DNA from: Tsukamurella ocularis
Lineage (GTDB): Bacteria; Actinomycetota; Actinomycetes; Mycobacteriales; Mycobacteriaceae
Assembly: GCF_024807615.1 (NCBI RefSeq)
Contig: NZ_JANUCJ010000002.1
Coordinates: 744,001 to 808,000 of the forward strand
Direction: 5' to 3'
DNA: 64,000 nt
This document shows, in pieces, positions 1-64,000 of this stretch. Each line of letters starts with the position of its first letter. Position 1 is the stretch's first letter. A program made the translations under genes and the position numbers. The notes beneath the pieces are model-generated. The model saw nothing but the letters and a program-made list of their open reading frames with translations. It was not told where the DNA came from and ran no database searches.

Positions 1-20
1 TCGACGGTGCCGAGCGCCGG

Positions 21-1559
21 CTAGGCGTCGACCGGGTCGGCGCGACGCGACGCGGCGCGCTCCTCCCAGAAGGTCGCGTTGACGATGCCCAGCGGTGCCG
101 GGTCGAACTGCGGGTCGATCCCCAGCTTCTGCTGCCGCTCGAAGTCACGGAGAGTCTTGAAGGCCGCGTTCTGCAGGACCAGGATGCCGATGATGTTGAG
201 CCAGGCCATGAGTCCGACGCCGAGGTCGCCCATCGCCCAGGCGTCCTTCGCGGTCGACACGGCGCCGACCGCGACCGAGGCCAGGATCAGCACCTGCAGC
301 AACATCGTCAGGATGCGGCCAAGCGGGGCGCTGAGGACGGGCACGATCGCGGTGGCCGCGCGGCCCAGGATGAACCGCAGGTTCGTCTCGGCCATGTAGT
401 AGTAGGCGACGATCGTCGTGAAGCAGAAGAAGGCCAACGAGATCGCGATGAAGCTGGCGCCGGAGCCGTTGAAGACGGTGTCGAAGCCCTGCTGCGCATA
501 CGCGGGCCCGACCTCCGGATCGCCGACGAGCGCGCCGCCGTCGGCGAGCACGCGGCCGGACGCGGAGTCGCCCTCGAAGACGCGGTAGGCGCCGGTGCTG
601 AGGATGATGAAGGCGGTGGCGGAGCAGACGAAGAGGGTGTCGACGTACACGGCGAAGGCCTGCGCGAGACCCTGCTTGGCGGGGTGGCTGACCTCGGCGG
701 CCGCGGCGGCGTGCGGGCCGGTGCCCTGCCCGGCCTCGTTGGAGTAGACGCCGCGCTTGACGCCCCACATGACAGCAGTGCCGACGAGCGCACCGAAGCC
801 GGCGGACAGGTCGAAGGCTTCGCGGACGATCAGCTCGAGGACGCCGGGAATCGCTCCGGCGTTGAAGGCCATGATGATCAGGGCCGCCGCGATGTACAGG
901 ATCGCCATGAACGGCACAACCACGGACGCGAAGGTCGCGATTCGCTTGACCCCGCCGATGATGACGAAGGCCAACACGATGACGGTGCCGAGGGCTGCGA
1001 CCCAGGGCTCGATCCCCCAGGCGCCCTCCATGGCGACGGCCATCGAATTCGCCTGCACCATCGGCATGAGCAGGCCGCAAGCCAGCACGGTGACCGCGGC
1101 AAAGAGCAGGCCGTAGAAGTTCCCGACGACCGCGTACTTGCCGTGCGCGAGGGCGCGGCGGAAGTAGTAGGCGGGGCCGCCGCGGTACTCGCCCGTGAGC
1201 TGGTCACGCTCCTTGTAGATCTGGCCGAGCGTGCACTCGACGTACGACGTCGATGCACCGAGGAAGGCCATCACCCACATCCACAGCACTGCGCCCGGTC
1301 CGCCGAAGGCGATCGCGGTGGCGACACCCGCGATATTGCCGGTGCCCACGCGCCCAGCGAGCGACATCGCGAGCGCCTGGAACGAGCTCACGCCCGACCC
1401 GGACCTCTCGCCGTGGATGAGTTGGCCGAGCATGGCCGGGATCTGACGAACCTGCACCAGCCTCGAGCGGATCGAGAAGTAGACGCCGACCCCGAGGCAC
1501 AGGTAGATCAGGGCGGGGCTCCACACGTACTCGTTCAGGGTTGCCAGCAGGTCAGACAT
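21..1559 (-). CDS. Sodium/alanine (AGCS family) symporter
   Basis: A 512-residue integral membrane protein of the alanine or glycine:cation symporter family (AlsT/DagA type), which takes up small neutral amino acids with Na+ or H+. The family signature region is visible: GRVGTGNIAGVATAIAFGGP near residues 75-95, and the NEAGQGTGPHAAAAA segment near the middle. About ten hydrophobic helices alternate along the chain. The start is the ATG at 1559 (MSDLLATLNEY), which matches the usual N-terminus of the family; an earlier in-frame start would add an unlikely arginine-rich extension. It is transcribed in the same direction as the TetR gene upstream, 54 bp away, so co-transcription is possible. 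Substrate specificity cannot be read from sequence. Confidence 0.93.
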   Translation of the reverse strand: MSDLLATLNEYVWSPALIYLCLGVGVYFSIRSRLVQVRQIPAMLGQLIHGERSGSGVSSFQALAMSLAGRVGTGNIAGVATAIAFGGPGAVLWMWVMAFLGASTSYVECTLGQIYKERDQLTGEYRGGPAYYFRRALAHGKYAVVGNFYGLLFAAVTVLACGLLMPMVQANSMAVAMEGAWGIEPWVAALGTVIVLAFVIIGGVKRIATFASVVVPFMAILYIAAALIIMAFNAGAIPGVLELIVREAFDLSAGFGALVGTAVMWGVKRGVYSNEAGQGTGPHAAAAAEVSHPAKQGLAQAFAVYVDTLFVCSATAFIILSTGAYRVFEGDSASGRVLADGGALVGDPEVGPAYAQQGFDTVFNGSGASFIAISLAFFCFTTIVAYYYMAETNLRFILGRAATAIVPVLSAPLGRILTMLLQVLILASVAVGAVSTAKDAWAMGDLGVGLMAWLNIIGILVLQNAAFKTLRDFERQQKLGIDPQFDPAPLGIVNATFWEERAASRRADPVDA

Positions 1560-1613
1560 GCGAGCAACCCTAAAGGGAAATCCAAGAGATCGGGGCACAT
1601 CCACGACCTTTGG

Positions 1614-2282
1614 TTACTCACAAGTAATCTCACCGTAAAGATACGTCGCCGCACAGCCGGGCAGCCGAGCGGCGAGGCCGTCCAGCAGGAAGCGCACGGC
1701 GTCGTCGAAGCGCTCATCGGGCGCGCCCCAGGCCGTCGGCCCGGCCTGCGCCGCGAGGGGGTGCTCCGCCGCACCGATCGCTGTCGCACGGGCGACCGGG
1801 TCGTACCCCTCGACGGGCACACCGTCGGAGCCGAAGACCTCCTGCTCCTCGATGACGAACCCCACCACCAGGTCCCGCAGGGTGGACATGGCGAGCGCGG
1901 CATCGCGCAGCGGGAATCCGGCGTCGACCAGCAGGCGCAAGGGCCGCTCGCTCGCGCGAAGGACGGCGACGTCCGTGAACTTCGACCCGCTGAAGACCCG
2001 GGCGCCGTCGGTGTGCGCGCGCAGCGCGGTCCGGAGCCGCCGAGCCCCGTCGAGCAACTCGGCGCGCCACTCGTCGGCGACGGGCGCCACAGGGAGGGCG
2101 CGCCGCATCAGCTCGGTGGCCATCTCATCGAGCAGATGGCGCTTGGACGCGACATGCCAGTACAGCGCCGGCGCCTTGACCTGCAGGCGATCGGCGATCC
2201 GGCGCAGGGTCAGGCCCTCGACACCGACCTCGTCGAGCACCTCCAGCGCCGCTGCCACCACGTCCGTCCGAGTGAGTCCCAC
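1614..2282 (-). CDS. TetR-family regulator (TetR_C-type ligand domain)
   Basis: A 222-residue one-component repressor. Residues 1-50 form the TetR helix-turn-helix (LTLRRIADRLQVKAPALYWHV), with the ALYWHVASK recognition helix typical of the subclass related to the tetracycline repressor. The rest is a helical ligand-binding domain of TetR_C type. It is divergent from the oxidoreductase at 2341, and the 58-bp gap contains two matching palindromes, so it probably represses both itself and that neighbour. The effector is unknown; the neighbour suggests an electrophilic or quinone-like compound, which is inference. Confidence 0.9.
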   Translation of the reverse strand: MGLTRTDVVAAALEVLDEVGVEGLTLRRIADRLQVKAPALYWHVASKRHLLDEMATELMRRALPVAPVADEWRAELLDGARRLRTALRAHTDGARVFSGSKFTDVAVLRASERPLRLLVDAGFPLRDAALAMSTLRDLVVGFVIEEQEVFGSDGVPVEGYDPVARATAIGAAEHPLAAQAGPTAWGAPDERFDDAVRFLLDGLAARLPGCAATYLYGEITCE

Positions 2283-2290
2283 CCCGACAG

Positions 2291-2331
2291 CTTAACAATG
2301 TTAAGGTGATGTCGCATTTAACATCGTTAAG
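2291..2331. promoter_or_regulatory. Paired TetR operator palindromes
   Basis: Two 15-bp palindromes of the same pattern lie 26 bp centre to centre. The first, 2291-2305, has perfect 7-bp arms CTTAACA/TGTTAAG around one base. The second, 2317-2331, is TTTAACATCGTTAAG with perfect TTAAC/GTTAA arms around three bases. The second overlaps the ribosome-binding site (AAGGAGA) of the gene at 2341. They occupy the whole space between the divergent regulator and its neighbour, the normal place for a TetR autoregulatory operator. Confidence 0.75.
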
Positions 2332-2340
2332 GAGACTCGC

Positions 2341-3246
2341 ATGAAGGCAGCACTCGCCACCTACGCCGATGCGCCCGTCTGGGCCGATGCCCCCGATCCG
2401 GCCACCGGGCCCGATCTCGTCGCGGTGTCGATGCGGGCCGTGCCGCTGCACAATCTCGCGCGCGGAATCGCCGACGGTAGGCATTACGCCGCCCCCGCGG
2501 CGCCGGGCTTCATCATCGGCGTCGACGGCGTCGGCGTCGCCGAGGACGGCCGCCGGGTCTACGTCTCGGCGCCCGGCACCGCGGCCCCGACGATCGCGGT
2601 GCCCGCCGGCGCACTGGTCGAGGTGCCGGACGCGCTCGACGACCTGCAGGCCGCCGCTACTGTGAACGCCGTCATGTCGTCCTGGATGGCGATGACGGTC
2701 CGTTCCCGCGTCCATCCGGGGCAGACCGTGCTGGTGCTCGGCGCCACCGGCGGCTCCGGCCGTCCCGCGGTGGCCGTCGCACGCCACCTCGGCGCACGCG
2801 TGATCGCCGCGGGGCGCAACACGGACGTGCTCGCGACGGTGGGCGCGGACGCGACGGTCGACCTGGGCGCGCCGGAGGCGGAGATCGAGGAGGCGCTGCG
2901 CCGCGAGAAGATCGACGTGGTCGTCGACTACCTGTGGGGCCGCCCCGCGGAGCTGGCCCTCGCGGCACTCGAGAAGCGCGGACCGTCGGAGTTCGTGCAG
3001 ATCGGCACGATGGCGGGCGCGGAGATCGCGCTGCCGGGTGCGCTCCTGCGGTCGACCGACATCCGCCTGCTGGGCAGCGGCTTCGGCTCGTTCACCGCGC
3101 AGGAGGTCGCCGCGGCGCGGCCGGACATCCTCGCCGCGGTGGTCGAACTGGGGATCTCGATGGACGTCACCGCGGTGCCCGCGGAATCCGTCGCCGAGGT
3201 CTGGCGGGCGGACACCGCGGGCAGCCGGGTAGTACTCACGCTGTAG
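2341..3246 (+). CDS. Zinc-independent MDR oxidoreductase (quinone reductase-like)
   Basis: A 301-residue medium-chain dehydrogenase/reductase. The GroES-like N-terminal half is followed by a Rossmann half with the nucleotide motif GATGGSGRPAVAVA near residues 137-150, which in this family binds NADPH. No cluster of zinc-binding cysteines is present, which places it with quinone oxidoreductase and zeta-crystallin-like enzymes rather than zinc alcohol dehydrogenases. ATG at 2341 follows AAGGAGA by a few bases. Expression is probably released when the divergent TetR protein binds its ligand. The 3' end overlaps the convergent symporter gene by 11 bp. The substrate is unknown. Confidence 0.85.
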   Translation: MKAALATYADAPVWADAPDPATGPDLVAVSMRAVPLHNLARGIADGRHYAAPAAPGFIIGVDGVGVAEDGRRVYVSAPGTAAPTIAVPAGALVEVPDALDDLQAAATVNAVMSSWMAMTVRSRVHPGQTVLVLGATGGSGRPAVAVARHLGARVIAAGRNTDVLATVGADATVDLGAPEAEIEEALRREKIDVVVDYLWGRPAELALAALEKRGPSEFVQIGTMAGAEIALPGALLRSTDIRLLGSGFGSFTAQEVAAARPDILAAVVELGISMDVTAVPAESVAEVWRADTAGSRVVLTL

Positions 3247-4588
3247 CCGGGACCCGATCCTCGGCCGACTCGTCGGCGTAGACGTCCTTGCGCGGCGCGT
3301 TGTAGGCGTCCACGTCGAGGATGCCCTCCTGCTTCGCGACGATGGTCGGGACCAGCGCCTGGCCGGTGACGTTGAGCGCGGTGCGGCCCATGTCGACGAT
3401 CGGCTCGACGGCCAGCAGCAGACCGACGCCGGCCAGCGGCAGCCCGAGGGTCGAGAGGGTGAGCGTGAGCATGACGGTCGCGCCGGTAGTGCCCGCGGTG
3501 GCGGCCGAGCCGATCACCGAGACGATCACGATGAGCAGGTAGTCGGTGATCCCGAGCGGGACGTGGAAGAACTGCGCCACGAAGATCGCCGCGATCGCGG
3601 GGTAGATCGCCGCGCAACCGTCCATCTTGGTGGTGGCCCCGAGCGGCACGGCGAAGGAGGCGTACTCGCGGGGCACGCCCAGGTTCCGCTCCGTCACGCG
3701 CTCGGTGACGGGCAGGGTGCCGATCGAGCTGCGGGAGACGAAGCCGAGCTGCGCGGCCGGCCAGACGCCGCTGAAGAACTGCTTCACGGACAGGCCGTGC
3801 GCCCGGATGATCACCGGGTACACCACGAGCCCCACGATCAGCAGGCCCAGGTAGATCGCTCCGGTGAACACGCCGAGCGAGCCGATGGCGTCCCAGCCGT
3901 AGGTCGCAACGGCGGTGCCGATGAGGGCGGCGGTGCCGATCGGGGCGAGGCGGATGATCCACCACAGCACCTTCTGGATGATCGCCAGCAGCGAGGCGTT
4001 GAAGGCGATGAAGGGCTCGGCCTTATCCCCCACCTTGAGCGCGGCGATGCCGATCGCGGCCGCGACCACGAGCACCTGCAGCACGTTGAAGCTGAGCGAG
4101 ACGGACCCGTCGGACGCCTTGGCCTGCAGCCCGAGGAAGTTGGACGGGACGAGGCCGGTGATGAAGGCCCACCAGGAACCGGTGCTCGACGGCGCCTTGC
4201 CCTCACCGGTGACGGTGGTGTGCGCGCCGGGCTGCAGCACCAGGCCCAGGATGATGCCGATGATCACCGAGATGAAGGCGGTGATGGCGAACCACAGCAG
4301 GGTTTTGCCGGCGAGTCGCGCGGCGTTGGTCACGTTGCGCAGGTTCGCGATCGACGCGATGACGGCGGTCACCACGAGCGGCACCACCGCCACGGTGAGC
4401 AGCTTGACGTAGCTGGAACCGATCGTCTTGAGCGTGCCGACCAGCCAGTTCACGTTGCCATCGGCCGCAGGCGCCATGGTGCGGGCGATCAGCCCCAGGA
4501 CCACACCGGCGACGAGGCCGACAATGATCTGGAAGCCGAAGTTCTTCAGCAGTGCGGGCACACGCGATGGGGTTTCCACAGAGGACAT
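3236..4588 (-). CDS. Dicarboxylate/amino acid:cation symporter (DAACS)
   Basis: A 450-residue transporter of the glutamate/C4-dicarboxylate symporter family (GltP/DctA-like), which imports glutamate, aspartate or dicarboxylates with H+ or Na+. Visible family features are the serine-rich reentrant hairpin region (SRSSIGTLPVT), the GATTKMDG motif in helix 7 (usually NMDG in this family, here KMDG) and the second hairpin AATAGTTGATVML. I start at the ATG at 4588 (MSSVETPSR); an earlier TTG would add four residues. It runs away from the Bcr/CflA gene and convergently overlaps the end of the oxidoreductase gene. Confidence 0.92.
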   Translation of the reverse strand: MSSVETPSRVPALLKNFGFQIIVGLVAGVVLGLIARTMAPAADGNVNWLVGTLKTIGSSYVKLLTVAVVPLVVTAVIASIANLRNVTNAARLAGKTLLWFAITAFISVIIGIILGLVLQPGAHTTVTGEGKAPSSTGSWWAFITGLVPSNFLGLQAKASDGSVSLSFNVLQVLVVAAAIGIAALKVGDKAEPFIAFNASLLAIIQKVLWWIIRLAPIGTAALIGTAVATYGWDAIGSLGVFTGAIYLGLLIVGLVVYPVIIRAHGLSVKQFFSGVWPAAQLGFVSRSSIGTLPVTERVTERNLGVPREYASFAVPLGATTKMDGCAAIYPAIAAIFVAQFFHVPLGITDYLLIVIVSVIGSAATAGTTGATVMLTLTLSTLGLPLAGVGLLLAVEPIVDMGRTALNVTGQALVPTIVAKQEGILDVDAYNAPRKDVYADESAEDRVPATA

Positions 4589-4768
4589 GTGGGGGTGCAA
4601 CGACGCGCGACCGCCCCGTGTTCCCTTTCACTCACACTGAGCGAAAGGCTCGCCACCGCCCGCGCGGGCCGTCCATGCCGCGCACGCCGTGTGCCGCCGC
4701 GGCCGGACGGCGCGCCGCTCTTCGCGCCCGATTTCGCCCCGTCCGCGCACCTGCGGTTGGATCGACAG

Positions 4769-5974
4769 GTGTCACAACCCCGCACCCCATCTCGAGGTAA
4801 CCCAGGAGAACTCCGCCTGGCCCTGATCCTGGGCTCGCTGTCGGCATTCGGTCCCATCACGACCGACCTCTACCTCCCCGCCCTCCCCGCCGCCGCGGCG
4901 GACCTCGGCGCCTCGCAGCCGGCGATCCAGGCCACGCTCACCGCGTGCCTGATCGGCCTCGCCGTCGGACAGATCTTCGTGGGCCCGCTGTCGGACTCGA
5001 TCGGGCGCCGCCGACCGATGGTCGTCGGGATGGCGCTGTTCATCCTCAGCTCGCTGCTGTGCGCGGTCGCCCCGTCGGTCTACCTGCTCGACGTCGCCCG
5101 ACTGCTCCAGGGGGCCGCGGGGGCGGCCGGAATCGTGCTGAGCCTCGCCATCGTCCGCGACCTGTTCGACGGCGTCGCCGCCGCCCGGATGATCGCCGCG
5201 CTCATGGCCGTCGGCGGCGTGGCCCCGATCGTCGCGCCGCTGGCGGGCGCGCAGCTGCTGCGGTTCATGGACTGGCGCGGCCTGTTCGTGGTGCTCGCGG
5301 TGCTCGGCGTGGCCCTGCTCGCGATCGCCGCCGCCAAGGTGCCGGAGACGCTGCCGAAGGCCGACCGTCGGCCGGTGGGTTGGGCGTCGGTGGCGGGCGG
5401 CTTCGCGTCCCTCGGGCGGGACCGACGCTTCGTCGCGCTCACGCTGACGGGCGGTCTCGCCTTCGCGGCGATGTTCGCGTATATCTCCACCTCCGCCTTC
5501 GTCTTCCAGAGCCACTACGGCTACACCGAGTCGCAGTTCAGCGTCGTCTTCGCGGTGAACGCCGTGGGCTTGCTCACCACGAACCTGATCGGCGGACGGC
5601 TCGTCGGCCGCGTGCCGGCCGCGTCGCTCGTGCGAATCGGGCTCGCAGGCATGGTGATCGGCTCGATCGCGTCACTCGTCACGCTCTCGATCGGGAATCC
5701 GCCGCTGGTGATCGTCTCGCTGTTCGTCACCGTTTCGAGCCTCGGCCTCGTCATGCCGACGGTGGCGGCCCTGGCCCTCGACGACCACGGGAACCTCGCC
5801 GGCACGGCCTCAGCAGCACTCGGCGCAGCACGGATGGTGCTGGGCGGCGTGGCGGCGCTGTTCGCCGGGATCGGCGGGAATCCCGTGGTGCTCGGAACGG
5901 TCATGGTGCTCTGCGCGGTGGGAGCGGCGGCGTCCTTCGTGATCGCCAAGCGAGCGCCAACCGCCAGCCGGTAA
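4769..5974 (+). CDS. Bcr/CflA-family MFS drug exporter
   Basis: A roughly 401-residue, twelve-helix major facilitator protein of the Bcr/CflA (DHA1) group, which exports drugs such as bicyclomycin and chloramphenicol, and sometimes cysteine, by proton antiport. The family N-terminus is present (LSAFGPITTDLYLPALP), followed by the MFS loop 2-3 motif GPLSDSIGRRRP. The start is uncertain: GTG at 4769 is the nearest canonical codon before the first helix and has only a weak ribosome-binding site. A better AGGAGA at 4804-4809 is followed only by CTG codons. The gene is 10 bp from the M48 peptidase and probably shares its transcript. Confidence 0.85.
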   Translation: MSQPRTPSRGNPGELRLALILGSLSAFGPITTDLYLPALPAAAADLGASQPAIQATLTACLIGLAVGQIFVGPLSDSIGRRRPMVVGMALFILSSLLCAVAPSVYLLDVARLLQGAAGAAGIVLSLAIVRDLFDGVAAARMIAALMAVGGVAPIVAPLAGAQLLRFMDWRGLFVVLAVLGVALLAIAAAKVPETLPKADRRPVGWASVAGGFASLGRDRRFVALTLTGGLAFAAMFAYISTSAFVFQSHYGYTESQFSVVFAVNAVGLLTTNLIGGRLVGRVPAASLVRIGLAGMVIGSIASLVTLSIGNPPLVIVSLFVTVSSLGLVMPTVAALALDDHGNLAGTASAALGAARMVLGGVAALFAGIGGNPVVLGTVMVLCAVGAAASFVIAKRAPTASR

Positions 5975-5984
5975 CGTGGCCCGC

Positions 5985-7052
5985 ATGACCGATTCAGTCG
6001 CTCGAACCTACCGTTCGCTACCCGGAATCAGCACGCGCGCCTGGGAGCACCCGGCCGACCGCGCCGCGCTCGTCGCACTGCGCAGTCTCAAGGGTTTCGA
6101 CACCGTTCTCAAGGCCATCTCGGCGCTGCTGCGCGAGCGTCAGCACCGCCTGCTGTTCCTCGCCTCCGGCGTGCGCGCAGACGACCGGCAGTTCCGCGAC
6201 CTGCACGGCATGCTCGTCGACTGCGCCCGGGTGTTGGACACGGACGTCGTCCCCGAGCTGTACGTAGTGCAGAGCCCCACGGTGAATGCCCTGACCATCG
6301 GCATGGACAAGCCCTTCATCGTGATCAACACCGGGCTGCTCGAACTCCTCGACGAGGAGGAGAAGCGCTTCGTGATCGGCCACGAGCTCGGCCACGCACT
6401 GTCCGGCCACGCCGTGTACCGGACGATGCTCATGCACCTCATGCGGCTGGCCGGCACGTTCGGCCTGATCCCCATCGGCGGGTGGGCGCTGCGCGCTCTC
6501 GTCGCGGCGCTCATGGAGTGGCAGCGCAAGTCCGAGCTGTCGGGCGACCGGGCCGGCCTCCTGTGCGTGCAGGATCCGGACGTCGCGATGCGCGTGCACA
6601 TGAAGACGGCGGGTGGTACTCGACTCGGCGAGATGGACACACAGCGCTTTCTCGCGCAGGCCGCCGAGTACGAGCGCACCGGCGACCTGCGCGACGGTGT
6701 GCTCAAGCTCCTCAACCTGGAGCTGCAGTCGCACCCGTTCTCCGTGCTGCGCGCCGCCGACCTGAACCGCTGGGTGGAGCGCGGCGACTACGGGCGCATC
6801 GTGGGCGGCGAGTACCCCCAGCGCGCCGACGATGACAAGGCCAGCACCGCGGACGAGTTCAGGACCGCCGCCCGGACCTACAAGGACGGCTTCGACGCCT
6901 CCGCCGACCCGCTGATCACCACGCTGCGCGACTTCGGCGCGACGGCGGTGAACACCGTCGGCCAGGGCGTGACCGACGTCGCGACCGGCGTCGGTCGCAA
7001 GATCGACGAGTGGCGCCGCAACTCGGCGCGGAAGTACGACGAGGGCGAGTGA
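5985..7052 (+). CDS. M48-family zinc metallopeptidase
   Basis: A 355-residue peptidase of the M48 (HtpX/Ste24) family. The catalytic motif HELGH is at residues 133-137 (H133, E134, H137) and a downstream SELSGDRAGL region supplies the likely third zinc ligand Glu. One or two hydrophobic segments follow the HELGH helix (GTFGLIPIGGWALRALVAAL), so the protein is likely membrane-associated, but it lacks the multi-helix body of true Ste24. The C-terminal 80 residues are hydrophilic. The ATG at 5985 is used. The stop overlaps the start of the next gene (GTGA), so the two are translationally coupled. Substrates are unknown. Confidence 0.88.
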   Translation: MTDSVARTYRSLPGISTRAWEHPADRAALVALRSLKGFDTVLKAISALLRERQHRLLFLASGVRADDRQFRDLHGMLVDCARVLDTDVVPELYVVQSPTVNALTIGMDKPFIVINTGLLELLDEEEKRFVIGHELGHALSGHAVYRTMLMHLMRLAGTFGLIPIGGWALRALVAALMEWQRKSELSGDRAGLLCVQDPDVAMRVHMKTAGGTRLGEMDTQRFLAQAAEYERTGDLRDGVLKLLNLELQSHPFSVLRAADLNRWVERGDYGRIVGGEYPQRADDDKASTADEFRTAARTYKDGFDASADPLITTLRDFGATAVNTVGQGVTDVATGVGRKIDEWRRNSARKYDEGE

Positions 7053-8101
7053 TTACTCCCCCGTCGCCGGGGCCGGAGGACGCACCCGAGCCTGCGAAGG
7101 CCTCTGCACCGGCGGACGACGCCGAGCCCTCCCTGGAAGCGGCGTCGTCCGCTGCTCCCGAGGCGGGCGCCCGGCCGGAGGCCGTGCCGCTGAGCCGCCG
7201 GCCCGCGGTCCTGACGATGCTGGCGCTCATCGTCGTGTGCGTGGTCGGCAGCCTCCTCATGCGGTCGATGAACGGCTGGCTGAACCAGACCTCGGTCTTC
7301 TACGTCGGGCTGCCCGCGCTGCTCGCGGCCCTGCTGGTGATCTCGCGGCCGTCGACCAGCGCCTACGGCATCGTGCTCAAGGGCACGACCCTCTTCCTGC
7401 TGATCGCGACGATCTTCGCGGGCGAGGGCGTCGTCTGCGTCCTCTTCGCGGCCCCGCTGATCTACGCCGTCGCGCTCCTGGTGGCCGCGCTCGTCCAGGC
7501 GGTGCGCACGGGCGGGCGCAGCGCACGGGCGGTCGCGGTCCCCGCACTGTTGCTCGCCGTCGCCTCGACGGAGGGCGCGGTGCCCGCGCTGACGCTGCCC
7601 TCGGAGAACACCGTCACCGCCGAACGCGTGGTGTCCGCGACGCCGGAGCAGGTCCGCGCCGCCATCGCCGCGCCGCTGCGCTTCGCCGAGCCCACGGGAG
7701 CGCTGGCGCTGGGCTTCCCTCGCCCGCTCGAGGACCACTCAGAGGGGCTCGCCCCCGGCGACGCCCGGCACATCGTCTTCAGCGGCGCGCCGCAGCGCGC
7801 CGCGATGCTGCACGGACACCACTGGGGCACGGCACCGTCGACCCTGACGCTGCGGGTGGCCGCGGCGGGCGACCGCTCCGTGGACTACGTCGCGGAGCAC
7901 GACGCCACCCCTATCGCGACCTGGCTCACCTGGCGCGCATCGACGGTCCGCTGGGAGCCGGCCGACGGCGGCACGCGCGTCACCTGGTCGCTCACGTTCG
8001 ACCGACGCCTCGCGCCGGCGGCGTACTGGACCCCGCTCGAGCGTGCTGTCGCCCAGCGCGCGGCGCACTACCTCATCGGCTCGCTGGCCCTACCCTCCTG
8101 A
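7049..8101 (+). CDS. Membrane protein with C-terminal SRPBCC-like domain
   Basis: A 350-residue protein without a firm family assignment. A roughly 50-residue Pro/Ala/Glu-rich cytoplasmic N-terminus is followed by four predicted membrane helices (first LTMLALIVVCVVGSLL). A hydrophilic domain of about 150 residues then resembles the polyketide cyclase/SRPBCC fold: it opens with a strand and the pattern VVSATPEQVRAAIA and closes with a long helix after TRVTWSLTFDRRL. GTG at 7049 overlaps the upstream stop and is preceded by GAGGG. The gene ends 1 bp before the next start. The role is unknown; placement suggests it works with the M48 peptidase and the methyltransferase-like protein. Confidence 0.75.
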   Translation: MITPPSPGPEDAPEPAKASAPADDAEPSLEAASSAAPEAGARPEAVPLSRRPAVLTMLALIVVCVVGSLLMRSMNGWLNQTSVFYVGLPALLAALLVISRPSTSAYGIVLKGTTLFLLIATIFAGEGVVCVLFAAPLIYAVALLVAALVQAVRTGGRSARAVAVPALLLAVASTEGAVPALTLPSENTVTAERVVSATPEQVRAAIAAPLRFAEPTGALALGFPRPLEDHSEGLAPGDARHIVFSGAPQRAAMLHGHHWGTAPSTLTLRVAAAGDRSVDYVAEHDATPIATWLTWRASTVRWEPADGGTRVTWSLTFDRRLAPAAYWTPLERAVAQRAAHYLIGSLALPS

Positions 8102-8102
8102 C

Positions 8103-9398
8103 GTGCCCACGGACCTCCCCCTCGACGTGCTGCGCCCGGCGGTCGCCCTGGTGCCGTGGCTCCTCGCGGCCGCGGCGGCGGTCACGGCGGACCGGCCGCG
8201 CCGCGCCGGAGCCGCGCTGGGGACGCTGTGGAACGCGGTGGCGCTGCTCGCCCTCAACGCCGCGGCCGTGCGGCTCGGACTGTGGTCGTTCGGCACCGAC
8301 GAGCAGCCGGTCACGGGTTCGGTGTGGGCGGGCGTGCCGGTGGACGTCGTCCTCGGCTGGGCGATGCTGTGGGGCGCTGTCCCCGTCCTGCTCGGCGCGG
8401 TGGTGCGGCCCGCGCTCACCGCCGCGATGCTCGTGGCCGCCGACCTTCTGGCGATGGCCTCGCTCGCCCCGCTGGTGGTGCTGGGCCCCGGGTGGTTGTG
8501 GGGCGAGGCGGCGGCGATCGCAGCGGCCCTGGTCCCGGGGCTCCTGCTGGGCGAGCTGACGGCCCGGGGACGCGCCATCCTCGTGCGGTCGTGGCTGCAG
8601 ACGGTGCTGTTCACAGCGATCCTCGCCTGGGTCCTGCCGACGGTCGCGCTGGGTTTCGCGGCCCGCGGGTGGGGCGCGGCACTCGCCGCGTGGCCGCGGC
8701 CGGTGCTGTCGCTGTGGATCCAGGCCGGATTGCTGCTCGCGATCGTCGCGCAGCGCGCGGTCGCCGAGTTCGCCGAGCACGGCGGCACGCCGTTCCCGTG
8801 GGATCCGCCGCCGCGCCTGGTCCGGACGGGTCCGTACGCCTACCTGTCGAATCCGATGCAAGCGTGCGCCGCGGCGATCCTGCTCATCGAGGCGGCGGCG
8901 CTCCTCGAATGGCGGCTCGTCGCCGCTGCGGCCCTCGCGGCGGTCTTCGCCGCGGTCCTCGCCGCGCGGCACGAGGACGACCAGCTGACCGCCCGGTTCG
9001 GCCCCTCCTGGGTCGCGTACCGGCGGGCCGTGCGGGCATGGATTCCCCGCCTCCGACCGATCGAGGGGAATGCCCCGGCGGAACTGTGGGTGTCGGCGAC
9101 GTGCTCGGTCTGCGCGCCGGTCGGCGCGTGGTTCGCGCGCCGCGCACCTCGGCAGCTGACGGTCCGCGCGGCGGAGGAGCATCCCGCGGGCCTGCGTCGC
9201 GTCCGCTACACCCGCCCGGACGGCCCGGCCACGGCGTCCGGCCTCGCCGCGATCGGCCGCGGGCTCGAACACCTCGGCCTGGGCTGGGCGGTCGTCGGCT
9301 GGACCCTGCGCGCCCCGATCCTCGCGCCGGTGCTCCAGGTGGCGGCCGACGCCGTCGGCGGCGGGCCTCGCCGCCTGCCCCGCGACGGCCGCACGTGA
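8103..9398 (+). CDS. ICMT/PEMT-like membrane methyltransferase fused to a DCC domain
   Basis: A 431-residue two-part protein. Residues 1 to about 310 are a polytopic membrane region ending in the isoprenylcysteine/phospholipid methyltransferase signature: GPYAYLSNPMQ near 243-253, then a paired acidic helix (HEDDQLTARFG) and WVAYRRAVRAWIPR. Residues about 325-431 resemble the DCC (YuxK/DUF393) thiol-disulfide domain: a CSVC pair at about 331-334, a GLAAIGRGLEHL helix and a WTLRAPILAPVLQVAA end. The aspartate normally ahead of the CxxC (DGxCxxC) is absent. GTG at 8103 follows the upstream stop by one base. The methyl acceptor is unknown. Confidence 0.72.
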   Translation: MPTDLPLDVLRPAVALVPWLLAAAAAVTADRPRRAGAALGTLWNAVALLALNAAAVRLGLWSFGTDEQPVTGSVWAGVPVDVVLGWAMLWGAVPVLLGAVVRPALTAAMLVAADLLAMASLAPLVVLGPGWLWGEAAAIAAALVPGLLLGELTARGRAILVRSWLQTVLFTAILAWVLPTVALGFAARGWGAALAAWPRPVLSLWIQAGLLLAIVAQRAVAEFAEHGGTPFPWDPPPRLVRTGPYAYLSNPMQACAAAILLIEAAALLEWRLVAAAALAAVFAAVLAARHEDDQLTARFGPSWVAYRRAVRAWIPRLRPIEGNAPAELWVSATCSVCAPVGAWFARRAPRQLTVRAAEEHPAGLRRVRYTRPDGPATASGLAAIGRGLEHLGLGWAVVGWTLRAPILAPVLQVAADAVGGGPRRLPRDGRT

Positions 9399-9422
9399 TC
9401 CTCGGATTCGGCATGTCAAGCC

Positions 9423-9451
9423 CCTGTGGAGACGCCGAATTCCTCCACAGG
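9423..9451. terminator. Inverted repeat after methyltransferase gene
   Basis: A perfect 9-bp stem (CCTGTGGAG paired with CTCCACAGG) encloses an 11-base loop, 25 bp after the stop of the methyltransferase-DCC gene and about 50 bp before the M23 gene. There is no T-run. A U-less hairpin terminator, common in actinobacteria, is the likeliest role. Confidence 0.5.
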
Positions 9452-9501
9452 CACCCCGTTCCGGGCCGGTTCCCGACGGTGCCGTGCGGCATCGTCGGGA
9501 C

Positions 9502-10020
9502 ATGCGCATCGTCACTCGCTCGGCACTCGCCCTGATCCTCGCCGTCCTCGCAGGCGCCGCGCCCGCACGGGCGGCGGACGACTACGACTGGCCGCTCGAC
9601 CCCAGGCCTGCCGTCGCGCTGCCCTTCGCGAACCCGGAGAAGCGGTGGCAGCCGGGGCACCGCGGCGCCGACCTCGCCGCCGCCCCCGGACAGACGGTGT
9701 ACGCCGCGGGCGCCGGACGAGTGCATCACGTCGGGCGGGTAGACGACCGCGTCGTGGTGTCGGTGCTGCATCCGAACGGCCTGATCACCACCTACGAGCC
9801 GATCGAAGAACCCGCGGTCCGCGCGGGCGACGAGGTGGGGATCGGGACCCCTCTCGGGCGGGTGGCCGCCGGACACGAGGGCTGCCCCGCGACCGCCTGC
9901 CTGCACTGGGGGCTACGGCGCGGGGCCGGGCGCGCCGCCGAGTATTTCAACCCGCTGCTGCTCGTCGGGGCCGCGCCGGTGCGGTTGCTGCCGGACGCCG
10001 TGGCGGGCCCGAGCGGGTGA
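9502..10020 (+). CDS. Secreted M23-family peptidase-like protein
   Basis: A 172-residue exported protein of the LytM/M23 peptidoglycan endopeptidase fold, in the position of M. tuberculosis Rv2891. A Sec signal peptide (RSALALILAVLAGAAPARAAD) would be cut after ARA. The zinc-site motif HRGAD (H and D ligands) and a later LHWGLR motif are visible. In active M23 enzymes the second motif is HxH; here the first His is a cysteine (ACLHWG). This suggests altered activity or a binding-only role, as seen in some actinobacterial relatives. ATG at 9502 gives the cleanest signal peptide. Confidence 0.85.
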   Translation: MRIVTRSALALILAVLAGAAPARAADDYDWPLDPRPAVALPFANPEKRWQPGHRGADLAAAPGQTVYAAGAGRVHHVGRVDDRVVVSVLHPNGLITTYEPIEEPAVRAGDEVGIGTPLGRVAAGHEGCPATACLHWGLRRGAGRAAEYFNPLLLVGAAPVRLLPDAVAGPSG

Positions 10021-10071
10021 ATCCGACGAGCCGCCGCGCGCGGACCGTCGGGGAATGCGACGATTCCCTCC

Positions 10072-11631
10072 GTGACGGACGCGAGCACGCCAGAATCGAC
10101 CACGGACGACGCGAAGGCGGAACGGCTTCAGGAGGCACAGACGATCGCCTATCCCAGCGGATCCACGCGGCGCTCCCGCACGGTCCCGCAGGACGATCCC
10201 ACACTGGTGGTGCTCTTCGGTGCCACCGGCGATCTCTCGCGGCGCAAACTGCTCTGCGGCCTCGGGTACCTCGCGGTCTCCGGCCTGGCCCCGGACATGC
10301 GAGTCATCGGCACCAGCCTCGACGACATGACCGACGACCAGTTCCGCGCCTTCGCGAAGAAGGCGATCGACGAGCTCGGCGCCCGCAAGCTGACCGCGGA
10401 GCAGTGGGAACAGTTCGCGCCCAAGCTGTCCTACGTCAACACCTCCGCCGGCCCCGCAGCGCTCGCCGAGGCCGTCGCGACGAAGGAGCAGGAGCTCGCC
10501 GACGCCGACACGCAGGGTGATCGCGAGCGGGTGCGGCGCCTCTACTACCTGAGCGTGCCGCCCAAGGCAGCGACCAAGGTGATAGCGACGCTGAACGAGG
10601 CGGGTCTCGTGGAGCGCTCGCGGGTGATCATGGAGAAGCCCTTCGGCGAGGATCTCGAGTCGGCGCTGGCCCTCAACGACGAGGTGCACAAGACCTTCAA
10701 GGAGAAGCAGATCTTCCGGATCGACCACTTCCTCGGTAAGGAGGCGGCGCAGAACATTCTGGCGTTCCGGTTCGCCAACGGGCTGTTCGAGCCGATCTGG
10801 AACCGCAACTTCATCGACCATGTGCAGATCGACATCCCCGAGTCGCTGGGGCTCGACGCCCGCGCCGCGTTCTACGAGCCCACTGGCGCGTACAAGGACA
10901 TGGTGGTCACGCACCTGTTCCAGGTGATGGCCTTCGTCGCCATGGAACCGCCGACCGCGCTGGAACCGCGCGCGATCTCGGAGGAGAAGAACAAGGTCTT
11001 CCGATCGCTCGAGCCGATCCGTCCCGACGACGTGATCCGCGGCCAGTACGCGGGATACCGGCAGGAGGACGGCGTCGATCCGGAGTCCGACACCGAGACC
11101 TTCATCGCGCTCAAGGCGCGGATCGACAACTGGCGCTGGGCCGGCGTGCCCTTCTACCTGCGGACGGGCAAGAAACTGGCGCAGGGCATGCGGATCATCT
11201 CCATCGCCTTCAAAGAGGCGCCCAAGTCGATGTTCCCGGCCGGCTCGGGCATCGGCCAGCAGGGCCCGGACCACCTGACCTTCGACCTGGCGGACGAGTC
11301 CAAGGTCTCGCTGTCGTTCTACGGCAAGCGCCCCGGCCCGGGTATGCGGCTGTCGAAGCTGTCGATGCAGTTCTCCACCGAGGACACCGAGCAGGCCGAC
11401 GATGTGCTCGAGGCGTACGAGCGGCTGATCCTCGACGCGATCAACGGAGACCACACGCTGTTCACCACGGCCGAGGGCATCGAATCGCTGTGGGAACGCT
11501 CGATCCCGCTGCTCGACGACCCGCCGCCGGTGCGCTCGTACGAGCCGGGCTCGTGGGGCCCCAACTCGATCCACCAGCTGATCGCCCCGAACGCCTGGCG
11601 CCTGCCCTTCGAGCGCAACTGGCGCGACTGA
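10072..11631 (+). CDS. zwf: Glucose-6-phosphate dehydrogenase
   Basis: A 519-residue enzyme oxidising glucose-6-phosphate to 6-phosphogluconolactone with NADP+, the entry to the oxidative pentose phosphate pathway. The N-terminal nucleotide motif GATGDLSRRKL and the active-site signature RIDHFLGKEAAQN (catalytic His) are intact, followed by the EKPFG and C-terminal DAINGDHTLF regions. A roughly 40-residue N-terminal extension precedes the dinucleotide fold. Translation probably begins at GTG 10072. It is not next to other pentose-phosphate genes here, which fits the solitary zwf1 type known in mycobacteria. It converges on xerC with a 3-bp gap. Confidence 0.94.
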   Translation: MTDASTPESTTDDAKAERLQEAQTIAYPSGSTRRSRTVPQDDPTLVVLFGATGDLSRRKLLCGLGYLAVSGLAPDMRVIGTSLDDMTDDQFRAFAKKAIDELGARKLTAEQWEQFAPKLSYVNTSAGPAALAEAVATKEQELADADTQGDRERVRRLYYLSVPPKAATKVIATLNEAGLVERSRVIMEKPFGEDLESALALNDEVHKTFKEKQIFRIDHFLGKEAAQNILAFRFANGLFEPIWNRNFIDHVQIDIPESLGLDARAAFYEPTGAYKDMVVTHLFQVMAFVAMEPPTALEPRAISEEKNKVFRSLEPIRPDDVIRGQYAGYRQEDGVDPESDTETFIALKARIDNWRWAGVPFYLRTGKKLAQGMRIISIAFKEAPKSMFPAGSGIGQQGPDHLTFDLADESKVSLSFYGKRPGPGMRLSKLSMQFSTEDTEQADDVLEAYERLILDAINGDHTLFTTAEGIESLWERSIPLLDDPPPVRSYEPGSWGPNSIHQLIAPNAWRLPFERNWRD

Positions 11632-11634
11632 GCA

Positions 11635-12531
11635 TTAGGCGCGCGGGTGCGCCTGCTCATGCGCGGCGCGGAGTCGCGCGACACTCACGTGCGTGTACAG
11701 CTGCGTCGTCGCCAGCGAGCTGTGGCCGAGGAGCTCCTGCACGACGCGTAGGTCCGCGCCACCGTCGAGCAAGTGGGTGGCGGCGGTGTGCCGGAGGCCG
11801 TGCGGCGCCACCTCGCGCCCGCCCGGCACCGACCCGGTGACCTGGTGCACGACGGTCCGTGCCTGCCGCGGGTCGAGCCGCCCGCCGCGGGCACCGAGGA
11901 ACAATGCGTTGTCGGAGCGCTCGCCGGCGAGCGCGGGCCGCGCCTCGTCGAGCCAGCGCTGCAGGGCCGCGGCGGCGGGTGCGCCGAAAGGCACCGTCCG
12001 CTCCTTGTCACCCTTGCCGATCACGCTGAGCACGCGCCGGCCGTGGTCGACGGACCCCAGGTCGAGGCCGCACAGCTCGCTCACGCGGATACCGCTGGCG
12101 TAGAGGAGTTCGGCGATCGCGAGGTCGCGGACCGCGATGGGGTCGCCCTCCGCCGCGCCGGAGGCCGCGTTGCGCAGTGCCTGCCCGGCATCGTCGGAGG
12201 AGAGCACCGTGGGCAGGGTGCGATGCGCGCGCGGGGCTTTGAGCCGGACCCCGGGATCGGCGTCGAGGTGGCCCCGTCGGGCCGCCCAGGCGGTGTACGT
12301 GCGGGCCGACGAGGCCTGCCGCGCGAGGGTGGTCCGGGCGGCGCCGGACGCGGCCCGCTCCCCCAGCCACGCCCGCAGCGTCGCCAGGTCGAGGCGATCC
12401 GCCGCCACCCCGCGCTCCGCGGCGAAGGCGAGCAGGGCGGTGAGATCGGCGAGGTACGCGCGCACCGTGTGCTCGCTGCGGCCGCGCTCGAGCCGCAGGT
12501 ACGTCTCGTACTCCGCCAGCGCCTCGCTCAT
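11635..12531 (-). CDS. xerC: Site-specific tyrosine recombinase XerC
   Basis: A 298-residue integrase/recombinase that resolves chromosome dimers at dif with XerD. The N-terminal SAM-like core-binding domain (residues 1-85) is followed by the catalytic domain with Arg in [19 protein letters not shown] (His-x-x-Arg) and the nucleophile Tyr in TTQLYTHVS. Length and motifs match the housekeeping enzyme, not a phage integrase. In M. tuberculosis it lies two genes from dprA; here about 6.4 kb of other genes intervene. ATG at 12531 follows the 60-bp palindromic repeat by 20 bp. Confidence 0.93.
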
Positions 12532-12551
12532 GCCCCCACCCTAACCCCCGA

Positions 12552-12611
12552 ATTGAACACCGTTACGGACCGCAAAGCCGCAGGTCGCGATGAACAGGAA
12601 CGGTGTTCAAT
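12552..12611. repeat. 60-bp palindromic element, copy 1
   Basis: Perfect 13-bp inverted arms ATTGAACACCGTT (12552-12564) and AACGGTGTTCAAT (12599-12611) flank a 34-base spacer. The same arms, spacer length and, in reverse complement, about 24 of 34 spacer positions by eye recur at 57813-57872. Read on the minus strand, the right-hand arm supplies the TGA stop of the MFS gene (GAT TGA ACACC). It resembles a small non-autonomous mobile or REP-like element that can form a long hairpin. Confidence 0.85.
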
Positions 12612-13893
12612 CGGGCAGGGGCGCGTGCGCGGTCTCGCGGCAGCGGTAGACCACGGGCAGCGCGACGAGGTGCAGCACCACCAGGTAGACCGGGAAGGCG
12701 AGGTCGAGGCCGCGCTCGTGCAGCGCGGTGCCGATGGCGGGGATCGTGCCCCCGAAGATCGCGGTCGCCAGGGCGAAGGCGGTGCCGGTGGCGAGCACGC
12801 GAATCCGGGCCGGGAACATCTCCGCGAGGGCGGTGCCGAGACTCGCCATCATGAGCGCGGTGATCACCATGCCGGCGCATTGCACGGCAAGCACGGTGAC
12901 GAATGCGCCTGAGAGGGCGAGGAACAGCGGGATCGTCGCCACCGCCCCGACGACGAGGAAGGCGTACATCAGGGGCTTGCGGCCGATGCGGTCCGAGAGC
13001 AGGCCGAGCGGTATCTGCACGAGCCCGTACACGACGAAGGCGATCGCCGAGACGGTCACGGCGCTCTCCTTGTGCAGCCCTGCAGTGAGGATCGCCCACG
13101 TGGGCACGAAAGTGCTCCACGCGTAGAAGACCGCAGCGGTCGTCGACGCGAGGACGAAGGCGCGGCCGAAGTCGGCGCGGTGGCCGGTGAGGATCTCGCG
13201 ATACGGGTTCGACCCGATGGCTGCCCCGGGCTCGGCGAGGGTCTCCGCGGCGCTGCGCCGGATCCACCAGGCGACCACCGCGAGGACTGCGCCGAGGAGG
13301 AACGGGACGCGCCATGCCCAGTCGGCCATCGCGTCCGCGCCGACGGTCCCGACCAGCAGCGTGATGGCGAGCAGGCACAGCACCTTGCCGAGGCTGGAGC
13401 CCACGTTGACGATGCTCCCGTACGCGCCGCGTCGGTTCCTGGGGGCGGACTCGACGAGGAAGGCGGTCGCGGTGGAGAGCTCGCCGCCGGTCGACAAGCC
13501 CTGAATCAGGCGCGCCACCACCAGAATGACCGGGGCGAGCACGCCCACCTGCGCATAGGTCGGCGCAATGCCGATGAGCAGGCTACCCAGCCCCATCATC
13601 GCCACGCCGACGGCCAGTGTGGGCCTGCGCCCGTACCGGTCGGCCATCCGCCCCATGAGGACGCCGCCGATGGGCCGCGCGAGGAAGCCCACCGCGAACA
13701 CCGTGAAGGTCGCCAGCAGCGGCACGACCGACTCCGCGTCGCCCGGGAAGAACTGGCGGGAGAAGTAGATGGCGAGGAAGGAGTAGGCGCTCCAGTCGAA
13801 GTACTCGACGAGGTGCCCCACCGTCCCGGTGAGGATCTGCGTGCGCCGATTCGGTCCCGCCGCGGGCGACGTGACCGTGCCCGTCTCAGTCAC
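12607..13893 (-). CDS. MFS transporter, metabolite:H+ symporter (MHS) type
   Basis: A 428-residue, twelve-helix major facilitator of the MHS group, related to alpha-ketoglutarate, proline/betaine and shikimate permeases. It starts in the family style (VGHLVEYFDWSAYSFLA) and carries RPIGGVLMGRMADRYGRRP in loop 2-3 and RLIQGLSTGGE in helix 4. GTG at 13893 lies inside the end of metI (8-bp overlap), so it is translationally coupled to the methionine ABC operon. A role in uptake or export of a sulfur amino acid or related solute is inference. Its stop codon lies within the 60-bp repeat. Confidence 0.88.
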   Translation of the reverse strand: MTETGTVTSPAAGPNRRTQILTGTVGHLVEYFDWSAYSFLAIYFSRQFFPGDAESVVPLLATFTVFAVGFLARPIGGVLMGRMADRYGRRPTLAVGVAMMGLGSLLIGIAPTYAQVGVLAPVILVVARLIQGLSTGGELSTATAFLVESAPRNRRGAYGSIVNVGSSLGKVLCLLAITLLVGTVGADAMADWAWRVPFLLGAVLAVVAWWIRRSAAETLAEPGAAIGSNPYREILTGHRADFGRAFVLASTTAAVFYAWSTFVPTWAILTAGLHKESAVTVSAIAFVVYGLVQIPLGLLSDRIGRKPLMYAFLVVGAVATIPLFLALSGAFVTVLAVQCAGMVITALMMASLGTALAEMFPARIRVLATGTAFALATAIFGGTIPAIGTALHERGLDLAFPVYLVVLHLVALPVVYRCRETAHAPLPD

Positions 13894-14572
13894 GGTGCTG
13901 CAGCCGGCGGCTGAGCCAGTTGCCGAAGAACTGGGCGATCTGCACCACGACGATGAGCACCACGATCACGACGAGCGTGAGCTGCCAGTTGTTCTGCTGG
14001 TAGCCGTACTGGCGGGCGAAGTCGCCCAGGCCGCCGCCGCCGACGTAGCCGGCCATGGCCGACATGTCGACCACCGCGACGAACATGAACGTGTAGCCGA
14101 GGGTCAGCGGCGCCAGGCCCTCCGGGATGACGACGGTGGCGAGGGTGCGGACCTTGCTCGCCCCCATCGACCGCGCGGCCTCGACCACGCCGGGATCGAC
14201 GGTCACGAGGTTCTGCTCGACGACGCGGCCGATCACGAAGGTCGCCATCACCGTCATCGCGAAGGCCGCGGCCTCCACGCCGATCCGGGTGCCGATCACT
14301 TCCTTGGTGATCGGTGCGATCGCCGTGATGAAGATGATGAACGGGATGGGGCGGATGATGTTGACCAGCACGTTGAGCACCGAGAACACCGCGCGATTGG
14401 CGAGCAGGTTGCCGGGCCGGGTGGCGTAGAGCAGCGTGCCGTAGACGAGTCCGAGCAGGCCGCCGACGATCATCGTGATGCCGACCAGGCGGACGGTCTC
14501 GCCGATGGCGTCGATGAAGACGTCCTGCGTCCCGGGCGGGAAGACGTCGTCGAGGAAGGTCGGGTAGGTCAT
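13886..14572 (-). CDS. metI: Methionine ABC transporter permease
   Basis: A 228-residue inner-membrane permease of the D/L-methionine importer, with five hydrophobic helices and the MetI EAA-loop region (EAARSMGASKVRTLATVVIPE), which contacts the MetN ATPase. It overlaps metN by 4 bp at its 5' end (ATGA) and the MFS gene at its 3' end. The gene order metQ-metN-metI confirms the assignment. Confidence 0.94.
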   Translation of the reverse strand: MTYPTFLDDVFPPGTQDVFIDAIGETVRLVGITMIVGGLLGLVYGTLLYATRPGNLLANRAVFSVLNVLVNIIRPIPFIIFITAIAPITKEVIGTRIGVEAAAFAMTVMATFVIGRVVEQNLVTVDPGVVEAARSMGASKVRTLATVVIPEGLAPLTLGYTFMFVAVVDMSAMAGYVGGGGLGDFARQYGYQQNNWQLTLVVIVVLIVVVQIAQFFGNWLSRRLQHRD

Positions 14573-15615
14573 CGCACGATCTCCTGACCGGTCCGCGGGT
14601 CCTTGACGTGCGCGAGGGATCCGAGCTGGGCGACCGCCGCCGCGACCGCGGCCTCGTCGCCCGTCACCGAGTAGGTCAGCGAGCCGAAGGGCCGACCGCC
14701 GACCTCCGCGACGCCGCCGTAGAGCACGCGCGCGCCGGTGCCGTGCGCGGCGAAGACCTCCGCCGCGTCGAGGGCGTCGGGCTCGTCCCGCACGTCGACG
14801 GTGACGACGGTGCCGGGCCGGGCCGCGTGCAGGCGTTGCAGGGTCTCGGGCGTCACGTCGTCGCCGACGGCCGCGTGGACCAGCGACGTGGTTGCGGGCG
14901 ACGTGGGCGCGGCGAAGACGTCGTACACCGGGCCGTAGTCCACGAGCTTGCCGTGGTCGAGCACCGCGACGGTGTCGCAGATGCGGCGGATCACGTCCAT
15001 CTCGTGGGTGATCACGACGATGGTGGTGCCGAACTCGCGGTTGACCCGCAGCAGCAGGTCGAGGACCTCGCTGGTGGTGCCGGGGTCGAGCGCGCTGGTC
15101 GCCTCGTCCGCGAGCAGGATCTTCGGGTTCCGGGCCAGCGCGCGGGCGATCCCGACGCGCTGACTCTGCCCGCCGGACAGCTTGTTCGGGTACTGCGTCG
15201 CCTTGTCGCCGATGCCGACGAAATCGAGCAGCTCCGCGACGCGCGTGCGGCGCTCGTCCTTCGAGAGGTCCCCCAGAGTGAGCGGGTACTCGACGTTCCC
15301 CGCCACCGTGCGCGAGTTCATCAGGTTGAACCGCTGGAAGATCATGCCCACCTGGGCGCGCAGCTTCTGCAGGTCGCGCTCGCCGAGCGTGCCCACCACG
15401 GTGTCGAGTACCCGCACCTCGCCGGAGGTGGTGGACTCGAGGCCGTTGATGGTGCGGATCAATGTCGACTTGCCGGCGCCGGACTGGCCGATCACGCCGG
15501 TGATCGATCCCTCGGGGATCGCGAAGCTGACCCCGTCGAGCGCCTTCGTCGTGCCGAAATCCCGGGTGGTGTCGCGGAACTCGATCGCCACCCGGGTATC
15601 GGTCCCGTTACTCAC
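14569..15615 (-). CDS. metN: Methionine ABC transporter ATP-binding protein
   Basis: A 348-residue ATPase energising methionine uptake. Walker A is GQSGAGKST (about residues 43-51), the signature is LSGGQSQRVGIARAL, Walker B is ILLADEATSALD, and the switch His is in VITHEMD. After about residue 265 comes the NIL domain, which in MetN binds methionine and inhibits transport. The start is GTG at 15615, overlapping the metQ stop (GTGA). It is the middle gene of metQ-metN-metI-MFS. Confidence 0.95.
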   Translation of the reverse strand: MSNGTDTRVAIEFRDTTRDFGTTKALDGVSFAIPEGSITGVIGQSGAGKSTLIRTINGLESTTSGEVRVLDTVVGTLGERDLQKLRAQVGMIFQRFNLMNSRTVAGNVEYPLTLGDLSKDERRTRVAELLDFVGIGDKATQYPNKLSGGQSQRVGIARALARNPKILLADEATSALDPGTTSEVLDLLLRVNREFGTTIVVITHEMDVIRRICDTVAVLDHGKLVDYGPVYDVFAAPTSPATTSLVHAAVGDDVTPETLQRLHAARPGTVVTVDVRDEPDALDAAEVFAAHGTGARVLYGGVAEVGGRPFGSLTYSVTGDEAAVAAAVAQLGSLAHVKDPRTGQEIVR

Positions 15616-16487
15616 TTGCCGTGTGCCTTGACCTGCTCCTGCAGCTTGACCGTGATCTGCTGCAACTCCGTCGCGGGCTTCTGGATGAGGATGAACGTGT
15701 CGCCCTTGTCCTTGCGCAGCGCCTCGACGACCTTCTGGTCCTGGTACAGCTTCGCCAGCTGGAGATACTTCGGGTTGTCCTTGTCGGCCTCGCGGACGAC
15801 GAAGGCGTTGATGTACGGCTCCGACGCCGGGTTGGCCGGGTCGTCCTTGGCGATGATCAGGTCTTTGCCGAGCTTGGCGTTCTCGGCCGGATCGTTGTTG
15901 ACGACGGCACCGTCGACGCTGTCGAGGCTCAGCGCGGTCTGGTTGGCGTCCACCGTCTTGACGGTGACCTTCGACGCGGCGGTGTCGATGTCGGCCGGCG
16001 TCACGAACGGGTTCTGCTCGACCTTGAACTTCACCAAGCCGGCCGAGTACAGCACGAGCAGCGCGCGGGACAGGTTCGTCGGGTCGTCGGGAACGACGAT
16101 GGTGCCGCCCTGCGGGATGTCGGCCACCGACTTGTGCTTCTTCGAATACAGCGGCAGCGGGTAGATCGCGGTCGCGCCGATCGGGACCAGCTTCGTGTTG
16201 TTCTTGGCGTTGTAGTCGGCGAGGTACAGCAGGTGCTGGTACTCGTTGATGTTCAGATCGCCGTCATTGAGCGCGGCGTTGGGCTGCTTGTAGTCGCTGA
16301 AGTTCTTCAGCTCCACGTCGATGCCCTGGTCCTTGGCGAGGCCCTTGTAAACGTTCCAGAACGCCTGGGCGCCGTCGGTCACGCCGATCTTGATCGCGTC
16401 ACCGTCCGAGCTCGAGCCGCACGCGGCGACACCCGAGGTGAGGGCGATGGGCACGACCAGGGCGAGCGCGAAACGCTTCATCTTCAC
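15612..16487 (-). CDS. metQ: Methionine-binding lipoprotein
   Basis: A roughly 291-residue substrate-binding protein of the MetQ/NlpA family. The signal peptide ends in a lipobox (SGVAAC) with the lipidated Cys, followed by IKIGVTDGAQAFW and the family core NEYQHLLYL and TAIYPLPLYS. I favour GTG at 16487 because GGAG lies nine bases upstream; an ATG two codons later (16481) is also possible. The long open frame further upstream is not part of the gene. It is first in an operon with metN, metI and the MFS gene. Confidence 0.93.
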   Translation of the reverse strand: MKMKRFALALVVPIALTSGVAACGSSSDGDAIKIGVTDGAQAFWNVYKGLAKDQGIDVELKNFSDYKQPNAALNDGDLNINEYQHLLYLADYNAKNNTKLVPIGATAIYPLPLYSKKHKSVADIPQGGTIVVPDDPTNLSRALLVLYSAGLVKFKVEQNPFVTPADIDTAASKVTVKTVDANQTALSLDSVDGAVVNNDPAENAKLGKDLIIAKDDPANPASEPYINAFVVREADKDNPKYLQLAKLYQDQKVVEALRKDKGDTFILIQKPATELQQITVKLQEQVKAHGK

Positions 16488-16764
16488 GGCTTTGTTCTCC
16501 AACTCGACGGCACCGGGGATCTCCCAGCTGCGTGAACGATACCTACTGGTTAGTACATCGGTGGGACAAGTGCGGGCTTCGGCCCGGCGCCCGGTTCCGT
16601 GACCAGGTTCGACGGTCCGCCGCCGGTTTCGCTCATGAGTGCACCGAATGATCGCTCGCCCCGGGCGGAAGCATCGGACCGGATCGATCACGAATCGAGA
16701 AGCCCGCGCGGACCGCCGCTCGTAGTCTCGGTGGAAACCCGAGGACCACCGCGAGGAGAGCACC
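16488..16764. other. Divergent intergenic region, metQ / YdeI-like gene
   Basis: A 277-bp region without a convincing gene. It contains the metQ leader with the palindrome described separately and, on the plus strand, the promoter side and ribosome-binding site (GAGGAGAG) of the gene at 16765. I looked for a SAM riboswitch on the minus strand because metQ is downstream, and found none that I could support. Confidence 0.6.
16544..16555. promoter_or_regulatory. Palindrome in the metQ promoter
   Basis: TACT-GGTT-AGTA, a 12-bp palindrome 57 bp upstream of metQ. On the minus strand it overlaps the space between a candidate -35 (TTGTCC) and a candidate -10 (TAGGTAT) 18 bp apart, the usual place for a repressor site. 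The cognate regulator is unknown. Confidence 0.4.
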
Positions 16765-17316
16765 ATGACCACCCGCAGCGACACCGCCGTCCGCTTCACC
16801 GCCACCGCCGAGCTCCTCGGCGAACGGACACTCGTCCGGCTGCCCGCCGAGGCCAGCGCCGCGCTACCGTCGCGCGGGCAGGTCGCCGTGACCGGCACGC
16901 TCGACGGCGCGGACTTCCGCACCGTCGTCGAGCCGGACGGCCGCAAGGGGCACTGGATCGCTCTCGACCACGCCCCGGTCGAGGCCGGCGACGAGGTCGC
17001 CCTGGTCCTCGCACCGACGAAGGAGTGGCCGGAGCCGACGGTGCCCGACGACCTGCGGGTCGCCCTCGACGGGGCGCCGGACACCGCCGACGTGTGGACC
17101 GACATCACGCCGATGGCCCGGTGGGAGTGGGTGCGGTGGATCGGCGCCACGAAGAACCCGGCGACCCGGGCCAAGCGCGTGGACGTGACGATCTCCAAGA
17201 TGTGCTCGGGCAAGCGCCGGCCGTGCTGTTTCGACCTCGCCTCGTGCACCGATCCGGAGCTGATGAAGAACGGCGAGCTGATCGCGCCCGAAGAGACGGC
17301 GCTCCGCCCGGCGTAG
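16765..17316 (+). CDS. DUF1905/YdeI (OmpD-associated)-like protein
   Basis: A 183-residue cytoplasmic protein. The first roughly 95 residues form a small beta-barrel like DUF1905 (VRLPAEASAALPSRGQVAVTG, DGRKGHWIALD). The rest matches the YdeI/Omp-associated C-terminal pattern WTDITPMARWEWVRWI followed by RAKRVDVTISKMCSGKRRPCCFD. Two Cys-rich spots in that last part (MCSGK, PCCF) are notable. ATG at 16765 follows GAGGAGAG. It stands alone, divergent from metQ. The molecular role of this family is not established. Confidence 0.8.
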   Translation: MTTRSDTAVRFTATAELLGERTLVRLPAEASAALPSRGQVAVTGTLDGADFRTVVEPDGRKGHWIALDHAPVEAGDEVALVLAPTKEWPEPTVPDDLRVALDGAPDTADVWTDITPMARWEWVRWIGATKNPATRAKRVDVTISKMCSGKRRPCCFDLASCTDPELMKNGELIAPEETALRPA

Positions 17317-17395
17317 CCCCCCGAACGCAGCACCGGCCGGTCCGCGACATGCGCGGCCGGCCGGTGAGCGATCGATCGGTCCAGTTCTGCGGCGG

Positions 17396-18694
17396 CTACT
17401 GCCCGCCCGGGCGACCCGGATCCTGCGGGTCCGAGCCGGGCCACCGCTCGGGGTCGGGCCCCGGCTGCGAGCCCTGCGGCTCGGCGCCCGGATGGCCGGC
17501 GTGCTGTCCGGTGTACGGGGTCTCGCCCGGCTGCCACGCTGGAGGCTCGGGGGTCTGCCGGTTCCAGTCGTCGGGCCCGCTCTGCCACCCCTGGGGGTCC
17601 GCGCCCCGCTGCCAGGCCGGCGACTGGCTCGGGGCGCTGTGCTGCGGCGCCCGGCCGCCGTACTGGTGCTGGCCGGGTTGATGTTGTCCCGCGGGCTGCG
17701 CGGGCAAGCCGATGGTGGGCGGCTGTCCCCCGTGCGCGAGTTGCTCCCCGGTGCCCGGCGCGGCATGCGGCACGGCCTGGGTCGGCTGCGCGGACAGCGG
17801 CGCCTGCGGGGCCTGGGGCGGCAGCGGGGCCTGGTAGCTCTGGGGTCGGTACCCCTGGGCTTCGAAATCGTGAGCTCGATACCCCTCGGCCTGATGGGCC
17901 TGACCCTGCGTGGCCGCCTGCGCCAGGGGCGACTCCCCCGGCGACTGCTGCCCCGCCTGGTTCCGGGCCCGACTGACGCGCGCGGCCTCCTGCGCGGCCG
18001 CCTCTCGCTCGGCGCGGCGGGCCGGGATCTCGGCCTCGACCTTGGTCAGCCACCCATCCCAGCGCTGCTGCATGGGCTTCACGAGTCCGCCGCCGACGCC
18101 GACGACGAGGACGCCGCCGATCGTGGCGAGCACGGCGACGAGGACCGGCGTGGTGACGGTGGTGGCGACGCCGATCTGGTTGAGGGCCGCGATGATCCCG
18201 GCGCCCCAGATGAGGAGCGAGGCGATCGTGGCGACCAGCGGACCGTACGAGGCGCTGCCGAGCGCCCCGCCGACGATGTCCTTCACCGCCTTCGCGATGG
18301 CTGCGACGATCACGATGATGAGGATCGCGACGAACAGCTTGGGCAGCCACGCGACGAACCGGGACAACAGGTCTCCGACCGGATTGGGCCCGAAGACCCC
18401 GATCGCGAGCTGCAGCGTGATGAGCAGGACCGCGTAGTAGACGACCTTGGCCAGCAGGGTCGAGGCGTCGTAGTCGCTCTTGGCGAGGACCCCTTGCAGG
18501 CCGCTGCGCTCGGCGAGCCGGTCGAAGCCGACCTTGGCGAGGATCTTCGCGATGACCTTGGACAGGACCTTAGCGACGATCCAGCCGATGACCAGGATGA
18601 CCAGGAAGGCGGCCAGTTTGGGAACGAAGGTCGCGACGGAGCTCCAGGCGTCCGAGAGCCCCGCCCCGTAGTCGATGGCGAGTTGGGAGGTCAT
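17396..18694 (-). CDS. TM-helix (CmpX/MscS-like) membrane protein with Pro/Gln-rich tail
   Basis: A 432-residue protein. Residues 1-230 contain four to five hydrophobic helices in the repeated conserved-TM-helix arrangement seen in small-conductance mechanosensitive channel relatives. The pattern FLVILVIGWIVAKVLSKVI is followed by a GFDRLAERSGL amphipathic stretch and recurs as FVAILIIVIVAAIAKAVKD. No MscS beta domain follows. Instead the last roughly 190 residues are a low-complexity hydrophilic tail rich in Pro, Gln, Ala and Gly, including an early charged stretch (AEREAAAQEAARV). It may act as a channel or a membrane scaffold; gating activity is not shown by sequence. Confidence 0.75.
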   Translation of the reverse strand: MTSQLAIDYGAGLSDAWSSVATFVPKLAAFLVILVIGWIVAKVLSKVIAKILAKVGFDRLAERSGLQGVLAKSDYDASTLLAKVVYYAVLLITLQLAIGVFGPNPVGDLLSRFVAWLPKLFVAILIIVIVAAIAKAVKDIVGGALGSASYGPLVATIASLLIWGAGIIAALNQIGVATTVTTPVLVAVLATIGGVLVVGVGGGLVKPMQQRWDGWLTKVEAEIPARRAEREAAAQEAARVSRARNQAGQQSPGESPLAQAATQGQAHQAEGYRAHDFEAQGYRPQSYQAPLPPQAPQAPLSAQPTQAVPHAAPGTGEQLAHGGQPPTIGLPAQPAGQHQPGQHQYGGRAPQHSAPSQSPAWQRGADPQGWQSGPDDWNRQTPEPPAWQPGETPYTGQHAGHPGAEPQGSQPGPDPERWPGSDPQDPGRPGGQ

Positions 18695-18969
18695 GGCTTC
18701 ACCTCTCGATCAGCGATACCCAGTCGCACAGCACGCGCTGCAGGTATCCGCGGGAAGGACTTGGGGACCACGCCGGTTACTGGACACCGCCACCCTGGCG
18801 CCAACCCTAAGCACAACATCGGGCCGATCTCGCGTCAACACCCCCAACTCCCGCGACAAGCGATCGCATTCACGACATTTCACCCCGTCGAATCGGATCG
18901 CCTGATGCGGCTCCACCTTCAGCGGACTCGATCTCAGTGGATCTACACCACGCCACGATCCGGCACCGA
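18695..18969. other. Intergenic region between dprA and the TM-helix gene
   Basis: A 275-bp stretch with noticeably lower GC than its surroundings. No gene is supported: the one minus-strand reading frame of 87 codons overlaps the dprA end and lacks a ribosome-binding site. It presumably carries the end of the dprA transcript and the promoter of the minus-strand gene at 18694. Confidence 0.5.
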
Positions 18970-20118
18970 TCATCCATCAAGGCGCCACAGCGCGCCCTCA
19001 CGCCGTACCAGGCCCTGTAGCTCGAGGAGGGCGAGCTGCCCCATCACCGCGCGGGCGGGGAGCCCGGCGATCACGGCGATCTCGGACACCGGCAGCGCAG
19101 ATTTCGCCGGAAGCGCTCCGTGCACCCGCAGCGCCGGCCCGTCGAGGCCGTCGGTCGGACGAGCTGGCACGTCGAGTTCCAGTGCGAGCTCGCCGATCCG
19201 GCCCACCTCCTCGATCACCTCCGCGGACCGGGCGACCAGCACGGCCCCTTCGCGGATCAGCTGATGGCAGGTCACGGAGGTCGCCGCTGTCACGGGGCCG
19301 GGCACCGCACACACCGGCACCCCGCGGCGCCGCGCCCACGTCGCGGTGTTCTTGGTGCCCGACCGGAATCCGGCCTCCACCACCACGACACCTCCCGTCG
19401 CCGTGCCCACGATCCGATTCCGGTTGAGGAACCGGTGCCGCGCGGGGACGCCGCCCGGCGGGTACTCGGAGACGAGGAGACCCGACTCCGCGATGCGCCG
19501 GAACAACCCAGCGTGGCCGGCGGGGTAAGGCCGGTCCAGACCGCCCGCGACGAAGGCCACCGTCGGGCCCTCCGCGGCGAGCGCTGCGCGGTGCGCCGCC
19601 CCATCGATCCCGTACGCGCCGCCGGAGACGATCGTGAAGCCCTCGGCCGCGAGGTCGCCGGCGAAGTCGTCCGTCACCCGTTCCCCGTAGCTCGACGGTG
19701 CGCGGGTCCCCACCATCGCCACAGACCGCTCCAGCAGCTCGTCGAGACGTCCGCGGCCGACCACCCACAGTGCTACCGGCCGCAGCTCGCGGACCTCGTC
19801 CTCGTGCTCGGTGTCCTCCGACGGCAGGCGCTCTGCGAGCCGCCGCAGGGTCTGTGCGGGCCACTCGTCGTCGTCCGGCGTCACGAGCCTTCCACCGAGG
19901 TGCGCGATGTGGGCGAGGTCGGCCTCTGCCCGATCCTCCTGCGCCCGGCCGGCGGTCCCGTCTGCCACGTCCTCGAAGCCGTCGGCGAACTCCCGGCGGC
20001 GCACCATGTCCGCCGCGGCCACCGGTCCGACTTCCTCGACGAGCGCGACCAGCGGCCCGCACGGCGGCTCCGCGACCCGGCTCAGATACGCCCACGCGCG
20101 CGTCAGGTCGTCGGTCAT
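18970..20118 (-). CDS. dprA: DNA-processing protein DprA
   Basis: A 382-residue member of the DprA/Smf family, which binds single-stranded DNA and loads RecA during transformation. The Rossmann-like core shows the family pattern: VAMVGTRAPSSYG, then VSGGAYGIDGAAH, a proline turn DRPYPAGH, SEYPPGG, RFLNRNRIV and VVEAGFRSGT. A winged-helix-like C-terminus (PVSEIAVIAGLPARAVMGQLALLELQGLV) follows. ATG at 20118 sits six bases after AAGGAG at the end of comM, so translation is coupled. Order comM-dprA is conserved in mycobacteria. Confidence 0.92.
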   Translation of the reverse strand: MTDDLTRAWAYLSRVAEPPCGPLVALVEEVGPVAAADMVRRREFADGFEDVADGTAGRAQEDRAEADLAHIAHLGGRLVTPDDDEWPAQTLRRLAERLPSEDTEHEDEVRELRPVALWVVGRGRLDELLERSVAMVGTRAPSSYGERVTDDFAGDLAAEGFTIVSGGAYGIDGAAHRAALAAEGPTVAFVAGGLDRPYPAGHAGLFRRIAESGLLVSEYPPGGVPARHRFLNRNRIVGTATGGVVVVEAGFRSGTKNTATWARRRGVPVCAVPGPVTAATSVTCHQLIREGAVLVARSAEVIEEVGRIGELALELDVPARPTDGLDGPALRVHGALPAKSALPVSEIAVIAGLPARAVMGQLALLELQGLVRREGALWRLDG

Positions 20119-20120
20119 CG

Positions 20121-21635
20121 TCACTCCTTGTCCCGGAACTGCAGGGCCTGAATCACTTCGTCCTCCCCCGGTTTGTCGAGACCGAGCAGGTCCGCGAGGG
20201 TCCACGAGAGTCGCAGGCAGCGGTCCGCTCCGCGCGCCGTGACCTTCCCGCCCCGTAGGTACAGCTCGAGCGGCCGAAGAGCCTTGGCCGAGAGCCGGAA
20301 CCGGCGGCGCAGCACCACCCCGGGGACCTCCGAGTTCGTCAGCCAGCCCTCGGCGCCCCAGCGGTCGGCCGCTGCCTCCCGCGCCCGGCGTACCCGGCCG
20401 CGCACCGTCGCACTGGATTCCTCCGCGACGCCGTCCTCGTGCAGGGCGCCGGTGCCGGGCGGCTCCATGCGCACCCACAGGTCCACCCGGTCGAGCAGCG
20501 GTCCGGAGAGTCTGCCGAGGTAGCGGCGGCGGACCGTCGCCGTGCAGGTGCAGTCCTGGTTCCGGGCGGGCGCGCACGGACACGGGTTCGCGGCCATGAC
20601 GAGGAGGAACCGCGACGGGTACTTCACCACGCCGTCGCGGCGGGCGAGCCGGATCTGGCCCTCCTCCAACGGGGTCCGCAGCGCCTCGAGCGAGCGCGGC
20701 CCCATCTCGGCGCATTCGTCGAGGAAGAGCACACCCCGGTGTGCGAGGGAGACCGCTCCGGGCCGGGCCAGCCCGGTGCCACCGCCGACGAGCGCGCTCA
20801 CCGACGAGGTCTGGTGCGGAGCGACGAAGGGCGGCACCGTGATGAGCGGCCGGTCCGGCCTCAGGTTCCCGGCGATCGAGTGGATCGCGCTCACCTCGAG
20901 GGCTTCGCGCCGCCCCAGCGCGGGCATGATTCCCGGCATCCGGGAGGCCAGCATCGTCTTCCCGATGCCCGGCGGCCCCGTCATCATGATGTGATGGGCG
21001 CCGGCGGCGGCCACTTCCAGCGCGTACTTGGCCTCGGGCTGCCCCACCACGTCGGCCAGGTCCGCCACGGTGGGATCGGACGCCTCGGCGACGAGCGGGC
21101 CCGGTTCGGCGAGATTCCCCTCCCCCGCGAGCCATGCCACGACCTCCGAGAGGTGCGCGGCGCCCAGCACCTCGATGTCGTGGACGAGACCGGCCTCGTC
21201 GAGGTTGGCGAGCGGGACCACCGCACGGGTGAAGCCAGACTCCTTCGCGGCGAGCACCGCCGGGAGCACCCCGCGCACCGCCCGGACGCGGCCGTCGAGG
21301 GCGAGTTCCCCCAGCAGGACGGCACCGTCGATCCGACCGACGGGCACCCGTTCGGCCGCGACGAGGATCGCGATCGCCAGCGGCAGGTCGTAGATCGAGC
21401 CCACTTTCGGCAGGGTGGCCGGCGACAGCGCGACGGTGACCCGCGTGTCCGGGAACCTGATCCCGATATTGACGATGGCGGCGCGAATCCGGTCGCGGGA
21501 CTCCTTGAGCACCGTGTCCGGCAGGCCCACGAGGTGCACCGCCGGCAGGCCCGGGCCGATGCAGCCCTCGATCTCGACCACGGCACCGTCGACCCCGGTG
21601 ATGGCGACCGAATGCACCTTGCTCAGCGCTGACAT
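20121..21635 (-). CDS. comM: YifB/ComM-family Mg-chelatase-like AAA+ ATPase
   Basis: A 504-residue ATPase of the ComM (YifB) family, a helicase-like branch-migration factor acting with DprA in natural transformation in other bacteria. An N-terminal Lon-like domain (residues 1-165) precedes the AAA+ module with Walker A GPPGIGKTMLA, Walker B VLFLDECAE and sensor MAANPCPC. A C-terminal Mg-chelatase lid ends the chain. A CPCAPARNQDCTCT cluster near the sensor carries several Cys, a family feature. The start at 21635 shares a base with the yraN stop (TGATG). Confidence 0.92.
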   Translation of the reverse strand: MSALSKVHSVAITGVDGAVVEIEGCIGPGLPAVHLVGLPDTVLKESRDRIRAAIVNIGIRFPDTRVTVALSPATLPKVGSIYDLPLAIAILVAAERVPVGRIDGAVLLGELALDGRVRAVRGVLPAVLAAKESGFTRAVVPLANLDEAGLVHDIEVLGAAHLSEVVAWLAGEGNLAEPGPLVAEASDPTVADLADVVGQPEAKYALEVAAAGAHHIMMTGPPGIGKTMLASRMPGIMPALGRREALEVSAIHSIAGNLRPDRPLITVPPFVAPHQTSSVSALVGGGTGLARPGAVSLAHRGVLFLDECAEMGPRSLEALRTPLEEGQIRLARRDGVVKYPSRFLLVMAANPCPCAPARNQDCTCTATVRRRYLGRLSGPLLDRVDLWVRMEPPGTGALHEDGVAEESSATVRGRVRRAREAAADRWGAEGWLTNSEVPGVVLRRRFRLSAKALRPLELYLRGGKVTARGADRCLRLSWTLADLLGLDKPGEDEVIQALQFRDKE

Positions 21636-22003
21636 CACGCCACCCCGGCACGGTACTCGAGCGTGACCGGCCCGCCCGGCGGCGTGTAGACCGACGCGAC
21701 GTCGATACGGACCTGCGCGAAGGCACCGTCGGTCTCGGCCAACCAACGGGAGGTGAGCGCCCGCAGCTGGGCGACCTTGCGCGGCGTCACCGCCTCGAAG
21801 CCGGTGCCGAAGGCCGTACCGGACCGCGTCTTCACCTCGACGATCGCGAGCATCCCGTCCGGCGCGCGGGCGATCACGTCCAGCTCGCCGCGCAGGCCCC
21901 CGCCCGAGTACCGCCAGTTCCGCGCCAGCACCGTCCATCCACGGTTCGCCAGGAAGCCGCAGACCACGTCCTCGCCGGCACGCCCCGTCTCGTTGTTCCC
22001 CAT
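21635..22003 (-). CDS. yraN: YraN family endonuclease-like protein (UPF0102)
   Basis: A 122-residue small protein with a restriction-endonuclease-like fold. The expected pattern is present: GEDVVCGFLANRGWTVLARNWR, then GELDVIARA and VEVKTRSG, giving the E...D...ExK residues of the fold. ATG at 22003 (MGNNETGRAGED) matches the usual N-terminus; a longer form would start inside the hairpin at 22027-22060. It is conserved between DUF2469 and comM in mycobacteria. The cellular substrate is not known. Confidence 0.9.
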   Translation of the reverse strand: MGNNETGRAGEDVVCGFLANRGWTVLARNWRYSGGGLRGELDVIARAPDGMLAIVEVKTRSGTAFGTGFEAVTPRKVAQLRALTSRWLAETDGAFAQVRIDVASVYTPPGGPVTLEYRAGVA

Positions 22004-22026
22004 GGCCCGATCGTGCCGCCGGTGCA

Positions 22027-22060
22027 CCACAGGCACCGTCCGCGAAGACGGTGCCTGTGG
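22027..22060. terminator. 14-bp perfect hairpin between yraN and the DUF2469 gene
   Basis: CCACAGGCACCGTC (22027-22040) pairs perfectly with GACGGTGCCTGTGG (22047-22060) around a six-base loop. It is the strongest simple hairpin I found in the window. It follows the DUF2469 stop on the minus strand. A six-A run lies on the right-hand side (22063-22068), so on the minus strand the T-run precedes the hairpin instead of following it. It may be a U-independent terminator or attenuator, or an mRNA-stabilising structure. Confidence 0.6.
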
Positions 22061-22113
22061 AGAAAAAAGGTTATGTACGGAAAGCTGTGGATGAACCCGC
22101 TACTGCGGAGCGG

Positions 22114-22422
22114 TCACTGCTCGGGAAGCCGCAGCTCCGGCTTGTCGAGCTCCTCGATGTTGACGTCCTTGAACGTCACCACGCGGGCCTGCTTGAGGAA
22201 GCGGGCCGGCCGGTACATGTCCCACACCCAGGCGTCGGTCATCCGTACCTCGAAGTAGACCTCGCCGTCCGCGTTGCGCGGGATCAGATCGACCCCGTTG
22301 GCGAGGTAGAAGCGGCGCTCCGTCTCCACCACGTAGGTGAACTGGCTCAGCACGTCCTTGTACTCGCGGTACATGGAGAGCTCCATCGCGGTCTCGTACT
22401 TCTCGAGATCCTCTGCGCTCAC
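22114..22422 (-). CDS. DUF2469 family protein
   Basis: A 102-residue acidic protein, almost invariant in mycolata (M. tuberculosis Rv2901c). The text SAEDLEKYETAMELSMYREY and VVETERRFYLAN identify it. GTG at 22422 is chosen because GAGGAGG lies five bases upstream; an ATG at 22446 would add eight residues without a ribosome-binding site. It sits between rnhB and yraN as in mycobacteria. The function is unknown. Confidence 0.9.
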   Translation of the reverse strand: MSAEDLEKYETAMELSMYREYKDVLSQFTYVVETERRFYLANGVDLIPRNADGEVYFEVRMTDAWVWDMYRPARFLKQARVVTFKDVNIEELDKPELRLPEQ

Positions 22423-22465
22423 GTCGTCCTCCTCACCTGATGTCATCAGTCGTAACCGCTCCAGA

Positions 22466-23149
22466 TTACCGCGCCGCCGCGGTGTTCCTCGACGACGCGT
22501 CCAGCGCGGCCCGCACGTTCTGGTACCGCATGCGGTGCTGGGTGCTCGGCCCCAACTCCCCCAGCGCCGTCATGTGCACCGCCGTCGAGTAACCCTTGTG
22601 TACCGCGAAGCCGTACCCGGGGAAGTCATCGTCCAGCTCCGTCATCACGCGGTCGCGCGTCACCTTCGCCAGCACGCTGGCCGCGGCGATGCACGAGGCG
22701 GAGGCGTCGCCGCCGATCACCGGCAGCGACGGGATGCCGAGGCCGGGCACGGTGAAGCCGTCGATGAGCACGTACCCCGGCCGCACCTGCAGGCCCGCGA
22801 TCGCGCGCCGCATCCCCATGATGTTCGCGACGTGGACGCCGATCCGGTCGATCTCGGGGGCCGGGATCGATACGACCGACCAGCTCACCGCGAGGTCGAG
22901 GATCTTCGGATACAGCTGCTCCCGGGTGATCTCGGTCAGCTTCTTCGAGTCGTCGAGACGCGCCAACGACGGCGGTATGCGCGCCGGCAGGATGCAGGCG
23001 GCCACCGTCATCGGGCCCGCGCAGGCGCCGCGCCCGGCCTCGTCGATGCCCGCGACCGGACCGAGCCCCGCCCGGCCGAGCACCGTCTCGAGCGTGCTCA
23101 AGCCCGACGATGCCCGCACCACCGGCCGCGGGGGCCATCGGTCGCGCAT
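22466..23149 (-). CDS. rnhB: Ribonuclease HII
   Basis: A 227-residue nuclease that removes ribonucleotides from RNA/DNA hybrids and misincorporated ribonucleotides. The catalytic signature [14 protein letters not shown] carries the DE pair; the later Asp of VLIDGF and the [10 protein letters not shown] helix complete the site. It lies upstream of the DUF2469 gene and 6 bp after lepB, probably in one operon from rplS/lepB. The N-terminal 20 residues are variable in the family. Confidence 0.94.
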
Positions 23150-23155
23150 ACGCCT

Positions 23156-24070
23156 CTAGCCCTGCTGCGGATTGATCGAATCCACCGTCTGCCAGCGGCT
23201 GAACGGGAAGATGATCGCCACGACCTTGCCGCGGATATCGGCCTTCGGCACCGTGCCCTGCAGGGGGTCGTTGTCGATGTGGAAGCGCGAGTCCGCGGAG
23301 AACATCCGGTTGTCGCCCATCACGAAGACGTTGCCGTCCGGCACGGTGACGGGCCCGAAGGGCCTCTGCCAGCAGGCGTCCTGATCCTTCGCGAAGGTCT
23401 TCGCCGTCTCCGCCAGATACGGCTCGACGAGCTTCTTGCCGTTCACGGTGACACCCGTCTCGGGGCGGCACTGGATGGTCTGCCCGCCGACCGCGACCAC
23501 GCGCTTAACGAGGTCGTTCTCATTCGGCGGCTGCAGGCCCACGTAGGACAGCGCCTCCTGGACGCCGCGGATCACCGTGTTGTTCGAGCGCACCGGTGTG
23601 ACCGGGTCCAGGCCCCAGGACTCGGTGGGCGCGCGGAAGACGATCACGTCGCCCGGCTTCGGATCGCCGGTGAAGTAGCTGATCTTCTGCGTGACGATCC
23701 GGTCGCCGGTGCAGCCCTGGCACCCGATCAGTGTCGGCTCCATCGACTCGGACGGCACGTACCACTGGCGGCCGACGAAGGTCTGCAGGCAGAAGCTGAG
23801 CACCAGCGCGACCAGCACGATCGCCGCGACCTCCAGCGGCCAGTTGGTCTTCTTGTCCTTCGTCGCCTTCGCGCCCTTCGGGGCCCCGCCGTCAGCGGCG
23901 TCCGCTCCCCCGCGCCCCTCGCCCGAAGGTGCCGGGTCCGGTGCGGCGTGGCGGCCACCCTGACGGTCGGGCTCGGCGGGGGTGTCGCCCCCGGAAATGC
24001 CGGGACCCCCGGCCTGCGATGCGGAATCGCTGGGCTCGGGGGTCTCCGGGGAGTTCGTCTGCTCGGGCAC
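23156..24070 (-). CDS. lepB: Signal peptidase I
   Basis: A 304-residue membrane serine protease that cleaves signal peptides from exported proteins. An 75-residue acidic, Pro/Gly-rich cytoplasmic N-terminus precedes one membrane helix (VAAIVLVALVLSFCLQTFVG). The catalytic Ser109 is in PSESM and the general-base Lys189 in LVKRVV. The later VMGDNRMFSADSR box E is intact. GTG at 24070 is the likely start. It is followed by rnhB at 6 bp and preceded by rplS at 62 bp. Confidence 0.94.
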   Translation of the reverse strand: MPEQTNSPETPEPSDSASQAGGPGISGGDTPAEPDRQGGRHAAPDPAPSGEGRGGADAADGGAPKGAKATKDKKTNWPLEVAAIVLVALVLSFCLQTFVGRQWYVPSESMEPTLIGCQGCTGDRIVTQKISYFTGDPKPGDVIVFRAPTESWGLDPVTPVRSNNTVIRGVQEALSYVGLQPPNENDLVKRVVAVGGQTIQCRPETGVTVNGKKLVEPYLAETAKTFAKDQDACWQRPFGPVTVPDGNVFVMGDNRMFSADSRFHIDNDPLQGTVPKADIRGKVVAIIFPFSRWQTVDSINPQQG

Positions 24071-24132
24071 GGGTACACACTACCGAGCAGGCGGATCGGT
24101 CTCGCCCATCCGGACTGCGACCGGCGCTGGTG

Positions 24133-24474
24133 TCAGCGCTTCTCCTTGATCTTGGCGGCCTTACCGCGCAGGTCGCGCAGGTAGTACAGCTTCGCGCGAC
24201 GCACGTCACCACGGGTGAGCACGTCGATCTTGGCGATGTTCGGGGAATGCACGGGGAAGGTGCGCTCCACACCGACACCGAAGGACACCTTGCGCACCGT
24301 GAAGGTCTCGCGCACGCCGCCGCCCTGGCGGCGAATCACGACGCCCTTGAACACCTGGACGCGCTCCTTGCTGCCCTCGATGACCTTGACGTGCACGTCA
24401 AGGGTGTCGCCGGGGCGGAAGTCGGGCACATCGCTGCGCAGGGACTGCTGGTCAATGAAGTCGAGCGTGTTCAT
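24133..24474 (-). CDS. rplS: 50S ribosomal protein L19
   Basis: A 113-residue ribosomal protein located at the 30S-50S interface. It begins [13 protein letters not shown] and carries the L19 core [32 protein letters not shown] and [11 protein letters not shown]-type text ([14 protein letters not shown]). It heads the rplS-lepB-rnhB block, in the same order as in mycobacteria. Confidence 0.97.
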
Positions 24475-24535
24475 CGCTGGATCATCCGTTTCTTACATGT
24501 CTTCGTGAGCAGAGGACCCTGGCGGCCCGTCGCGA

Positions 24536-25513
24536 CTACTGCCGCGGGGGTTCGACCGGTTCGTACTCCTGTCCTACCGGCCGCTCCGCAGCCGGATACG
24601 CCCGAGTAGCACGCAGCCCGGGCAACCTGTTGATTGTGCCAGATCGGCGCCGGTTTCTCGAAATCGTCAACCGCCGCGCCATCGACCGGGGCCGACGGGG
24701 CGGTGCCGGCGCGGGCACGACGGTGCGGTCCAGCTCCTTCTCCGCGTCCTCGCGCAGGTGCGGTAGCAGGTCCGGGCGGCCGGCCATGAGGTCCTGCACC
24801 GCGATCTTGGCGCGGATCAGCGGACGGCGGAGCCGGCGCTCGCGGCGCAGGGCGCGGAGCATGCGCCGCGAGTCCTGCTCGTACCGCCAGCGGGCCCACG
24901 GCGCGCCGGGCCGCGACAGCCGGATCGCTCCGATCAGCAACAGCGGGAAGAAGAACAATCCGAGGAGACCGGTCCAGATCTTACCCTTGAGCAGCACGAT
25001 CGCCGCGGTGCCGAGGCTGATCACGCCGAAGCTGATCTGTGCGGCTCGCTCCGGCGAGTCACGGAACCCGGCGAAGTCCACCAGGTCCAGGGGGCGCAGT
25101 CCGAGGAGTAGCAGGCCGCTCATCGCGATCGCGACGAAGACCGCGTCGACCGACGCGCGGCCCTCCTCCTGCCAGTACACGTCGCGCAGGTAGAGGATCA
25201 GCGCGAACTCGTCGAGGATCAGCGCCGCCCCCAGCCCGAAGACGCCCGCGAGCACCGCAGCCGTCGTCTGGGTGGCCTTGTCGAAGTTCGCGATGAGCCC
25301 GATCGCCGAGCCCAGGCACAGCACCACGCCGAACACCATGTGGTGCAGGTGCAGGCCGCCCGGTTTGACGTTGCCGAACCACCAGCGCACGTCCGCCCGG
25401 ATCAGCCGCACGCTGACCCGGATCCCCATGAAGCCCACGATCAGACCGACGCAGAAGGAGAACAGCGGCAGCCGTCCCCCTCCGACGATGTCGTTCGCGA
25501 ACCAGGTGGACAT
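24536..25513 (-). CDS. Polytopic membrane protein, unknown function
   Basis: A 325-residue protein with about six hydrophobic helices in the first 210 residues and a basic, arginine-rich C-terminal tail of about 115 residues. A conserved-looking GGLHLHHMVFGV motif near residue 52 puts three histidines at a membrane boundary. A second polar cluster, ILDEFALILYLRDVYW, follows at about 100-115. These could bind a metal or a lipid headgroup, but I recognise no family. It lies between rplS and tex, an interval that is different in M. tuberculosis. ATG at 25513. Confidence 0.7.
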   Translation of the reverse strand: MSTWFANDIVGGGRLPLFSFCVGLIVGFMGIRVSVRLIRADVRWWFGNVKPGGLHLHHMVFGVVLCLGSAIGLIANFDKATQTTAAVLAGVFGLGAALILDEFALILYLRDVYWQEEGRASVDAVFVAIAMSGLLLLGLRPLDLVDFAGFRDSPERAAQISFGVISLGTAAIVLLKGKIWTGLLGLFFFPLLLIGAIRLSRPGAPWARWRYEQDSRRMLRALRRERRLRRPLIRAKIAVQDLMAGRPDLLPHLREDAEKELDRTVVPAPAPPRRPRSMARRLTISRNRRRSGTINRLPGLRATRAYPAAERPVGQEYEPVEPPRQ

Positions 25514-25666
25514 CCCTCCAACCTAGCGCCGCACACCGTCGCCCCAGGTCGGAAAGCCGCCGATGCACGAACCCGCGCACGCCGCTCGTCCGCGGATGAC
25601 TTCCCGCGCACCGGCCGCGCCGGCGCGCACGCGGCGGGTGCGCACAGTCGCGCGGCGTGCTCGGGA

Positions 25667-28108
25667 CTACTTCCCGAAGCCGGCCTTGCGCAGCGCGTCC
25701 GCCATCGAGCCCGACGGTGCCGCTTGCGCGCCACCGCGCGACGGCCGGTTCGGTCCTCCTCCGCGCTGCCCCTGGCCGCGGTTCTGTCCGCCCTGACCTC
25801 CCTGCCCGCGCTGGCCACCGCTCGGCTGCCCGCCGCGCGCCTCGCCGCGAGGAGCACCGCCCCGTTGGGCGCCGCCGCGCTGCGCTCCCCCGCCGCGCGG
25901 TCCACGCTCCTTGGGGGCGGCGTCGTCGTTCAGGCGCAGCGAAAGACCGATGCGCTGGCGTTCGACGTCCACGTCGACCACCTTGACCTTGACGACCTGG
26001 CCCGACTTGACCACCTCGTGCGGGTCGGAGACGTACCGGTCGGACATGGCGGAGACGTGCACCAGCCCGTCCTGGTGCACGCCCACGTCGATGAAGGCGC
26101 CGAAGGCCGCGACGTTGGTGACCACGCCCTCCAGCACCATGCCCGGCTTGAGGTCGGAGACCTTCTCCACACCAGCGGCGAACGTCGCGGTGGCGAAAGC
26201 GGGACGCGGATCGCGACCCGGCTTCTCCAGCTCGGCGAGGATGTCGGTCACCGTCGGGACGCCGAAGCGCTCGTCGGCGAGCTCGGCGGCGATATCCGCA
26301 GGCCGCAGCTTCGCCAGCGCGGGGCCGTTGCCGATGAGCTCGGCGAGGGCCAGCCCGGAACGGTCGAGGATCTTCCGCACCACGGGGTAGGCCTCGGGGT
26401 GCACGCCCGAGGCGTCGAGGGGGTCGTCGCCGCCGCGGATGCGGAGGAAGCCGGCGCACTGCTCGAAGGCCTTGGGGCCGAGGCGAGGGACGTCCAGCAG
26501 GCCCCGACGGCTACGGAAGGCGCCGGCGCCGTCCCGGTGCGCGACGATCGCGGCGGCCAGGCCCTCGGTGACACCGGAGACGCGCGCGAGCAGCGGCGCC
26601 GAGGCGGTGTTGAGGTCGACGCCCACGGCGTTCACCGCGTCCTCCACGACCGCGTCGAGCGACTTGGCGAGGCTGGCCTGCGAGACGTCGTGCTGGTACT
26701 GGCCCACGCCGATCGACTTGGGGTCGATCTTCACCAGCTCGGCGAGCGGGTCCTGCAGGCGACGGGCGATGGAGACCGCGCCGCGGAGGGAGACGTCCAT
26801 GTCCGGCAGCTCCTGCGAGGCGTACTCCGAGGCGGAATAGATCGACGCGCCCGCCTCGCTCACGACGGCCTTCGCCGGGACGCGAGCACCGGCCTTCTTG
26901 ATCTCGCCGAGGAGCTCTGTGGTCAGGGCGTCGGTCTCGCGCGACGCGGTGCCGTTGCCGATGGCTACCAGCTCCACGTCGTGCCGGGCGATGAGCGCAG
27001 CGAGCAGTGCCTTGCTCTTGTCCCACTGGTTCTGCGGCTGATGCGGGTAGATGATCAGGGTGTCGAGCACCTTGCCGGTGCCGTCGACGACGGCGGTCTT
27101 GACGCCGTTGCGGAAGCCCGGGTCGAGGCCCAGCGTGGGCCGGGTGCCGGCGGGCGCCGCCAGCAGCAGGTCCTTGAGGTTGGTGGCGAAGACGTGCACG
27201 GCATCGTCCTCGGCGCGCTGGCGCAGCCGGGTCCGCGCGTCGACGGTGGCGGAAACCATCAGCTTGGTGCGCCAGGCCCACCGCGCGACGGTGCCGAGCC
27301 ACTTGTCGGCCGGGCGTCCCTGGTTCGAGATACCGAGTGCGGAGGCGACCATCGCCTCATAGTCGGCGTCCTCACCGCCGTCGAACTGCAGCGAAAGCAC
27401 CTCCTCCTTCTCGCCGCGGAGCACGGCGAGCACCCGGTGGCTGGGCATCGATTCGAGCGGCTCGGAGAACTCGAAGTAATCGCGGAACTTCTGTGACTTC
27501 TGCGGGTCGGCGCCCTCGCGCACGCCGGTGCGCAGCGTGGAATCGGCCCAGAACTTCTCGCGCACGGTGCCCACCAGCTCGGCGTCCTCGGCCGCGCGCT
27601 CGACGAGGATGTGCCGCGCGCCCTCGAGCGCGGCCGCGGCGTCGGCGACGTTCTCGCCGAGGAACTCCCCGGCCAGCTCCTCCGGAACCAGCGTGGGATC
27701 GGCCAGCAGGCGCTCGGCGAGCGGCTGCAGGCCGTTCTCCCGCGCGATCTGCGCCTTGGTGCGGCGCTTGACCTTGTACGGCAGGTAGATGTCCTCGACG
27801 CGGGCCTTGGTCTCCGCCGCGAGCAGCGCCGCGCGCAGTTCCGGCGTCAGCTTGCCCTGCTCCTCGATCGAGGCGAGCACCGCGGCGCGCCGGTCATCGA
27901 GCTCCCGCAGGTAGCCGAGCCGTTCCTCCAGTGTGCGCAGCTGCGCGTCGTCGAGGCTGCCGGTTACCTCCTTGCGGTACCGGGCGATGAACGGGACCGT
28001 CGACCCCTCGTCCAGCAGCTGGACCGCGGCGGCCACCTGGTTCTCCCCCACCGAGAGCTCCTCGGCGATGCGGGCGGATACGGATTTCACGGGCGCGCTC
28101 GAATTCAC
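25667..28108 (-). CDS. tex: Tex-family RNA-binding transcription accessory protein
   Basis: An 813-residue protein, bacterial relative of Spt6. The helical Tex N-terminus (residues 1 to about 190, with EGSTVPFIARYRKEVTG) is followed by a YqgF/RuvC-like domain (LGLDPGFRNGVKTAVVD near 325). A helix-hairpin-helix pair comes next (SAPLLARVSGVTEGLAAAIV near 490). The S1 domain (GMVLEGVVTNVAAFGAFIDV, HVSAMSDR) ends near 715. The last 95 residues are a Gly/Gln/Arg-rich tail that ordinary Tex proteins lack or have shorter. The start is GTG at 28108. Confidence 0.93.
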   Translation of the reverse strand: MNSSAPVKSVSARIAEELSVGENQVAAAVQLLDEGSTVPFIARYRKEVTGSLDDAQLRTLEERLGYLRELDDRRAAVLASIEEQGKLTPELRAALLAAETKARVEDIYLPYKVKRRTKAQIARENGLQPLAERLLADPTLVPEELAGEFLGENVADAAAALEGARHILVERAAEDAELVGTVREKFWADSTLRTGVREGADPQKSQKFRDYFEFSEPLESMPSHRVLAVLRGEKEEVLSLQFDGGEDADYEAMVASALGISNQGRPADKWLGTVARWAWRTKLMVSATVDARTRLRQRAEDDAVHVFATNLKDLLLAAPAGTRPTLGLDPGFRNGVKTAVVDGTGKVLDTLIIYPHQPQNQWDKSKALLAALIARHDVELVAIGNGTASRETDALTTELLGEIKKAGARVPAKAVVSEAGASIYSASEYASQELPDMDVSLRGAVSIARRLQDPLAELVKIDPKSIGVGQYQHDVSQASLAKSLDAVVEDAVNAVGVDLNTASAPLLARVSGVTEGLAAAIVAHRDGAGAFRSRRGLLDVPRLGPKAFEQCAGFLRIRGGDDPLDASGVHPEAYPVVRKILDRSGLALAELIGNGPALAKLRPADIAAELADERFGVPTVTDILAELEKPGRDPRPAFATATFAAGVEKVSDLKPGMVLEGVVTNVAAFGAFIDVGVHQDGLVHVSAMSDRYVSDPHEVVKSGQVVKVKVVDVDVERQRIGLSLRLNDDAAPKERGPRGGGAQRGGAQRGGAPRGEARGGQPSGGQRGQGGQGGQNRGQGQRGGGPNRPSRGGAQAAPSGSMADALRKAGFGK

Positions 28109-28117
28109 GCGGCCACC

Positions 28118-28537
28118 CTACCGGCGGGCACCGACGAGTTCGGCGATCACCGGCTCGGTGGCGCCGCACACCATCACCGCCTCGTAGGCGACGTCGGCCA
28201 ATCCTGCGCCGCCGTCGCGTACGAGGAAGTGCAGCGCCGCCATCACCCGCGCGGATTGGAAGCCCAGGATGTAGCCGGTGTGATCGCCGTCGAGGCGGCG
28301 CGCGTGCGCCTCGCGGTCCAGCCGGTCGGCCACGACCGCCAGACGGTCCGCCTCGCTCGCCCGCGAGCCGGGGGCACGACGCTCGTCGAGCAGCACCTCT
28401 CCCGCGGCGTCGAGCGCGGGATCGGCGGCGCGGTCCAGCGCCCCGGCGACGAGCGCGACGCCCGCAGCGTGCCGCTGGTCAGCGGGCACCGCGGCGACGG
28501 CATCGGACAGGTCGGGCAGGCTAGTCGACCGATGCAT
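28118..28537 (-). CDS. Hypothetical protein (end of YbaB-led cassette)
   Basis: A 139-residue, Ala-rich, mostly helical soluble protein without a signal peptide or recognised motif. It overlaps the end of the 294-residue gene by 17 bp and is the last of four tightly packed genes (28118-29979). Acidic and arginine pairs recur (ADRLDREAHARRLDGD). I do not recognise a family. Tight packing suggests it is co-expressed with, and may bind, the product of the upstream gene. Confidence 0.65.
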   Translation of the reverse strand: MHRSTSLPDLSDAVAAVPADQRHAAGVALVAGALDRAADPALDAAGEVLLDERRAPGSRASEADRLAVVADRLDREAHARRLDGDHTGYILGFQSARVMAALHFLVRDGGAGLADVAYEAVMVCGATEPVIAELVGARR

Positions 28538-29405
28538 CGGCGTCCTCCCAGCTCGCGGTCCACGCGTCGGACGACCACGACGGTGCGAAACCGGCTGCGC
28601 GCAGGTACTCGCACACGTCGGGCGGCGGTTCGAGCGTGCCGACCACAGGGCCGGGCGCGAAACCGTGTGCCGCGCAGAAGGTCGCGATGGACAGTTCGGG
28701 CCACACCTCGTTACCGGCGGCGAGCTCGCCGTCGCGCAGGATGATCCCGGGCCGCAAGTAGCCGTCGAGTTCGGTGGTGCCGATCAGCCGCCACGACCGT
28801 CCGGCCTCATCGATCACCTCGGCGACCGCCATCCGCACCCAGCCCCGCGCAGATCCGGTCACGGCCGCGCACACCTCACGCAACCGCAGGTCGAGATCGG
28901 CGGGCGCGGCGACGGGCATCGCGTACTGCGCAGCGCGGTGGCTGCCGTCGGCACCGAAGGACCGGCCGAGCATGCCCATCCCGGCGAGTGGCGCGAAGGA
29001 GCCGACCGCAGCGCCGTGCCCTGCGGCGAGCTCGGCGGACCGTCGGCGGGCCTCCTCGGCGGCGTCCTCGGTCTCGGCGCGGCCGCGCTCGTCCGCGAGG
29101 TCGGCGGATTGCTCGGCCCCGGGATCGCCGGGCGGGTGCTGCCCGCGCGCCTCCAGGCGGGCCAGGGCGGTGCGCGCGGCGACGTCGGTCATGCGGGCGC
29201 GGGTGTCGTCCACGAGGCGCGCGTAGTCGGCGTGGAAGTGCGCCCGCGCCCGGTCCAACTCGGCCGCCGTGACGAGCGCGCCCGACGGCGGGTTCATCCC
29301 GAGGCCGGCGGCGATCCGCCGGGCCGCGTCGTGCACGACGAGGTACTTCTCGCCCGTCGCGGCGTAGGGGCCGGGCTCCTGGGGCCAGAACGCGGGATCG
29401 GTCAT
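28521..29405 (-). CDS. Hypothetical protein, third gene of YbaB-led cassette
   Basis: A 294-residue protein of two parts. The N-terminal half is helical and charged (RARAHFHADYARLVDDTRARM), with a Glu/Ala-rich linker to about residue 150. A glycine-rich turn (LAGMGMLGRSFGADG) leads into a C-terminal alpha/beta domain rich in Trp and acidic residues (RSWRLIGTTELDGYLRPGIIL, SWSSDAWTASWEDA). The layout, a helical leader plus a distinct C-terminal domain in an operon with small helical proteins, recalls type VII secretion substrates, but no WxG motif is visible. It starts at ATG 29405, overlapping the upstream stop. Confidence 0.65.
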   Translation of the reverse strand: MTDPAFWPQEPGPYAATGEKYLVVHDAARRIAAGLGMNPPSGALVTAAELDRARAHFHADYARLVDDTRARMTDVAARTALARLEARGQHPPGDPGAEQSADLADERGRAETEDAAEEARRRSAELAAGHGAAVGSFAPLAGMGMLGRSFGADGSHRAAQYAMPVAAPADLDLRLREVCAAVTGSARGWVRMAVAEVIDEAGRSWRLIGTTELDGYLRPGIILRDGELAAGNEVWPELSIATFCAAHGFAPGPVVGTLEPPPDVCEYLRAAGFAPSWSSDAWTASWEDADASVD

Positions 29406-29680
29406 CCGACGGCCTCGATCGTCTCGGCCGCGACGCGGTCCGCCCCGGCGGCCCGGCGGGCCCGGTGCCGGATCAGCGCCGCGAGCGTACGCAGCTCGGC
29501 GACGGCGGCGGCGTGCAACTCCTGCGCCGCGGCGTCGGACGCGGCGGGGACGTCGCCGAGGGCACGCGCGAACCGGTCGGCGGGCAGCGGCAGGGGCTCC
29601 GGTGCGAGCAAGGAGTCCGCCAGTGCGTCGACGGTGCGCGCCTCCCGCTCCCAGGCGTCCGGCTCCAGTTCGAAGATCAT
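29402..29680 (-). CDS. Small helical protein (possible ESX/EspC-like)
   Basis: A 92-residue acidic, all-helical protein with a proline break (PEPLPLPADRF) in the middle. It has no signal peptide or cysteine. Size, helical hairpin layout and its place between a YbaB-like protein and a larger two-part protein resemble EspC-like type VII secretion-associated proteins of mycolata. The resemblance is general and I assign it only tentatively. The start (ATG 29680) overlaps the YbaB-like stop and its own stop overlaps the next start, both as ATGA. Confidence 0.6.
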   Translation of the reverse strand: MIFELEPDAWEREARTVDALADSLLAPEPLPLPADRFARALGDVPAASDAAAQELHAAAVAELRTLAALIRHRARRAAGADRVAAETIEAVG

Positions 29681-29979
29681 CGCGGCACGCGGGTGAGCTC
29701 GGCGCGCCGCGCGTAGTGCTCGCGCAGCGTGGCTGCCGCGCGGGCCGCGAGCTCGGCGATCAAGGGGCCCAGACGTTCCGGCGGGTGCGCGCGCGGCGTC
29801 CCGGGCGCCAGTTCCACCTCGACGACGTGCCCTCGCACGTCGACGGTGACGGCGACGGCCCGGTCCTGCGACCGCGCCGTCACCCGGGCGGTGCGGAACT
29901 CCTCGTCGAGCCGCGCGAGCTCCGCCTCGCGGCGTTCCACGTCCGCGAGCAGCGCGGCGGCGCCGCTGATCTCAGCCAT
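29677..29979 (-). CDS. YbaB/EbfC-like nucleoid-associated protein
   Basis: A 100-residue protein of the YbaB/EbfC type: an N-terminal helix (LLADVERREAELARLDEEF), a short beta sheet (AVAVTVDVRGHVVEVEL) and a C-terminal helix. The canonical YbaB is a DNA-binding dimer next to recR; this divergent copy instead heads a four-gene cassette. In mycolata such extra YbaB-like proteins are often found beside secretion-related genes. ATG at 29979 follows GGGGGAA. Confidence 0.75.
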   Translation of the reverse strand: MAEISGAAALLADVERREAELARLDEEFRTARVTARSQDRAVAVTVDVRGHVVEVELAPGTPRAHPPERLGPLIAELAARAAATLREHYARRAELTRVPR

Positions 29980-30064
29980 GATTCCCCCGAATCCGCGGGC
30001 GCCCCCACGCCCACTGCGACCATCATGCCGTGCGGTCGCGCCCCGGGTGCGGATTCGGCGGCAA

Positions 30065-31117
30065 TCAGCGCGGATCGGGTACCGGGGACTCCCAGTTCGG
30101 CAGGACGTCGCCGCGCACCGCGGGGAACTCCACCCGAAGGCGCGATCCGCCGCGCGGCGATTCCTCGATGCAGACGGAACCGCCGTGCGCCCGGACGATC
30201 TCGTCGACGATGACCAGCGCGAGGCCGCTCCCGTCTGCGCGGAGGCGCTCGGGATCCTCGAAGGGCGCGAAGGCCCGCGCGCGCTCGGCGGCGGGGATGG
30301 GCGGACCGTCGTCGTCGACACGGAGGACGACGGCGTCGTCGAACGTCGCGATCCGCAGCACGACCGCCGTTTCGGCGTGCCGCGCGGCCTCGTCGAGGAG
30401 GTACTGCATCAGCACCGTCAAGTGGCTGTGGGCACCGAGCACGAGGGTCGCGAGGTCTCCCTCGACGGAGAACGCGGCCCGAGCAGGGGCACGCACGTCG
30501 GTCATCACCTCGAACCACGGGAGGATCTCGCGGCGTGGGCGATCACCCGCGCGGAGCCGCGCGAGGAGCAGCACGTCGGCGGCGACTGTCTGCAGTCGGT
30601 CGGTGGCAGCGAGGCCGCGCTGTACCGCGTGTGCGGAGTCGGGGCCGCCGGGCCGCGCCGCTGCGGCCAGGTCCGCGGGGACTGCGGCGAGAGGGCCGCG
30701 CAGTGCGTCCGCGGCGTCGCCGACGAAGTCGAGGCGGTGCTCGGCGGCGCGCTGGCGGCGATCGAGGGCGTCGTTGAGCGTACGCGCGAGGCGGGCGAGT
30801 TCGTCGTCGCCGCCGGGCTCGTCCACGCGCAGCCGGGGATCACCGTCGGCGAGGTCGCGGAACCGCCTCTCCAACACGCCGACCCGCCGCAGGACCCGGT
30901 CCACGGCGACCCACGCGACGAGGGCGGCGACGAGGCCCGCCAGGACGACGGCCGCCAGAACCGTACCGACGGTGAAACCGGGGTGGGCGGCGGAGATCCG
31001 CAGGGCCGCCCAGGCGACGACCGCGGCGCCGAGCGCCACGACCGTCCCGGCGAGGAGCGGCAGGCGCGTGCGCGTCGAACCGGGCTCGGTCGCACCCGGC
31101 GCCGGTGTCCCTGCCAC
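30065..31117 (-). CDS. Degenerate membrane histidine kinase
   Basis: A 350-residue protein with two membrane helices (residues 21-70), a HAMP-like linker, a dimerisation region and an HATPase domain. The phosphoacceptor box reads FVGDAADALRGPL, with Asp137 where the invariant His should be. The N box has Glu243 in place of Asn (LLDEAARH), and the G1 box reads DDGPPIP. The G2 box GSGLALVIV is intact. It therefore looks like a pseudokinase; no response regulator gene is adjacent. GTG at 31117 follows GGGAGGAGG. It lies 85 bp upstream of the YbaB-led cassette. Confidence 0.85.
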   Translation of the reverse strand: MAGTPAPGATEPGSTRTRLPLLAGTVVALGAAVVAWAALRISAAHPGFTVGTVLAAVVLAGLVAALVAWVAVDRVLRRVGVLERRFRDLADGDPRLRVDEPGGDDELARLARTLNDALDRRQRAAEHRLDFVGDAADALRGPLAAVPADLAAAARPGGPDSAHAVQRGLAATDRLQTVAADVLLLARLRAGDRPRREILPWFEVMTDVRAPARAAFSVEGDLATLVLGAHSHLTVLMQYLLDEAARHAETAVVLRIATFDDAVVLRVDDDGPPIPAAERARAFAPFEDPERLRADGSGLALVIVDEIVRAHGGSVCIEESPRGGSRLRVEFPAVRGDVLPNWESPVPDPR

Positions 31118-31259
31118 GCATCCTCCTCCCGGGGTGCCGATCGCCGCGGCCGCGGCGGTGCGATCGCGTCGGCACCGTTCCCCGGGTTGACGATACCGAT
31201 CGGCGATCCGTTCCCGGCGTTGATCGTGTCAGGGACGTGCGGCGTGGCGGCCCCGACGG

Positions 31260-31970
31260 TCAGGCGGGGTTCTCGGCGTCGTCGGGCGGTAGCAGATCCG
31301 GTCGACGGTCCGCGGTCCGCGCGAGGGACTGCTCGCGGCGCCACTGCGCGACCTTGGCGTGGTCACCCGAGAGCAGGACGGGGGGCACGGTGAGGTCGCG
31401 CCAGGTCTCGGGCCGCGTGTAGGAGGGCCCCTCGAGGAGGCCATCGGCACCGTCCGAGAAGGAGTCGTCCTGGTGGCTCAGCTTATTGCCCAACACGCCG
31501 GGGATGAGCCGGCCGAAGGCCTCGACCATGACGAGAACGGCGACCTCGCCGCCGATGAGGACGTAGTCGCCGATGGACACCTCGACCACGCGGACGCGGC
31601 GGGCGGCGTCGTCGAAGACGCGCTGGTCGATGCCCTCGTATCGGCCGCAGGCGAAGACGATGTGCTCCTCGCGGGCCCACTCGTGCGCCATGGCCTGCGT
31701 GAACGGAACGCCCGCGGGCGTGGGGACGACGAGCAGGGCGTCGTCGGGGCAGACGTCGTCGAGGGCGGGCCCCCAGACGGTGGGCTTCATGACCATGCCG
31801 GGCCCGCCGCCGTAGGGCGAGTCGTCGACCGCCTTGTGCACGTCGTGGGTCCAGTCGCGCAGGTCGTGCACGCCGAACTCGAGCAGGCCCTTGTCGACGG
31901 CCTTGCCGAGCAGCGCCTGCCGCAGCGGCGCGAGGTATTCGGGGAAGATCGTCACCACGTCGATGCGCAT
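31260..31970 (-). CDS. trmD: tRNA (guanine-37-N1)-methyltransferase
   Basis: A 236-residue SPOUT-fold enzyme that methylates G37 in tRNAs to prevent +1 frameshifting. It begins [13 protein letters not shown]. The trefoil-knot SAM site shows [13 protein letters not shown] and the [12 protein letters not shown]-type text ([14 protein letters not shown]), followed by [11 protein letters not shown]. It is next to rimM at 8 bp, in the conserved rpsP-khpA-rimM-trmD order. Confidence 0.97.
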
Positions 31971-31978
31971 GTCAGTCG

Positions 31979-32500
31979 CTATTCCGGATCGAGAAGACCC
32001 TCGGGCGGGTCGACGGTGACGACGCCACCGGCGAGGTCGATGTCGGGGACGATGGCCGTGACGAACGGGATGAGGATCTCGCGGCCGTCGGGCGCCTTCA
32101 CCGACAGCAGCTCGCCACCGGGCGCGTGCAGCACCTCGGCGATCGTGCCGACGTCCTCACCTCCGACGGTGCGGACGGCGAGGCCCTCGAGCTCGTGGTC
32201 GTAGAACTCGTCGGGGTCGTCGCTCGGCTCGACATCGGCGGAGTCGATGAGGAAGAGGGTGCCGCGTAGTTCGTCGGCCGCGGTGCGGTCGTTCACGCCC
32301 TGCAGACGCACCAGCAGCCTCCCGGAATGATTCCGGGAGGCTGCCACGGTGTACGTCTGGGCGTTCTTCTCGCGGGGGCGCCGGCCGGTGAGGACCGCGC
32401 CGTCCGCGAAGCGGAGCTCGGGCGAATCGGTACGCACGTCCACGACGATCTCGCCGCGGATGCCGTGCGACTTGGCGACCCGCCCGATCACGAGCTCCAT
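31979..32500 (-). CDS. rimM: 16S rRNA processing protein RimM
   Basis: A 173-residue ribosome maturation factor for the head of the 30S subunit; it binds S19. The N-terminal RimM domain starts [18 protein letters not shown], and the PRC barrel holds [12 protein letters not shown] and [14 protein letters not shown]. It lies between khpA and trmD, in the same operon as rpsP. Confidence 0.96.
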
Positions 32501-32504
32501 CGGG

Positions 32505-32753
32505 TCAGCGGACCCGATCGGTGTCGACGACGTCGATCCGGATGCCCTTGCCGCCGATACCGGTGACGAGGGTGCGCAGGGCGGTGGCGGTACGGCCGCT
32601 GCGGCCGATGACCTTGCCCAGGTCGTCCGGGTTCACGTGGACCTCGATCACGCGGCCGCGACGGCCGGTGATGAGGTCGACGCGGACGTCGTCCGGGTTC
32701 GACACGATGCCGCGCACGAGGTGCTCGACGGCATCAGCGACGACGGCGCTCAT
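32505..32753 (-). CDS. khpA: KH-domain RNA-binding protein
   Basis: An 82-residue protein made of one type II KH domain with the loop GKVIGRSGRTATALR. KhpA binds RNA and, with KhpB, affects cell growth in other Gram-positive bacteria. It is one base from rpsP (TAA then ATG) and 4 bp from rimM, and corresponds to M. tuberculosis Rv2908c. Confidence 0.94.
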   Translation of the reverse strand: MSAVVADAVEHLVRGIVSNPDDVRVDLITGRRGRVIEVHVNPDDLGKVIGRSGRTATALRTLVTGIGGKGIRIDVVDTDRVR

Positions 32754-33209
32754 TTACTCGCCCTCGGCCGGAGCCTCGGCCGGAGCCTCAGCAGCCTCGG
32801 CGGGAGCCTCGTCGGCCTTCTTCTCCGCCTTCTTCTTGGGCGTGGTGGCGGCAGCGGCCGGCTCGTTGTCGGCAGCGGCGAGGGCCGCGTTGAACAGGTC
32901 CAGCTTGGACGGCTTCTCGGCGGCCGTCTTCAGGGTGCCCTCGGCGCCGGGGAGACCCTTGAACTTCTGCCAGTCACCGGTGATCTTCAGCAGGGCGAGG
33001 ACGGGCTCGGTCGGCTGCGCGCCGACGCCCAGCCAGTACTGCACGCGCTCGGAGTCGATCGCGATGAGCGACGGCTCCTCCTTGGGGTGGTACTTGCCGA
33101 TCGACTCGATCGCGCGGCCGTTGCGGCGGGTGCGCGAGTCGGCGATGACGACGCGGTACTGGGGGTTGCGGATCTTGCCGAGCCGCGTGAGCTTGATCTT
33201 GACAGCCAT
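32754..33209 (-). CDS. rpsP: 30S ribosomal protein S16
   Basis: A 151-residue S16. The core is conserved ([38 protein letters not shown]). Beyond about residue 90 it has a C-terminal extension rich in Ala, Glu and Lys, longer than the 80-90 residue S16 of E. coli but usual in actinobacteria. It is the first gene of the rpsP-khpA-rimM-trmD operon. Confidence 0.96.
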
Positions 33210-33448
33210 GTGCCTGTGGTTCCTTCGTGTGTAGTCACGTGTGCAATTCAGCGATGCGTCAGGATGAACGCACCCGGTTTTGCCGTCTGGTTGCGTGACC
33301 GCCGGGGCGGTATCTCAGCCGCTGCCGGTCAGCAGCGTTCCATTCTGCCACGCCATGCGACCGGTGCGAAATCGCGTGACGGCGCTCCCGCTGTCGTTCC
33401 GCCGGTTCCCGACCTGCCGCAGCGGGCTCGCGGCGGTAGCGTTCGGCC
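33210..33448. other. Divergent promoter region, rpsP / gadB
   Basis: A 239-bp gap with no supported gene. It must hold the promoter of the minus-strand ribosomal operon and that of the plus-strand decarboxylase. I saw no clear operator or riboswitch. Confidence 0.5.
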
Positions 33449-34831
33449 ATGGGCACGAATCCCCTCGACGACGACACCTTTCTGATCCCCGCCTACGCTG
33501 GACGGCTGGGAACCGACCCCCTCCCCCGCGCCCGGCTCGCGGACGGCGAGACCACGCCGTCGGAGGCCTACCGCTTCATCCACGACGAGCTCATGCTCGA
33601 CGGCCAGTCGCGGATGAACCTCGCGACCTTCGTCACCACCTGGATGGAGCCGCAGGGCCAGGCGTTGATGTCCGAGTCCTTCGACAAGAACGCTATCGAC
33701 CACGACGAATACCCCGCGACGTCCGCGATCGACGCCCGCACCGTGGCGATCGTGGCCGATCTGTTCCACGCCCCCGGTCTGAACCCCGCCGACCCCGCCT
33801 CCGCGACGGGCACGTCGACGATCGGCTCCTCGGAAGCCGTGATGCTGGCCGGTCTCGCGCTGAAGTGGCGCTGGCGGAAGGCCCGCCTGGCGCGGGGCCT
33901 GGACGCAAGCGCACCGAAGCTGGTCTTGGGGTCGAACGTGCAGGTCGTGTGGGAGAAGTTCTGCCGCTACTTCGACGTCGAGCCGGTGTACCTGCCGGTC
34001 GAACCCGGGCGCTACGTGATCACGCCCGAGCAGGTGCGGGCCGCTGTCGACGAGAACGCCATCGGCGCCGTGACGATCCTCGGCACCACGTTCACGGGCG
34101 AGTACGAGGACGTGGCGGGGGTCTGCGCCGCGCTCGACGATCTGGCGGCGCAGGGCGGCCCCGATGTGCCGGTGCACGTCGACGCCGCGAGTGGTGGCTT
34201 CGTCGCGCCCTTCCTCGACCCGGACCTCGCATGGGACTTCCGGCTGCCGCGGGTCGCGTCGATCAACGCCTCGGGTCACAAGTTCGGGCTGACGTATCCG
34301 GGCATCGGGTTCGTGGTCTTCCGCGACCGGGCGGCCCTCGACGAGGACCTGGTCTTCCGGGTGAACTACCTCGGCGGCGACATGCCCACCTTCACACTCA
34401 ACTTCTCCCGCCCCGGGGCCCAGATCATCGGCCAGTACTACAACTTCATCCGCCTCGGCCGTGACGGGTACACCAAGATCATGCGTGCCCTGCGCGGAAC
34501 GGCGGCCTGGCTGGCGAAGGAGTTCGCGGCACTGCCGCACCTGCATGTGGTCACCGACGGCTCGGCGTTGCCGGTGGTGACACTGTCCGTCGACGATGCC
34601 GCACCGTTCACCGCCTTCGACGTCTCCCACGAGCTGCGCGCCTACGGCTGGCAGGTACCGGCGTACACGATGCCCGCCGACGCACAGGACGTCACGGTGC
34701 TGCGGATCGTCGTCCGAGAGGGCTTCTCCGGCGACCTCGCCGGCAAGCTCCGCGACGATCTCGCCGCCGCCCTCACCCGACTCTCGCGGAACGACGGGCA
34801 CGGAGAGCGGCGGACCGCCTTCCACCACTGA
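33449..34831 (+). CDS. gadB: Glutamate decarboxylase
   Basis: A 460-residue PLP enzyme converting glutamate to GABA and CO2 with consumption of a proton, a route to acid tolerance. The PLP-binding lysine is Lys278 in the signature SGHKFGL. Other family marks are IGSSEAVMLAGLALKWRWR and HVDAASGGFVAPFLDPD. The length is typical of bacterial GadA/B. No GABA antiporter (gadC) is adjacent. It lies on the plus strand inside the otherwise minus-strand translation/SRP block. Confidence 0.93.
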   Translation: MGTNPLDDDTFLIPAYAGRLGTDPLPRARLADGETTPSEAYRFIHDELMLDGQSRMNLATFVTTWMEPQGQALMSESFDKNAIDHDEYPATSAIDARTVAIVADLFHAPGLNPADPASATGTSTIGSSEAVMLAGLALKWRWRKARLARGLDASAPKLVLGSNVQVVWEKFCRYFDVEPVYLPVEPGRYVITPEQVRAAVDENAIGAVTILGTTFTGEYEDVAGVCAALDDLAAQGGPDVPVHVDAASGGFVAPFLDPDLAWDFRLPRVASINASGHKFGLTYPGIGFVVFRDRAALDEDLVFRVNYLGGDMPTFTLNFSRPGAQIIGQYYNFIRLGRDGYTKIMRALRGTAAWLAKEFAALPHLHVVTDGSALPVVTLSVDDAAPFTAFDVSHELRAYGWQVPAYTMPADAQDVTVLRIVVREGFSGDLAGKLRDDLAAALTRLSRNDGHGERRTAFHH

Positions 34832-34944
34832 CTCGCGACACGCGGCTCCGGGCCGCGATTCCGCCCAACAGCTAGGGTCGAGGTGAAGACGGTCCCCATC
34901 GCGTGACACGCGCCACTTCGGCCCTGATGTTGCGAAAGCAATGG

Positions 34945-34958
34945 TTACCGACGGGTAA
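34945..34958. promoter_or_regulatory. Palindrome upstream of acyltransferase gene
   Basis: TTACC-GACG-GGTAA, perfect 5-bp arms around four bases, 104 bp upstream of the acyltransferase start. It is next to a TTGCGA/TGGTTA promoter-like pair. It could be an operator; no regulator is assigned. Confidence 0.35.
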
Positions 34959-35061
34959 ACTCAACCCCGTTGTTGCCTGCGCGATGCACCGCCAGCCCGG
35001 TGTAGCCCCCTGCCAGGCCGCAGACAGCCACCTCGCAGGATCGGACCGCAGACTCAGACAT

Positions 35062-36312
35062 ATGGCCACGCACCTGGACCGCACCGCCCCGTCACCGGTG
35101 ACCACCGGCGACGCGGTCGCCCGTTCCCGCGGCGGCTATCTGTACCAGCTCGACTTTGTCCGCACGATCACGTTCCTCCTCGTGGTCTTCATCCACACGC
35201 TGACGAACACCAACGACGAGGTCAACGGCACCGTCACCAACGCGATCGCGATGAACCTGCACTTCACCCGCAATGCCTTCTTCGCGCTCACGGGGCTGGT
35301 GCTGGCGTACGGCATCGTCGAACGCGGGGCACGCCTGAGCCCGGTGCAGTTCTGGCGCAAGCGACTCACCCTGGTCATCACGCCGTTCGTGCTGTGGGCG
35401 TTCGCCTACTGGGCCTACGACATGGTGGTCGCCGGCAACGGTGGCAAGATCCCCACTGAGCTGGGCGACTTCTGGAACAGCCTCAAGTGGGGCGGCACCA
35501 ACGGCTACCAGCTGTACTTCATCTTCGTCACGCTGCAGATCTACCTGCTCTTCCCCCTGATCTTCGTGTTCGCCGAGCGGACCCGCCGGTTCCACGCGCC
35601 GATCCTGGCCGCGAGCGCGGTCCTCCAGGTGGGCATCTACGTCGCCGCCACCTACTGGAACCCGACTACCGGGTGGTGGGGCGAGAACTTCTGGCACCTG
35701 TACGCCACGTTCGTTCCGTACCAGTTCTTCATCCTGCTGGGCGTCGTCGCGGCCTTCCACCGGGAGCGGATCGAGGCGGTCCTGCTGCGGCACGCGCCGC
35801 TGATCTTCGCGGCCGCGGCCCTTGTCGCGGTGGGTGCGCAGGTGCTCTACCGGGTGCGCCTCGGTGACGAGACCGCGCCGATCGTGGCGTCGGCGGTATT
35901 CCAACCGGCCAACTTCGTGCTCTACGTCGTGCTGGTCGCGGCGGTGTACACAGTGGGCCTACTGCTGGCGCGCAACCGGCACCGGCTGCCTCGACTCACC
36001 CGCTTCGCCTCGTACGGCGCCAAGCGCTCCTTCGGCGTCTTCCTGGTGCACGTGATGGTCCTGTCGACGCTGCTGCTGCCCCATACGGCCGACGGTGCGC
36101 CGTGGCTCACGACGGTGCTGCCCGCGCCCTTCGGGACCGCCGTCGCGTACGTACTGACGATCGCGATCACACTCGGCATCGTCGAGCTGCTGAGCCGCGC
36201 ACCGAAGGCACAGTGGTGGGTCGGCCGGCCCCGGCCGGCGAAGCGGAAGCAGGCACCGTCGGAGCCGAGCGGGCAGAGCCTCGCCGGCATCGCCCGTTCC
36301 ACGACCTCTTGA
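35062..36312 (+). CDS. Acyltransferase_3-family membrane protein
   Basis: A 416-residue integral membrane protein of the acyltransferase 3 family, which O-acylates sugars and cell-envelope glycans. About ten helices are visible, starting after LYQLDFVRTITFLLVVFIH, with the expected charged residue (RTI) at the first helix and the HTLTNTND stretch. ATG at 35062 is preferred because longer in-frame starts run through the 230-bp upstream region. It is followed 33 bp later by a MerR-type regulator. The acyl donor and target are unknown; modification of an envelope glycolipid is plausible in a mycolate producer. Confidence 0.85.
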   Translation: MATHLDRTAPSPVTTGDAVARSRGGYLYQLDFVRTITFLLVVFIHTLTNTNDEVNGTVTNAIAMNLHFTRNAFFALTGLVLAYGIVERGARLSPVQFWRKRLTLVITPFVLWAFAYWAYDMVVAGNGGKIPTELGDFWNSLKWGGTNGYQLYFIFVTLQIYLLFPLIFVFAERTRRFHAPILAASAVLQVGIYVAATYWNPTTGWWGENFWHLYATFVPYQFFILLGVVAAFHRERIEAVLLRHAPLIFAAAALVAVGAQVLYRVRLGDETAPIVASAVFQPANFVLYVVLVAAVYTVGLLLARNRHRLPRLTRFASYGAKRSFGVFLVHVMVLSTLLLPHTADGAPWLTTVLPAPFGTAVAYVLTIAITLGIVELLSRAPKAQWWVGRPRPAKRKQAPSEPSGQSLAGIARSTTS

Positions 36313-36345
36313 CTCTCCCCGCACTGGAGACCGCAGGCTGATCCC

Positions 36346-37230
36346 GTGACCGACGACAACGCACTGTTCAGCATCGGCGACGTCGCGGCCCGGACCGGGG
36401 CGTCGGTGAAGACGATCCGATTCTGGTCCGACGAGGGCCTCGTCCCCACTATCCGCAGCGCGGCCGGGTATCGGCTGTACGACGCGGAATCGGTGGCACG
36501 GCTCGAGCTGGTGCGGACGCTGCGCGCGCTGGGCCTCGACGTGAGGACGGTGCGTGCCGTGCTCGCGGAGCAGGTCGGCCTCGCCGCGGTGGCCGACGCG
36601 CACGCGAGGGCCCTCGACGCCGAGATCCGCACGCTGCGGATCCGGCGGGCGGTGCTGCGGTCGGTCGCGACCAGGAACAGCACGACCGAGGAGTTGAGAA
36701 TCATGCACGAGATGGCGACATTGTCCGCGACCGAGCGCCAGCGGATCATCGACGAGTTCGTCGACGAGGCCTTCGCCGGCATCGCTGCGGACGCGCCCGG
36801 CGCCCACATCGCGAACGGAATGCGGTCGATGCCCGCCGAGCTGCCCGACGATCCGACGCCCGCCCAGGTGGACGCGTGGATCGAGCTGGCGGAGCTGGTC
36901 GCGGACGAGGAGTTCCGGGCCCGGGCCCGCGAGATGGCGGTCACGGGGGCCGCGGCCACGGAGCCGCCGGTGATGGTGGACCTCGAGGCAGCCCGCACGG
37001 CGGCGGAGAACGGGACCGCTCCGGACTCGGCGGAGGCCGCAGCGTTGCTGGCGACGCTGCTACCGGAGGGAACGGACCGCGTCGGGATGGCCGATCAGAT
37101 GGCGACCTTCACCGACGCACGCGTCGAGCGCTACTGGTCGCTGCTCGGCGCACTGAACGGCTGGCCGCAACGTCCGGCGATGGTGCCGGCAGCGGAGTGG
37201 GTCATCGCCGCGCTCCGCGCGCACGCGTAG
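36346..37230 (+). CDS. MerR-family transcriptional regulator
   Basis: A 294-residue regulator. The first 75 residues are the winged helix-turn-helix (FSIGDVAARTGASVKTIRFWSDEGLV, GYRLYDAESVARL), followed by a coiled dimerisation helix. The C-terminal roughly 190 residues are a long helical region, larger than the ligand domain of metal-sensing MerR proteins, without a cysteine metal site. It may sense an organic ligand. GTG at 36346. The gene runs convergently to the amidohydrolase with a 3-bp gap. Confidence 0.88.
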   Translation: MTDDNALFSIGDVAARTGASVKTIRFWSDEGLVPTIRSAAGYRLYDAESVARLELVRTLRALGLDVRTVRAVLAEQVGLAAVADAHARALDAEIRTLRIRRAVLRSVATRNSTTEELRIMHEMATLSATERQRIIDEFVDEAFAGIAADAPGAHIANGMRSMPAELPDDPTPAQVDAWIELAELVADEEFRARAREMAVTGAAATEPPVMVDLEAARTAAENGTAPDSAEAAALLATLLPEGTDRVGMADQMATFTDARVERYWSLLGALNGWPQRPAMVPAAEWVIAALRAHA

Positions 37231-37233
37231 CGG

Positions 37234-38316
37234 CTACCGGGGCAGGTCGGCGAGCTCGCCACGGACCACCACTGCCGACGGTGCCGGCAGGGCACCGTGG
37301 GCGAGCGCGATGCGCGGGTCCTCGTCGTAGATCACGAGGTCGGCGGGGGCGCCGTCGTCGATTCCGGCGAAGCCGAGCCACTGTCGCGCCCGCCAGGACG
37401 CGGCGGCGACGGCCTCCTCGGGCGGCATGACGGCGGCGAGGGCCTCGATCTCCCGCGGTAGGGCACCGTGCACGTTGAAGCCGCCGGCATCGGTGCCCGC
37501 GTACAGGGCGACGCCCGCCTCCCACGCGGCCCGGAACGTCGCCTTGCGACGGTCGTGCAGCGCCATCATGTGCCGGTGGTAAGTGGGGAACTTCTCACGG
37601 GCGGGTTCGGCGATGGAGGGGAAGTTCTCGATCTGGATCAAGGTGGGCACCAGGCCGATCCCCTTCTCGACCATGACCTCGATGGTGTCGGCGGTGAGGC
37701 CCGAGCCGTGCTCGATCGCGTCGACGCCGGCGGCCAGCAGGCCGGGGAGGGCGTCCTCACCGAAGACGTGCGCGGTGATCCGGGCCCCGGCGTCGTGCGC
37801 CACGTCGACGGCCTCGGCGAGGACGTCGTCGGGCCACAACGGCGCGAGGTCGCCGGTGGACCGGTCGATCCAGTCGCCCACCAACTTGATCCACGGGTGT
37901 CCCTCGGCGGCGCGCCGGCGGACGGCGTCGACGAGCTGCGACGGGTCCTCGAGCTGTTCGCCGAGCCCGCGCGTGTACCGCTTGACCAGCGCGATGTGCC
38001 GGCCCATCCGCACGAACCGCGGCAGTCCGGGCCGCCCGTCCAGCGGTGACGTGTCGAGGTCGGAACCGGGCTCGCGGATCACGGTGACGCCGACGGCGAC
38101 GTCCTCCAGCGCGAGGGCGCGACCGCGCACCAGGTCGGGCTCGCCCTCCTCGACGATGCCGACGTGGCAGTGCGCGTCGACGTAGCCGGGCACCGCGAAG
38201 CCGCGCAGCTCGGTGGCGGGACCGCCCGGATCCGACAGGTGCAGGACACCGTCGGACACCCAGAACTCGCCCTCGCCGCCGGGTAGGACGGCGCCGGTGA
38301 AGTGCAGATCGCTCAC
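37234..38316 (-). CDS. Amidohydrolase-family protein
   Basis: A 360-residue metal-dependent hydrolase of the amidohydrolase superfamily. The PGYVDAHCHVG motif supplies the two early metal-binding His. A later HVFGED/IEHGSG pair and AGTDAGG give the remaining ligands and the catalytic Asp. It corresponds in position to M. tuberculosis Rv2915c beside ffh. The substrate is unknown; the fold suits imidazolonepropionase- or prolidase-like chemistry. GTG at 38316 is the start. Confidence 0.87.
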   Translation of the reverse strand: MSDLHFTGAVLPGGEGEFWVSDGVLHLSDPGGPATELRGFAVPGYVDAHCHVGIVEEGEPDLVRGRALALEDVAVGVTVIREPGSDLDTSPLDGRPGLPRFVRMGRHIALVKRYTRGLGEQLEDPSQLVDAVRRRAAEGHPWIKLVGDWIDRSTGDLAPLWPDDVLAEAVDVAHDAGARITAHVFGEDALPGLLAAGVDAIEHGSGLTADTIEVMVEKGIGLVPTLIQIENFPSIAEPAREKFPTYHRHMMALHDRRKATFRAAWEAGVALYAGTDAGGFNVHGALPREIEALAAVMPPEEAVAAASWRARQWLGFAGIDDGAPADLVIYDEDPRIALAHGALPAPSAVVVRGELADLPR

Positions 38317-38406
38317 CCCGGCAACCCTACGTCGTGAAACCGGTCGATTTCGACCTGACGATCGATATCCTCGCCACCGACGAGAAATCCCCCGATTCCT
38401 CGACGC

Positions 38407-39966
38407 TTACCGCTTCTTGCGCAGCTGCTCCTCGAGCGCGGCCATGTCGATCCCCTCGAGGCCGGGCGGCAGCTGGTTGAGCCCCTGGGGCATGCCGGAC
38501 AGGTCCATCCCGGCGGGCATGGCGGGGAAGCCGCCCGCACGGGGCGTTGCGGGGCCGGTCTGCCGGGCGCGGTTGTTCTTCTTGCCCTGCTTGCCCTTCT
38601 GCTTGCGCTTGGAGAGCCGCTTGGGGGCGCCGCCACCGAAGCCGGCCATCTGCGACATCATCTTGCGCGCCTCGAAGAACCGGTCCACCAGCTGGTTCAC
38701 GTCGGTGACGGTGACGCCGGAGCCCTTGGCTATGCGCAGGCGACGGGAAGCGTTGATGATCTTCGGGTCGCTGCGCTCGGCCGGGGTCATGCCGCGGATG
38801 ATCGCCTGGATCCGGTCGAGCTGGCTGTCGTCGACGGCCGCGAGGGCGTCCTTCATCTGGCCAGCGCCGGGCAGCATGCCCAGCAGGTTCCCGATGGGCC
38901 CCATCTTGCGGATCATCAGCATCTGGTCGAGGAAGTCCTCGAGGGTCAGCTCCCCGGAGGTGATCTTGGCGGCCGCCTCCTCCGCCTTCTGCTGATCCAT
39001 GTGCTGCTCGGCCTGCTCGATGAGCGAAAGCACATCGCCCATGCCGAGGATCCGGGAGCTCATCCGGTCCGGGTGGAAGACGTCGAAGTCGTCGAGCTTC
39101 TCGCCCGTGGACGCGAAGAGGATCGGCTTGCCGGTGATCTCGCGGACCGAGAGCGCCGCGCCGCCGCGGGCGTCGCCGTCGAGCTTGGTGAGCACGACGC
39201 CGGTGAAGTCGACGCCGTCGGCGAAGGCCTGCGCGGTGGTCACCGCGTCCTGGCCGATCATGGCGTCGAGGACGAACAGCACCTCGTCGGGGTCGACGGC
39301 GTCGCGGATCGCCTTGGCCTGCCCCATCAGCTCCTCGTCGATGCCGAGGCGGCCGGCGGTGTCGACGATCACGACGTCGTGCTGCTTGGCCCGGGCCTCG
39401 GCGATGCCGCCGCTCGCGACCTCGACGGGGTCGGCCGCGCTGACGCCGAGCACGCCCTCACCGCCGACGGACGTGCCGGGGTGCGGCGCGTAGGTCGGCA
39501 CGCCGGCCCGCTCGCCGACGATCTTCAGCTGGTCGACGGCACCAGGACGCTGCAGGTCACAGGCCACGAGCATCGGGGTGTGGCCCTGCTTCTTGAGGAA
39601 GTGGGCCAGCTTGCCGGCGAGCGTGGTCTTACCGGCGCCCTGCAGGCCGGCCAGCATGATCACGGTCGGCGGGGTCTTCGCCAGGTTCAGCCGCCGGGTC
39701 TCGCCGCCGAGGATGGCGACGAGTTCCTCGTTGACGATCTTGACGATCTGCTGCGCGGGGTTGAGCGCGGCCGAGACCTCGTGGCCCTTGGCCCGCTCCT
39801 TGACCCGGGCGACGAAGGCGCGCACCACGGGCAGCGCGACGTCGGCCTCGAGCAGCGCGAGCCTGATCTCGCGCGCCGTCGCGTCGATATCGGCGTCGGT
39901 GAGCCGGCCCTTGCCGCGCAGGTCCTTGAGCGCGCCTGTGAGCCGATCGGAGAGGGATTCGAACAT
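38407..39966 (-). CDS. ffh: Signal recognition particle protein Ffh
   Basis: A 519-residue SRP54 homologue that binds signal peptides of nascent membrane proteins and, with 4.5S RNA, docks to FtsY. The N domain begins MFESLSDRL; the GTPase G domain has GLQGAGKTTLAGKLA, DTAGRLG and TKLDGDARGGAA. The methionine-rich M domain (MLMIRKMGPIGNLLGMLPG) ends in a Lys-rich and then Met/Pro/Gly-rich tail. Partner FtsY is encoded about 4.5 kb upstream in the same direction. Confidence 0.97.
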   Translation of the reverse strand: MFESLSDRLTGALKDLRGKGRLTDADIDATAREIRLALLEADVALPVVRAFVARVKERAKGHEVSAALNPAQQIVKIVNEELVAILGGETRRLNLAKTPPTVIMLAGLQGAGKTTLAGKLAHFLKKQGHTPMLVACDLQRPGAVDQLKIVGERAGVPTYAPHPGTSVGGEGVLGVSAADPVEVASGGIAEARAKQHDVVIVDTAGRLGIDEELMGQAKAIRDAVDPDEVLFVLDAMIGQDAVTTAQAFADGVDFTGVVLTKLDGDARGGAALSVREITGKPILFASTGEKLDDFDVFHPDRMSSRILGMGDVLSLIEQAEQHMDQQKAEEAAAKITSGELTLEDFLDQMLMIRKMGPIGNLLGMLPGAGQMKDALAAVDDSQLDRIQAIIRGMTPAERSDPKIINASRRLRIAKGSGVTVTDVNQLVDRFFEARKMMSQMAGFGGGAPKRLSKRKQKGKQGKKNNRARQTGPATPRAGGFPAMPAGMDLSGMPQGLNQLPPGLEGIDMAALEEQLRKKR

Positions 39967-39975
39967 TGCTCCAGA

Positions 39976-42474
39976 CTATCGGGTCGGCTCGTCGTCCGGT
40001 GGCGCAGGCGGCGCGGCCTCCGGCAGAACGGCGATGACGGCCTCCTCGGCGCGGGCCCGAACGACCGCTTCGTCGCCGGGCACCGCGAGGCAGAAGACGT
40101 CGACGGCGGTGGCGCCGAGGGTGGCGACCTTCGCCCACCGGACGTCGACCCCGGCGTCGTCGAGGGCGCCCGCGACCCGCGCGAGCAGGCCCGGGGTATC
40201 ACCGGACCGGACTTCGAGGACTACGGTGCCGGGGGCGCCGTCGAACCAGTGCAGCCGGGGTGGGGCGGCCACCCGCAAGGGCGGGGCGGCGACGCTGCCG
40301 TCAACGGGGGCGGCCGCGGCGCGCTCGCGGGCGCGCAGTTCGGCGAGTACGTCGGCGCCGTCGAGCGCGGCGAGCAGCCGCTGCCGGACGACCGCCGGGT
40401 CGGGAGGGTCGCCGAAGGTGGGCACCACGAGGAAGGTGTTGACCGCGCACTCCCCCACGGCGCCGACGGACGCGCTCTGCACCCGCAGGCCCGCGAGCGC
40501 GAGGACGGCGGACATCCGGGCGAGGACGCCTCGCCGGTCGGGGCCTACGACGGCGACGGTGAAGGTGTGCGGCCCCAGCGCGGGCGCGGGCGTGATCCGC
40601 ACATGCGTCCCGCCGGTGGCGGCGAGCGCCGCCACTTCCTCGGGCACGGGACCGGGCTGCGGCGCAGGCTCCCCGTCCAGCACGCGGCGGGTGCGGCGGA
40701 CGAGCTCGCCGATGAGTCGCGACTTCCAGTCGCCCCAGACGCCGGGCCCGGTGGCGAGCGAGTCGGCCTCCGCGAGGGCGTGCAGCAGTTCCAGCAGCAC
40801 AGGATCGTGGTCGACCTTCTCCGCGACCATCTCGATCGTTGCGGGATCGTCGAGGTCGCGCCGGGTGGCGACGGCGGGCAGCAGGAGGTGATGGCGGACC
40901 ATCGCGGCGAGCAGGGCGGTGTCGTCGGCGGAGAGCCCGAGGCGGGCGGCGATGGCCTCGGCGAGTTCGGCGCCGATCACGCTGTGGTCGCCGCCGCGGC
41001 CCTTGCCCAGGTCGTGCAGCAACGCGCCGAGCACGAGCAGGTCGGGTCGCGCGACGTCGGTGGCGCGGCCCGCGGCGTGCGCGGCGGTCTCCATGAGGTG
41101 CCGGTCCACGGTCCACGTGTGCACCGCGTCGCGCGGCGGGAGGTCGCGGACGGCACCCCACTCGGGCAGCAGGCGCCCCCAGAGGCCGGTACGGTCGAGC
41201 GCCTCGATCACGGGCACGGCGCTGCGCCCGGCGCCGAGCAGGGCGAGCAGGTCGGCGACGGTCTCCGGCGACCAAGGGCTGCGCGGGGCGGGCGCGACCT
41301 CGGCGAGCCTGGCCAGGGTGGACGCCGACAGGGGCAGCCCGGAGGCGGCGGCCGCGGCGGCGACCCGGACCGTGAGACCCGTGTCGCGGTCCGGCCGGGC
41401 ATCGCGGGCGAGCGCGACCTCGCCGGCGTGCTCGACGACGCCCTCGGCGAGTGGTCGCCGGACGGGCGGCCGGCGCAGCCGGGCGAAGCCGCGGCGCGGC
41501 ACGGCGTTCTGGGCCGTGCGGATGCCCACGTCGACGGCGTAAGCCACGGTGCGGCCGCTGTCGCTGATGGTGCGGGCCAGGTCGAATCGGTCGCCGAGGC
41601 GGAGCGCGGCCCCGATCTCGTCGGCCTCCTGGGCGCGCACCTGCTCCCGTGCGCGACCGGCGATGCGGTGCAGTTCGGTGCGTACGTCGAGCAGCCGGGC
41701 GTAGGCGGCGGCCAAATCGTTGCCGGTGGTGCCGCTCGGCGTTGCCGACGGGGTCGGGATCCCGTCGGTCAGCTGGGCGAGCGAGAGGGCCTGGAGGAGC
41801 TGCACGTCGCGCATGCCGCCGCGACCGTTCTTGAGGTCGGGTTCGGCGCGGTGGGCGATCTCCCCGGAGCGGCGCCACCGCTCGCGTGCCTGCTCGGCGA
41901 GGTCGTCGACGCGGGAGCGGATATCGGCGCGCCATTGCCGGCGCACGCCGCTGATGAGCAGGTTCGTGATCTCCTCGTCGCCGACGATGTGCCGGGCGTC
42001 GAGCAGGCCGAGGGCCGCGGTGAGATCGGACCGCGCGACGCGGACCGCCTCGGGGACGGTGCGGACGCTGTGGTCGAGCTTGATGTGCGCGTCCCACAGC
42101 GGATACCAGATGCTCTCGGCGACTGCCGTCACGCGTTCCGGATCCAGCCCGTCGTCGTGCACGAGCAGAAGGTCGAAGTCGCTGTGGGGCAGCAGCTCCC
42201 GACGCCCCAGTCCCCCGACGGCGACGAGGGCGAGCCCGCTGTCCGGTCCGATCCCGGCGGCGGCGCCGTGGGTGGTGAGCCACACCTCGGCCAAGTCGGC
42301 GAGGGCGCCGCGCAGGGCGGCGGGCTCGAGCCGGTGCGGGCCGGACGCCCGGTCGAGGAGCCGGGCGCGGGCGGCGACGAGTTCCTTCGCGCCGCTGAGT
42401 CCGCCCGTCTGCCCGCCGCCCGCGGGCGACCCGCTCTCCCCGACCGTCATGATCGCCCTGTCCGGCACCGTCAT
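39976..42474 (-). CDS. glnD: PII uridylyl/adenylyl-transferase and removing enzyme GlnD
   Basis: An 832-residue bifunctional nitrogen sensor. The nucleotidyltransferase domain carries VGGLGRRELLPHSDFDLLL (GlnB-modifying site). The HD domain follows (LLVLGALLHDLGKGRGGDHS), and two ACT domains near the C-terminus bind glutamine (VVGPDRRGVLARM, EVRSGDTPGLLARVAG). In actinobacteria the modification is adenylylation of PII. It lies 5 bp from glnB, in the conserved amt-glnB-glnD operon. Confidence 0.95.
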   Translation of the reverse strand: MTVPDRAIMTVGESGSPAGGGQTGGLSGAKELVAARARLLDRASGPHRLEPAALRGALADLAEVWLTTHGAAAGIGPDSGLALVAVGGLGRRELLPHSDFDLLLVHDDGLDPERVTAVAESIWYPLWDAHIKLDHSVRTVPEAVRVARSDLTAALGLLDARHIVGDEEITNLLISGVRRQWRADIRSRVDDLAEQARERWRRSGEIAHRAEPDLKNGRGGMRDVQLLQALSLAQLTDGIPTPSATPSGTTGNDLAAAYARLLDVRTELHRIAGRAREQVRAQEADEIGAALRLGDRFDLARTISDSGRTVAYAVDVGIRTAQNAVPRRGFARLRRPPVRRPLAEGVVEHAGEVALARDARPDRDTGLTVRVAAAAAASGLPLSASTLARLAEVAPAPRSPWSPETVADLLALLGAGRSAVPVIEALDRTGLWGRLLPEWGAVRDLPPRDAVHTWTVDRHLMETAAHAAGRATDVARPDLLVLGALLHDLGKGRGGDHSVIGAELAEAIAARLGLSADDTALLAAMVRHHLLLPAVATRRDLDDPATIEMVAEKVDHDPVLLELLHALAEADSLATGPGVWGDWKSRLIGELVRRTRRVLDGEPAPQPGPVPEEVAALAATGGTHVRITPAPALGPHTFTVAVVGPDRRGVLARMSAVLALAGLRVQSASVGAVGECAVNTFLVVPTFGDPPDPAVVRQRLLAALDGADVLAELRARERAAAAPVDGSVAAPPLRVAAPPRLHWFDGAPGTVVLEVRSGDTPGLLARVAGALDDAGVDVRWAKVATLGATAVDVFCLAVPGDEAVVRARAEEAVIAVLPEAAPPAPPDDEPTR

Positions 42475-42479
42475 CCTCG

Positions 42480-42833
<354 letters not shown>

Positions 42834-42870
42834 TTAAGTCGGATGTGGATTCAGCTTAGATCCGGTCCCC

Positions 42871-44199
42871 TCAGACCAGGTCGTAAGCCGTCTCGGCGTG
42901 CTCGGAGTTGTCGATGCCGTCGGCCTCTTCCTCCTTGTCGATGCGCCAGCCGAGCGGCTTGAGCGCGAAGGCGATGACGGCGGTGAGGATCGCCGTGAAG
43001 GCGAGGGCGACCGCGGCGATGACGATCTGGACCACCAACTGCTTGTAGTCGCCGCCGTAGAAGAGGCCGGTGTCCTTGGCCAGGAAGCCGAGCGCGACGG
43101 TGCCGATCACTCCGGCCACCAGGTGCACGCCCACCACGTCGAGCGAGTCGTCGAAGCCGAACTTCGACTTGAGGCCCACGCCGAAGGCGGCGGCGACACC
43201 GGCCACGACGCCGAGGATGAGGGCGCCCACGGGAGTCACGTTCGCGCATGCCGGGGTGATGGCGACGAGGCCGGCGACGACGCCCGACGCAGCGCCCACC
43301 GTGGTGGCGTGGCCGTCGCGGAACTTCTCCACCGCGAGCCAGCCGAGCATTGCGGCGGCGGTGGCGGCGGTCGTGTTGACCCAGGCCAGTCCGGCCGTGG
43401 CATTGGCGCCGAGCGCGGAGCCTGCGTTGAAGCCGAACCAGCCGAACCACAGCAGCGCGGCGCCGAGCATCACGAACGGGATGTTGTGCGGGCGGTAGGA
43501 GTGCTTGCCGAAGCCGAGTCGCTTGCCGACGATGATCGCCAGCACGAGGCCGGCGATACCGGCGTTGATGTGCACGACGGTGCCGCCAGCGAAGTCGATG
43601 GGCGCCACGGTGGCGTGGCCGTCGGTGGTGCCGAACATCTTCGCGGCGATGCCGCCCTCGGCACCCGACAGCAGGCCACCGCCCCACACCATGTGCGCCA
43701 GGGGCAGGTACACGATGGTGGTCCAGATGCCGGTGAACAGCAGCCACGTCCCGAACTTCACGCGCTCGGCGAGGGCGCCCGAGATCAGCGCGACGGTGAT
43801 CACGGCGAAGGTCAGCTGGAAGCCGGCGAAGACGATCGCCGGGAGGCCGCTGCCCGCGGCGTTGAGCACCACCAGGGTGTCCTCACCCGACGGCTTGGTC
43901 TCCATCAGCTGGTCGAGACCGAAGTACTTGAAGGGATTGTCGAACAGCCCGAGATAGTTGCCCTCGCCGGAGAACGACATCGAGTAGCCCCACAGCACGT
44001 AGATCACGGAGACCAGCCCGAGCGAGCCGATCGACATCATCATCATGTTGAGCACGCTCTTCTGGCGGGAGAGACCGCCGTAGAAGAACGCGAGGGCAGG
44101 CGTCATGAGCAGCACCAACGCTGCGGACATCAGCATCCACGCGGTGGTGCCGGAGTCGACCTTGCCGAACAGTTCGTCGGGCACAGAAGCCAAGAGCAC
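42871..44199 (-). CDS. amt: Ammonium transporter Amt
   Basis: A 442-residue, eleven-helix ammonium channel. Family marks are FYGGLSRQKSVLNMMMMS, the signature DFAGGTVVHINAGIAGLV and the twin pore histidines. The chain ends with a cytoplasmic tail that contacts PII. The start is GTG at 44199, eight bases after GGAGG. The operon order amt-glnB-glnD and GlnR-like boxes upstream indicate induction under nitrogen limitation. Confidence 0.96.
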   Translation of the reverse strand: MLLASVPDELFGKVDSGTTAWMLMSAALVLLMTPALAFFYGGLSRQKSVLNMMMMSIGSLGLVSVIYVLWGYSMSFSGEGNYLGLFDNPFKYFGLDQLMETKPSGEDTLVVLNAAGSGLPAIVFAGFQLTFAVITVALISGALAERVKFGTWLLFTGIWTTIVYLPLAHMVWGGGLLSGAEGGIAAKMFGTTDGHATVAPIDFAGGTVVHINAGIAGLVLAIIVGKRLGFGKHSYRPHNIPFVMLGAALLWFGWFGFNAGSALGANATAGLAWVNTTAATAAAMLGWLAVEKFRDGHATTVGAASGVVAGLVAITPACANVTPVGALILGVVAGVAAAFGVGLKSKFGFDDSLDVVGVHLVAGVIGTVALGFLAKDTGLFYGGDYKQLVVQIVIAAVALAFTAILTAVIAFALKPLGWRIDKEEEADGIDNSEHAETAYDLV

Positions 44200-44260
44200 G
44201 GGAAACCTCCTCGGGCGCGCCGCCGTTGCGGTGCGAGTGAGAACAGCTTCTGCGGCCGCG

Positions 44261-44298
44261 GTTTCCCTGCGGGGGCGCTCGTGTTGCTCGTGTGTAAC
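44261..44298 (-). promoter_or_regulatory. GlnR-like box upstream of amt
   Basis: Read on the minus strand, four five-base blocks are spaced by exactly six bases: GTTAC-n6-GCAAC-n6-GCCCC-n6-GAAAC. This follows the GTnAC-n6-GAAAC-n6-GTnAC-n6-GAAAC arrangement reported for actinobacterial GlnR at amtB. The third block is a poor match. It ends 62 bp from the amt start. Confidence 0.55.
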
Positions 44299-44324
44299 CG
44301 GTCAGCCCTACATCGAGGCCTCCG

Positions 44325-44340
44325 GTTACGCCCGTGTTTC
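44325..44340 (-). promoter_or_regulatory. Second GlnR-like half box
   Basis: On the minus strand GAAAC-n6-GTAAC, one matching pair of GlnR blocks with the correct spacing, 27 bp further from amt than the first box. Two such sites in one 230-bp promoter make a chance match less likely. Confidence 0.4.
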
Positions 44341-44429
44341 CGGCGGCGCCAGAGATTTCGCATTCCGCAGCGCTTCGAGCCCGAATGCGGCCTCGAACCC
44401 AGGCTCAGTGCGGAATTCCCGGCGTTTTC

Positions 44430-45950
44430 CTATCCGAGGAGGGCGTCGACGAAGGCCGCCGGCTCGAACGGCGCGAGGTCGTCGGCGCCCTCGCCGAGGC
44501 CGACGAGCTTCACCGGCACGCCGAGCTCGTGCTGCACGGCGTAGACGATGCCGCCCTTGGCGGTGCCGTCGAGCTTGGTGAGGACGACGCCGGTGATGTC
44601 CACGACCTCGGCGAAGACCTTCGCCTGCGCGAGGCCGTTCTGGCCGATGGTGGCGTCCAGGACCAGCAGCACCTCGTCGACCTTGGCCTTCTTCTCGACG
44701 ACACGCTTGACCTTGTCCAGCTCGTCCATGAGGCCGGTCTTGGTGTGCAGGCGGCCGGCGGTGTCGATGAGCACTACATCGACGCCCTCCTCGGTGCCGC
44801 GCGCCACCGCGTCGAAGGCAACGGCGGCCGGGTCGGCGCCCTCCTTGCCTCGCACCACCTCCGCGCCCACGCGCTCGCCCCAGGTCTGCAGCTGATCCGC
44901 CGCGGCGGCACGGAAGGTGTCGGCGGCGCCGAGCAGTACGCGCCGGCCGTCGGCCACGAGCACCCGGGCCAGCTTGCCCGTGGTGGTGGTCTTGCCGGTG
45001 CCGTTCACGCCCACTACCAGCAGCACCGACGGTGCGCCGGCGTGCGGCAGGGCCTTGATGCTGCGGTCGTACTCGGGGTGCAGCTCCTCGATCAGCACCT
45101 GGCGCAGCAGCGCGCGCGCCTCGGCGGCGTTGGCGACGCCCTGTGTCGCAATGCGGTCCCGCAGCTTCTCGACCACGGCCATCGTCGTGGGGGTGCCGAG
45201 GTCCGCGAGGAGCAGCGTGTCCTCGATCTCCTCCCACGACTCCTCGTCGAGGTCGCCCGCGCCGAGGAGTCCGAGCAGCGATGCGCCGACCGTCGACTGC
45301 GAGCGCGCGAGCCGGCCCTTGAGCCGGTCGAGGCGGCCCTCCGTCGGGGCGATCTCGTCCAGCTTCGGGGCCGACGGTGCCGCCACGGGCGCCTCGTCCT
45401 CGGCGGGCGCCGCCGGAGCGACCGGTTCCGCCGGTGCGACGGGCGCGGCGGGCGCGATCGTCTCCGCAGGTGCGTCGGCGGGAGTGTCGGCCTCGGCGGG
45501 CGCCTCGGGCGCGGCCTCCGGCGCCTCGTCCTCGATGCGCTCGATCTCGGTCGGCGCGGACGGCGCGACGTTCGCGATGCCGGGGTCGATGTCCTCAGCC
45601 TCGGCGAGGCGCGCGTCGGTCTGCGCCTGCGCCGCTTCGGCGGCCTCCTGCTCGCGTGACTCCTGCAGGTCCTTGAGGGAGATATGAGGTGCCGCCTCGG
45701 ACACCGTTTTCGGGGCAGTCGGGGCCTTCGGCACCAGCGGCACCGGCTCGGCCTCGCGCGTGCCCTCACTGAAGGTGAAACCACCGCCGGCCTTGTACCC
45801 GCCCGACTTGTCGAGGCTCTTGGGCTCGGCCGTCTCCTCCTTGAGCGAGACGCGCCGACGCTTGTTGAGGTAGAGGCCGGTCGCCAGCGCCGCCAGAACG
45901 ACGAGGACGGCGACGACGGCGACGATGATGGCGATGGCCGAAGTACTCAC
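44430..45950 (-). CDS. ftsY: Signal recognition particle receptor FtsY
   Basis: A 506-residue SRP receptor GTPase. It has an N-terminal membrane helix ([21 protein letters not shown]) and a roughly 160-residue acidic, Ala/Pro/Glu-rich A region, as in other actinobacteria. The NG domain carries Walker [32 protein letters not shown] and [13 protein letters not shown] at 45950 is the start. In M. tuberculosis smc lies directly upstream; here an unrelated operon begins on the other strand 193 bp away. Confidence 0.96.
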
Positions 45951-46143
45951 GCCATGACTCTAGTCAACGTGCCCGTCCCGCCCGGGGTGCCCGTCGCGAC
46001 GGACAGATCTCCGGGCGCCGACGCGATCGAGATCACGTATCCCGGATCGCGGTGATCGGAACTCTTCGCGGACCGTACGACCGCAACTAGCGTTCAGCTT
46101 CCATCGGGCTCCTCCACATCCTGACGAAAGCGAGATCGCCCCC

Positions 46144-46740
46144 ATGCGCACCACCTTCTCCCGCCGCGCCCTCGGCACCGCCCTGGCAGTGACGGCCGCA
46201 GCGGCGGTCACCGCCGTCGCTACTCCCGCGGCGAACGCCGACACGCTCACGGGCACCTTCTCGATCGATTCCGGTTCGTACTTCCGGATGATCCTGCCGA
46301 GCGGCACCGCGTCCGGCCCGTTCCTGGCGAATGGCAATTCGACCAACTCGGACAAGACCATCACGCCACTGTCCGGGTCCCTGACCTCCGGCTCCTACCA
46401 GGGGCAGGTCACCGCGGCGCGCACCTTCTTCGGCTCCGACTTCGTGACCTCGACGAAGGCGACCGACCCGCAGACCGGGTCTGCCACCGCCGTCCCGACC
46501 ATCACGCGCAACGGCTCGTCGCTGTCCGGCGACCTCTCGGCGTTCGGTGTCGCCTGGAACGGCCAGGTCTTCAACCAGGGCGCCCCGAAGCCCGGCGGAG
46601 GCCTCCCCGGTAAGACCAGCCGGGTGACCGGCACGATCAACGGCTCCAGCTACTCGATCACGTGGACCAGCCAGATCGTCGGCGGGCCGTTCAACAACTT
46701 CACCGGCCTGTGGCATCTCACCGGTACGTACAGCAAGTAG
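46144..46740 (+). CDS. Secreted protein, first gene of novel ABC operon
   Basis: A 198-residue exported protein. The signal peptide (MRTTFSRRALGTALAVTAAA) has a twin-arginine-like FSRRAL and a cleavage site after ANA at residue 32. The mature part, rich in Gly, Ser, Thr and aromatic residues, looks all-beta and has no cysteine. It shares clear blocks with the lipoprotein at 47705: SYFRM/TYFKM, ASGPF/ADGPF, VFNQGAPKP/EFNQGAPKP and GGPFNNFTGLWHL/GGPFNDFTGVWHL. I recognise no described family. It begins a run of five overlapping genes. A ligand-binding envelope protein is a reasonable guess only. Confidence 0.8.
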   Translation: MRTTFSRRALGTALAVTAAAAVTAVATPAANADTLTGTFSIDSGSYFRMILPSGTASGPFLANGNSTNSDKTITPLSGSLTSGSYQGQVTAARTFFGSDFVTSTKATDPQTGSATAVPTITRNGSSLSGDLSAFGVAWNGQVFNQGAPKPGGGLPGKTSRVTGTINGSSYSITWTSQIVGGPFNNFTGLWHLTGTYSK

Positions 46741-47708
46741 CGGCACCCGGCGCGGCGGCGCTGCTCGGGGGCGTCCCCCGGCTGCGCGCCGTCGCACCCC
46801 CTCGCACCGCGGCGGTACCGACGGCCCGACGGTGGCCGGCCTGGTTCCTGCTGATCGCGGGCATCGCTCTCGCGCTCGGCTCCGTCGCCGGCGGCCTCCC
46901 CACCACGACGGCGGGCGCAACCAAGATGCTCGACGCCTTCGCACCGCACCTGACCGAAGAGTCCCTCGCCCGACTCGACGGGGACGTGGAGGCGATCGCC
47001 CGGTTCGGCGCGGCCACCCGCGCGGAGGCCGCGGCCGGGCGGCTCGCGGCGGCCCCACGGACCGTCGGGTACGCGAACCGGTCGGCGGACGTCGAGTCGA
47101 ACGCGCGGGAGTTGCTCGCGTCGGCGCGGGCGGCGAAGCCCGACGTGGACGCGCTCGCCCGGATCCGCGGCCTGGGCACACTCCCCCAGCTGCTCCTGCT
47201 GATCGGGATCGTGCTGGCCGTCGTGGGAGCCGTCCTGCTCCGCGCCCGGGCCGCCCCGCCACGCCGGTGGGCGACCGCCGCCGCGACGCTCTGCGCGGTG
47301 GCGCTGGTGGTCCACCCGTTCGCCTCCGGCCTCGTGGACGGTGCGCCGTCCGCGGGCCGAGTGGTCGACCGGTTCGCGCCGATCATGACCGAGCAGCAGG
47401 TGGTGCGCCTGCAGCACGACTTCCTCGCGCTGGTCGGCGCGGTCGGCGAGATCGACCGCGGCACGACCGTCCGCCGCACCCCCGAGATCCGTGCCTTCAC
47501 CGCCTCCTGGCAGACGGTGTCCTCTGATCTCGCCTCACTCACCGGCGCGATCAACGACAACCTCCCCGACTACCGGCGGCTGGCCTCCACCAACGCCACC
47601 CTGCCGGTCCCCGGCGGCACCTTCGCGGCCCTGCCCTGGGCGGAGCTCGCCCTGGGCCTCGCCGTCGGGGGCGCCGTGCTCGGGACCCGACGAAAGGCTC
47701 TGCCGTGA
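46662..47708 (+). CDS. Four-helix membrane protein with duplicated ectodomain
   Basis: Coding is clear from about 46760 to 47708: four hydrophobic helices (WFLLIAGIALALGSV, LLLLIGIVLAVVGAVLL, ATAAATLCAVALVV, LALGLAVGGAVLG) flank two extracytoplasmic helical domains. The domains are a duplication: MLDAFAPHLTEESLARL matches VVDRFAPIMTEQQVVRL. The start is a problem: the only canonical in-frame codon is GTG 46662, inside the preceding gene (79-bp overlap) and without a ribosome-binding site; after the preceding stop there is only CTG. The stop overlaps the lipoprotein start (GTGA). I recognise no family. Confidence 0.75.
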   Translation: MDQPDRRRAVQQLHRPVASHRYVQQVAAPGAAALLGGVPRLRAVAPPRTAAVPTARRWPAWFLLIAGIALALGSVAGGLPTTTAGATKMLDAFAPHLTEESLARLDGDVEAIARFGAATRAEAAAGRLAAAPRTVGYANRSADVESNARELLASARAAKPDVDALARIRGLGTLPQLLLLIGIVLAVVGAVLLRARAAPPRRWATAAATLCAVALVVHPFASGLVDGAPSAGRVVDRFAPIMTEQQVVRLQHDFLALVGAVGEIDRGTTVRRTPEIRAFTASWQTVSSDLASLTGAINDNLPDYRRLASTNATLPVPGGTFAALPWAELALGLAVGGAVLGTRRKALP

Positions 47709-48565
47709 TCCCCCGCTCCACCATTCGCCCGCGAGCGCGCCGGCCGCTAGCGCTCGCCCTGGTCGCCCTGGCAGCGGCGGCATCCGCCGCCTGTAGCACG
47801 GCAGCGCCGGCGCAGCCGGAAGCCCCCGAGCAACTCGTCGGGCTGTTCCGGTTCACGCCGGGCGGTTTCGCCGACGGGAAGCCGACGGGCACGTACTTCA
47901 AGATGGCGATCGTCGGCGGCACCGCCGACGGGCCCTTCGTCAACAACGCCAACTCGCCGATCGACGAGGGCCGCGTCACCGCTCTGAAGCCGGGCACCGC
48001 GGGCGGGCTCCGCACCGGCGCCTACCAATCCGAGGCGAAACCCGCTTTCCATAACGGTGATTCGCTGTCCCGCTCGGTGATCACGCCGACGAAATTCTTC
48101 GACGTGCTCTTCGGCATCTCCACGAACGCCGTCGATCCACAGACCCGCGCCCCACTGCCCGCGCCGTCGGTCACGCGCACCGGAACGAAGCTCACCGCGA
48201 ACGTCTCCGCCTGGGCCGCCTCGTGGAACAACCAGGAGTTCAACCAGGGCGCGCCGAAGCCAGTGCCCCGCACCGACGCCGCCGCGGCCGGACAAGAGCA
48301 GGTCGGGAAGGCCTGGGACGTCGTCTCGCAGCGTTGGCTCGCGCAGCCCGCGGCGGCGAAGGCCGACGGCCCCACCGCCAACGGCACATTCGACCCCGCG
48401 ACGCGGCGCTTCACCCTCGACTGGACCAGCCACATCCAGGGCGGCCCGTTCAACGACTTCACCGGCGTCTGGCACCTGGAGGGCGTCTTCGAGCCCGGGC
48501 CACCGCCCACTGCCGCCGGCACCTCCACCGCTCCCCGTTCCTCCGCACCGAAGAAGGCACCATGA
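47705..48565 (+). CDS. Lipoprotein paralogous to the first operon protein
   Basis: A 286-residue exported lipoprotein: basic N-region, hydrophobic core and lipobox ASAAC, giving a lipid-anchored Cys near residue 30. The mature domain is paralogous to the secreted protein at 46144 (shared blocks GTYFKM, GTADGPF, DPQT, SWNNQEFNQGAPKP, GGPFNDFTGVWHLEG). It differs by an insertion of about 45 residues after the QGAPKP block and a Pro/Thr-rich C-terminus. GTG at 47705 overlaps the upstream stop, and its stop overlaps the next start (ATGA). It may be the membrane-held partner of the free form. Confidence 0.8.
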   Translation: MIPRSTIRPRARRPLALALVALAAAASAACSTAAPAQPEAPEQLVGLFRFTPGGFADGKPTGTYFKMAIVGGTADGPFVNNANSPIDEGRVTALKPGTAGGLRTGAYQSEAKPAFHNGDSLSRSVITPTKFFDVLFGISTNAVDPQTRAPLPAPSVTRTGTKLTANVSAWAASWNNQEFNQGAPKPVPRTDAAAAGQEQVGKAWDVVSQRWLAQPAAAKADGPTANGTFDPATRRFTLDWTSHIQGGPFNDFTGVWHLEGVFEPGPPPTAAGTSTAPRSSAPKKAP

Positions 48566-49425
48566 CCCGGATCCCGCCCGCGTTCGCCCGCACCGCCGTC
48601 GCCGCCGCACTCGCGGTGACCGTCCCCGTCGCGGGTACTGCGATGGCGGCCCCGACGCCGAAGCCCGTCCCTTCGCCGAGCAGCTCCCCCGCATCAACGA
48701 GCGCGGCCGCGAAGCCCTCGGGACCGGCGACACCCTCGGCGGCCAAGCCTTCCGGTGCGGCGACCCCGTCCGGCTCGGCGACGACCTCGGGGTCCGTATC
48801 GACCGTTGTGCCGGGCGTTAACCCCGCTGATATCCAGTGCCCGCTCGGCTGGCCCAAGCCGCGGGAGAAGGGCGGCCTCGCTTCGCTGATCCTGCTGGCG
48901 CCCGCGGCCGGCGCGTTCACCGACGAAGCCTTCGCCGCGGGACAGGCCTACGACCCGATCCTCAGCCTGTTCGGCCCCTTCCTCGCCGCGATCAAGCCCG
49001 TGATCGAGCAATCGCAGCCCACGCTCGCTGGTCCGGTCGGCGCGCTCAATGCCGCGGAGCAGGCGGTCTACGACGCGATCAAGCCCCTGTATGCGCAGTA
49101 CCGCCCCAAGGTGATCGAGGCGCTCACCAAGGCCGGCGACGACCTCGCACCCGCACTCCAGGAGCTCGCCGCCACGCCCGCGGCCGCGTGCCTCGTGGCA
49201 TGGGAGGACCAGGTGCTCACCGGCCTACAGACCGGGAAGTGGTCGCCCATCGCCACCGGCGGGCTGGCGGCGCTCGGCGAGCTCGCGGCGAGCGGCAAGG
49301 GCGGCGGCGCGGCGGCCGCCAAGACGGGTACGCCCGCGTCCACGAAGCCCGCAGCCACGAAGACCGGGCCCAAGCCGGGTTCCGCTAAGCCCGCGGGAAC
49401 GGCCGTGGCCGCGACGCCGCGGTGA
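48562..49425 (+). CDS. Secreted helical protein with low-complexity flanks
   Basis: A 287-residue exported protein. The signal peptide ends AMA-AP near residue 30. A Ser/Pro/Ala/Lys/Thr-rich linker runs to about residue 85. A helical domain of about 150 residues follows, opening CPLGWPKP and containing a second Cys (AACLVAW), so one disulfide is possible. A Lys/Ala/Pro/Thr-rich tail ends the chain, of a type that may interact with the cell wall. It overlaps both neighbours by 4 bp. No family is recognised. Confidence 0.75.
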   Translation: MTRIPPAFARTAVAAALAVTVPVAGTAMAAPTPKPVPSPSSSPASTSAAAKPSGPATPSAAKPSGAATPSGSATTSGSVSTVVPGVNPADIQCPLGWPKPREKGGLASLILLAPAAGAFTDEAFAAGQAYDPILSLFGPFLAAIKPVIEQSQPTLAGPVGALNAAEQAVYDAIKPLYAQYRPKVIEALTKAGDDLAPALQELAATPAAACLVAWEDQVLTGLQTGKWSPIATGGLAALGELAASGKGGGAAAAKTGTPASTKPAATKTGPKPGSAKPAGTAVAATPR

Positions 49426-50909
49426 TCGAACTCGTTGGGGTCACGGTCCGCTACGGCGGAGTCGTGGCAGTGGAGGACGTGACCTTCACGGCACCGTCGG
49501 GCGAGGTCACGGGGTTGATCGGGCCCAACGGTGCCGGGAAGTCCACCACGCTACGGCTCATCGCCGGGCTGGAGCGGCCCTCGTCGGGCACGGTCACGAT
49601 CGACGGTCGGCGGTACGGCGATCTTCCCAACCCCGGCGCGGCGATCGGCGTCCTGCTCGATGCGGAGTGGGTCGCGCCGTCGCGGACGGCCCGCGAACAC
49701 CTGCGGTGGATGGCGGCCGCGATCGGCCTGCCCGACGCGTGCGTCGCCGCTGCGCTCGACCTCGTCGGCCTCGAGTTGGTAGCCGACCGGCCCGTCGGAG
49801 GCTTCTCGCTGGGGATGCGCCAGCGGCTCGCGATCGCGGGGGCCGTCCTCGGGGATCCGCCGGTGATCGTGCTCGATGAGCCGGTGAACGGCCTCGACCC
49901 CGAGGCGATCGCCTGGATCCGCCGCACCCTCCGCGCGCTCGCCGACGAGGGACGCACCGTTCTGCTGTCCTCGCATCTCCTCAGCGAGCTGGAGCAGACG
50001 GCCGACCGTATCGTCGCCCTGCACGAGGGGCGCGTGGTCGCGGATGCGCCGCTGGCCGAGCTGGTCGAACCCGCGCCGCCGGGCCGGTCCGGTTTGGAGG
50101 CACTGTACTTCTCACTCACGGGCGATGAATCGTCCCGGGGCCCCACCCCCGCGCCGCCCGCCACCCCACCGCGGGGCGTCGCGCGACGGTCCGTGACCGC
50201 GGAGGCGAGGAAGGCCCTGACCTCCCGCGGCTTCCGCGCCGCGCTCGGCGGCGCGACGGCGGTCGCCCTAGCGGTGGCCGTCGTCGTCGGCGTCTTCGCG
50301 CCGGTCTTCCACGACGCCACGGTGACCACCGCGGGATACGGCCTCGGGCTGGTGGGCGGCGCGCTCATCGCCGTGGCCGGGGCGCTGCTCATCGGCCTCG
50401 ACCGGGACGACGGAACACTTGCGCTCAGCCGCATCCTGATCCCGCGGCCATTGGTCGGGTACGCCTCGAAGGCCGTGGTCGCGGCCATCGGCGGTGCAGG
50501 GGCGGGCCTCGCCGGTGCGGCGTCGGCCGTCGTGGTCGCCGCGGTCACCGGGGTGTCCTCCCCCGCCACCGAAGTCGTGCACCTACTAGCCACCGCGCCG
50601 ATCGCCAGCGCCCTGCTCGCCCTGTCGGGCCTGGCAGTAGGTCACCTGACTTCGTCCACCACCGCGGCGGTCGGCATCATCTTGGGCTGGTGGTTCCTCG
50701 TGGAGGCGATCGCGGTCCCGGCCCTCCCGTTCGGGCGTTCGCTCGCGGCGTGGCTCCCCGCCACCAGCTCGCAGCTCGCGACGATCGGTGTGCCCGCGAA
50801 CACCGCGACCTGGTCGCCGTGGGTCTCGCTGACGATCCTCGCCGCGTGGACCGCCGTCGCCTCCGCAGTAGCTCTCGCCGCGACGCGACGCTGGCCCCGG
50901 ACCGCCTGA
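49422..50909 (+). CDS. ABC transporter, ATPase fused to membrane domain
   Basis: A 495-residue protein. Residues 1 to about 225 are an ABC ATPase with Walker A GPNGAGKSTT, signature FSLGMRQRLAIA, Walker B VIVLDEPVNGLD and switch His in LLSSHLLSE, closest in pattern to ABC-2 (drug or lipid export) ATPases. A short Pro-rich linker leads to six hydrophobic helices (about 265-490), as in ABC-2 permeases. GTG at 49422 overlaps the upstream stop (GTGA). It closes the operon that begins at 46144. The substrate is unknown; the ABC-2 type favours export. Confidence 0.85.
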   Translation: MIELVGVTVRYGGVVAVEDVTFTAPSGEVTGLIGPNGAGKSTTLRLIAGLERPSSGTVTIDGRRYGDLPNPGAAIGVLLDAEWVAPSRTAREHLRWMAAAIGLPDACVAAALDLVGLELVADRPVGGFSLGMRQRLAIAGAVLGDPPVIVLDEPVNGLDPEAIAWIRRTLRALADEGRTVLLSSHLLSELEQTADRIVALHEGRVVADAPLAELVEPAPPGRSGLEALYFSLTGDESSRGPTPAPPATPPRGVARRSVTAEARKALTSRGFRAALGGATAVALAVAVVVGVFAPVFHDATVTTAGYGLGLVGGALIAVAGALLIGLDRDDGTLALSRILIPRPLVGYASKAVVAAIGGAGAGLAGAASAVVVAAVTGVSSPATEVVHLLATAPIASALLALSGLAVGHLTSSTTAAVGIILGWWFLVEAIAVPALPFGRSLAAWLPATSSQLATIGVPANTATWSPWVSLTILAAWTAVASAVALAATRRWPRTA

Positions 50910-50921
50910 TAGCGTCACGCT

Positions 50922-51015
50922 CGAGTCGGACATAGGGAACCCGGTGAGAGTCCGGGACTGGCGCGCAACGGTGTGAGGCGACTTCGTCGCCTCGAGTCCG
51001 ATACCGGCCGACTCG
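50922..51015 (+). ncRNA. Cobalamin riboswitch
   Basis: The closing stem P1 is a perfect 8-bp pair (CGAGTCGG 50922-50929 with CCGACTCG 51008-51015). Inside are the hallmark elements of the AdoCbl/B12 class: GGGAA-CCCGGTGAGAGTCCGGG (near 50935-50956), GGCGCGCAACGGTG, which corresponds to the B12-box region, and GAGTCCGATACCGGCC near the 3' end. It starts 13 bp after the ABC gene and ends 55 bp before the binding-protein gene at 51071. B12 should repress that gene and the one after it. Confidence 0.88.
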
Positions 51016-51070
51016 CAGCTGTCCACCACCGCCCCCGCGCACGGAGCGGCCGACGAATCGAGTCCGACCC

Positions 51071-52051
51071 ATGCGGCCCAGCGCCCTCGCTTCCACCCTC
51101 GTCCTGCCCGTCGCGGCGGGACTCCTCGCCGGCTGCGGCTCGGCGCCGTCGACACCGACGGCCGCGAGCCCGTCCGCCCGGTTCCCCGTCAGCGTCACCA
51201 CCTGCGATTTCACCACGGACGTGAAGGCCGAGCCGCGTCGGATCGTGACAATGAACCAGGGCGCTACCGAGGTGGCGCTGGCGCTCGGCGTGGCCGACCG
51301 CATGGTGGGCACCGCCTACCTCGACGACGCGGTCGCCCCGCGTTTCCAAGCCGAGTACGCGAAGATCCCCGTCCTCGCCGCGAAGTACCCGACGCAGGAG
51401 AAGATGCTCTCGGTCCGGCCCGACTTGGTCTACGGCTCGTACAACTCGGCGTTCAGCGAGAAGAACGCCGGCGACCGCGCGAAGCTGCAGGGCCAGGGCA
51501 TCGCCACCCTCCTGGCCCCGGCGGGCTGCGCGAAGAAGCCGGAACGCGCGACGTGGGACCTGATCTGGGACGAACTGACGGCAGCGGGGAAGGCGTTCGG
51601 CACCGAGGATCAGGCCGCGGAGGTGATCGCGGCGCAGAAGGCCGAGCTCGGCAGTGCCGCCCTCAAGGGCGCCGCGCGCGGCCAGCGCATCTTCTGGTGG
51701 GACTACGGCGCGCAATCCGGCCTCAACGTGGGCGCCGGCAAGGGCACCCCGCAGCTGGTGATCGAGTCCGTAGGGGGCGTGAACGTCTTCGCCCACTTGC
51801 CCGGCAATTGGGCCGAGGTCTCGCTGGAGAACGTGGTCGGCACGAACCCCGACGTCATCGTCGTGGCCGACACCGTCGGACATCCCGCGCAGGAGCGGAT
51901 CGACCAGGCACGCAAGGACCCCGCTCTGAGCCAGCTGCGCGCCGTCCGGGAGAACCGGTTCGTCGTGATCCCGTTCTCGGAGACCACGTCCGGCGTCCGC
52001 CTGCTCGACGGTGCGCGACGCATCGCCGAGGGGATCCGGGCGCTGCCGTGA
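51071..52051 (+). CDS. Periplasmic-binding lipoprotein of BtuF type under B12 riboswitch
   Basis: A 326-residue substrate-binding lipoprotein (lipobox LLAGC, Cys about residue 19) of the Fe3+-siderophore/B12 binding class (Peripla_BP_2). Family marks are RRIVTMNQGATEVALALGV, the MLSVRPDLVYG segment and NPDVIVVAD. Position directly after the cobalamin riboswitch makes a corrinoid or a precursor the likely ligand. No permease or ATPase gene follows, which is unusual for an importer operon. ATG at 51071. Confidence 0.87.
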   Translation: MRPSALASTLVLPVAAGLLAGCGSAPSTPTAASPSARFPVSVTTCDFTTDVKAEPRRIVTMNQGATEVALALGVADRMVGTAYLDDAVAPRFQAEYAKIPVLAAKYPTQEKMLSVRPDLVYGSYNSAFSEKNAGDRAKLQGQGIATLLAPAGCAKKPERATWDLIWDELTAAGKAFGTEDQAAEVIAAQKAELGSAALKGAARGQRIFWWDYGAQSGLNVGAGKGTPQLVIESVGGVNVFAHLPGNWAEVSLENVVGTNPDVIVVADTVGHPAQERIDQARKDPALSQLRAVRENRFVVIPFSETTSGVRLLDGARRIAEGIRALP

Positions 52052-52776
52052 CGGCGATCCTCGTGGGGATGTCGGCCGGCGTCGACCCCGACGCGCTGAC
52101 CGGGCTGGCCCGCGCCGCCGACGCCGAGGTCGCCTTCCTGCAGGTCCACGATCCCGCGCTGATCGACGTACTCACCTCGGTCGCCGACCGCGGCGCCTCC
52201 GACGTCCTGCTCATCGGCGCGGGCTGGGCGCAGTCCGGACCGAAGCGCTCGTGGTTGCGCCGCGTGGCGGCGCACTGGCTCCGAAGCTACGACGGTGCCC
52301 CCACCCTCCGGCTCGCGCCGCAGCTGCTGGCGGCACCCGACGAGGAGCTGCTGGCCGCCGCGATCGCTGCCGGCGGGACACCGATGGCCGACGATGCCGC
52401 GCCGCTGCACTCGCCCGCGTGGGAGAAGGTGCCGCGGCACCGGCACCAGGTTCTCGTGTGCCGCGGTCCGCGCTGTTCGGCGTTGGGTGCCTCGGCGCTG
52501 ACCTCGGCGTTCGGCGACGAACTGCGGCGCGCGGGCCTGGGCGACGACGATGCGCTGGTCACCGTCACCGGCTGCCAATTCCCCTGCAACCACGCCCCGG
52601 TCGTCACGGTGCAACCGGACGACGCCTGGTACGGGCGGGTCACCGTCGACGAGGTACCCGGGCTCGTCGAGGCGCACCTGCTGAACGAGGAGCGGGCCGC
52701 CCACCTCCTGCTCCCCCGGGAGCGCTCCGCCGCCCGCGCGTCCGCGGAATATTCGGACCGCGGTCCGCGGTTGTAG
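52048..52776 (+). CDS. CbiX-like / [2Fe-2S] thioredoxin-like ferredoxin fusion
   Basis: A 242-residue protein. Residues 1 to about 120 resemble a single sirohydrochlorin chelatase (CbiX-like) half: ILVGMSAGVDPDALTGL and DVLLIGAGWAQSG, though the usual early His is not clear. Residues about 130-225 are a [2Fe-2S] thioredoxin-like ferredoxin with CRGPRC (C-x4-C) and GCQFPCN (C-x3-C). GTG at 52048 overlaps the upstream stop, so it is also under the B12 riboswitch. A role in cobalt insertion or corrinoid handling coupled to redox is inference. Confidence 0.82.
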   Translation: MTAILVGMSAGVDPDALTGLARAADAEVAFLQVHDPALIDVLTSVADRGASDVLLIGAGWAQSGPKRSWLRRVAAHWLRSYDGAPTLRLAPQLLAAPDEELLAAAIAAGGTPMADDAAPLHSPAWEKVPRHRHQVLVCRGPRCSALGASALTSAFGDELRRAGLGDDDALVTVTGCQFPCNHAPVVTVQPDDAWYGRVTVDEVPGLVEAHLLNEERAAHLLLPRERSAARASAEYSDRGPRL

Positions 52777-52781
52777 CGGCC

Positions 52782-53801
52782 ATGAAGAAGATCGGCTTCC
52801 TGTCCTTCGGTCACTGGACCGACTCGCCCGGCTCGCGGACACGCTCCGCGGCCGACGTCCTGCACCAGTCGATCGACCTCGCGGTGGCTGCCGAGGAGGT
52901 GGGTGCCGACGGCGCCTACTTCCGCGTGCACCACTTCGCGCGGCAGCTCGGCTCGCCGTTCCCCCTGCTCGCCGCGATCGGCGCCCGGACCTCGCGGATC
53001 GAGATCGGTACCGGCGTGATCGACATGCGCTACGAGAACCCTCTGTACTTCGCGGAGGACGCCGGAGCCGCAGACCTCATCGCCGGCGAGCGACTGCAGC
53101 TCGGCGTGAGCCGTGGGTCGCCCGAGCAGGTGATCGAGGGCTACAAGTACTTCGGCTACCAGCCCGACGAGGGCAAGACCGACGCCGACATGGGCCGCGA
53201 GCACACCGAGTTCATGCTCAAGGTGCTCGAGGGCGGCGGCTTCGCACAGCCGAACCCGCGCCCCATGTTCCCCAACCCGCCGGGGCTGCTGCGGGTGGAG
53301 CCGCACTCCCCCACGCTGCGGGACCGGATCTGGTGGGGCGCCGCGTCCGACGCCACCGCCGAGTGGGCGGCGAAGCTCGGCATGAACCTCATGAGCTCGA
53401 CGCTCAAGACCGACGAGTCCGGCGAGCCCTTCCACGTCCAGCAGGCCAACCAGATCCGGAAGTTCCGCGAAGCCTGGGCCGAGACCGGCCACGATCACGA
53501 GCCGCGGGTCTCGGTGAGCCGCAGCATCATGCCGATCATCGACGACGAGAGCCGCGCCTACTTCGGCCACGAGCGCTCCAGCGACGACCAGTTCGGCGTG
53601 ATCGACGACTTCCGCGCCGTCTTCGGCCGCACCTACGCGGGCGAGCCCGACGAGCTCGTCGAGCAGCTCCGCGACGACGAGGGCATCGCCGAGGCCGACA
53701 CCGTCCTGGTGACGGTGCCCAATCAGCTGGGCGTGGAGTACAACACCCGCCTGCTTGAGTCGCTGGTCAAGGACGTCGCACCCGCCCTCGGCTGGAGGTA
53801 G
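52782..53801 (+). CDS. LLM-class flavin-dependent monooxygenase
   Basis: A 339-residue luciferase-like flavoprotein. It opens MKKIGFLSFGHW and shows the bacterial luciferase-like fold pattern: AVAAEEVGADGAYFRVHHF, RIEIGTGVIDM, RYENPLYFAEDAGAADLI and LQLGVSRGSPEQV. These enzymes use FMNH2 or F420H2 from a partner reductase. It lies 5 bp after the CbiX/ferredoxin gene and may share the transcript. The substrate is unknown. ATG at 52782. Confidence 0.88.
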   Translation: MKKIGFLSFGHWTDSPGSRTRSAADVLHQSIDLAVAAEEVGADGAYFRVHHFARQLGSPFPLLAAIGARTSRIEIGTGVIDMRYENPLYFAEDAGAADLIAGERLQLGVSRGSPEQVIEGYKYFGYQPDEGKTDADMGREHTEFMLKVLEGGGFAQPNPRPMFPNPPGLLRVEPHSPTLRDRIWWGAASDATAEWAAKLGMNLMSSTLKTDESGEPFHVQQANQIRKFREAWAETGHDHEPRVSVSRSIMPIIDDESRAYFGHERSSDDQFGVIDDFRAVFGRTYAGEPDELVEQLRDDEGIAEADTVLVTVPNQLGVEYNTRLLESLVKDVAPALGWR

Positions 53802-53819
53802 CAGCCCTCGCCGACCTCT

Positions 53820-53879
53820 CGCGGGAGTTTCTCACTGCGCAGCGGGTTGCAACCTCCGCTTGTGCGAGAAGCTCCCGCG
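53820..53879. terminator. 60-bp imperfect palindrome between convergent genes
   Basis: Two 16-bp arms match at 14 positions (CGCGGGAGTTTCTCAC and GCGAGAAGCTCCCGCG). They enclose a 28-base spacer holding a smaller palindrome: AGCGG/CCGCT around GTTGCAAC, itself self-complementary. It lies between the convergent monooxygenase and acetyltransferase genes, where a bidirectional terminator is expected. It has no T-run and equals the two dispersed elements in length but not in sequence. Confidence 0.55.
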
Positions 53880-53917
53880 GGAGCTACGACACCGCCGGTC
53901 CGCACACGCGACGGCGT

Positions 53918-54493
53918 CTACAGCGCGTACCGCATCAGGACGCGCGTGAAGCCGTTCAGCACCGATGTGGTGTCCATGACGTACTCGAATCCCGCCCGCT
54001 CGAAGAGCGCGCGCGTGCCGACGTAGGCCATGGTCAGATCGACCTTCGCGCCCTGATTGTCGACGGGGTACGCCTCGACGACGGCGGCGCCGTTTGCACG
54101 CGCGAAGTCGACGGCACCGGCGACCAGCTCGTGGCTGATCCCCTGCTTCCGGTGTCCGGGGCGCACCCGCACGCACCACAGCGACCACGGGTCCTCGTGC
54201 CCGTCGACCTGCGGGATGCGGCGGTTCGTCGCGCAGCTCGTATCCGTCCGCGGGTGGATCGCGGCCCAGCCGACGGGTTCGGCACCGTCGTACGCGAGGA
54301 CGCCGGGAGGCGGGTTCTCCGCGCAGAGACCCCGCACCCGGTCGAATCGCTCGGGCCCGCGCAGGGCCTGGTTCTCCTTCGAGCCGATGCGGTAGGAGAG
54401 GCAGAAGCAGTTGCTGGAGGTCTGCTTCTTGGGGCCGAGCACGGCCGCGACGTCCTCAAAAACGCTCGCCGGCCGCACCTCGATGACGCTCAT
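53918..54493 (-). CDS. GNAT-family N-acetyltransferase
   Basis: A 191-residue acetyltransferase. The GNAT core is visible: PVGWAAIHPRTD, then WCVRVRPGHRKQGISHELVAGA, the acetyl-CoA-binding Q/RxxGxA-like turn, followed by AVDFARANGAAVVEAYPVD and the C-terminal FERAGFEYV. An N-terminal FCLSYR stretch is typical of a subgroup of unknown substrate. It faces the monooxygenase gene across the 60-bp hairpin and follows the nickel permease gene by 15 bp on the opposite-reading neighbour side. Confidence 0.88.
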   Translation of the reverse strand: MSVIEVRPASVFEDVAAVLGPKKQTSSNCFCLSYRIGSKENQALRGPERFDRVRGLCAENPPPGVLAYDGAEPVGWAAIHPRTDTSCATNRRIPQVDGHEDPWSLWCVRVRPGHRKQGISHELVAGAVDFARANGAAVVEAYPVDNQGAKVDLTMAYVGTRALFERAGFEYVMDTTSVLNGFTRVLMRYAL

Positions 54494-54508
54494 GCGGCCC
54501 AGGCTAAC

Positions 54509-55639
54509 TCAGCGCACTGACCAGCGGTCCTCGATCCGCCCGTAGCGCCAGATCAGCAACGCGACGGCCCATACCGCGACGAACAGGCCGACGATCACGA
54601 AGCCCGCGTAGTCCAGGTCGATCGAGGCGACCCAGCTGAGCGGACCGGACTCGACGTGCGCCCGCTCGGCCAGCACGCCCAGCAGTTCGACGGTGCCGAT
54701 CGCCAGCGCCACGGCGACGGACAGCGAGGTGATCGTGATGTTGTAGTAGACCTTCCGTACCGGCTTGGCGAAGGCCCAGCCGTAGGCGGCGTTCATGAAG
54801 ACGCCGTCGATGGTGTCCAGCAGCGACATTCCGGCCGCGAACAGCACCGGCAGCACGAGGATGCAGTAGAAGGGCAGGGTGAACGCGGCCATGCCGCCGG
54901 CGAGCACGAGCAGCCCGACCTCGGTCGCGGTGTCGAAGCCGAGGCCGAAGAGCACCCCGATCGGGTAGATGTGCCAGGGCTTGCGGACCGACCCGGAGAC
55001 CCCGCGCAACAGGCGGTTCATGAGGCCGCGCTTGTTCAGCCGGTCCTCGAGCTCGGCCTCGTCGTAGCGCCCGGTGCGCATGTCGCGGAAGACCTTCACG
55101 ATGCCGATGAGCACCACCAGGTTGATGATGCCGAGGATCCACAGGAACACGCCGGAGACGGAGGTGCCGATGAAGCCGAGCACCGTCTGCATCGTCGAGT
55201 TCTCATCCTCTACGGGGCCGACCAGGGCGCGGACGCCGAGCGCGAGCAGAGCGGCGAGCCCGAAGACCACGGTCGAGTGACCGAGCGAGAACCAGAAGCC
55301 GACCGACAGCGGCCGGCGCGGGTTGCGCTCCCCCGCCGCGATCCTCCCCTCGCGGTCGGCCAGCAGCTTCCGCGTGGTGTTGTCGATCGCGGCGATGTGG
55401 TCGGCGTCGAAGGCGTGGCGCAGGCCGAACGTGTAGGCCAGCAGGCCGATGCCGACGGTGAACTCGCCGCCGTCGCCGATCCGGTAGTGGCCGGGCGCGA
55501 TCAACAGGATGAGGGCGCCGAAGCCGACGACGTGCAGCGCGACCACGGTCGCGGTCATCCCGAACAGCGACCGCCGGTCGCCGGAGCCCAGGGCGGTCCA
55601 TGCCGTCCGCAGCCGGTCGATGGTACTCGATGTGGTCAT
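54509..55639 (-). CDS. NiCoT-family nickel permease
   Basis: A 376-residue, eight-helix nickel/cobalt importer (NixA/HoxN type). The hallmark RHAFDADHIAAIDN (His-x4-Asp-His) is in the second helix, followed by FSLGHSTVVF, LGFDTATEVGLL and GMSLLDTIDGVFM. ATG at 55639 follows GGAGG by eight bases. It is the last gene of the urease operon, 17 bp after ureD, and presumably supplies nickel to the urease active site. Confidence 0.94.
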   Translation of the reverse strand: MTTSSTIDRLRTAWTALGSGDRRSLFGMTATVVALHVVGFGALILLIAPGHYRIGDGGEFTVGIGLLAYTFGLRHAFDADHIAAIDNTTRKLLADREGRIAAGERNPRRPLSVGFWFSLGHSTVVFGLAALLALGVRALVGPVEDENSTMQTVLGFIGTSVSGVFLWILGIINLVVLIGIVKVFRDMRTGRYDEAELEDRLNKRGLMNRLLRGVSGSVRKPWHIYPIGVLFGLGFDTATEVGLLVLAGGMAAFTLPFYCILVLPVLFAAGMSLLDTIDGVFMNAAYGWAFAKPVRKVYYNITITSLSVAVALAIGTVELLGVLAERAHVESGPLSWVASIDLDYAGFVIVGLFVAVWAVALLIWRYGRIEDRWSVR

Positions 55640-55656
55640 GCCGGTGTCCTCCACCC

Positions 55657-56493
55657 TCAGTACTTTCGCAGGTTCATGGGCGCCTGTCCGGTCCATCGGG
55701 ATCGGAGCAGCGCGATGACCGCGTCGAACAGGCCGGCCAGCTCGGCGGTGTCGTCACCGAGGCAGCGGAGTACGAAGCCGGGGCCGGCGAGCGCGGTGAG
55801 CCCGCTCCGGACCGTCCCGGCGGTCTCGGTGAGCGAGTGCACCTCCTCGAGCAGGTCCTCGTCGATGCGCGGGTCCACTGTGGTCAGCGATCCGACGTGC
55901 GTGTACCCGTCGAGGAAGCCGATGCCGGACGGGTCGGCGCGACCAGGCTCGATGAGCAGGTTGTCCACCGCGAGCAGCTCCCCGCCACGGTGGATCTCCG
56001 TGCGCATGCGCAGCTCGTCGTACCGGAACCGCGCACCGTCGGGCGACCATCCGGGCGTGATGATCTCGGCCAGGACGAGCGAGGCCGACGGATCGAGCTC
56101 GACGACGCACGTCTGCCGGTAGGTGGCCTCTCGGTACAGGATCAGCGCGTCGGGCACGTACTCGAGGACGGCGCCGGCGCCGAGCCGGATCCGCATGTGC
56201 TGCGCGGCACCGCCGCCGGGCGTGCGATACACCTTCGTCGCCGACTGCGTGGTCACGACAGCGCGGGCGTCCGCCTGGAGGTCGATGTCGATCGCGTAGG
56301 TGTCGCCGCGCAGGCACCCGCCGCCCGGGTTCACCACGTGGTAGGTGACCTGCCCGGAATCGTCGAGGTACATGGGTCGCAGGGTTTGCAGGGTGCCGGC
56401 GTGCCGCTGCGCCACGGCGACGGTGCGCTGCCCCCGCGGTGCGAGGGTCAGCGCGAGTTCGCCGGTGAGCGCGGGCACGACGGCACCGCTCAC
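55657..56493 (-). CDS. ureD: Urease accessory protein UreD
   Basis: A 278-residue urease chaperone (UreD/UreH) that binds apo-urease first and recruits UreF and UreG. Family text includes [29 protein letters not shown] and [16 protein letters not shown] at 56493 overlaps the ureG stop by four bases (GTGA), so it is translationally coupled. It is followed by the nickel permease. Confidence 0.92.
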
Positions 56494-57101
56494 GCGAGGT
56501 CGAGCATGAGGACGTCGCGGCGGATCCACTCCAGCACGCCGTCCAGGCCCTCGTCGGTCTTGAGGTTGGTCATGCAGAACGGGCGGTCGCCGCGGAACAC
56601 CTTGGAGTCGGCGGCCATGACGGACAGGTCCGCGCCGACGTACGGCGCGAGGTCGGTCTTGTTGATCACGAACAGGTCCGACTTGATCATGCCCTGGCCG
56701 GCCTTGCGCGGGATCTCCTCGCCCTGCGCCACATCGATGAGGTAGATCGAGAAGTCCACCAACTCGGGGCTGAAGGTCGCGGAGAGGTTGTCGCCGCCGC
56801 TCTCGATGAACACGATCTGCAGGTCCGGGTGCGCCGCGATCAGCCGCGACACCGCGGCCTCGTTCATCGACGTGTCCTCGCGGATGGCGGTGTGCGGGCA
56901 GCCGCCGGTCTCGATCCCCACGATGCGGTCGCCGGGCAGCACGCTGTTACGCGCCAGGATCTTCGCGTCCTCGGTGGTGTAGATGTCGTTCGTGATGGCG
57001 GCCATCGACACCTCGCCGGCGAGGTGCCGGGTGATGCGCTCCACAAGCTGCGTCTTGCCCGCGCCCACGGGGCCGCCGACACCGATCCGGATCGTCGTCA
57101 T
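56490..57101 (-). CDS. ureG: Urease accessory GTPase UreG
   Basis: A 203-residue GTPase that drives nickel insertion into urease. P-loop [13 protein letters not shown] is at the N-terminus, [12 protein letters not shown] is present, and [12 protein letters not shown] contains the Cys-Pro-His metal site. [12 protein letters not shown] is the guanine-specificity motif. There is no His-rich N-terminal extension. RBS AAGGAG precedes the ATG at 57101. Confidence 0.96.
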
Positions 57102-57112
57102 GGAATCTCCTT

Positions 57113-57871
57113 CTAGCTCATGAACATCCGCGCCCGCTGGCGCCGATGCCGCATCTGTGCGATCTCGAGTCCGGGCGATGCGGCGCCCAGGTCGTCGTCG
57201 GTCAGGGTCATCGCGGTGGCGACGGCGTCGGCCACCACGTCGTGCATCGAACGCTGCACCCGCTGCCCTGCAGTCTGACCGATCGGGATGGCGCGCACGG
57301 CGTTCTGGGTCAGCGACGTGACGGCGGCGAAGACGTGCGCCTCGATCGCCGCGGCGGGCGGAGCGTCCACCGCGTGAGCGAACAAAGCGAACGCGACGGC
57401 GGGATGCCCGTGGCAGCGGCCCGCGTCGAGCTCGGCAAGGTAGTCGCCGAGGAAGGACTCAGGCGCGACGACAGTGCCGACTTCAGCGGTGCGCCTGCCG
57501 ATCGTGCCGGCCGCGGTCCGCACCTGCTCGGGCAGCGTGAGTGCCGCCAGCAGTCGGTCGAGCCGCCAGACGGCATCCAGGTCGCCGAGGTGCAGGGCGT
57601 CGTAGACCATCCGGATGGCGAGGCCGTCCGTGTACGCGAGCTGCCGGGAGACGTACGCGCGCAGCCACGCGGCGAAGGTGCCCTCGTCCGCGATGGTGCC
57701 GTCCGCGAGGTACGCCTCCATCCCGAAGGAGTGGCTGAACGCACCCGTAGGAAGCGCGGAATCGCTGAGCTGCAGGAGCGGCAGCAGGTACCCCGGCGAC
57801 GCCCCGGCCCCGATTGAACACCGTTCCTGTACTCCGCGAACTGCGCTTTCGCTGACCGAAACGGTGTTCAA
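57113..57871 (-). CDS. ureF: Urease accessory protein UreF
   Basis: A roughly 252-residue helical chaperone that activates UreG in the urease maturation complex. The conserved core begins [21 protein letters not shown] near residue 35 and includes [14 protein letters not shown] near the end. The only canonical in-frame start ahead of the core is TTG at 57871, overlapping the ureE TGA and lying inside the palindromic element. The first roughly 20 residues are therefore encoded by that repeat and are not conserved family sequence. Confidence 0.93.
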
Positions 57872-57872
57872 T
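57813..57872. repeat. 60-bp palindromic element, copy 2
   Basis: Arms identical to copy 1: ATTGAACACCGTT (57813-57825) and AACGGTGTTCAAT (57860-57872), again with a 34-base spacer, here in the opposite orientation relative to spacer sequence. It lies across the ureE/ureF junction. On the minus strand its right-hand end supplies the ureE stop (CAT TGA) and the TTG start of ureF. Confidence 0.85.
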
Positions 57873-58353
57873 GCGTGTGCTCCGCGTGGCGGAAGGGCGT
57901 CGGCAGGACGCGGTCCTGTCGCGCGAAGGGCACGCCGTGGTGGGCGAGGTAGTCCTCGACGGTGTGGTCGTACTGCACCACCATCACCTCGGCGCCGTAC
58001 TCGGAGTCGGCGTCGAAGAACTGCGCCTGCAAGTGGCGGTTGCCGAGTCCATGTGCGGTGCGGCCCATCTCGGCGATCGTGCGCGGAGCGATCACGAGCA
58101 CATCGGTCGCCAGTACCTGCACGGCGATGATGTTGCGCTCGTCGCGGTGCAGGATGTCGCCGTCGCGCAGGTCGCCATCGGGCCCGACGGGTGCGGCCAG
58201 GCGCAGTCCGATCTCCCGGTCGTGGTCGGTGCGCACCCGCTGGATCCGCTTCACCAGGTCGGCCCCGGCGAGCGGCACCCGCTCGACGTGCACGGCGTCC
58301 AGTTCGACGGGGTCCAGGTCGGCGAGGTTGCCGGAGACGGTCTCGATGATCAC
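57868..58353 (-). CDS. ureE: Urease accessory protein UreE
   Basis: A 161-residue nickel metallochaperone. The family central region is visible (RDGDILHRDERNIIAVQVLATDVLVI) with the metal-binding area near AHGLGNRHL. The C-terminus ends in a short His run, HAEHTH; the final His codon and stop come from the palindromic element. GTG at 58353. It lies 10 bp after ureC and overlaps the ureF start. Confidence 0.92.
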   Translation of the reverse strand: MIIETVSGNLADLDPVELDAVHVERVPLAGADLVKRIQRVRTDHDREIGLRLAAPVGPDGDLRDGDILHRDERNIIAVQVLATDVLVIAPRTIAEMGRTAHGLGNRHLQAQFFDADSEYGAEVMVVQYDHTVEDYLAHHGVPFARQDRVLPTPFRHAEHTH

Positions 58354-58363
58354 TTCTCGCCTC

Positions 58364-60072
<1,709 letters not shown>

Positions 60073-60076
<4 letters not shown>

Positions 60077-60405
60077 TGCTCTCCCCCGTTCCCGGCACCG
60101 TCGAGCGGGCCGTTGACGCGGTTGGCGAGGCCGTGGACCTCGCGGGTTCCCGCGAGGGCGACGAGACGCACCGTCTTCCCGTCGCCGGGCTCGAACCGGA
60201 CGGCGGTCCCCGACGGGATGTCCAGACGGTGCCCGTACGCCTCGTCGCGGTCGAAGTCGAGGGCGCGGTTGACCTCGGCGAAGTGGAAGTGCGAGCCCAC
60301 CTGGATGGGACGGTCGCCGGTGTTGACGACGCGGACGGTGCGCGTGGTCCGGCCGTCGTTGCAGACGATCGGCGTGGACGCGAGACGGAACTCTCCGGGG
60401 ATCAT
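60073..60405 (-). CDS. ureB: Urease beta subunit
   Basis: A 110-residue structural subunit. It starts MIPGEFRL and contains [19 protein letters not shown] and [19 protein letters not shown], both invariant in the family. ATG at 60405 is 7 bp after the ureA stop; an upstream in-frame codon would add an unrelated 16-residue extension. Confidence 0.96.
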
Positions 60406-60412
60406 GGCGCGC

Positions 60413-60715
60413 CTACCGGATCGGGTGGTGGACGGTGACGAGCTTGGTGCCATCGGGGAACGTGGCCTCCACCTGCACGTCGTGGATCATCTCGGGCACG
60501 CCCGCCATGACGTCGTCGCGGGTGAGGATCGTGGACCCGTAGGCCATGAGATCGGCGACGGTGCGGCCGTCGCGGGCGCCCTCGACCAGCTCGTACGTGA
60601 TGATCGCGACCGCCTCGGGATGGTTCAGCTTGAGCCCGCGGGCCTGGCGACGACGCGCCAGGTCCGCGGCGACGACGATGAGCAGTTTGTCCTGCTCGCG
60701 GGGCAAGAGGTGCAT
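60413..60715 (-). CDS. ureA: Urease gamma subunit
   Basis: A 100-residue subunit beginning [13 protein letters not shown], with [19 protein letters not shown] and [21 protein letters not shown]. It is the first gene of ureABCEFGD-nickel permease. The upstream 75 bp contain a minus-strand TTGACT at 60748-60753 with a weak TTTGAG 17 bases on, a possible promoter. The preceding efflux ATPase gene runs in the same direction, so read-through is also possible. Confidence 0.97.
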
Positions 60716-60790
60716 GAGAATTCACTCAAATCCCTTGCCCCGGCGGCAGTCAAGCCAGATCGTCAGGCGCAACAGGCTGGAAACACGAAG

Positions 60791-63013
60791 TTAACGTCGC
60801 CCGCTGAGGCCGCCCACGCGGGGCGGGGTGGCCGGTGTTCCCGACGGCGGATCGGTGGGCTCGTCGAGCCGGTACCGGATCAGCCTGGAGCTGTTGAGCA
60901 CCACCGCGACCGAGGAGGCGTTGTGCAGGATCGCGGCCAGGACGGGCGAGAGAGCGCCGCCCGCGCCGACGAGCAGGCCGACCGAGTTGACCGCGATCGA
61001 CATGCCGTAGTTCTGCCGGATCACGTCGACGGCCCTCCGGCCGAGATCCACGACGTCGAGGACGTTGCGGAGGTCGTCCCCGGCGAGCGCCACGTCGGCG
61101 GTCTCGACCGCCACGTCGGTCCCCGCGAGGCCCATCGCGATCCCCACATCCGCCGCCGCGAGCGCGGGCGCGTCATTGACGCCGTCGCCGACCATCGCGA
61201 CCACATGGCCCTCGTCCTGGAGCGCCCGGACTTCGGCCAGCTTGTCCTCGGGCATCACTTCCGCACGCCATCGGGTGATGCCGAGTTCGGCGGCGATCGC
61301 GGCCGCCGTCGCCGGATGGTCGCCCGTGAGCATGACGACGGTGTCGATGCCCGCCGCCGCGACGGCGGCGAGGGTCTCGGCTGCCTCGGGGCGCACCTCG
61401 TCACGCAGGCTGACGAGGCCGGTGAGGGCACCGTCCACCGCGAGGAGCAGCGGCGTCTCGCACTCGGTGCGGAGCCGGTCGACCCAGCGCGCGGCGTCGA
61501 CTCCGACGGCCACGCCGTGCTGTTCCAGGAGCGCCGGACTGCCCAGCAGGAGCACGCGGCCGTCATCGGCCTGGGTTCGCATGCCCAGCCCGACGATGAC
61601 CTCGCACTCCGCGTGGCTGGGGATCTCGATGTGCCGCTCCTCGGTAGAGCGAATAACGGCCTCCGCCAGTGGGTGCCGGGAGTGGATCTCGGAGCTGGCC
61701 GCGTGCGCGAGCACCTGCTCCGGCGTCCAGTCGTCACGGAACGAGACCACGTTGGTGACCACCGGGCGTCCCGTGGTCAGCGTGCCGGTCTTGTCGAAGA
61801 CCACCGCGGTGACCGAGCCCGCCGCTTCGAGGTGCGAGCCGCCCTTGATGAGGATGCCGCGTCGCGCCCCGTTCCCGATAGCGCCGCTGATCGCCGTGGG
61901 TGTCGACAGGCCGACGGCGCAGGGACAGGCGATCAGCAGCATCGTCATCGCACGACGCAGATCCCGGGTCAGAAGGAGGGTGAGTCCGGACAGGAGGAAC
62001 GACCCGGGGACGAAGCGGCGGGAGAAGTTGTCTCCGACGGTCTGGATCGGCGCCCGGTCCCGTTCAGCCTCCTCGACCCGCTCGATGATGCGTCCGATCG
62101 CAGTGTCGGCGCCGACTGCCGTGGCGCGCACGACGAGGCGGCCGGAGACGACCACCGCTCCCGCGTGCACCGTCGCGCCCGGCTCGATGGTGACGGGGAG
62201 CGTCTCGCCGGTCAGCGCGGCCTGGTCCACGACGGCGAGCCCGTCGACTACGACGCCGTCCACGGGCACCGCCACGTGATCGTGCACGATGACGACGTCG
62301 CCGACGTCGAGCGCGTCGATCGGGACCTGCACTTCGGCACCGTCGTCGAGCCGCAGCCATGCTGAATCGGTGTTGCCGCGCAACAGATCCGAGATCGCCC
62401 GCCGGGTTCGGCGGAGCGTGAGGTCCTGGAGGAACTCGCCGATGTTGAGGAGCCACAGCACCGTCAGGGCGACGACGTTCTCGCGCAGCAGGAGGCTCGC
62501 GATCGTGGCGGCCGAGACGAGAGCGTCCGTGCCGGCCCGTCCGCCGCGCAACGACCGCAGCGCGCCACGCAGGAACGGGTAGCCGGTGAAGACGGTGACC
62601 GCGGTCGCCGCGGTCCGCGTCCCGGGTCCGAGGAGCGGCGGTCGGCGGAAGCCGTAGCGACGGAGTCCGAGGAGCACGAGGGCGGTGGCGCCGAGACCCA
62701 TCCGGAGCAGATCCGCATTGGTCACGTCGGCCGAGTGCGGCGCGTGCCGGGCGACGAGGGAGGCATCAGCGGCAAGGCCCTCCGCGGCGGCGTCGGCGAT
62801 GCGCGCGGGATCGACGTCGCTGCGATGCCAGACCACGAGGGACCCCGTGTGGCTGTAGGCGTGGACCGCTCGCACCCCGGGGATCGCCAACACCGCGTCC
62901 TCGACCGCAATGCGACGCTGCGGTGTCGCTCCGACAAGATCATCGAGCACCCAGCGCAGCCGGCCCGCCGCTCGCGAGACGACACGGCCCGCCGGCTCGG
63001 ACAATGTGGCCAT
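60791..63013 (-). CDS. P1B-type metal efflux ATPase, CtpC-like
   Basis: A 740-residue heavy-metal P-type ATPase. Marks in order: a degenerate N-terminal HMA-like domain without CxxC, TGE (QAALTGETLPV), membrane motif ACPCAVGLSTPT near residue 363, the phosphorylated Asp in FDKTGT near 407, the SRHPLAEA nucleotide motif near 448 and VGDGVNDAPAL. The last helices show QNYGMSIAVN and HNASSVAVVLNSSRL, as in mycobacterial CtpC, a Zn/Mn exporter. The PacL-like gene directly upstream supports that subgroup. Metal specificity is inferred. Confidence 0.9.
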   Translation of the reverse strand: MATLSEPAGRVVSRAAGRLRWVLDDLVGATPQRRIAVEDAVLAIPGVRAVHAYSHTGSLVVWHRSDVDPARIADAAAEGLAADASLVARHAPHSADVTNADLLRMGLGATALVLLGLRRYGFRRPPLLGPGTRTAATAVTVFTGYPFLRGALRSLRGGRAGTDALVSAATIASLLLRENVVALTVLWLLNIGEFLQDLTLRRTRRAISDLLRGNTDSAWLRLDDGAEVQVPIDALDVGDVVIVHDHVAVPVDGVVVDGLAVVDQAALTGETLPVTIEPGATVHAGAVVVSGRLVVRATAVGADTAIGRIIERVEEAERDRAPIQTVGDNFSRRFVPGSFLLSGLTLLLTRDLRRAMTMLLIACPCAVGLSTPTAISGAIGNGARRGILIKGGSHLEAAGSVTAVVFDKTGTLTTGRPVVTNVVSFRDDWTPEQVLAHAASSEIHSRHPLAEAVIRSTEERHIEIPSHAECEVIVGLGMRTQADDGRVLLLGSPALLEQHGVAVGVDAARWVDRLRTECETPLLLAVDGALTGLVSLRDEVRPEAAETLAAVAAAGIDTVVMLTGDHPATAAAIAAELGITRWRAEVMPEDKLAEVRALQDEGHVVAMVGDGVNDAPALAAADVGIAMGLAGTDVAVETADVALAGDDLRNVLDVVDLGRRAVDVIRQNYGMSIAVNSVGLLVGAGGALSPVLAAILHNASSVAVVLNSSRLIRYRLDEPTDPPSGTPATPPRVGGLSGRR

Positions 63014-63294
63014 CAGTGGTCGTGGTCGTGCGCGGCACCGGTAGCCGGTGGTGTCGACTCCTCGCCGACCCGCTCCTTGGCCTCGGCCAGGATGTCCGCG
63101 GCGTTCAGTCGCACGTTCTCGGCGACCTCTTCGGCCTTACGGCTGCCCTTGAGCCCCAGGGCCGTCGCGGCGACAGCGCTCTCGCGCAGCGGCGCCTTGG
63201 CGAGCGCCTTCTTCGTGGCCTCGTACGCCGCGGCGCCGACGAGGCCGGTCACGAGCGCGGAGCCCGCCTTGAGCAGTACCGCTTGAACCGCCAT
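63013..63294 (-). CDS. PacL/DUF1490 family metallochaperone-like protein
   Basis: A 93-residue single-pass membrane protein corresponding to PacL1 (Rv3269), which sits with CtpC in M. tuberculosis. The N-terminal helix (LLKAGSALVTGLVGAAAYEA) is followed by a long amphipathic helix (SRKAEEVAENVRLNAADIL) and ends in a metal-binding AHDHDH tail. ATG at 63294 (MAVQAVLLKAG) fits the family better than upstream codons. Its stop shares one base with the ATPase start (TGATG). Known PacL proteins form membrane patches and bind Zn. Confidence 0.9.
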   Translation of the reverse strand: MAVQAVLLKAGSALVTGLVGAAAYEATKKALAKAPLRESAVAATALGLKGSRKAEEVAENVRLNAADILAEAKERVGEESTPPATGAAHDHDH

Positions 63295-63438
63295 CGGATC
63301 GTCCCTTCGTCGGGCAGCGACATCACGCCACCTATCGAACATCATTTCCAACAGCGTACCGCGTGCGAGGGGACCGACGGAACGTAACGCACAACACGGA
63401 GGGCTGCCCCGGTCGCGAGCGGAACGCGTCGGTGCGCG

Positions 63439-63801
63439 TCAGCCCTGCGGAACCTTCACCGCCAGCACGGGGCAGGTCGCGTCGAGCAGGATCCGCTGCG
63501 CCGACGAGCCGAACAGCAGCTTGCCCGTCGCGGTGCGGTGCTTGATCCCGATCACCAGGACAGAGGCGTCCAGGGCGGTCGCGGCGTCGACGACGCCGCC
63601 CACCGGGTCCTTCTCGAACTCCTTCGGGCGTTCGATGGTGACGGTGAGACCGCGGGCGGTGGCCTCCGAGAGGTCGGGGGCGTCACCGTCGAGCAGGAAG
63701 ACGACGATGGGCTCCCCGGGCCTGCGCTCCGCCTCGTTGTAGGCGGCCTGGAGCGCGGCGGCGCTCTCGGGGGTGGTCGAGTGGGCGACGAGGATCGTCA
63801 T
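63439..63801 (-). CDS. Universal stress protein (UspA family)
   Basis: A 120-residue single Usp domain. It opens MTILVAHSTTPES and ends with the family's nucleotide-binding stretch VLVIGIKHRTATGKLLFGSSAQRILLDATCPVLAV, including the G-x2-G-x9-G(S/T)-like motif. It lies one base after the tctA stop, so the two are translationally coupled, a pairing found for tripartite tricarboxylate transporters in other actinobacteria. Confidence 0.93.
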   Translation of the reverse strand: MTILVAHSTTPESAAALQAAYNEAERRPGEPIVVFLLDGDAPDLSEATARGLTVTIERPKEFEKDPVGGVVDAATALDASVLVIGIKHRTATGKLLFGSSAQRILLDATCPVLAVKVPQG

Positions 63802-63802
63802 G

Positions 63803-64000
63803 TCAGATGTCCTTTCCGGTGCGGGCGGTCACGACCTGGCGCGCCTTGATGAGCAGCACGGCGATCAGCAGGGCGTAGAGGGTGATCGAGATCGGCGAGG
63901 AGACGAAGACCGAGTAGTCGCCGTCGGAGGAGAGCAGAGCGTCGCGCAGGCTGGTCTCGGCGAGCGGTCCCAGCACCATGCCGATGAGCAGGGGCGCGAT
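63803..64000 (-). CDS. tctA: Tripartite tricarboxylate transporter permease TctA (3' end)
   Basis: The last 65 codons of a gene that continues beyond the window. The translated text (IAPLLIGMVLGPLAETSLR, SSPISITLYALLIAVLLIKA, ending TGKDI) matches the C-terminus of the large TctA membrane subunit: the LGPLAE-SLR motif followed by a final helix. tctB and tctC would be expected further along outside the window. Sure of the family, blind to the rest. Confidence 0.8.
   Translation of the reverse strand: MAPLLIGMVLGPLAETSLRDALLSSDGDYSVFVSSPISITLYALLIAVLLIKARQVVTARTGKDI

What the first reader, a model, noticed from the sequence alone, without database searches (positions are those of the whole stretch)
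46144..50909. Unrecognised five-gene secreted protein / membrane / lipoprotein / ABC operon
Five plus-strand genes run almost without gaps; the junctions at 47705, 48562 and 49422 are GTGA or ATGA overlaps. The products are a signal-peptide protein, a four-helix membrane protein with a duplicated ectodomain, a lipoprotein paralogous to the first, a second secreted protein with Pro/Lys-rich flanks, and an ABC ATPase-permease fusion with an ABC-2 look. I recognise none of the four partner proteins. The set reads as an envelope system in which an exporter works with a free and a lipid-anchored version of one domain. It may export or place an envelope component. Function is inference; the layout is seen.
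Basis: partly seen in the sequence, partly recalled or inferred. Interest (0 to 1): 0.8.

Follow-up and report, generated by a model that had tools for sequence, protein, structure and literature searches.

The report
Unnamed conserved four-protein actinobacterial envelope module
A gene set annotated as hypothetical turns out to be a conserved cell-envelope module of mycolic-acid bacteria: two matching barrel proteins (one free, one lipid-anchored), a membrane protein and a two-cysteine secreted protein, joined in one branch by an ATP-driven pump, possibly to move lipid-like molecules outside the membrane.

Summary
Five plus-strand genes overlap at every junction. g1 and g3 are paralogs (35% identity), g2 is an internal duplication, and g5 is an ABC ATPase-permease fusion. 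None of g1-g4 reaches a Pfam or NCBIfam cut-off.

The real unit is the quartet g1-g2-g3-g4. It stands in that order in 45 of 46 Mycobacteriales loci that reach far enough. Of 351 family genomes, 38 have the barrel domain, and 37 of those also have g2 and g4. The free/lipid-anchored split is older than the genera. The ABC is an add-on: clusters with it form one g2 branch, 7 of 7 rows. In Tsukamurella the set is present (11 of 16 genomes) or absent as a whole, and two genomes show the empty site.

Predicted folds: g1 is a soluble-type beta-barrel with only generic matches. g2 is TM-ecto-TM twice; its best Foldseek rows are eukaryotic Tweety homologs, lipid-transfer proteins, but the match is weak (E 0.007) and has no sequence support.

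I read it as a module that passes lipid-like molecules between membrane and soluble carriers, with the ABC feeding it in one branch. That function is inference (about 0.38). The module itself is well supported.

The parts
46144..46740 (+). g1: secreted free copy of the beta-barrel domain (198 aa; signal peptide with AxA site by eye)
   Evidence: all-beta model, mean pLDDT 90; found in 11 of 16 Tsukamurella genomes; strict lipobox pattern in 0 of 53 first-position homologs (the L123 row there shows a protein end, not a start).
46710..47708 (+). g2: membrane protein, two repeats of TM - three-helix ectodomain - TM (332 aa, GTG start, overlaps g1 by 31 bases)
   Evidence: (translated from 46716), start; internal repeat; model mean pLDDT 91 (the modelled row begins at residue 2).
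47705..48565 (+). g3: lipid-anchored copy of the barrel domain, longer than g1 mainly by a 28-column insert (286 aa)
   Evidence: of 45 second-position rows, 28 fit the strict lipobox pattern and, by eye, 44 have the cysteine after a hydrophobic stretch (the 45th is a piece of a broken g1).
48562..49425 (+). g4: secreted protein, Pro/Ser/Ala/Lys-rich linkers around a conserved core with two cysteines (fold not predicted)
   Evidence: C93 and C210 invariant in the 30-row alignment A7; at least two Cys in 30 of 30 rows.
49422..50909 (+). g5: ABC ATPase fused to a hydrophobic permease-like half (495 aa)
   Evidence: a g5-type ATPase (E <= 1e-50) is the next gene in 9 of 64 loci and also close by in L111 and L125.
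50911..51026 (+). Cobalamin riboswitch: probable start of the next, separate transcription unit (not part of the module)
   Evidence: Rfam RF00174, 34.3 bits against gathering 31.5.

Best explanation
SHOWN: g1-g4 form a conserved envelope module of Mycobacteriales, with relatives of the barrel and of g2 in other Actinomycetota; one branch carries an ABC transporter (g5) with it. INFERRED: the module moves a lipid-like or otherwise hydrophobic molecule between the outer face of the plasma membrane and the periplasmic or outer-envelope space. g5, where present, puts the molecule into the outer leaflet. g2, built like the four-helix core plus ectodomain of Tweety proteins, takes it into a cavity between its two repeats. 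g3, anchored in the membrane by its lipid, picks it up or docks the carrier. g1, the free barrel, carries it away (or the reverse, for uptake). g4 is a tethering or docking partner with one likely disulfide and flexible linkers.
Confidence: 0.38

Rival explanations
1. Tetrapyrrole capture: the barrels are hemophore- or cobamide-binding proteins (free and anchored) that hand heme or a corrinoid to g2.
Against: No HtaA or HmuY row among the 9 Pfam families found for 48 members at E up to 0.5. The BtuF-like gene keeps its place where the module is absent (G012, G009), so adjacency is not linkage. The ExbB and DUF2149 motifs occur in 3 of 64 loci. HtaA rows are not above generic barrels.
Confidence: 0.15
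2. The module places or displays proteins or polymers: g4 and g1 are structural envelope proteins, g2/g3 a tether, and g5 an exporter of an unrelated peptide or a self-protection pump.
For: g4 has long Pro/Ala/Ser/Gly-rich linkers, as cell-wall-spanning proteins often have (recalled). The best NCBIfam rows of g5 are lantibiotic-protection and drug-export ATPases. Two outgroup proteins hold more than one barrel stretch (L112, L116).
Against: g1 has no lipobox and no visible anchor, and several of its motifs are very strongly conserved across genera, which suggests specific binding rather than a passive structural part.
Confidence: 0.2
3. Sensor module: g2 is a receptor whose helical ectodomains sense a ligand delivered by the barrels.
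For: PilJ, TorS and McpZ sensor domains also appear among the helical matches. One locus (L075) has a protein-kinase-like gene just upstream (by eye).
Against: g2 has no cytoplasmic domain beyond a low-confidence N-terminal tail of about 40 residues and short loops, and no recurrent kinase or regulator was seen beside the quartet in the 13 loci printed.
Confidence: 0.1

Closest known systems
Tweety homologs / prominins (TTYH1-3), eukaryotic membrane proteins
   Same: Order TM - ecto helices - TM - TM - ecto helices - TM resembles TTYH TM2-TM5 with its ectodomain (PMC8361169, passages); best Foldseek rows for g2; TTYH2 works with a soluble lipid carrier (PMC12328215, abstract and passages).
   Different: Four TMs, not five; no disulfide flap; no sequence-profile match; rmsd 9-10. 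Not filed as a member.
YceI / polyisoprenoid-binding barrels (TT1927b, E. coli YceI; BcnA/BcnB grouped here by recall)
   Different: 5-11% identity in those rows; no YceI profile match; different motifs (FNQGAPKP, GGPFNxFTGxWHLxG).
HtaA/HtaB/ChtA heme-binding proteins of Corynebacterium
   Different: No HtaA profile match; g5 does not look like a heme importer (nearest NCBIfam rows are exporters).
ABC exporters of the DrrA/NodI/lantibiotic-protection kind
   Same: g5 ATPase motifs and nearest NCBIfam models.
   Different: Single-chain fusion in Tsukamurella; the permease half has no Pfam match; the 25 of 191 NCBIfam rows shown are all below their cut-offs.
Mce lipid importers
   Same: A divergent g2-like protein lies near Mce genes in G543.
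   Different: No MlaD domain in P0001-P0005.

Membership tests
Tweety/prominin (for g2) | Sequence profile match (Pfam or PDB chain) | tested here: not met
   No Tweety or prominin row in 10 g2 proteins at E up to 10 (HMMER filters apply); no TTYH chain with the A6 profile at E up to 10. In one search (41 members) 25 of 33 families are shown, none of them Tweety or prominin.
Tweety/prominin (for g2) | Five transmembrane helices | tested here: not met
   The model shows four long helices in TM positions (41-59, 154-177, 185-204, 303-326); TM assignment is mine.
Tweety/prominin (for g2) | Ectodomain built from helices of both halves, as in TTYH cryo-EM structures | tested here: inconclusive
Tweety/prominin (for g2) | Disulfide-held E3-E4 flap (PMC8361169, passages) | tested here: not met
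   One Cys in the window protein; two or more in 2 of 41 rows.
Tweety/prominin (for g2) | Hydrophobic cavity continuous with the membrane, filled with lipid | not testable with these tools
   Coordinates of the model were not among the files available to scripts.
SPW repeat family (for g2) | Pfam SPW score at or above its curated cut-off | tested here: not met
   Window protein 12 bits against 31.5; 19 of 41 members have weak rows, best E 4.9e-6, bits not shown there; highest bits seen 25.0 (L113).
YceI/lipocalin (for g1, g3) | Family profile match | tested here: not met
   48 members scanned, 9 Pfam families at E up to 0.5, none YceI or lipocalin.
YceI/lipocalin (for g1, g3) | Barrel fold | tested here: inconclusive
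HtaA heme-binding family (for g1, g3) | HtaA profile match | tested here: not met
   Not among the 9 families.
HtaA heme-binding family (for g1, g3) | Heme binding | not testable with these tools
   Needs purified protein.
ABC transporter ATPase (for g5) | Walker A, signature, Walker B, H-loop; ABC_tran profile | tested here: met
   GPNGAGKS, SLGMRQ, VIVLDEP, SSH; PF00005 E 8e-30.
ABC-2 permease (for the g5 C-terminal half) | ABC2 membrane profile | tested here: not met
   The 10 Pfam families listed for P0005 at E up to 1 are all ATPase-type.
Mce system | MlaD/MCE domain proteins | tested here: not met
   No MlaD in P0001-P0005 at E up to 1.

The most novel reading that the evidence does not exclude
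g2 founds a bacterial lineage of Tweety/prominin-like lipid-transfer proteins, and g1/g3 are its dedicated barrel carriers, one free and one membrane-anchored: a bacterial counterpart of the TTYH2-apolipoprotein pair, in one branch driven by its own ABC pump.
Probability: 0.17. Interest if true: 0.88.

Novelty: categorically new. Interest (0 to 1): 0.62.

Why it matters
Four proteins that reach no Pfam or NCBIfam cut-off, all annotated hypothetical in the one RefSeq record seen, form one conserved unit in Nocardia, Williamsia, Gordonia, Antrihabitans, Aldersonia, Mycobacteroides, Jongsikchunia and Tsukamurella. How mycolic-acid bacteria move lipids and other hydrophobic molecules across the space between their two membranes is, to my knowledge, an open question. 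A module with a free and an anchored carrier and a duplicated membrane protein is directly testable for that role. If the Tweety resemblance is real, it would also give a bacterial model for a protein class described as eukaryotic (PMC12328215, abstract).

Tried and rejected
Defence system: PADLOC gives no match for g1-g4; g5 matches 9 models, which I take as generic ATPase likeness. Chance neighbours: rejected by order, co-occurrence and the empty sites. Part of the downstream cobalamin unit: rejected, because the BtuF-like gene stays beside ftsY without the module (G012, G009). Mobile element: the T. tyrosinosolvens 'plasmid 19' that carries the cluster also carries ftsY, so it looks like a mislabelled chromosomal contig. 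Solved relatives by sequence: none for the barrel profile, and nothing convincing for g2 (9 rows, best E 1.2). Viral structure library for g1: no match at E <= 0.001. Literature: judged by listings alone, searches showed no paper on this cluster in the held library; the genes have no names to search for, so this is weak evidence. Papers opened with 'find' only (passages): PMC8361169, PMC12328215, PMC11405016 (Tweety proposed as homologous to prominin), PMC10434189, PMC13183375. Search beyond the family: 3 of 396 phylum genomes have the barrel, the window's own among them; the first-look filter may miss divergent ones. A Pfam scan of genes beside g2-like proteins found no sterol-carrier domain, which I had suspected.

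ABC label: I counted only ATPases matching the g5 profile at E <= 1e-50 close to the quartet. Other, weaker ABC genes lie on the opposite strand near the cluster in L110 (E 8e-37, with a permease gene, beside DUF4395) and L122, and farther off in L071, L088 and L092; these rows were labelled 'no ABC' in the tree.

Full report
What is in the window. Between ftsY (minus strand, 44430-45950; named by RefSeq in the relative) and a cobalamin riboswitch (50911-51026) stand five overlapping plus-strand genes. g2 most likely starts at GTG 46710, inside g1, so every junction is an overlap. g1 and g3 share 35% identity. g3 is longer, mainly by a 28-column insert, and carries a lipobox-like cysteine. g2 is an internal duplication. 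g4 has a conserved core between low-complexity linkers and two invariant cysteines. g5 is an ABC ATPase fused to a hydrophobic half. Of the five, only g5 passes a Pfam cut-off; g1-g4 have only weak rows below cut-off or none, and g4 has none in 30 members at E up to 0.01.

Within the genus. g1 was found in 11 of 16 genomes. In the 10 others that have it, the remaining four genes follow in the same order and strand. In one of these (G006) g5 is interrupted by a frameshift. The five genomes without g1 have no barrel, no g4 and only distant ABC relatives of g5 (at most 57% identity); one of them, G011, has a divergent g2-like gene elsewhere (E 1.4e-25). In G012 and G009, ftsY and the BtuF-like gene stand next to each other with no module between them (G009 is 83% complete). 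Substitution patterns indicate purifying selection on all five (dN/dS 0.10-0.27 in three species pairs).

Beyond the genus. The barrel profile finds 38 of 351 family genomes, g2 finds 44 and g4 finds 37. Read against each other, 37 genomes have all three. One of the 37, G197, keeps only pieces of g2, a barrel and g4 in order within about 930 bases, as if decaying together. A named scan gave 64 loci. Of these, 45 have barrel-membrane-barrel-g4 in order (34 plain, 9 with the ABC next, and L083 and L115 with one member in two reading frames); 7 end within 41 bases of the first barrel; L107 has the barrel alone; 11 are outside Mycobacteriales. So 45 of 46 informative Mycobacteriales loci carry the quartet. 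These loci were picked by barrel motifs, so the figure describes clusters that have the barrel, not genomes at large. Across the phylum the barrel is rare: 3 of 396 genomes, the window's own among them.

History. In a tree of 48 barrel domains the 21 first-position copies form one clade with full support. The 11 second-position copies form one supported group together with one Acidimicrobiaceae copy (the bootstrap had not fully settled). The split into a free and an anchored copy is therefore older than these genera. The strict lipobox pattern is in 0 of 53 first-position rows and 28 of 45 second-position rows; by eye 44 of the 45 have the cysteine after a hydrophobic stretch, and the 45th is a fragment of a broken first copy. 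In the g2 tree (48 rows, quick method) the seven rows from ABC-bearing clusters (three Tsukamurella, Jongsikchunia, two Gordonia, one Acidimicrobiaceae MAG) are one side of a branch, SH-aLRT 99. In the non-Tsukamurella members of that branch the ATPase and the permease are separate genes. L125 has barrel, g4 and an ABC pair on the opposite strand but no g2 on its short contig; it is not in the tree. The ABC label used a cut-off of E 1e-50; weaker ABC genes near a few other clusters (L110, L122) were labelled 'no ABC'.

Relatives outside Mycobacteriales. In 8 of 11 such loci a DUF4395-type membrane protein is present: next to a barrel gene in six (L110, L111, L113, L114, L118, L125) and, in L117 and L119, next to the g2 gene (motif count, Pfam-tested in L117 only). 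In Conexibacter and Leucobacter the g2 part is the C-terminal part of a protein of about 870-910 residues. In L117 the N-terminal part has a weak squalene-cyclase-type match (E 8e-6, just under the cut-off), and L120 shares its motif. The gene is followed by a barrel gene, an ExbB-like gene and a DUF2149-type gene, with RCC1-repeat surface proteins nearby (RCC1, ExbB and DUF2149 Pfam-tested in L117). ExbB and DUF2149 are the last two genes of the iron-regulated hmu heme operon of Bacteroidetes (PMC10434189, passages only). That is the main support for the tetrapyrrole rival.

How it probably works. The anatomy has a membrane protein whose mass is outside the membrane, a barrel that exists in an anchored and a free form, and a linker-rich partner. 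That suits handing something between the membrane surface and a mobile carrier. The optional ABC suits an active supply of that substance to the outer leaflet in one branch. Lipid-like cargo is favoured by the Tweety-like g2, by the barrel's nearest natural shapes, and by the g2-like protein near Mce genes. The strong conservation of polar residues is a warning: the cargo may be polar, or those residues may form docking sites. Every step of this paragraph is inference.

Relation to known systems. No component except g5 belongs to a named family by the tests made here, and the listings showed no report of the cluster. I rate the module as new in kind, and the function as open.

Noticed in passing
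window 50911-52776: Cobalamin riboswitch followed by a BtuF-like lipoprotein gene (51071-52051) and a CbiX/sirohydrochlorin-chelatase-like gene (52048-52776; names by recall); in G007 neither stands between ftsY and the next oxidoreductase gene.
   Followed up: partly
L117 3288-10525, L119 2264-9153, L120 6123-15821: Conexibacter/Leucobacter surface loci: RCC1-repeat proteins, a toroid-like part fused to the g2 part, barrels, ExbB-like and DUF2149-type genes. Looks like an undescribed energised surface system.
   Followed up: partly
L110, L111, L113, L114, L117, L118, L119, L125: DUF4395-type membrane protein beside a barrel gene (six loci) or the g2 gene (two) in 8 of 11 non-Mycobacteriales loci.
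   Followed up: partly
L167 5492-12941: A 523-aa g2-like protein near Mce genes (MlaD, Mce4_CUP1).
   Followed up: partly
L159, L162: g2-like proteins without barrels beside P450-like and other oxidative genes (by eye) in large genomes of genus code g80.
   Followed up: no
L168 (NZ_LR134461.1): Tsukamurella tyrosinosolvens 'plasmid 19' carries ftsY and the module: probably a chromosomal contig labelled as plasmid.
   Followed up: no
L069, L082, L084, L094, L095, L096, L109: Seven Nocardia contigs end within 41 bases after the first barrel match; perhaps an assembly-breaking repeat or strong structure between g1 and g2.
   Followed up: no
G197:C1:846294-847224: Decayed remains of g2, a barrel and g4 in order.
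   Followed up: no
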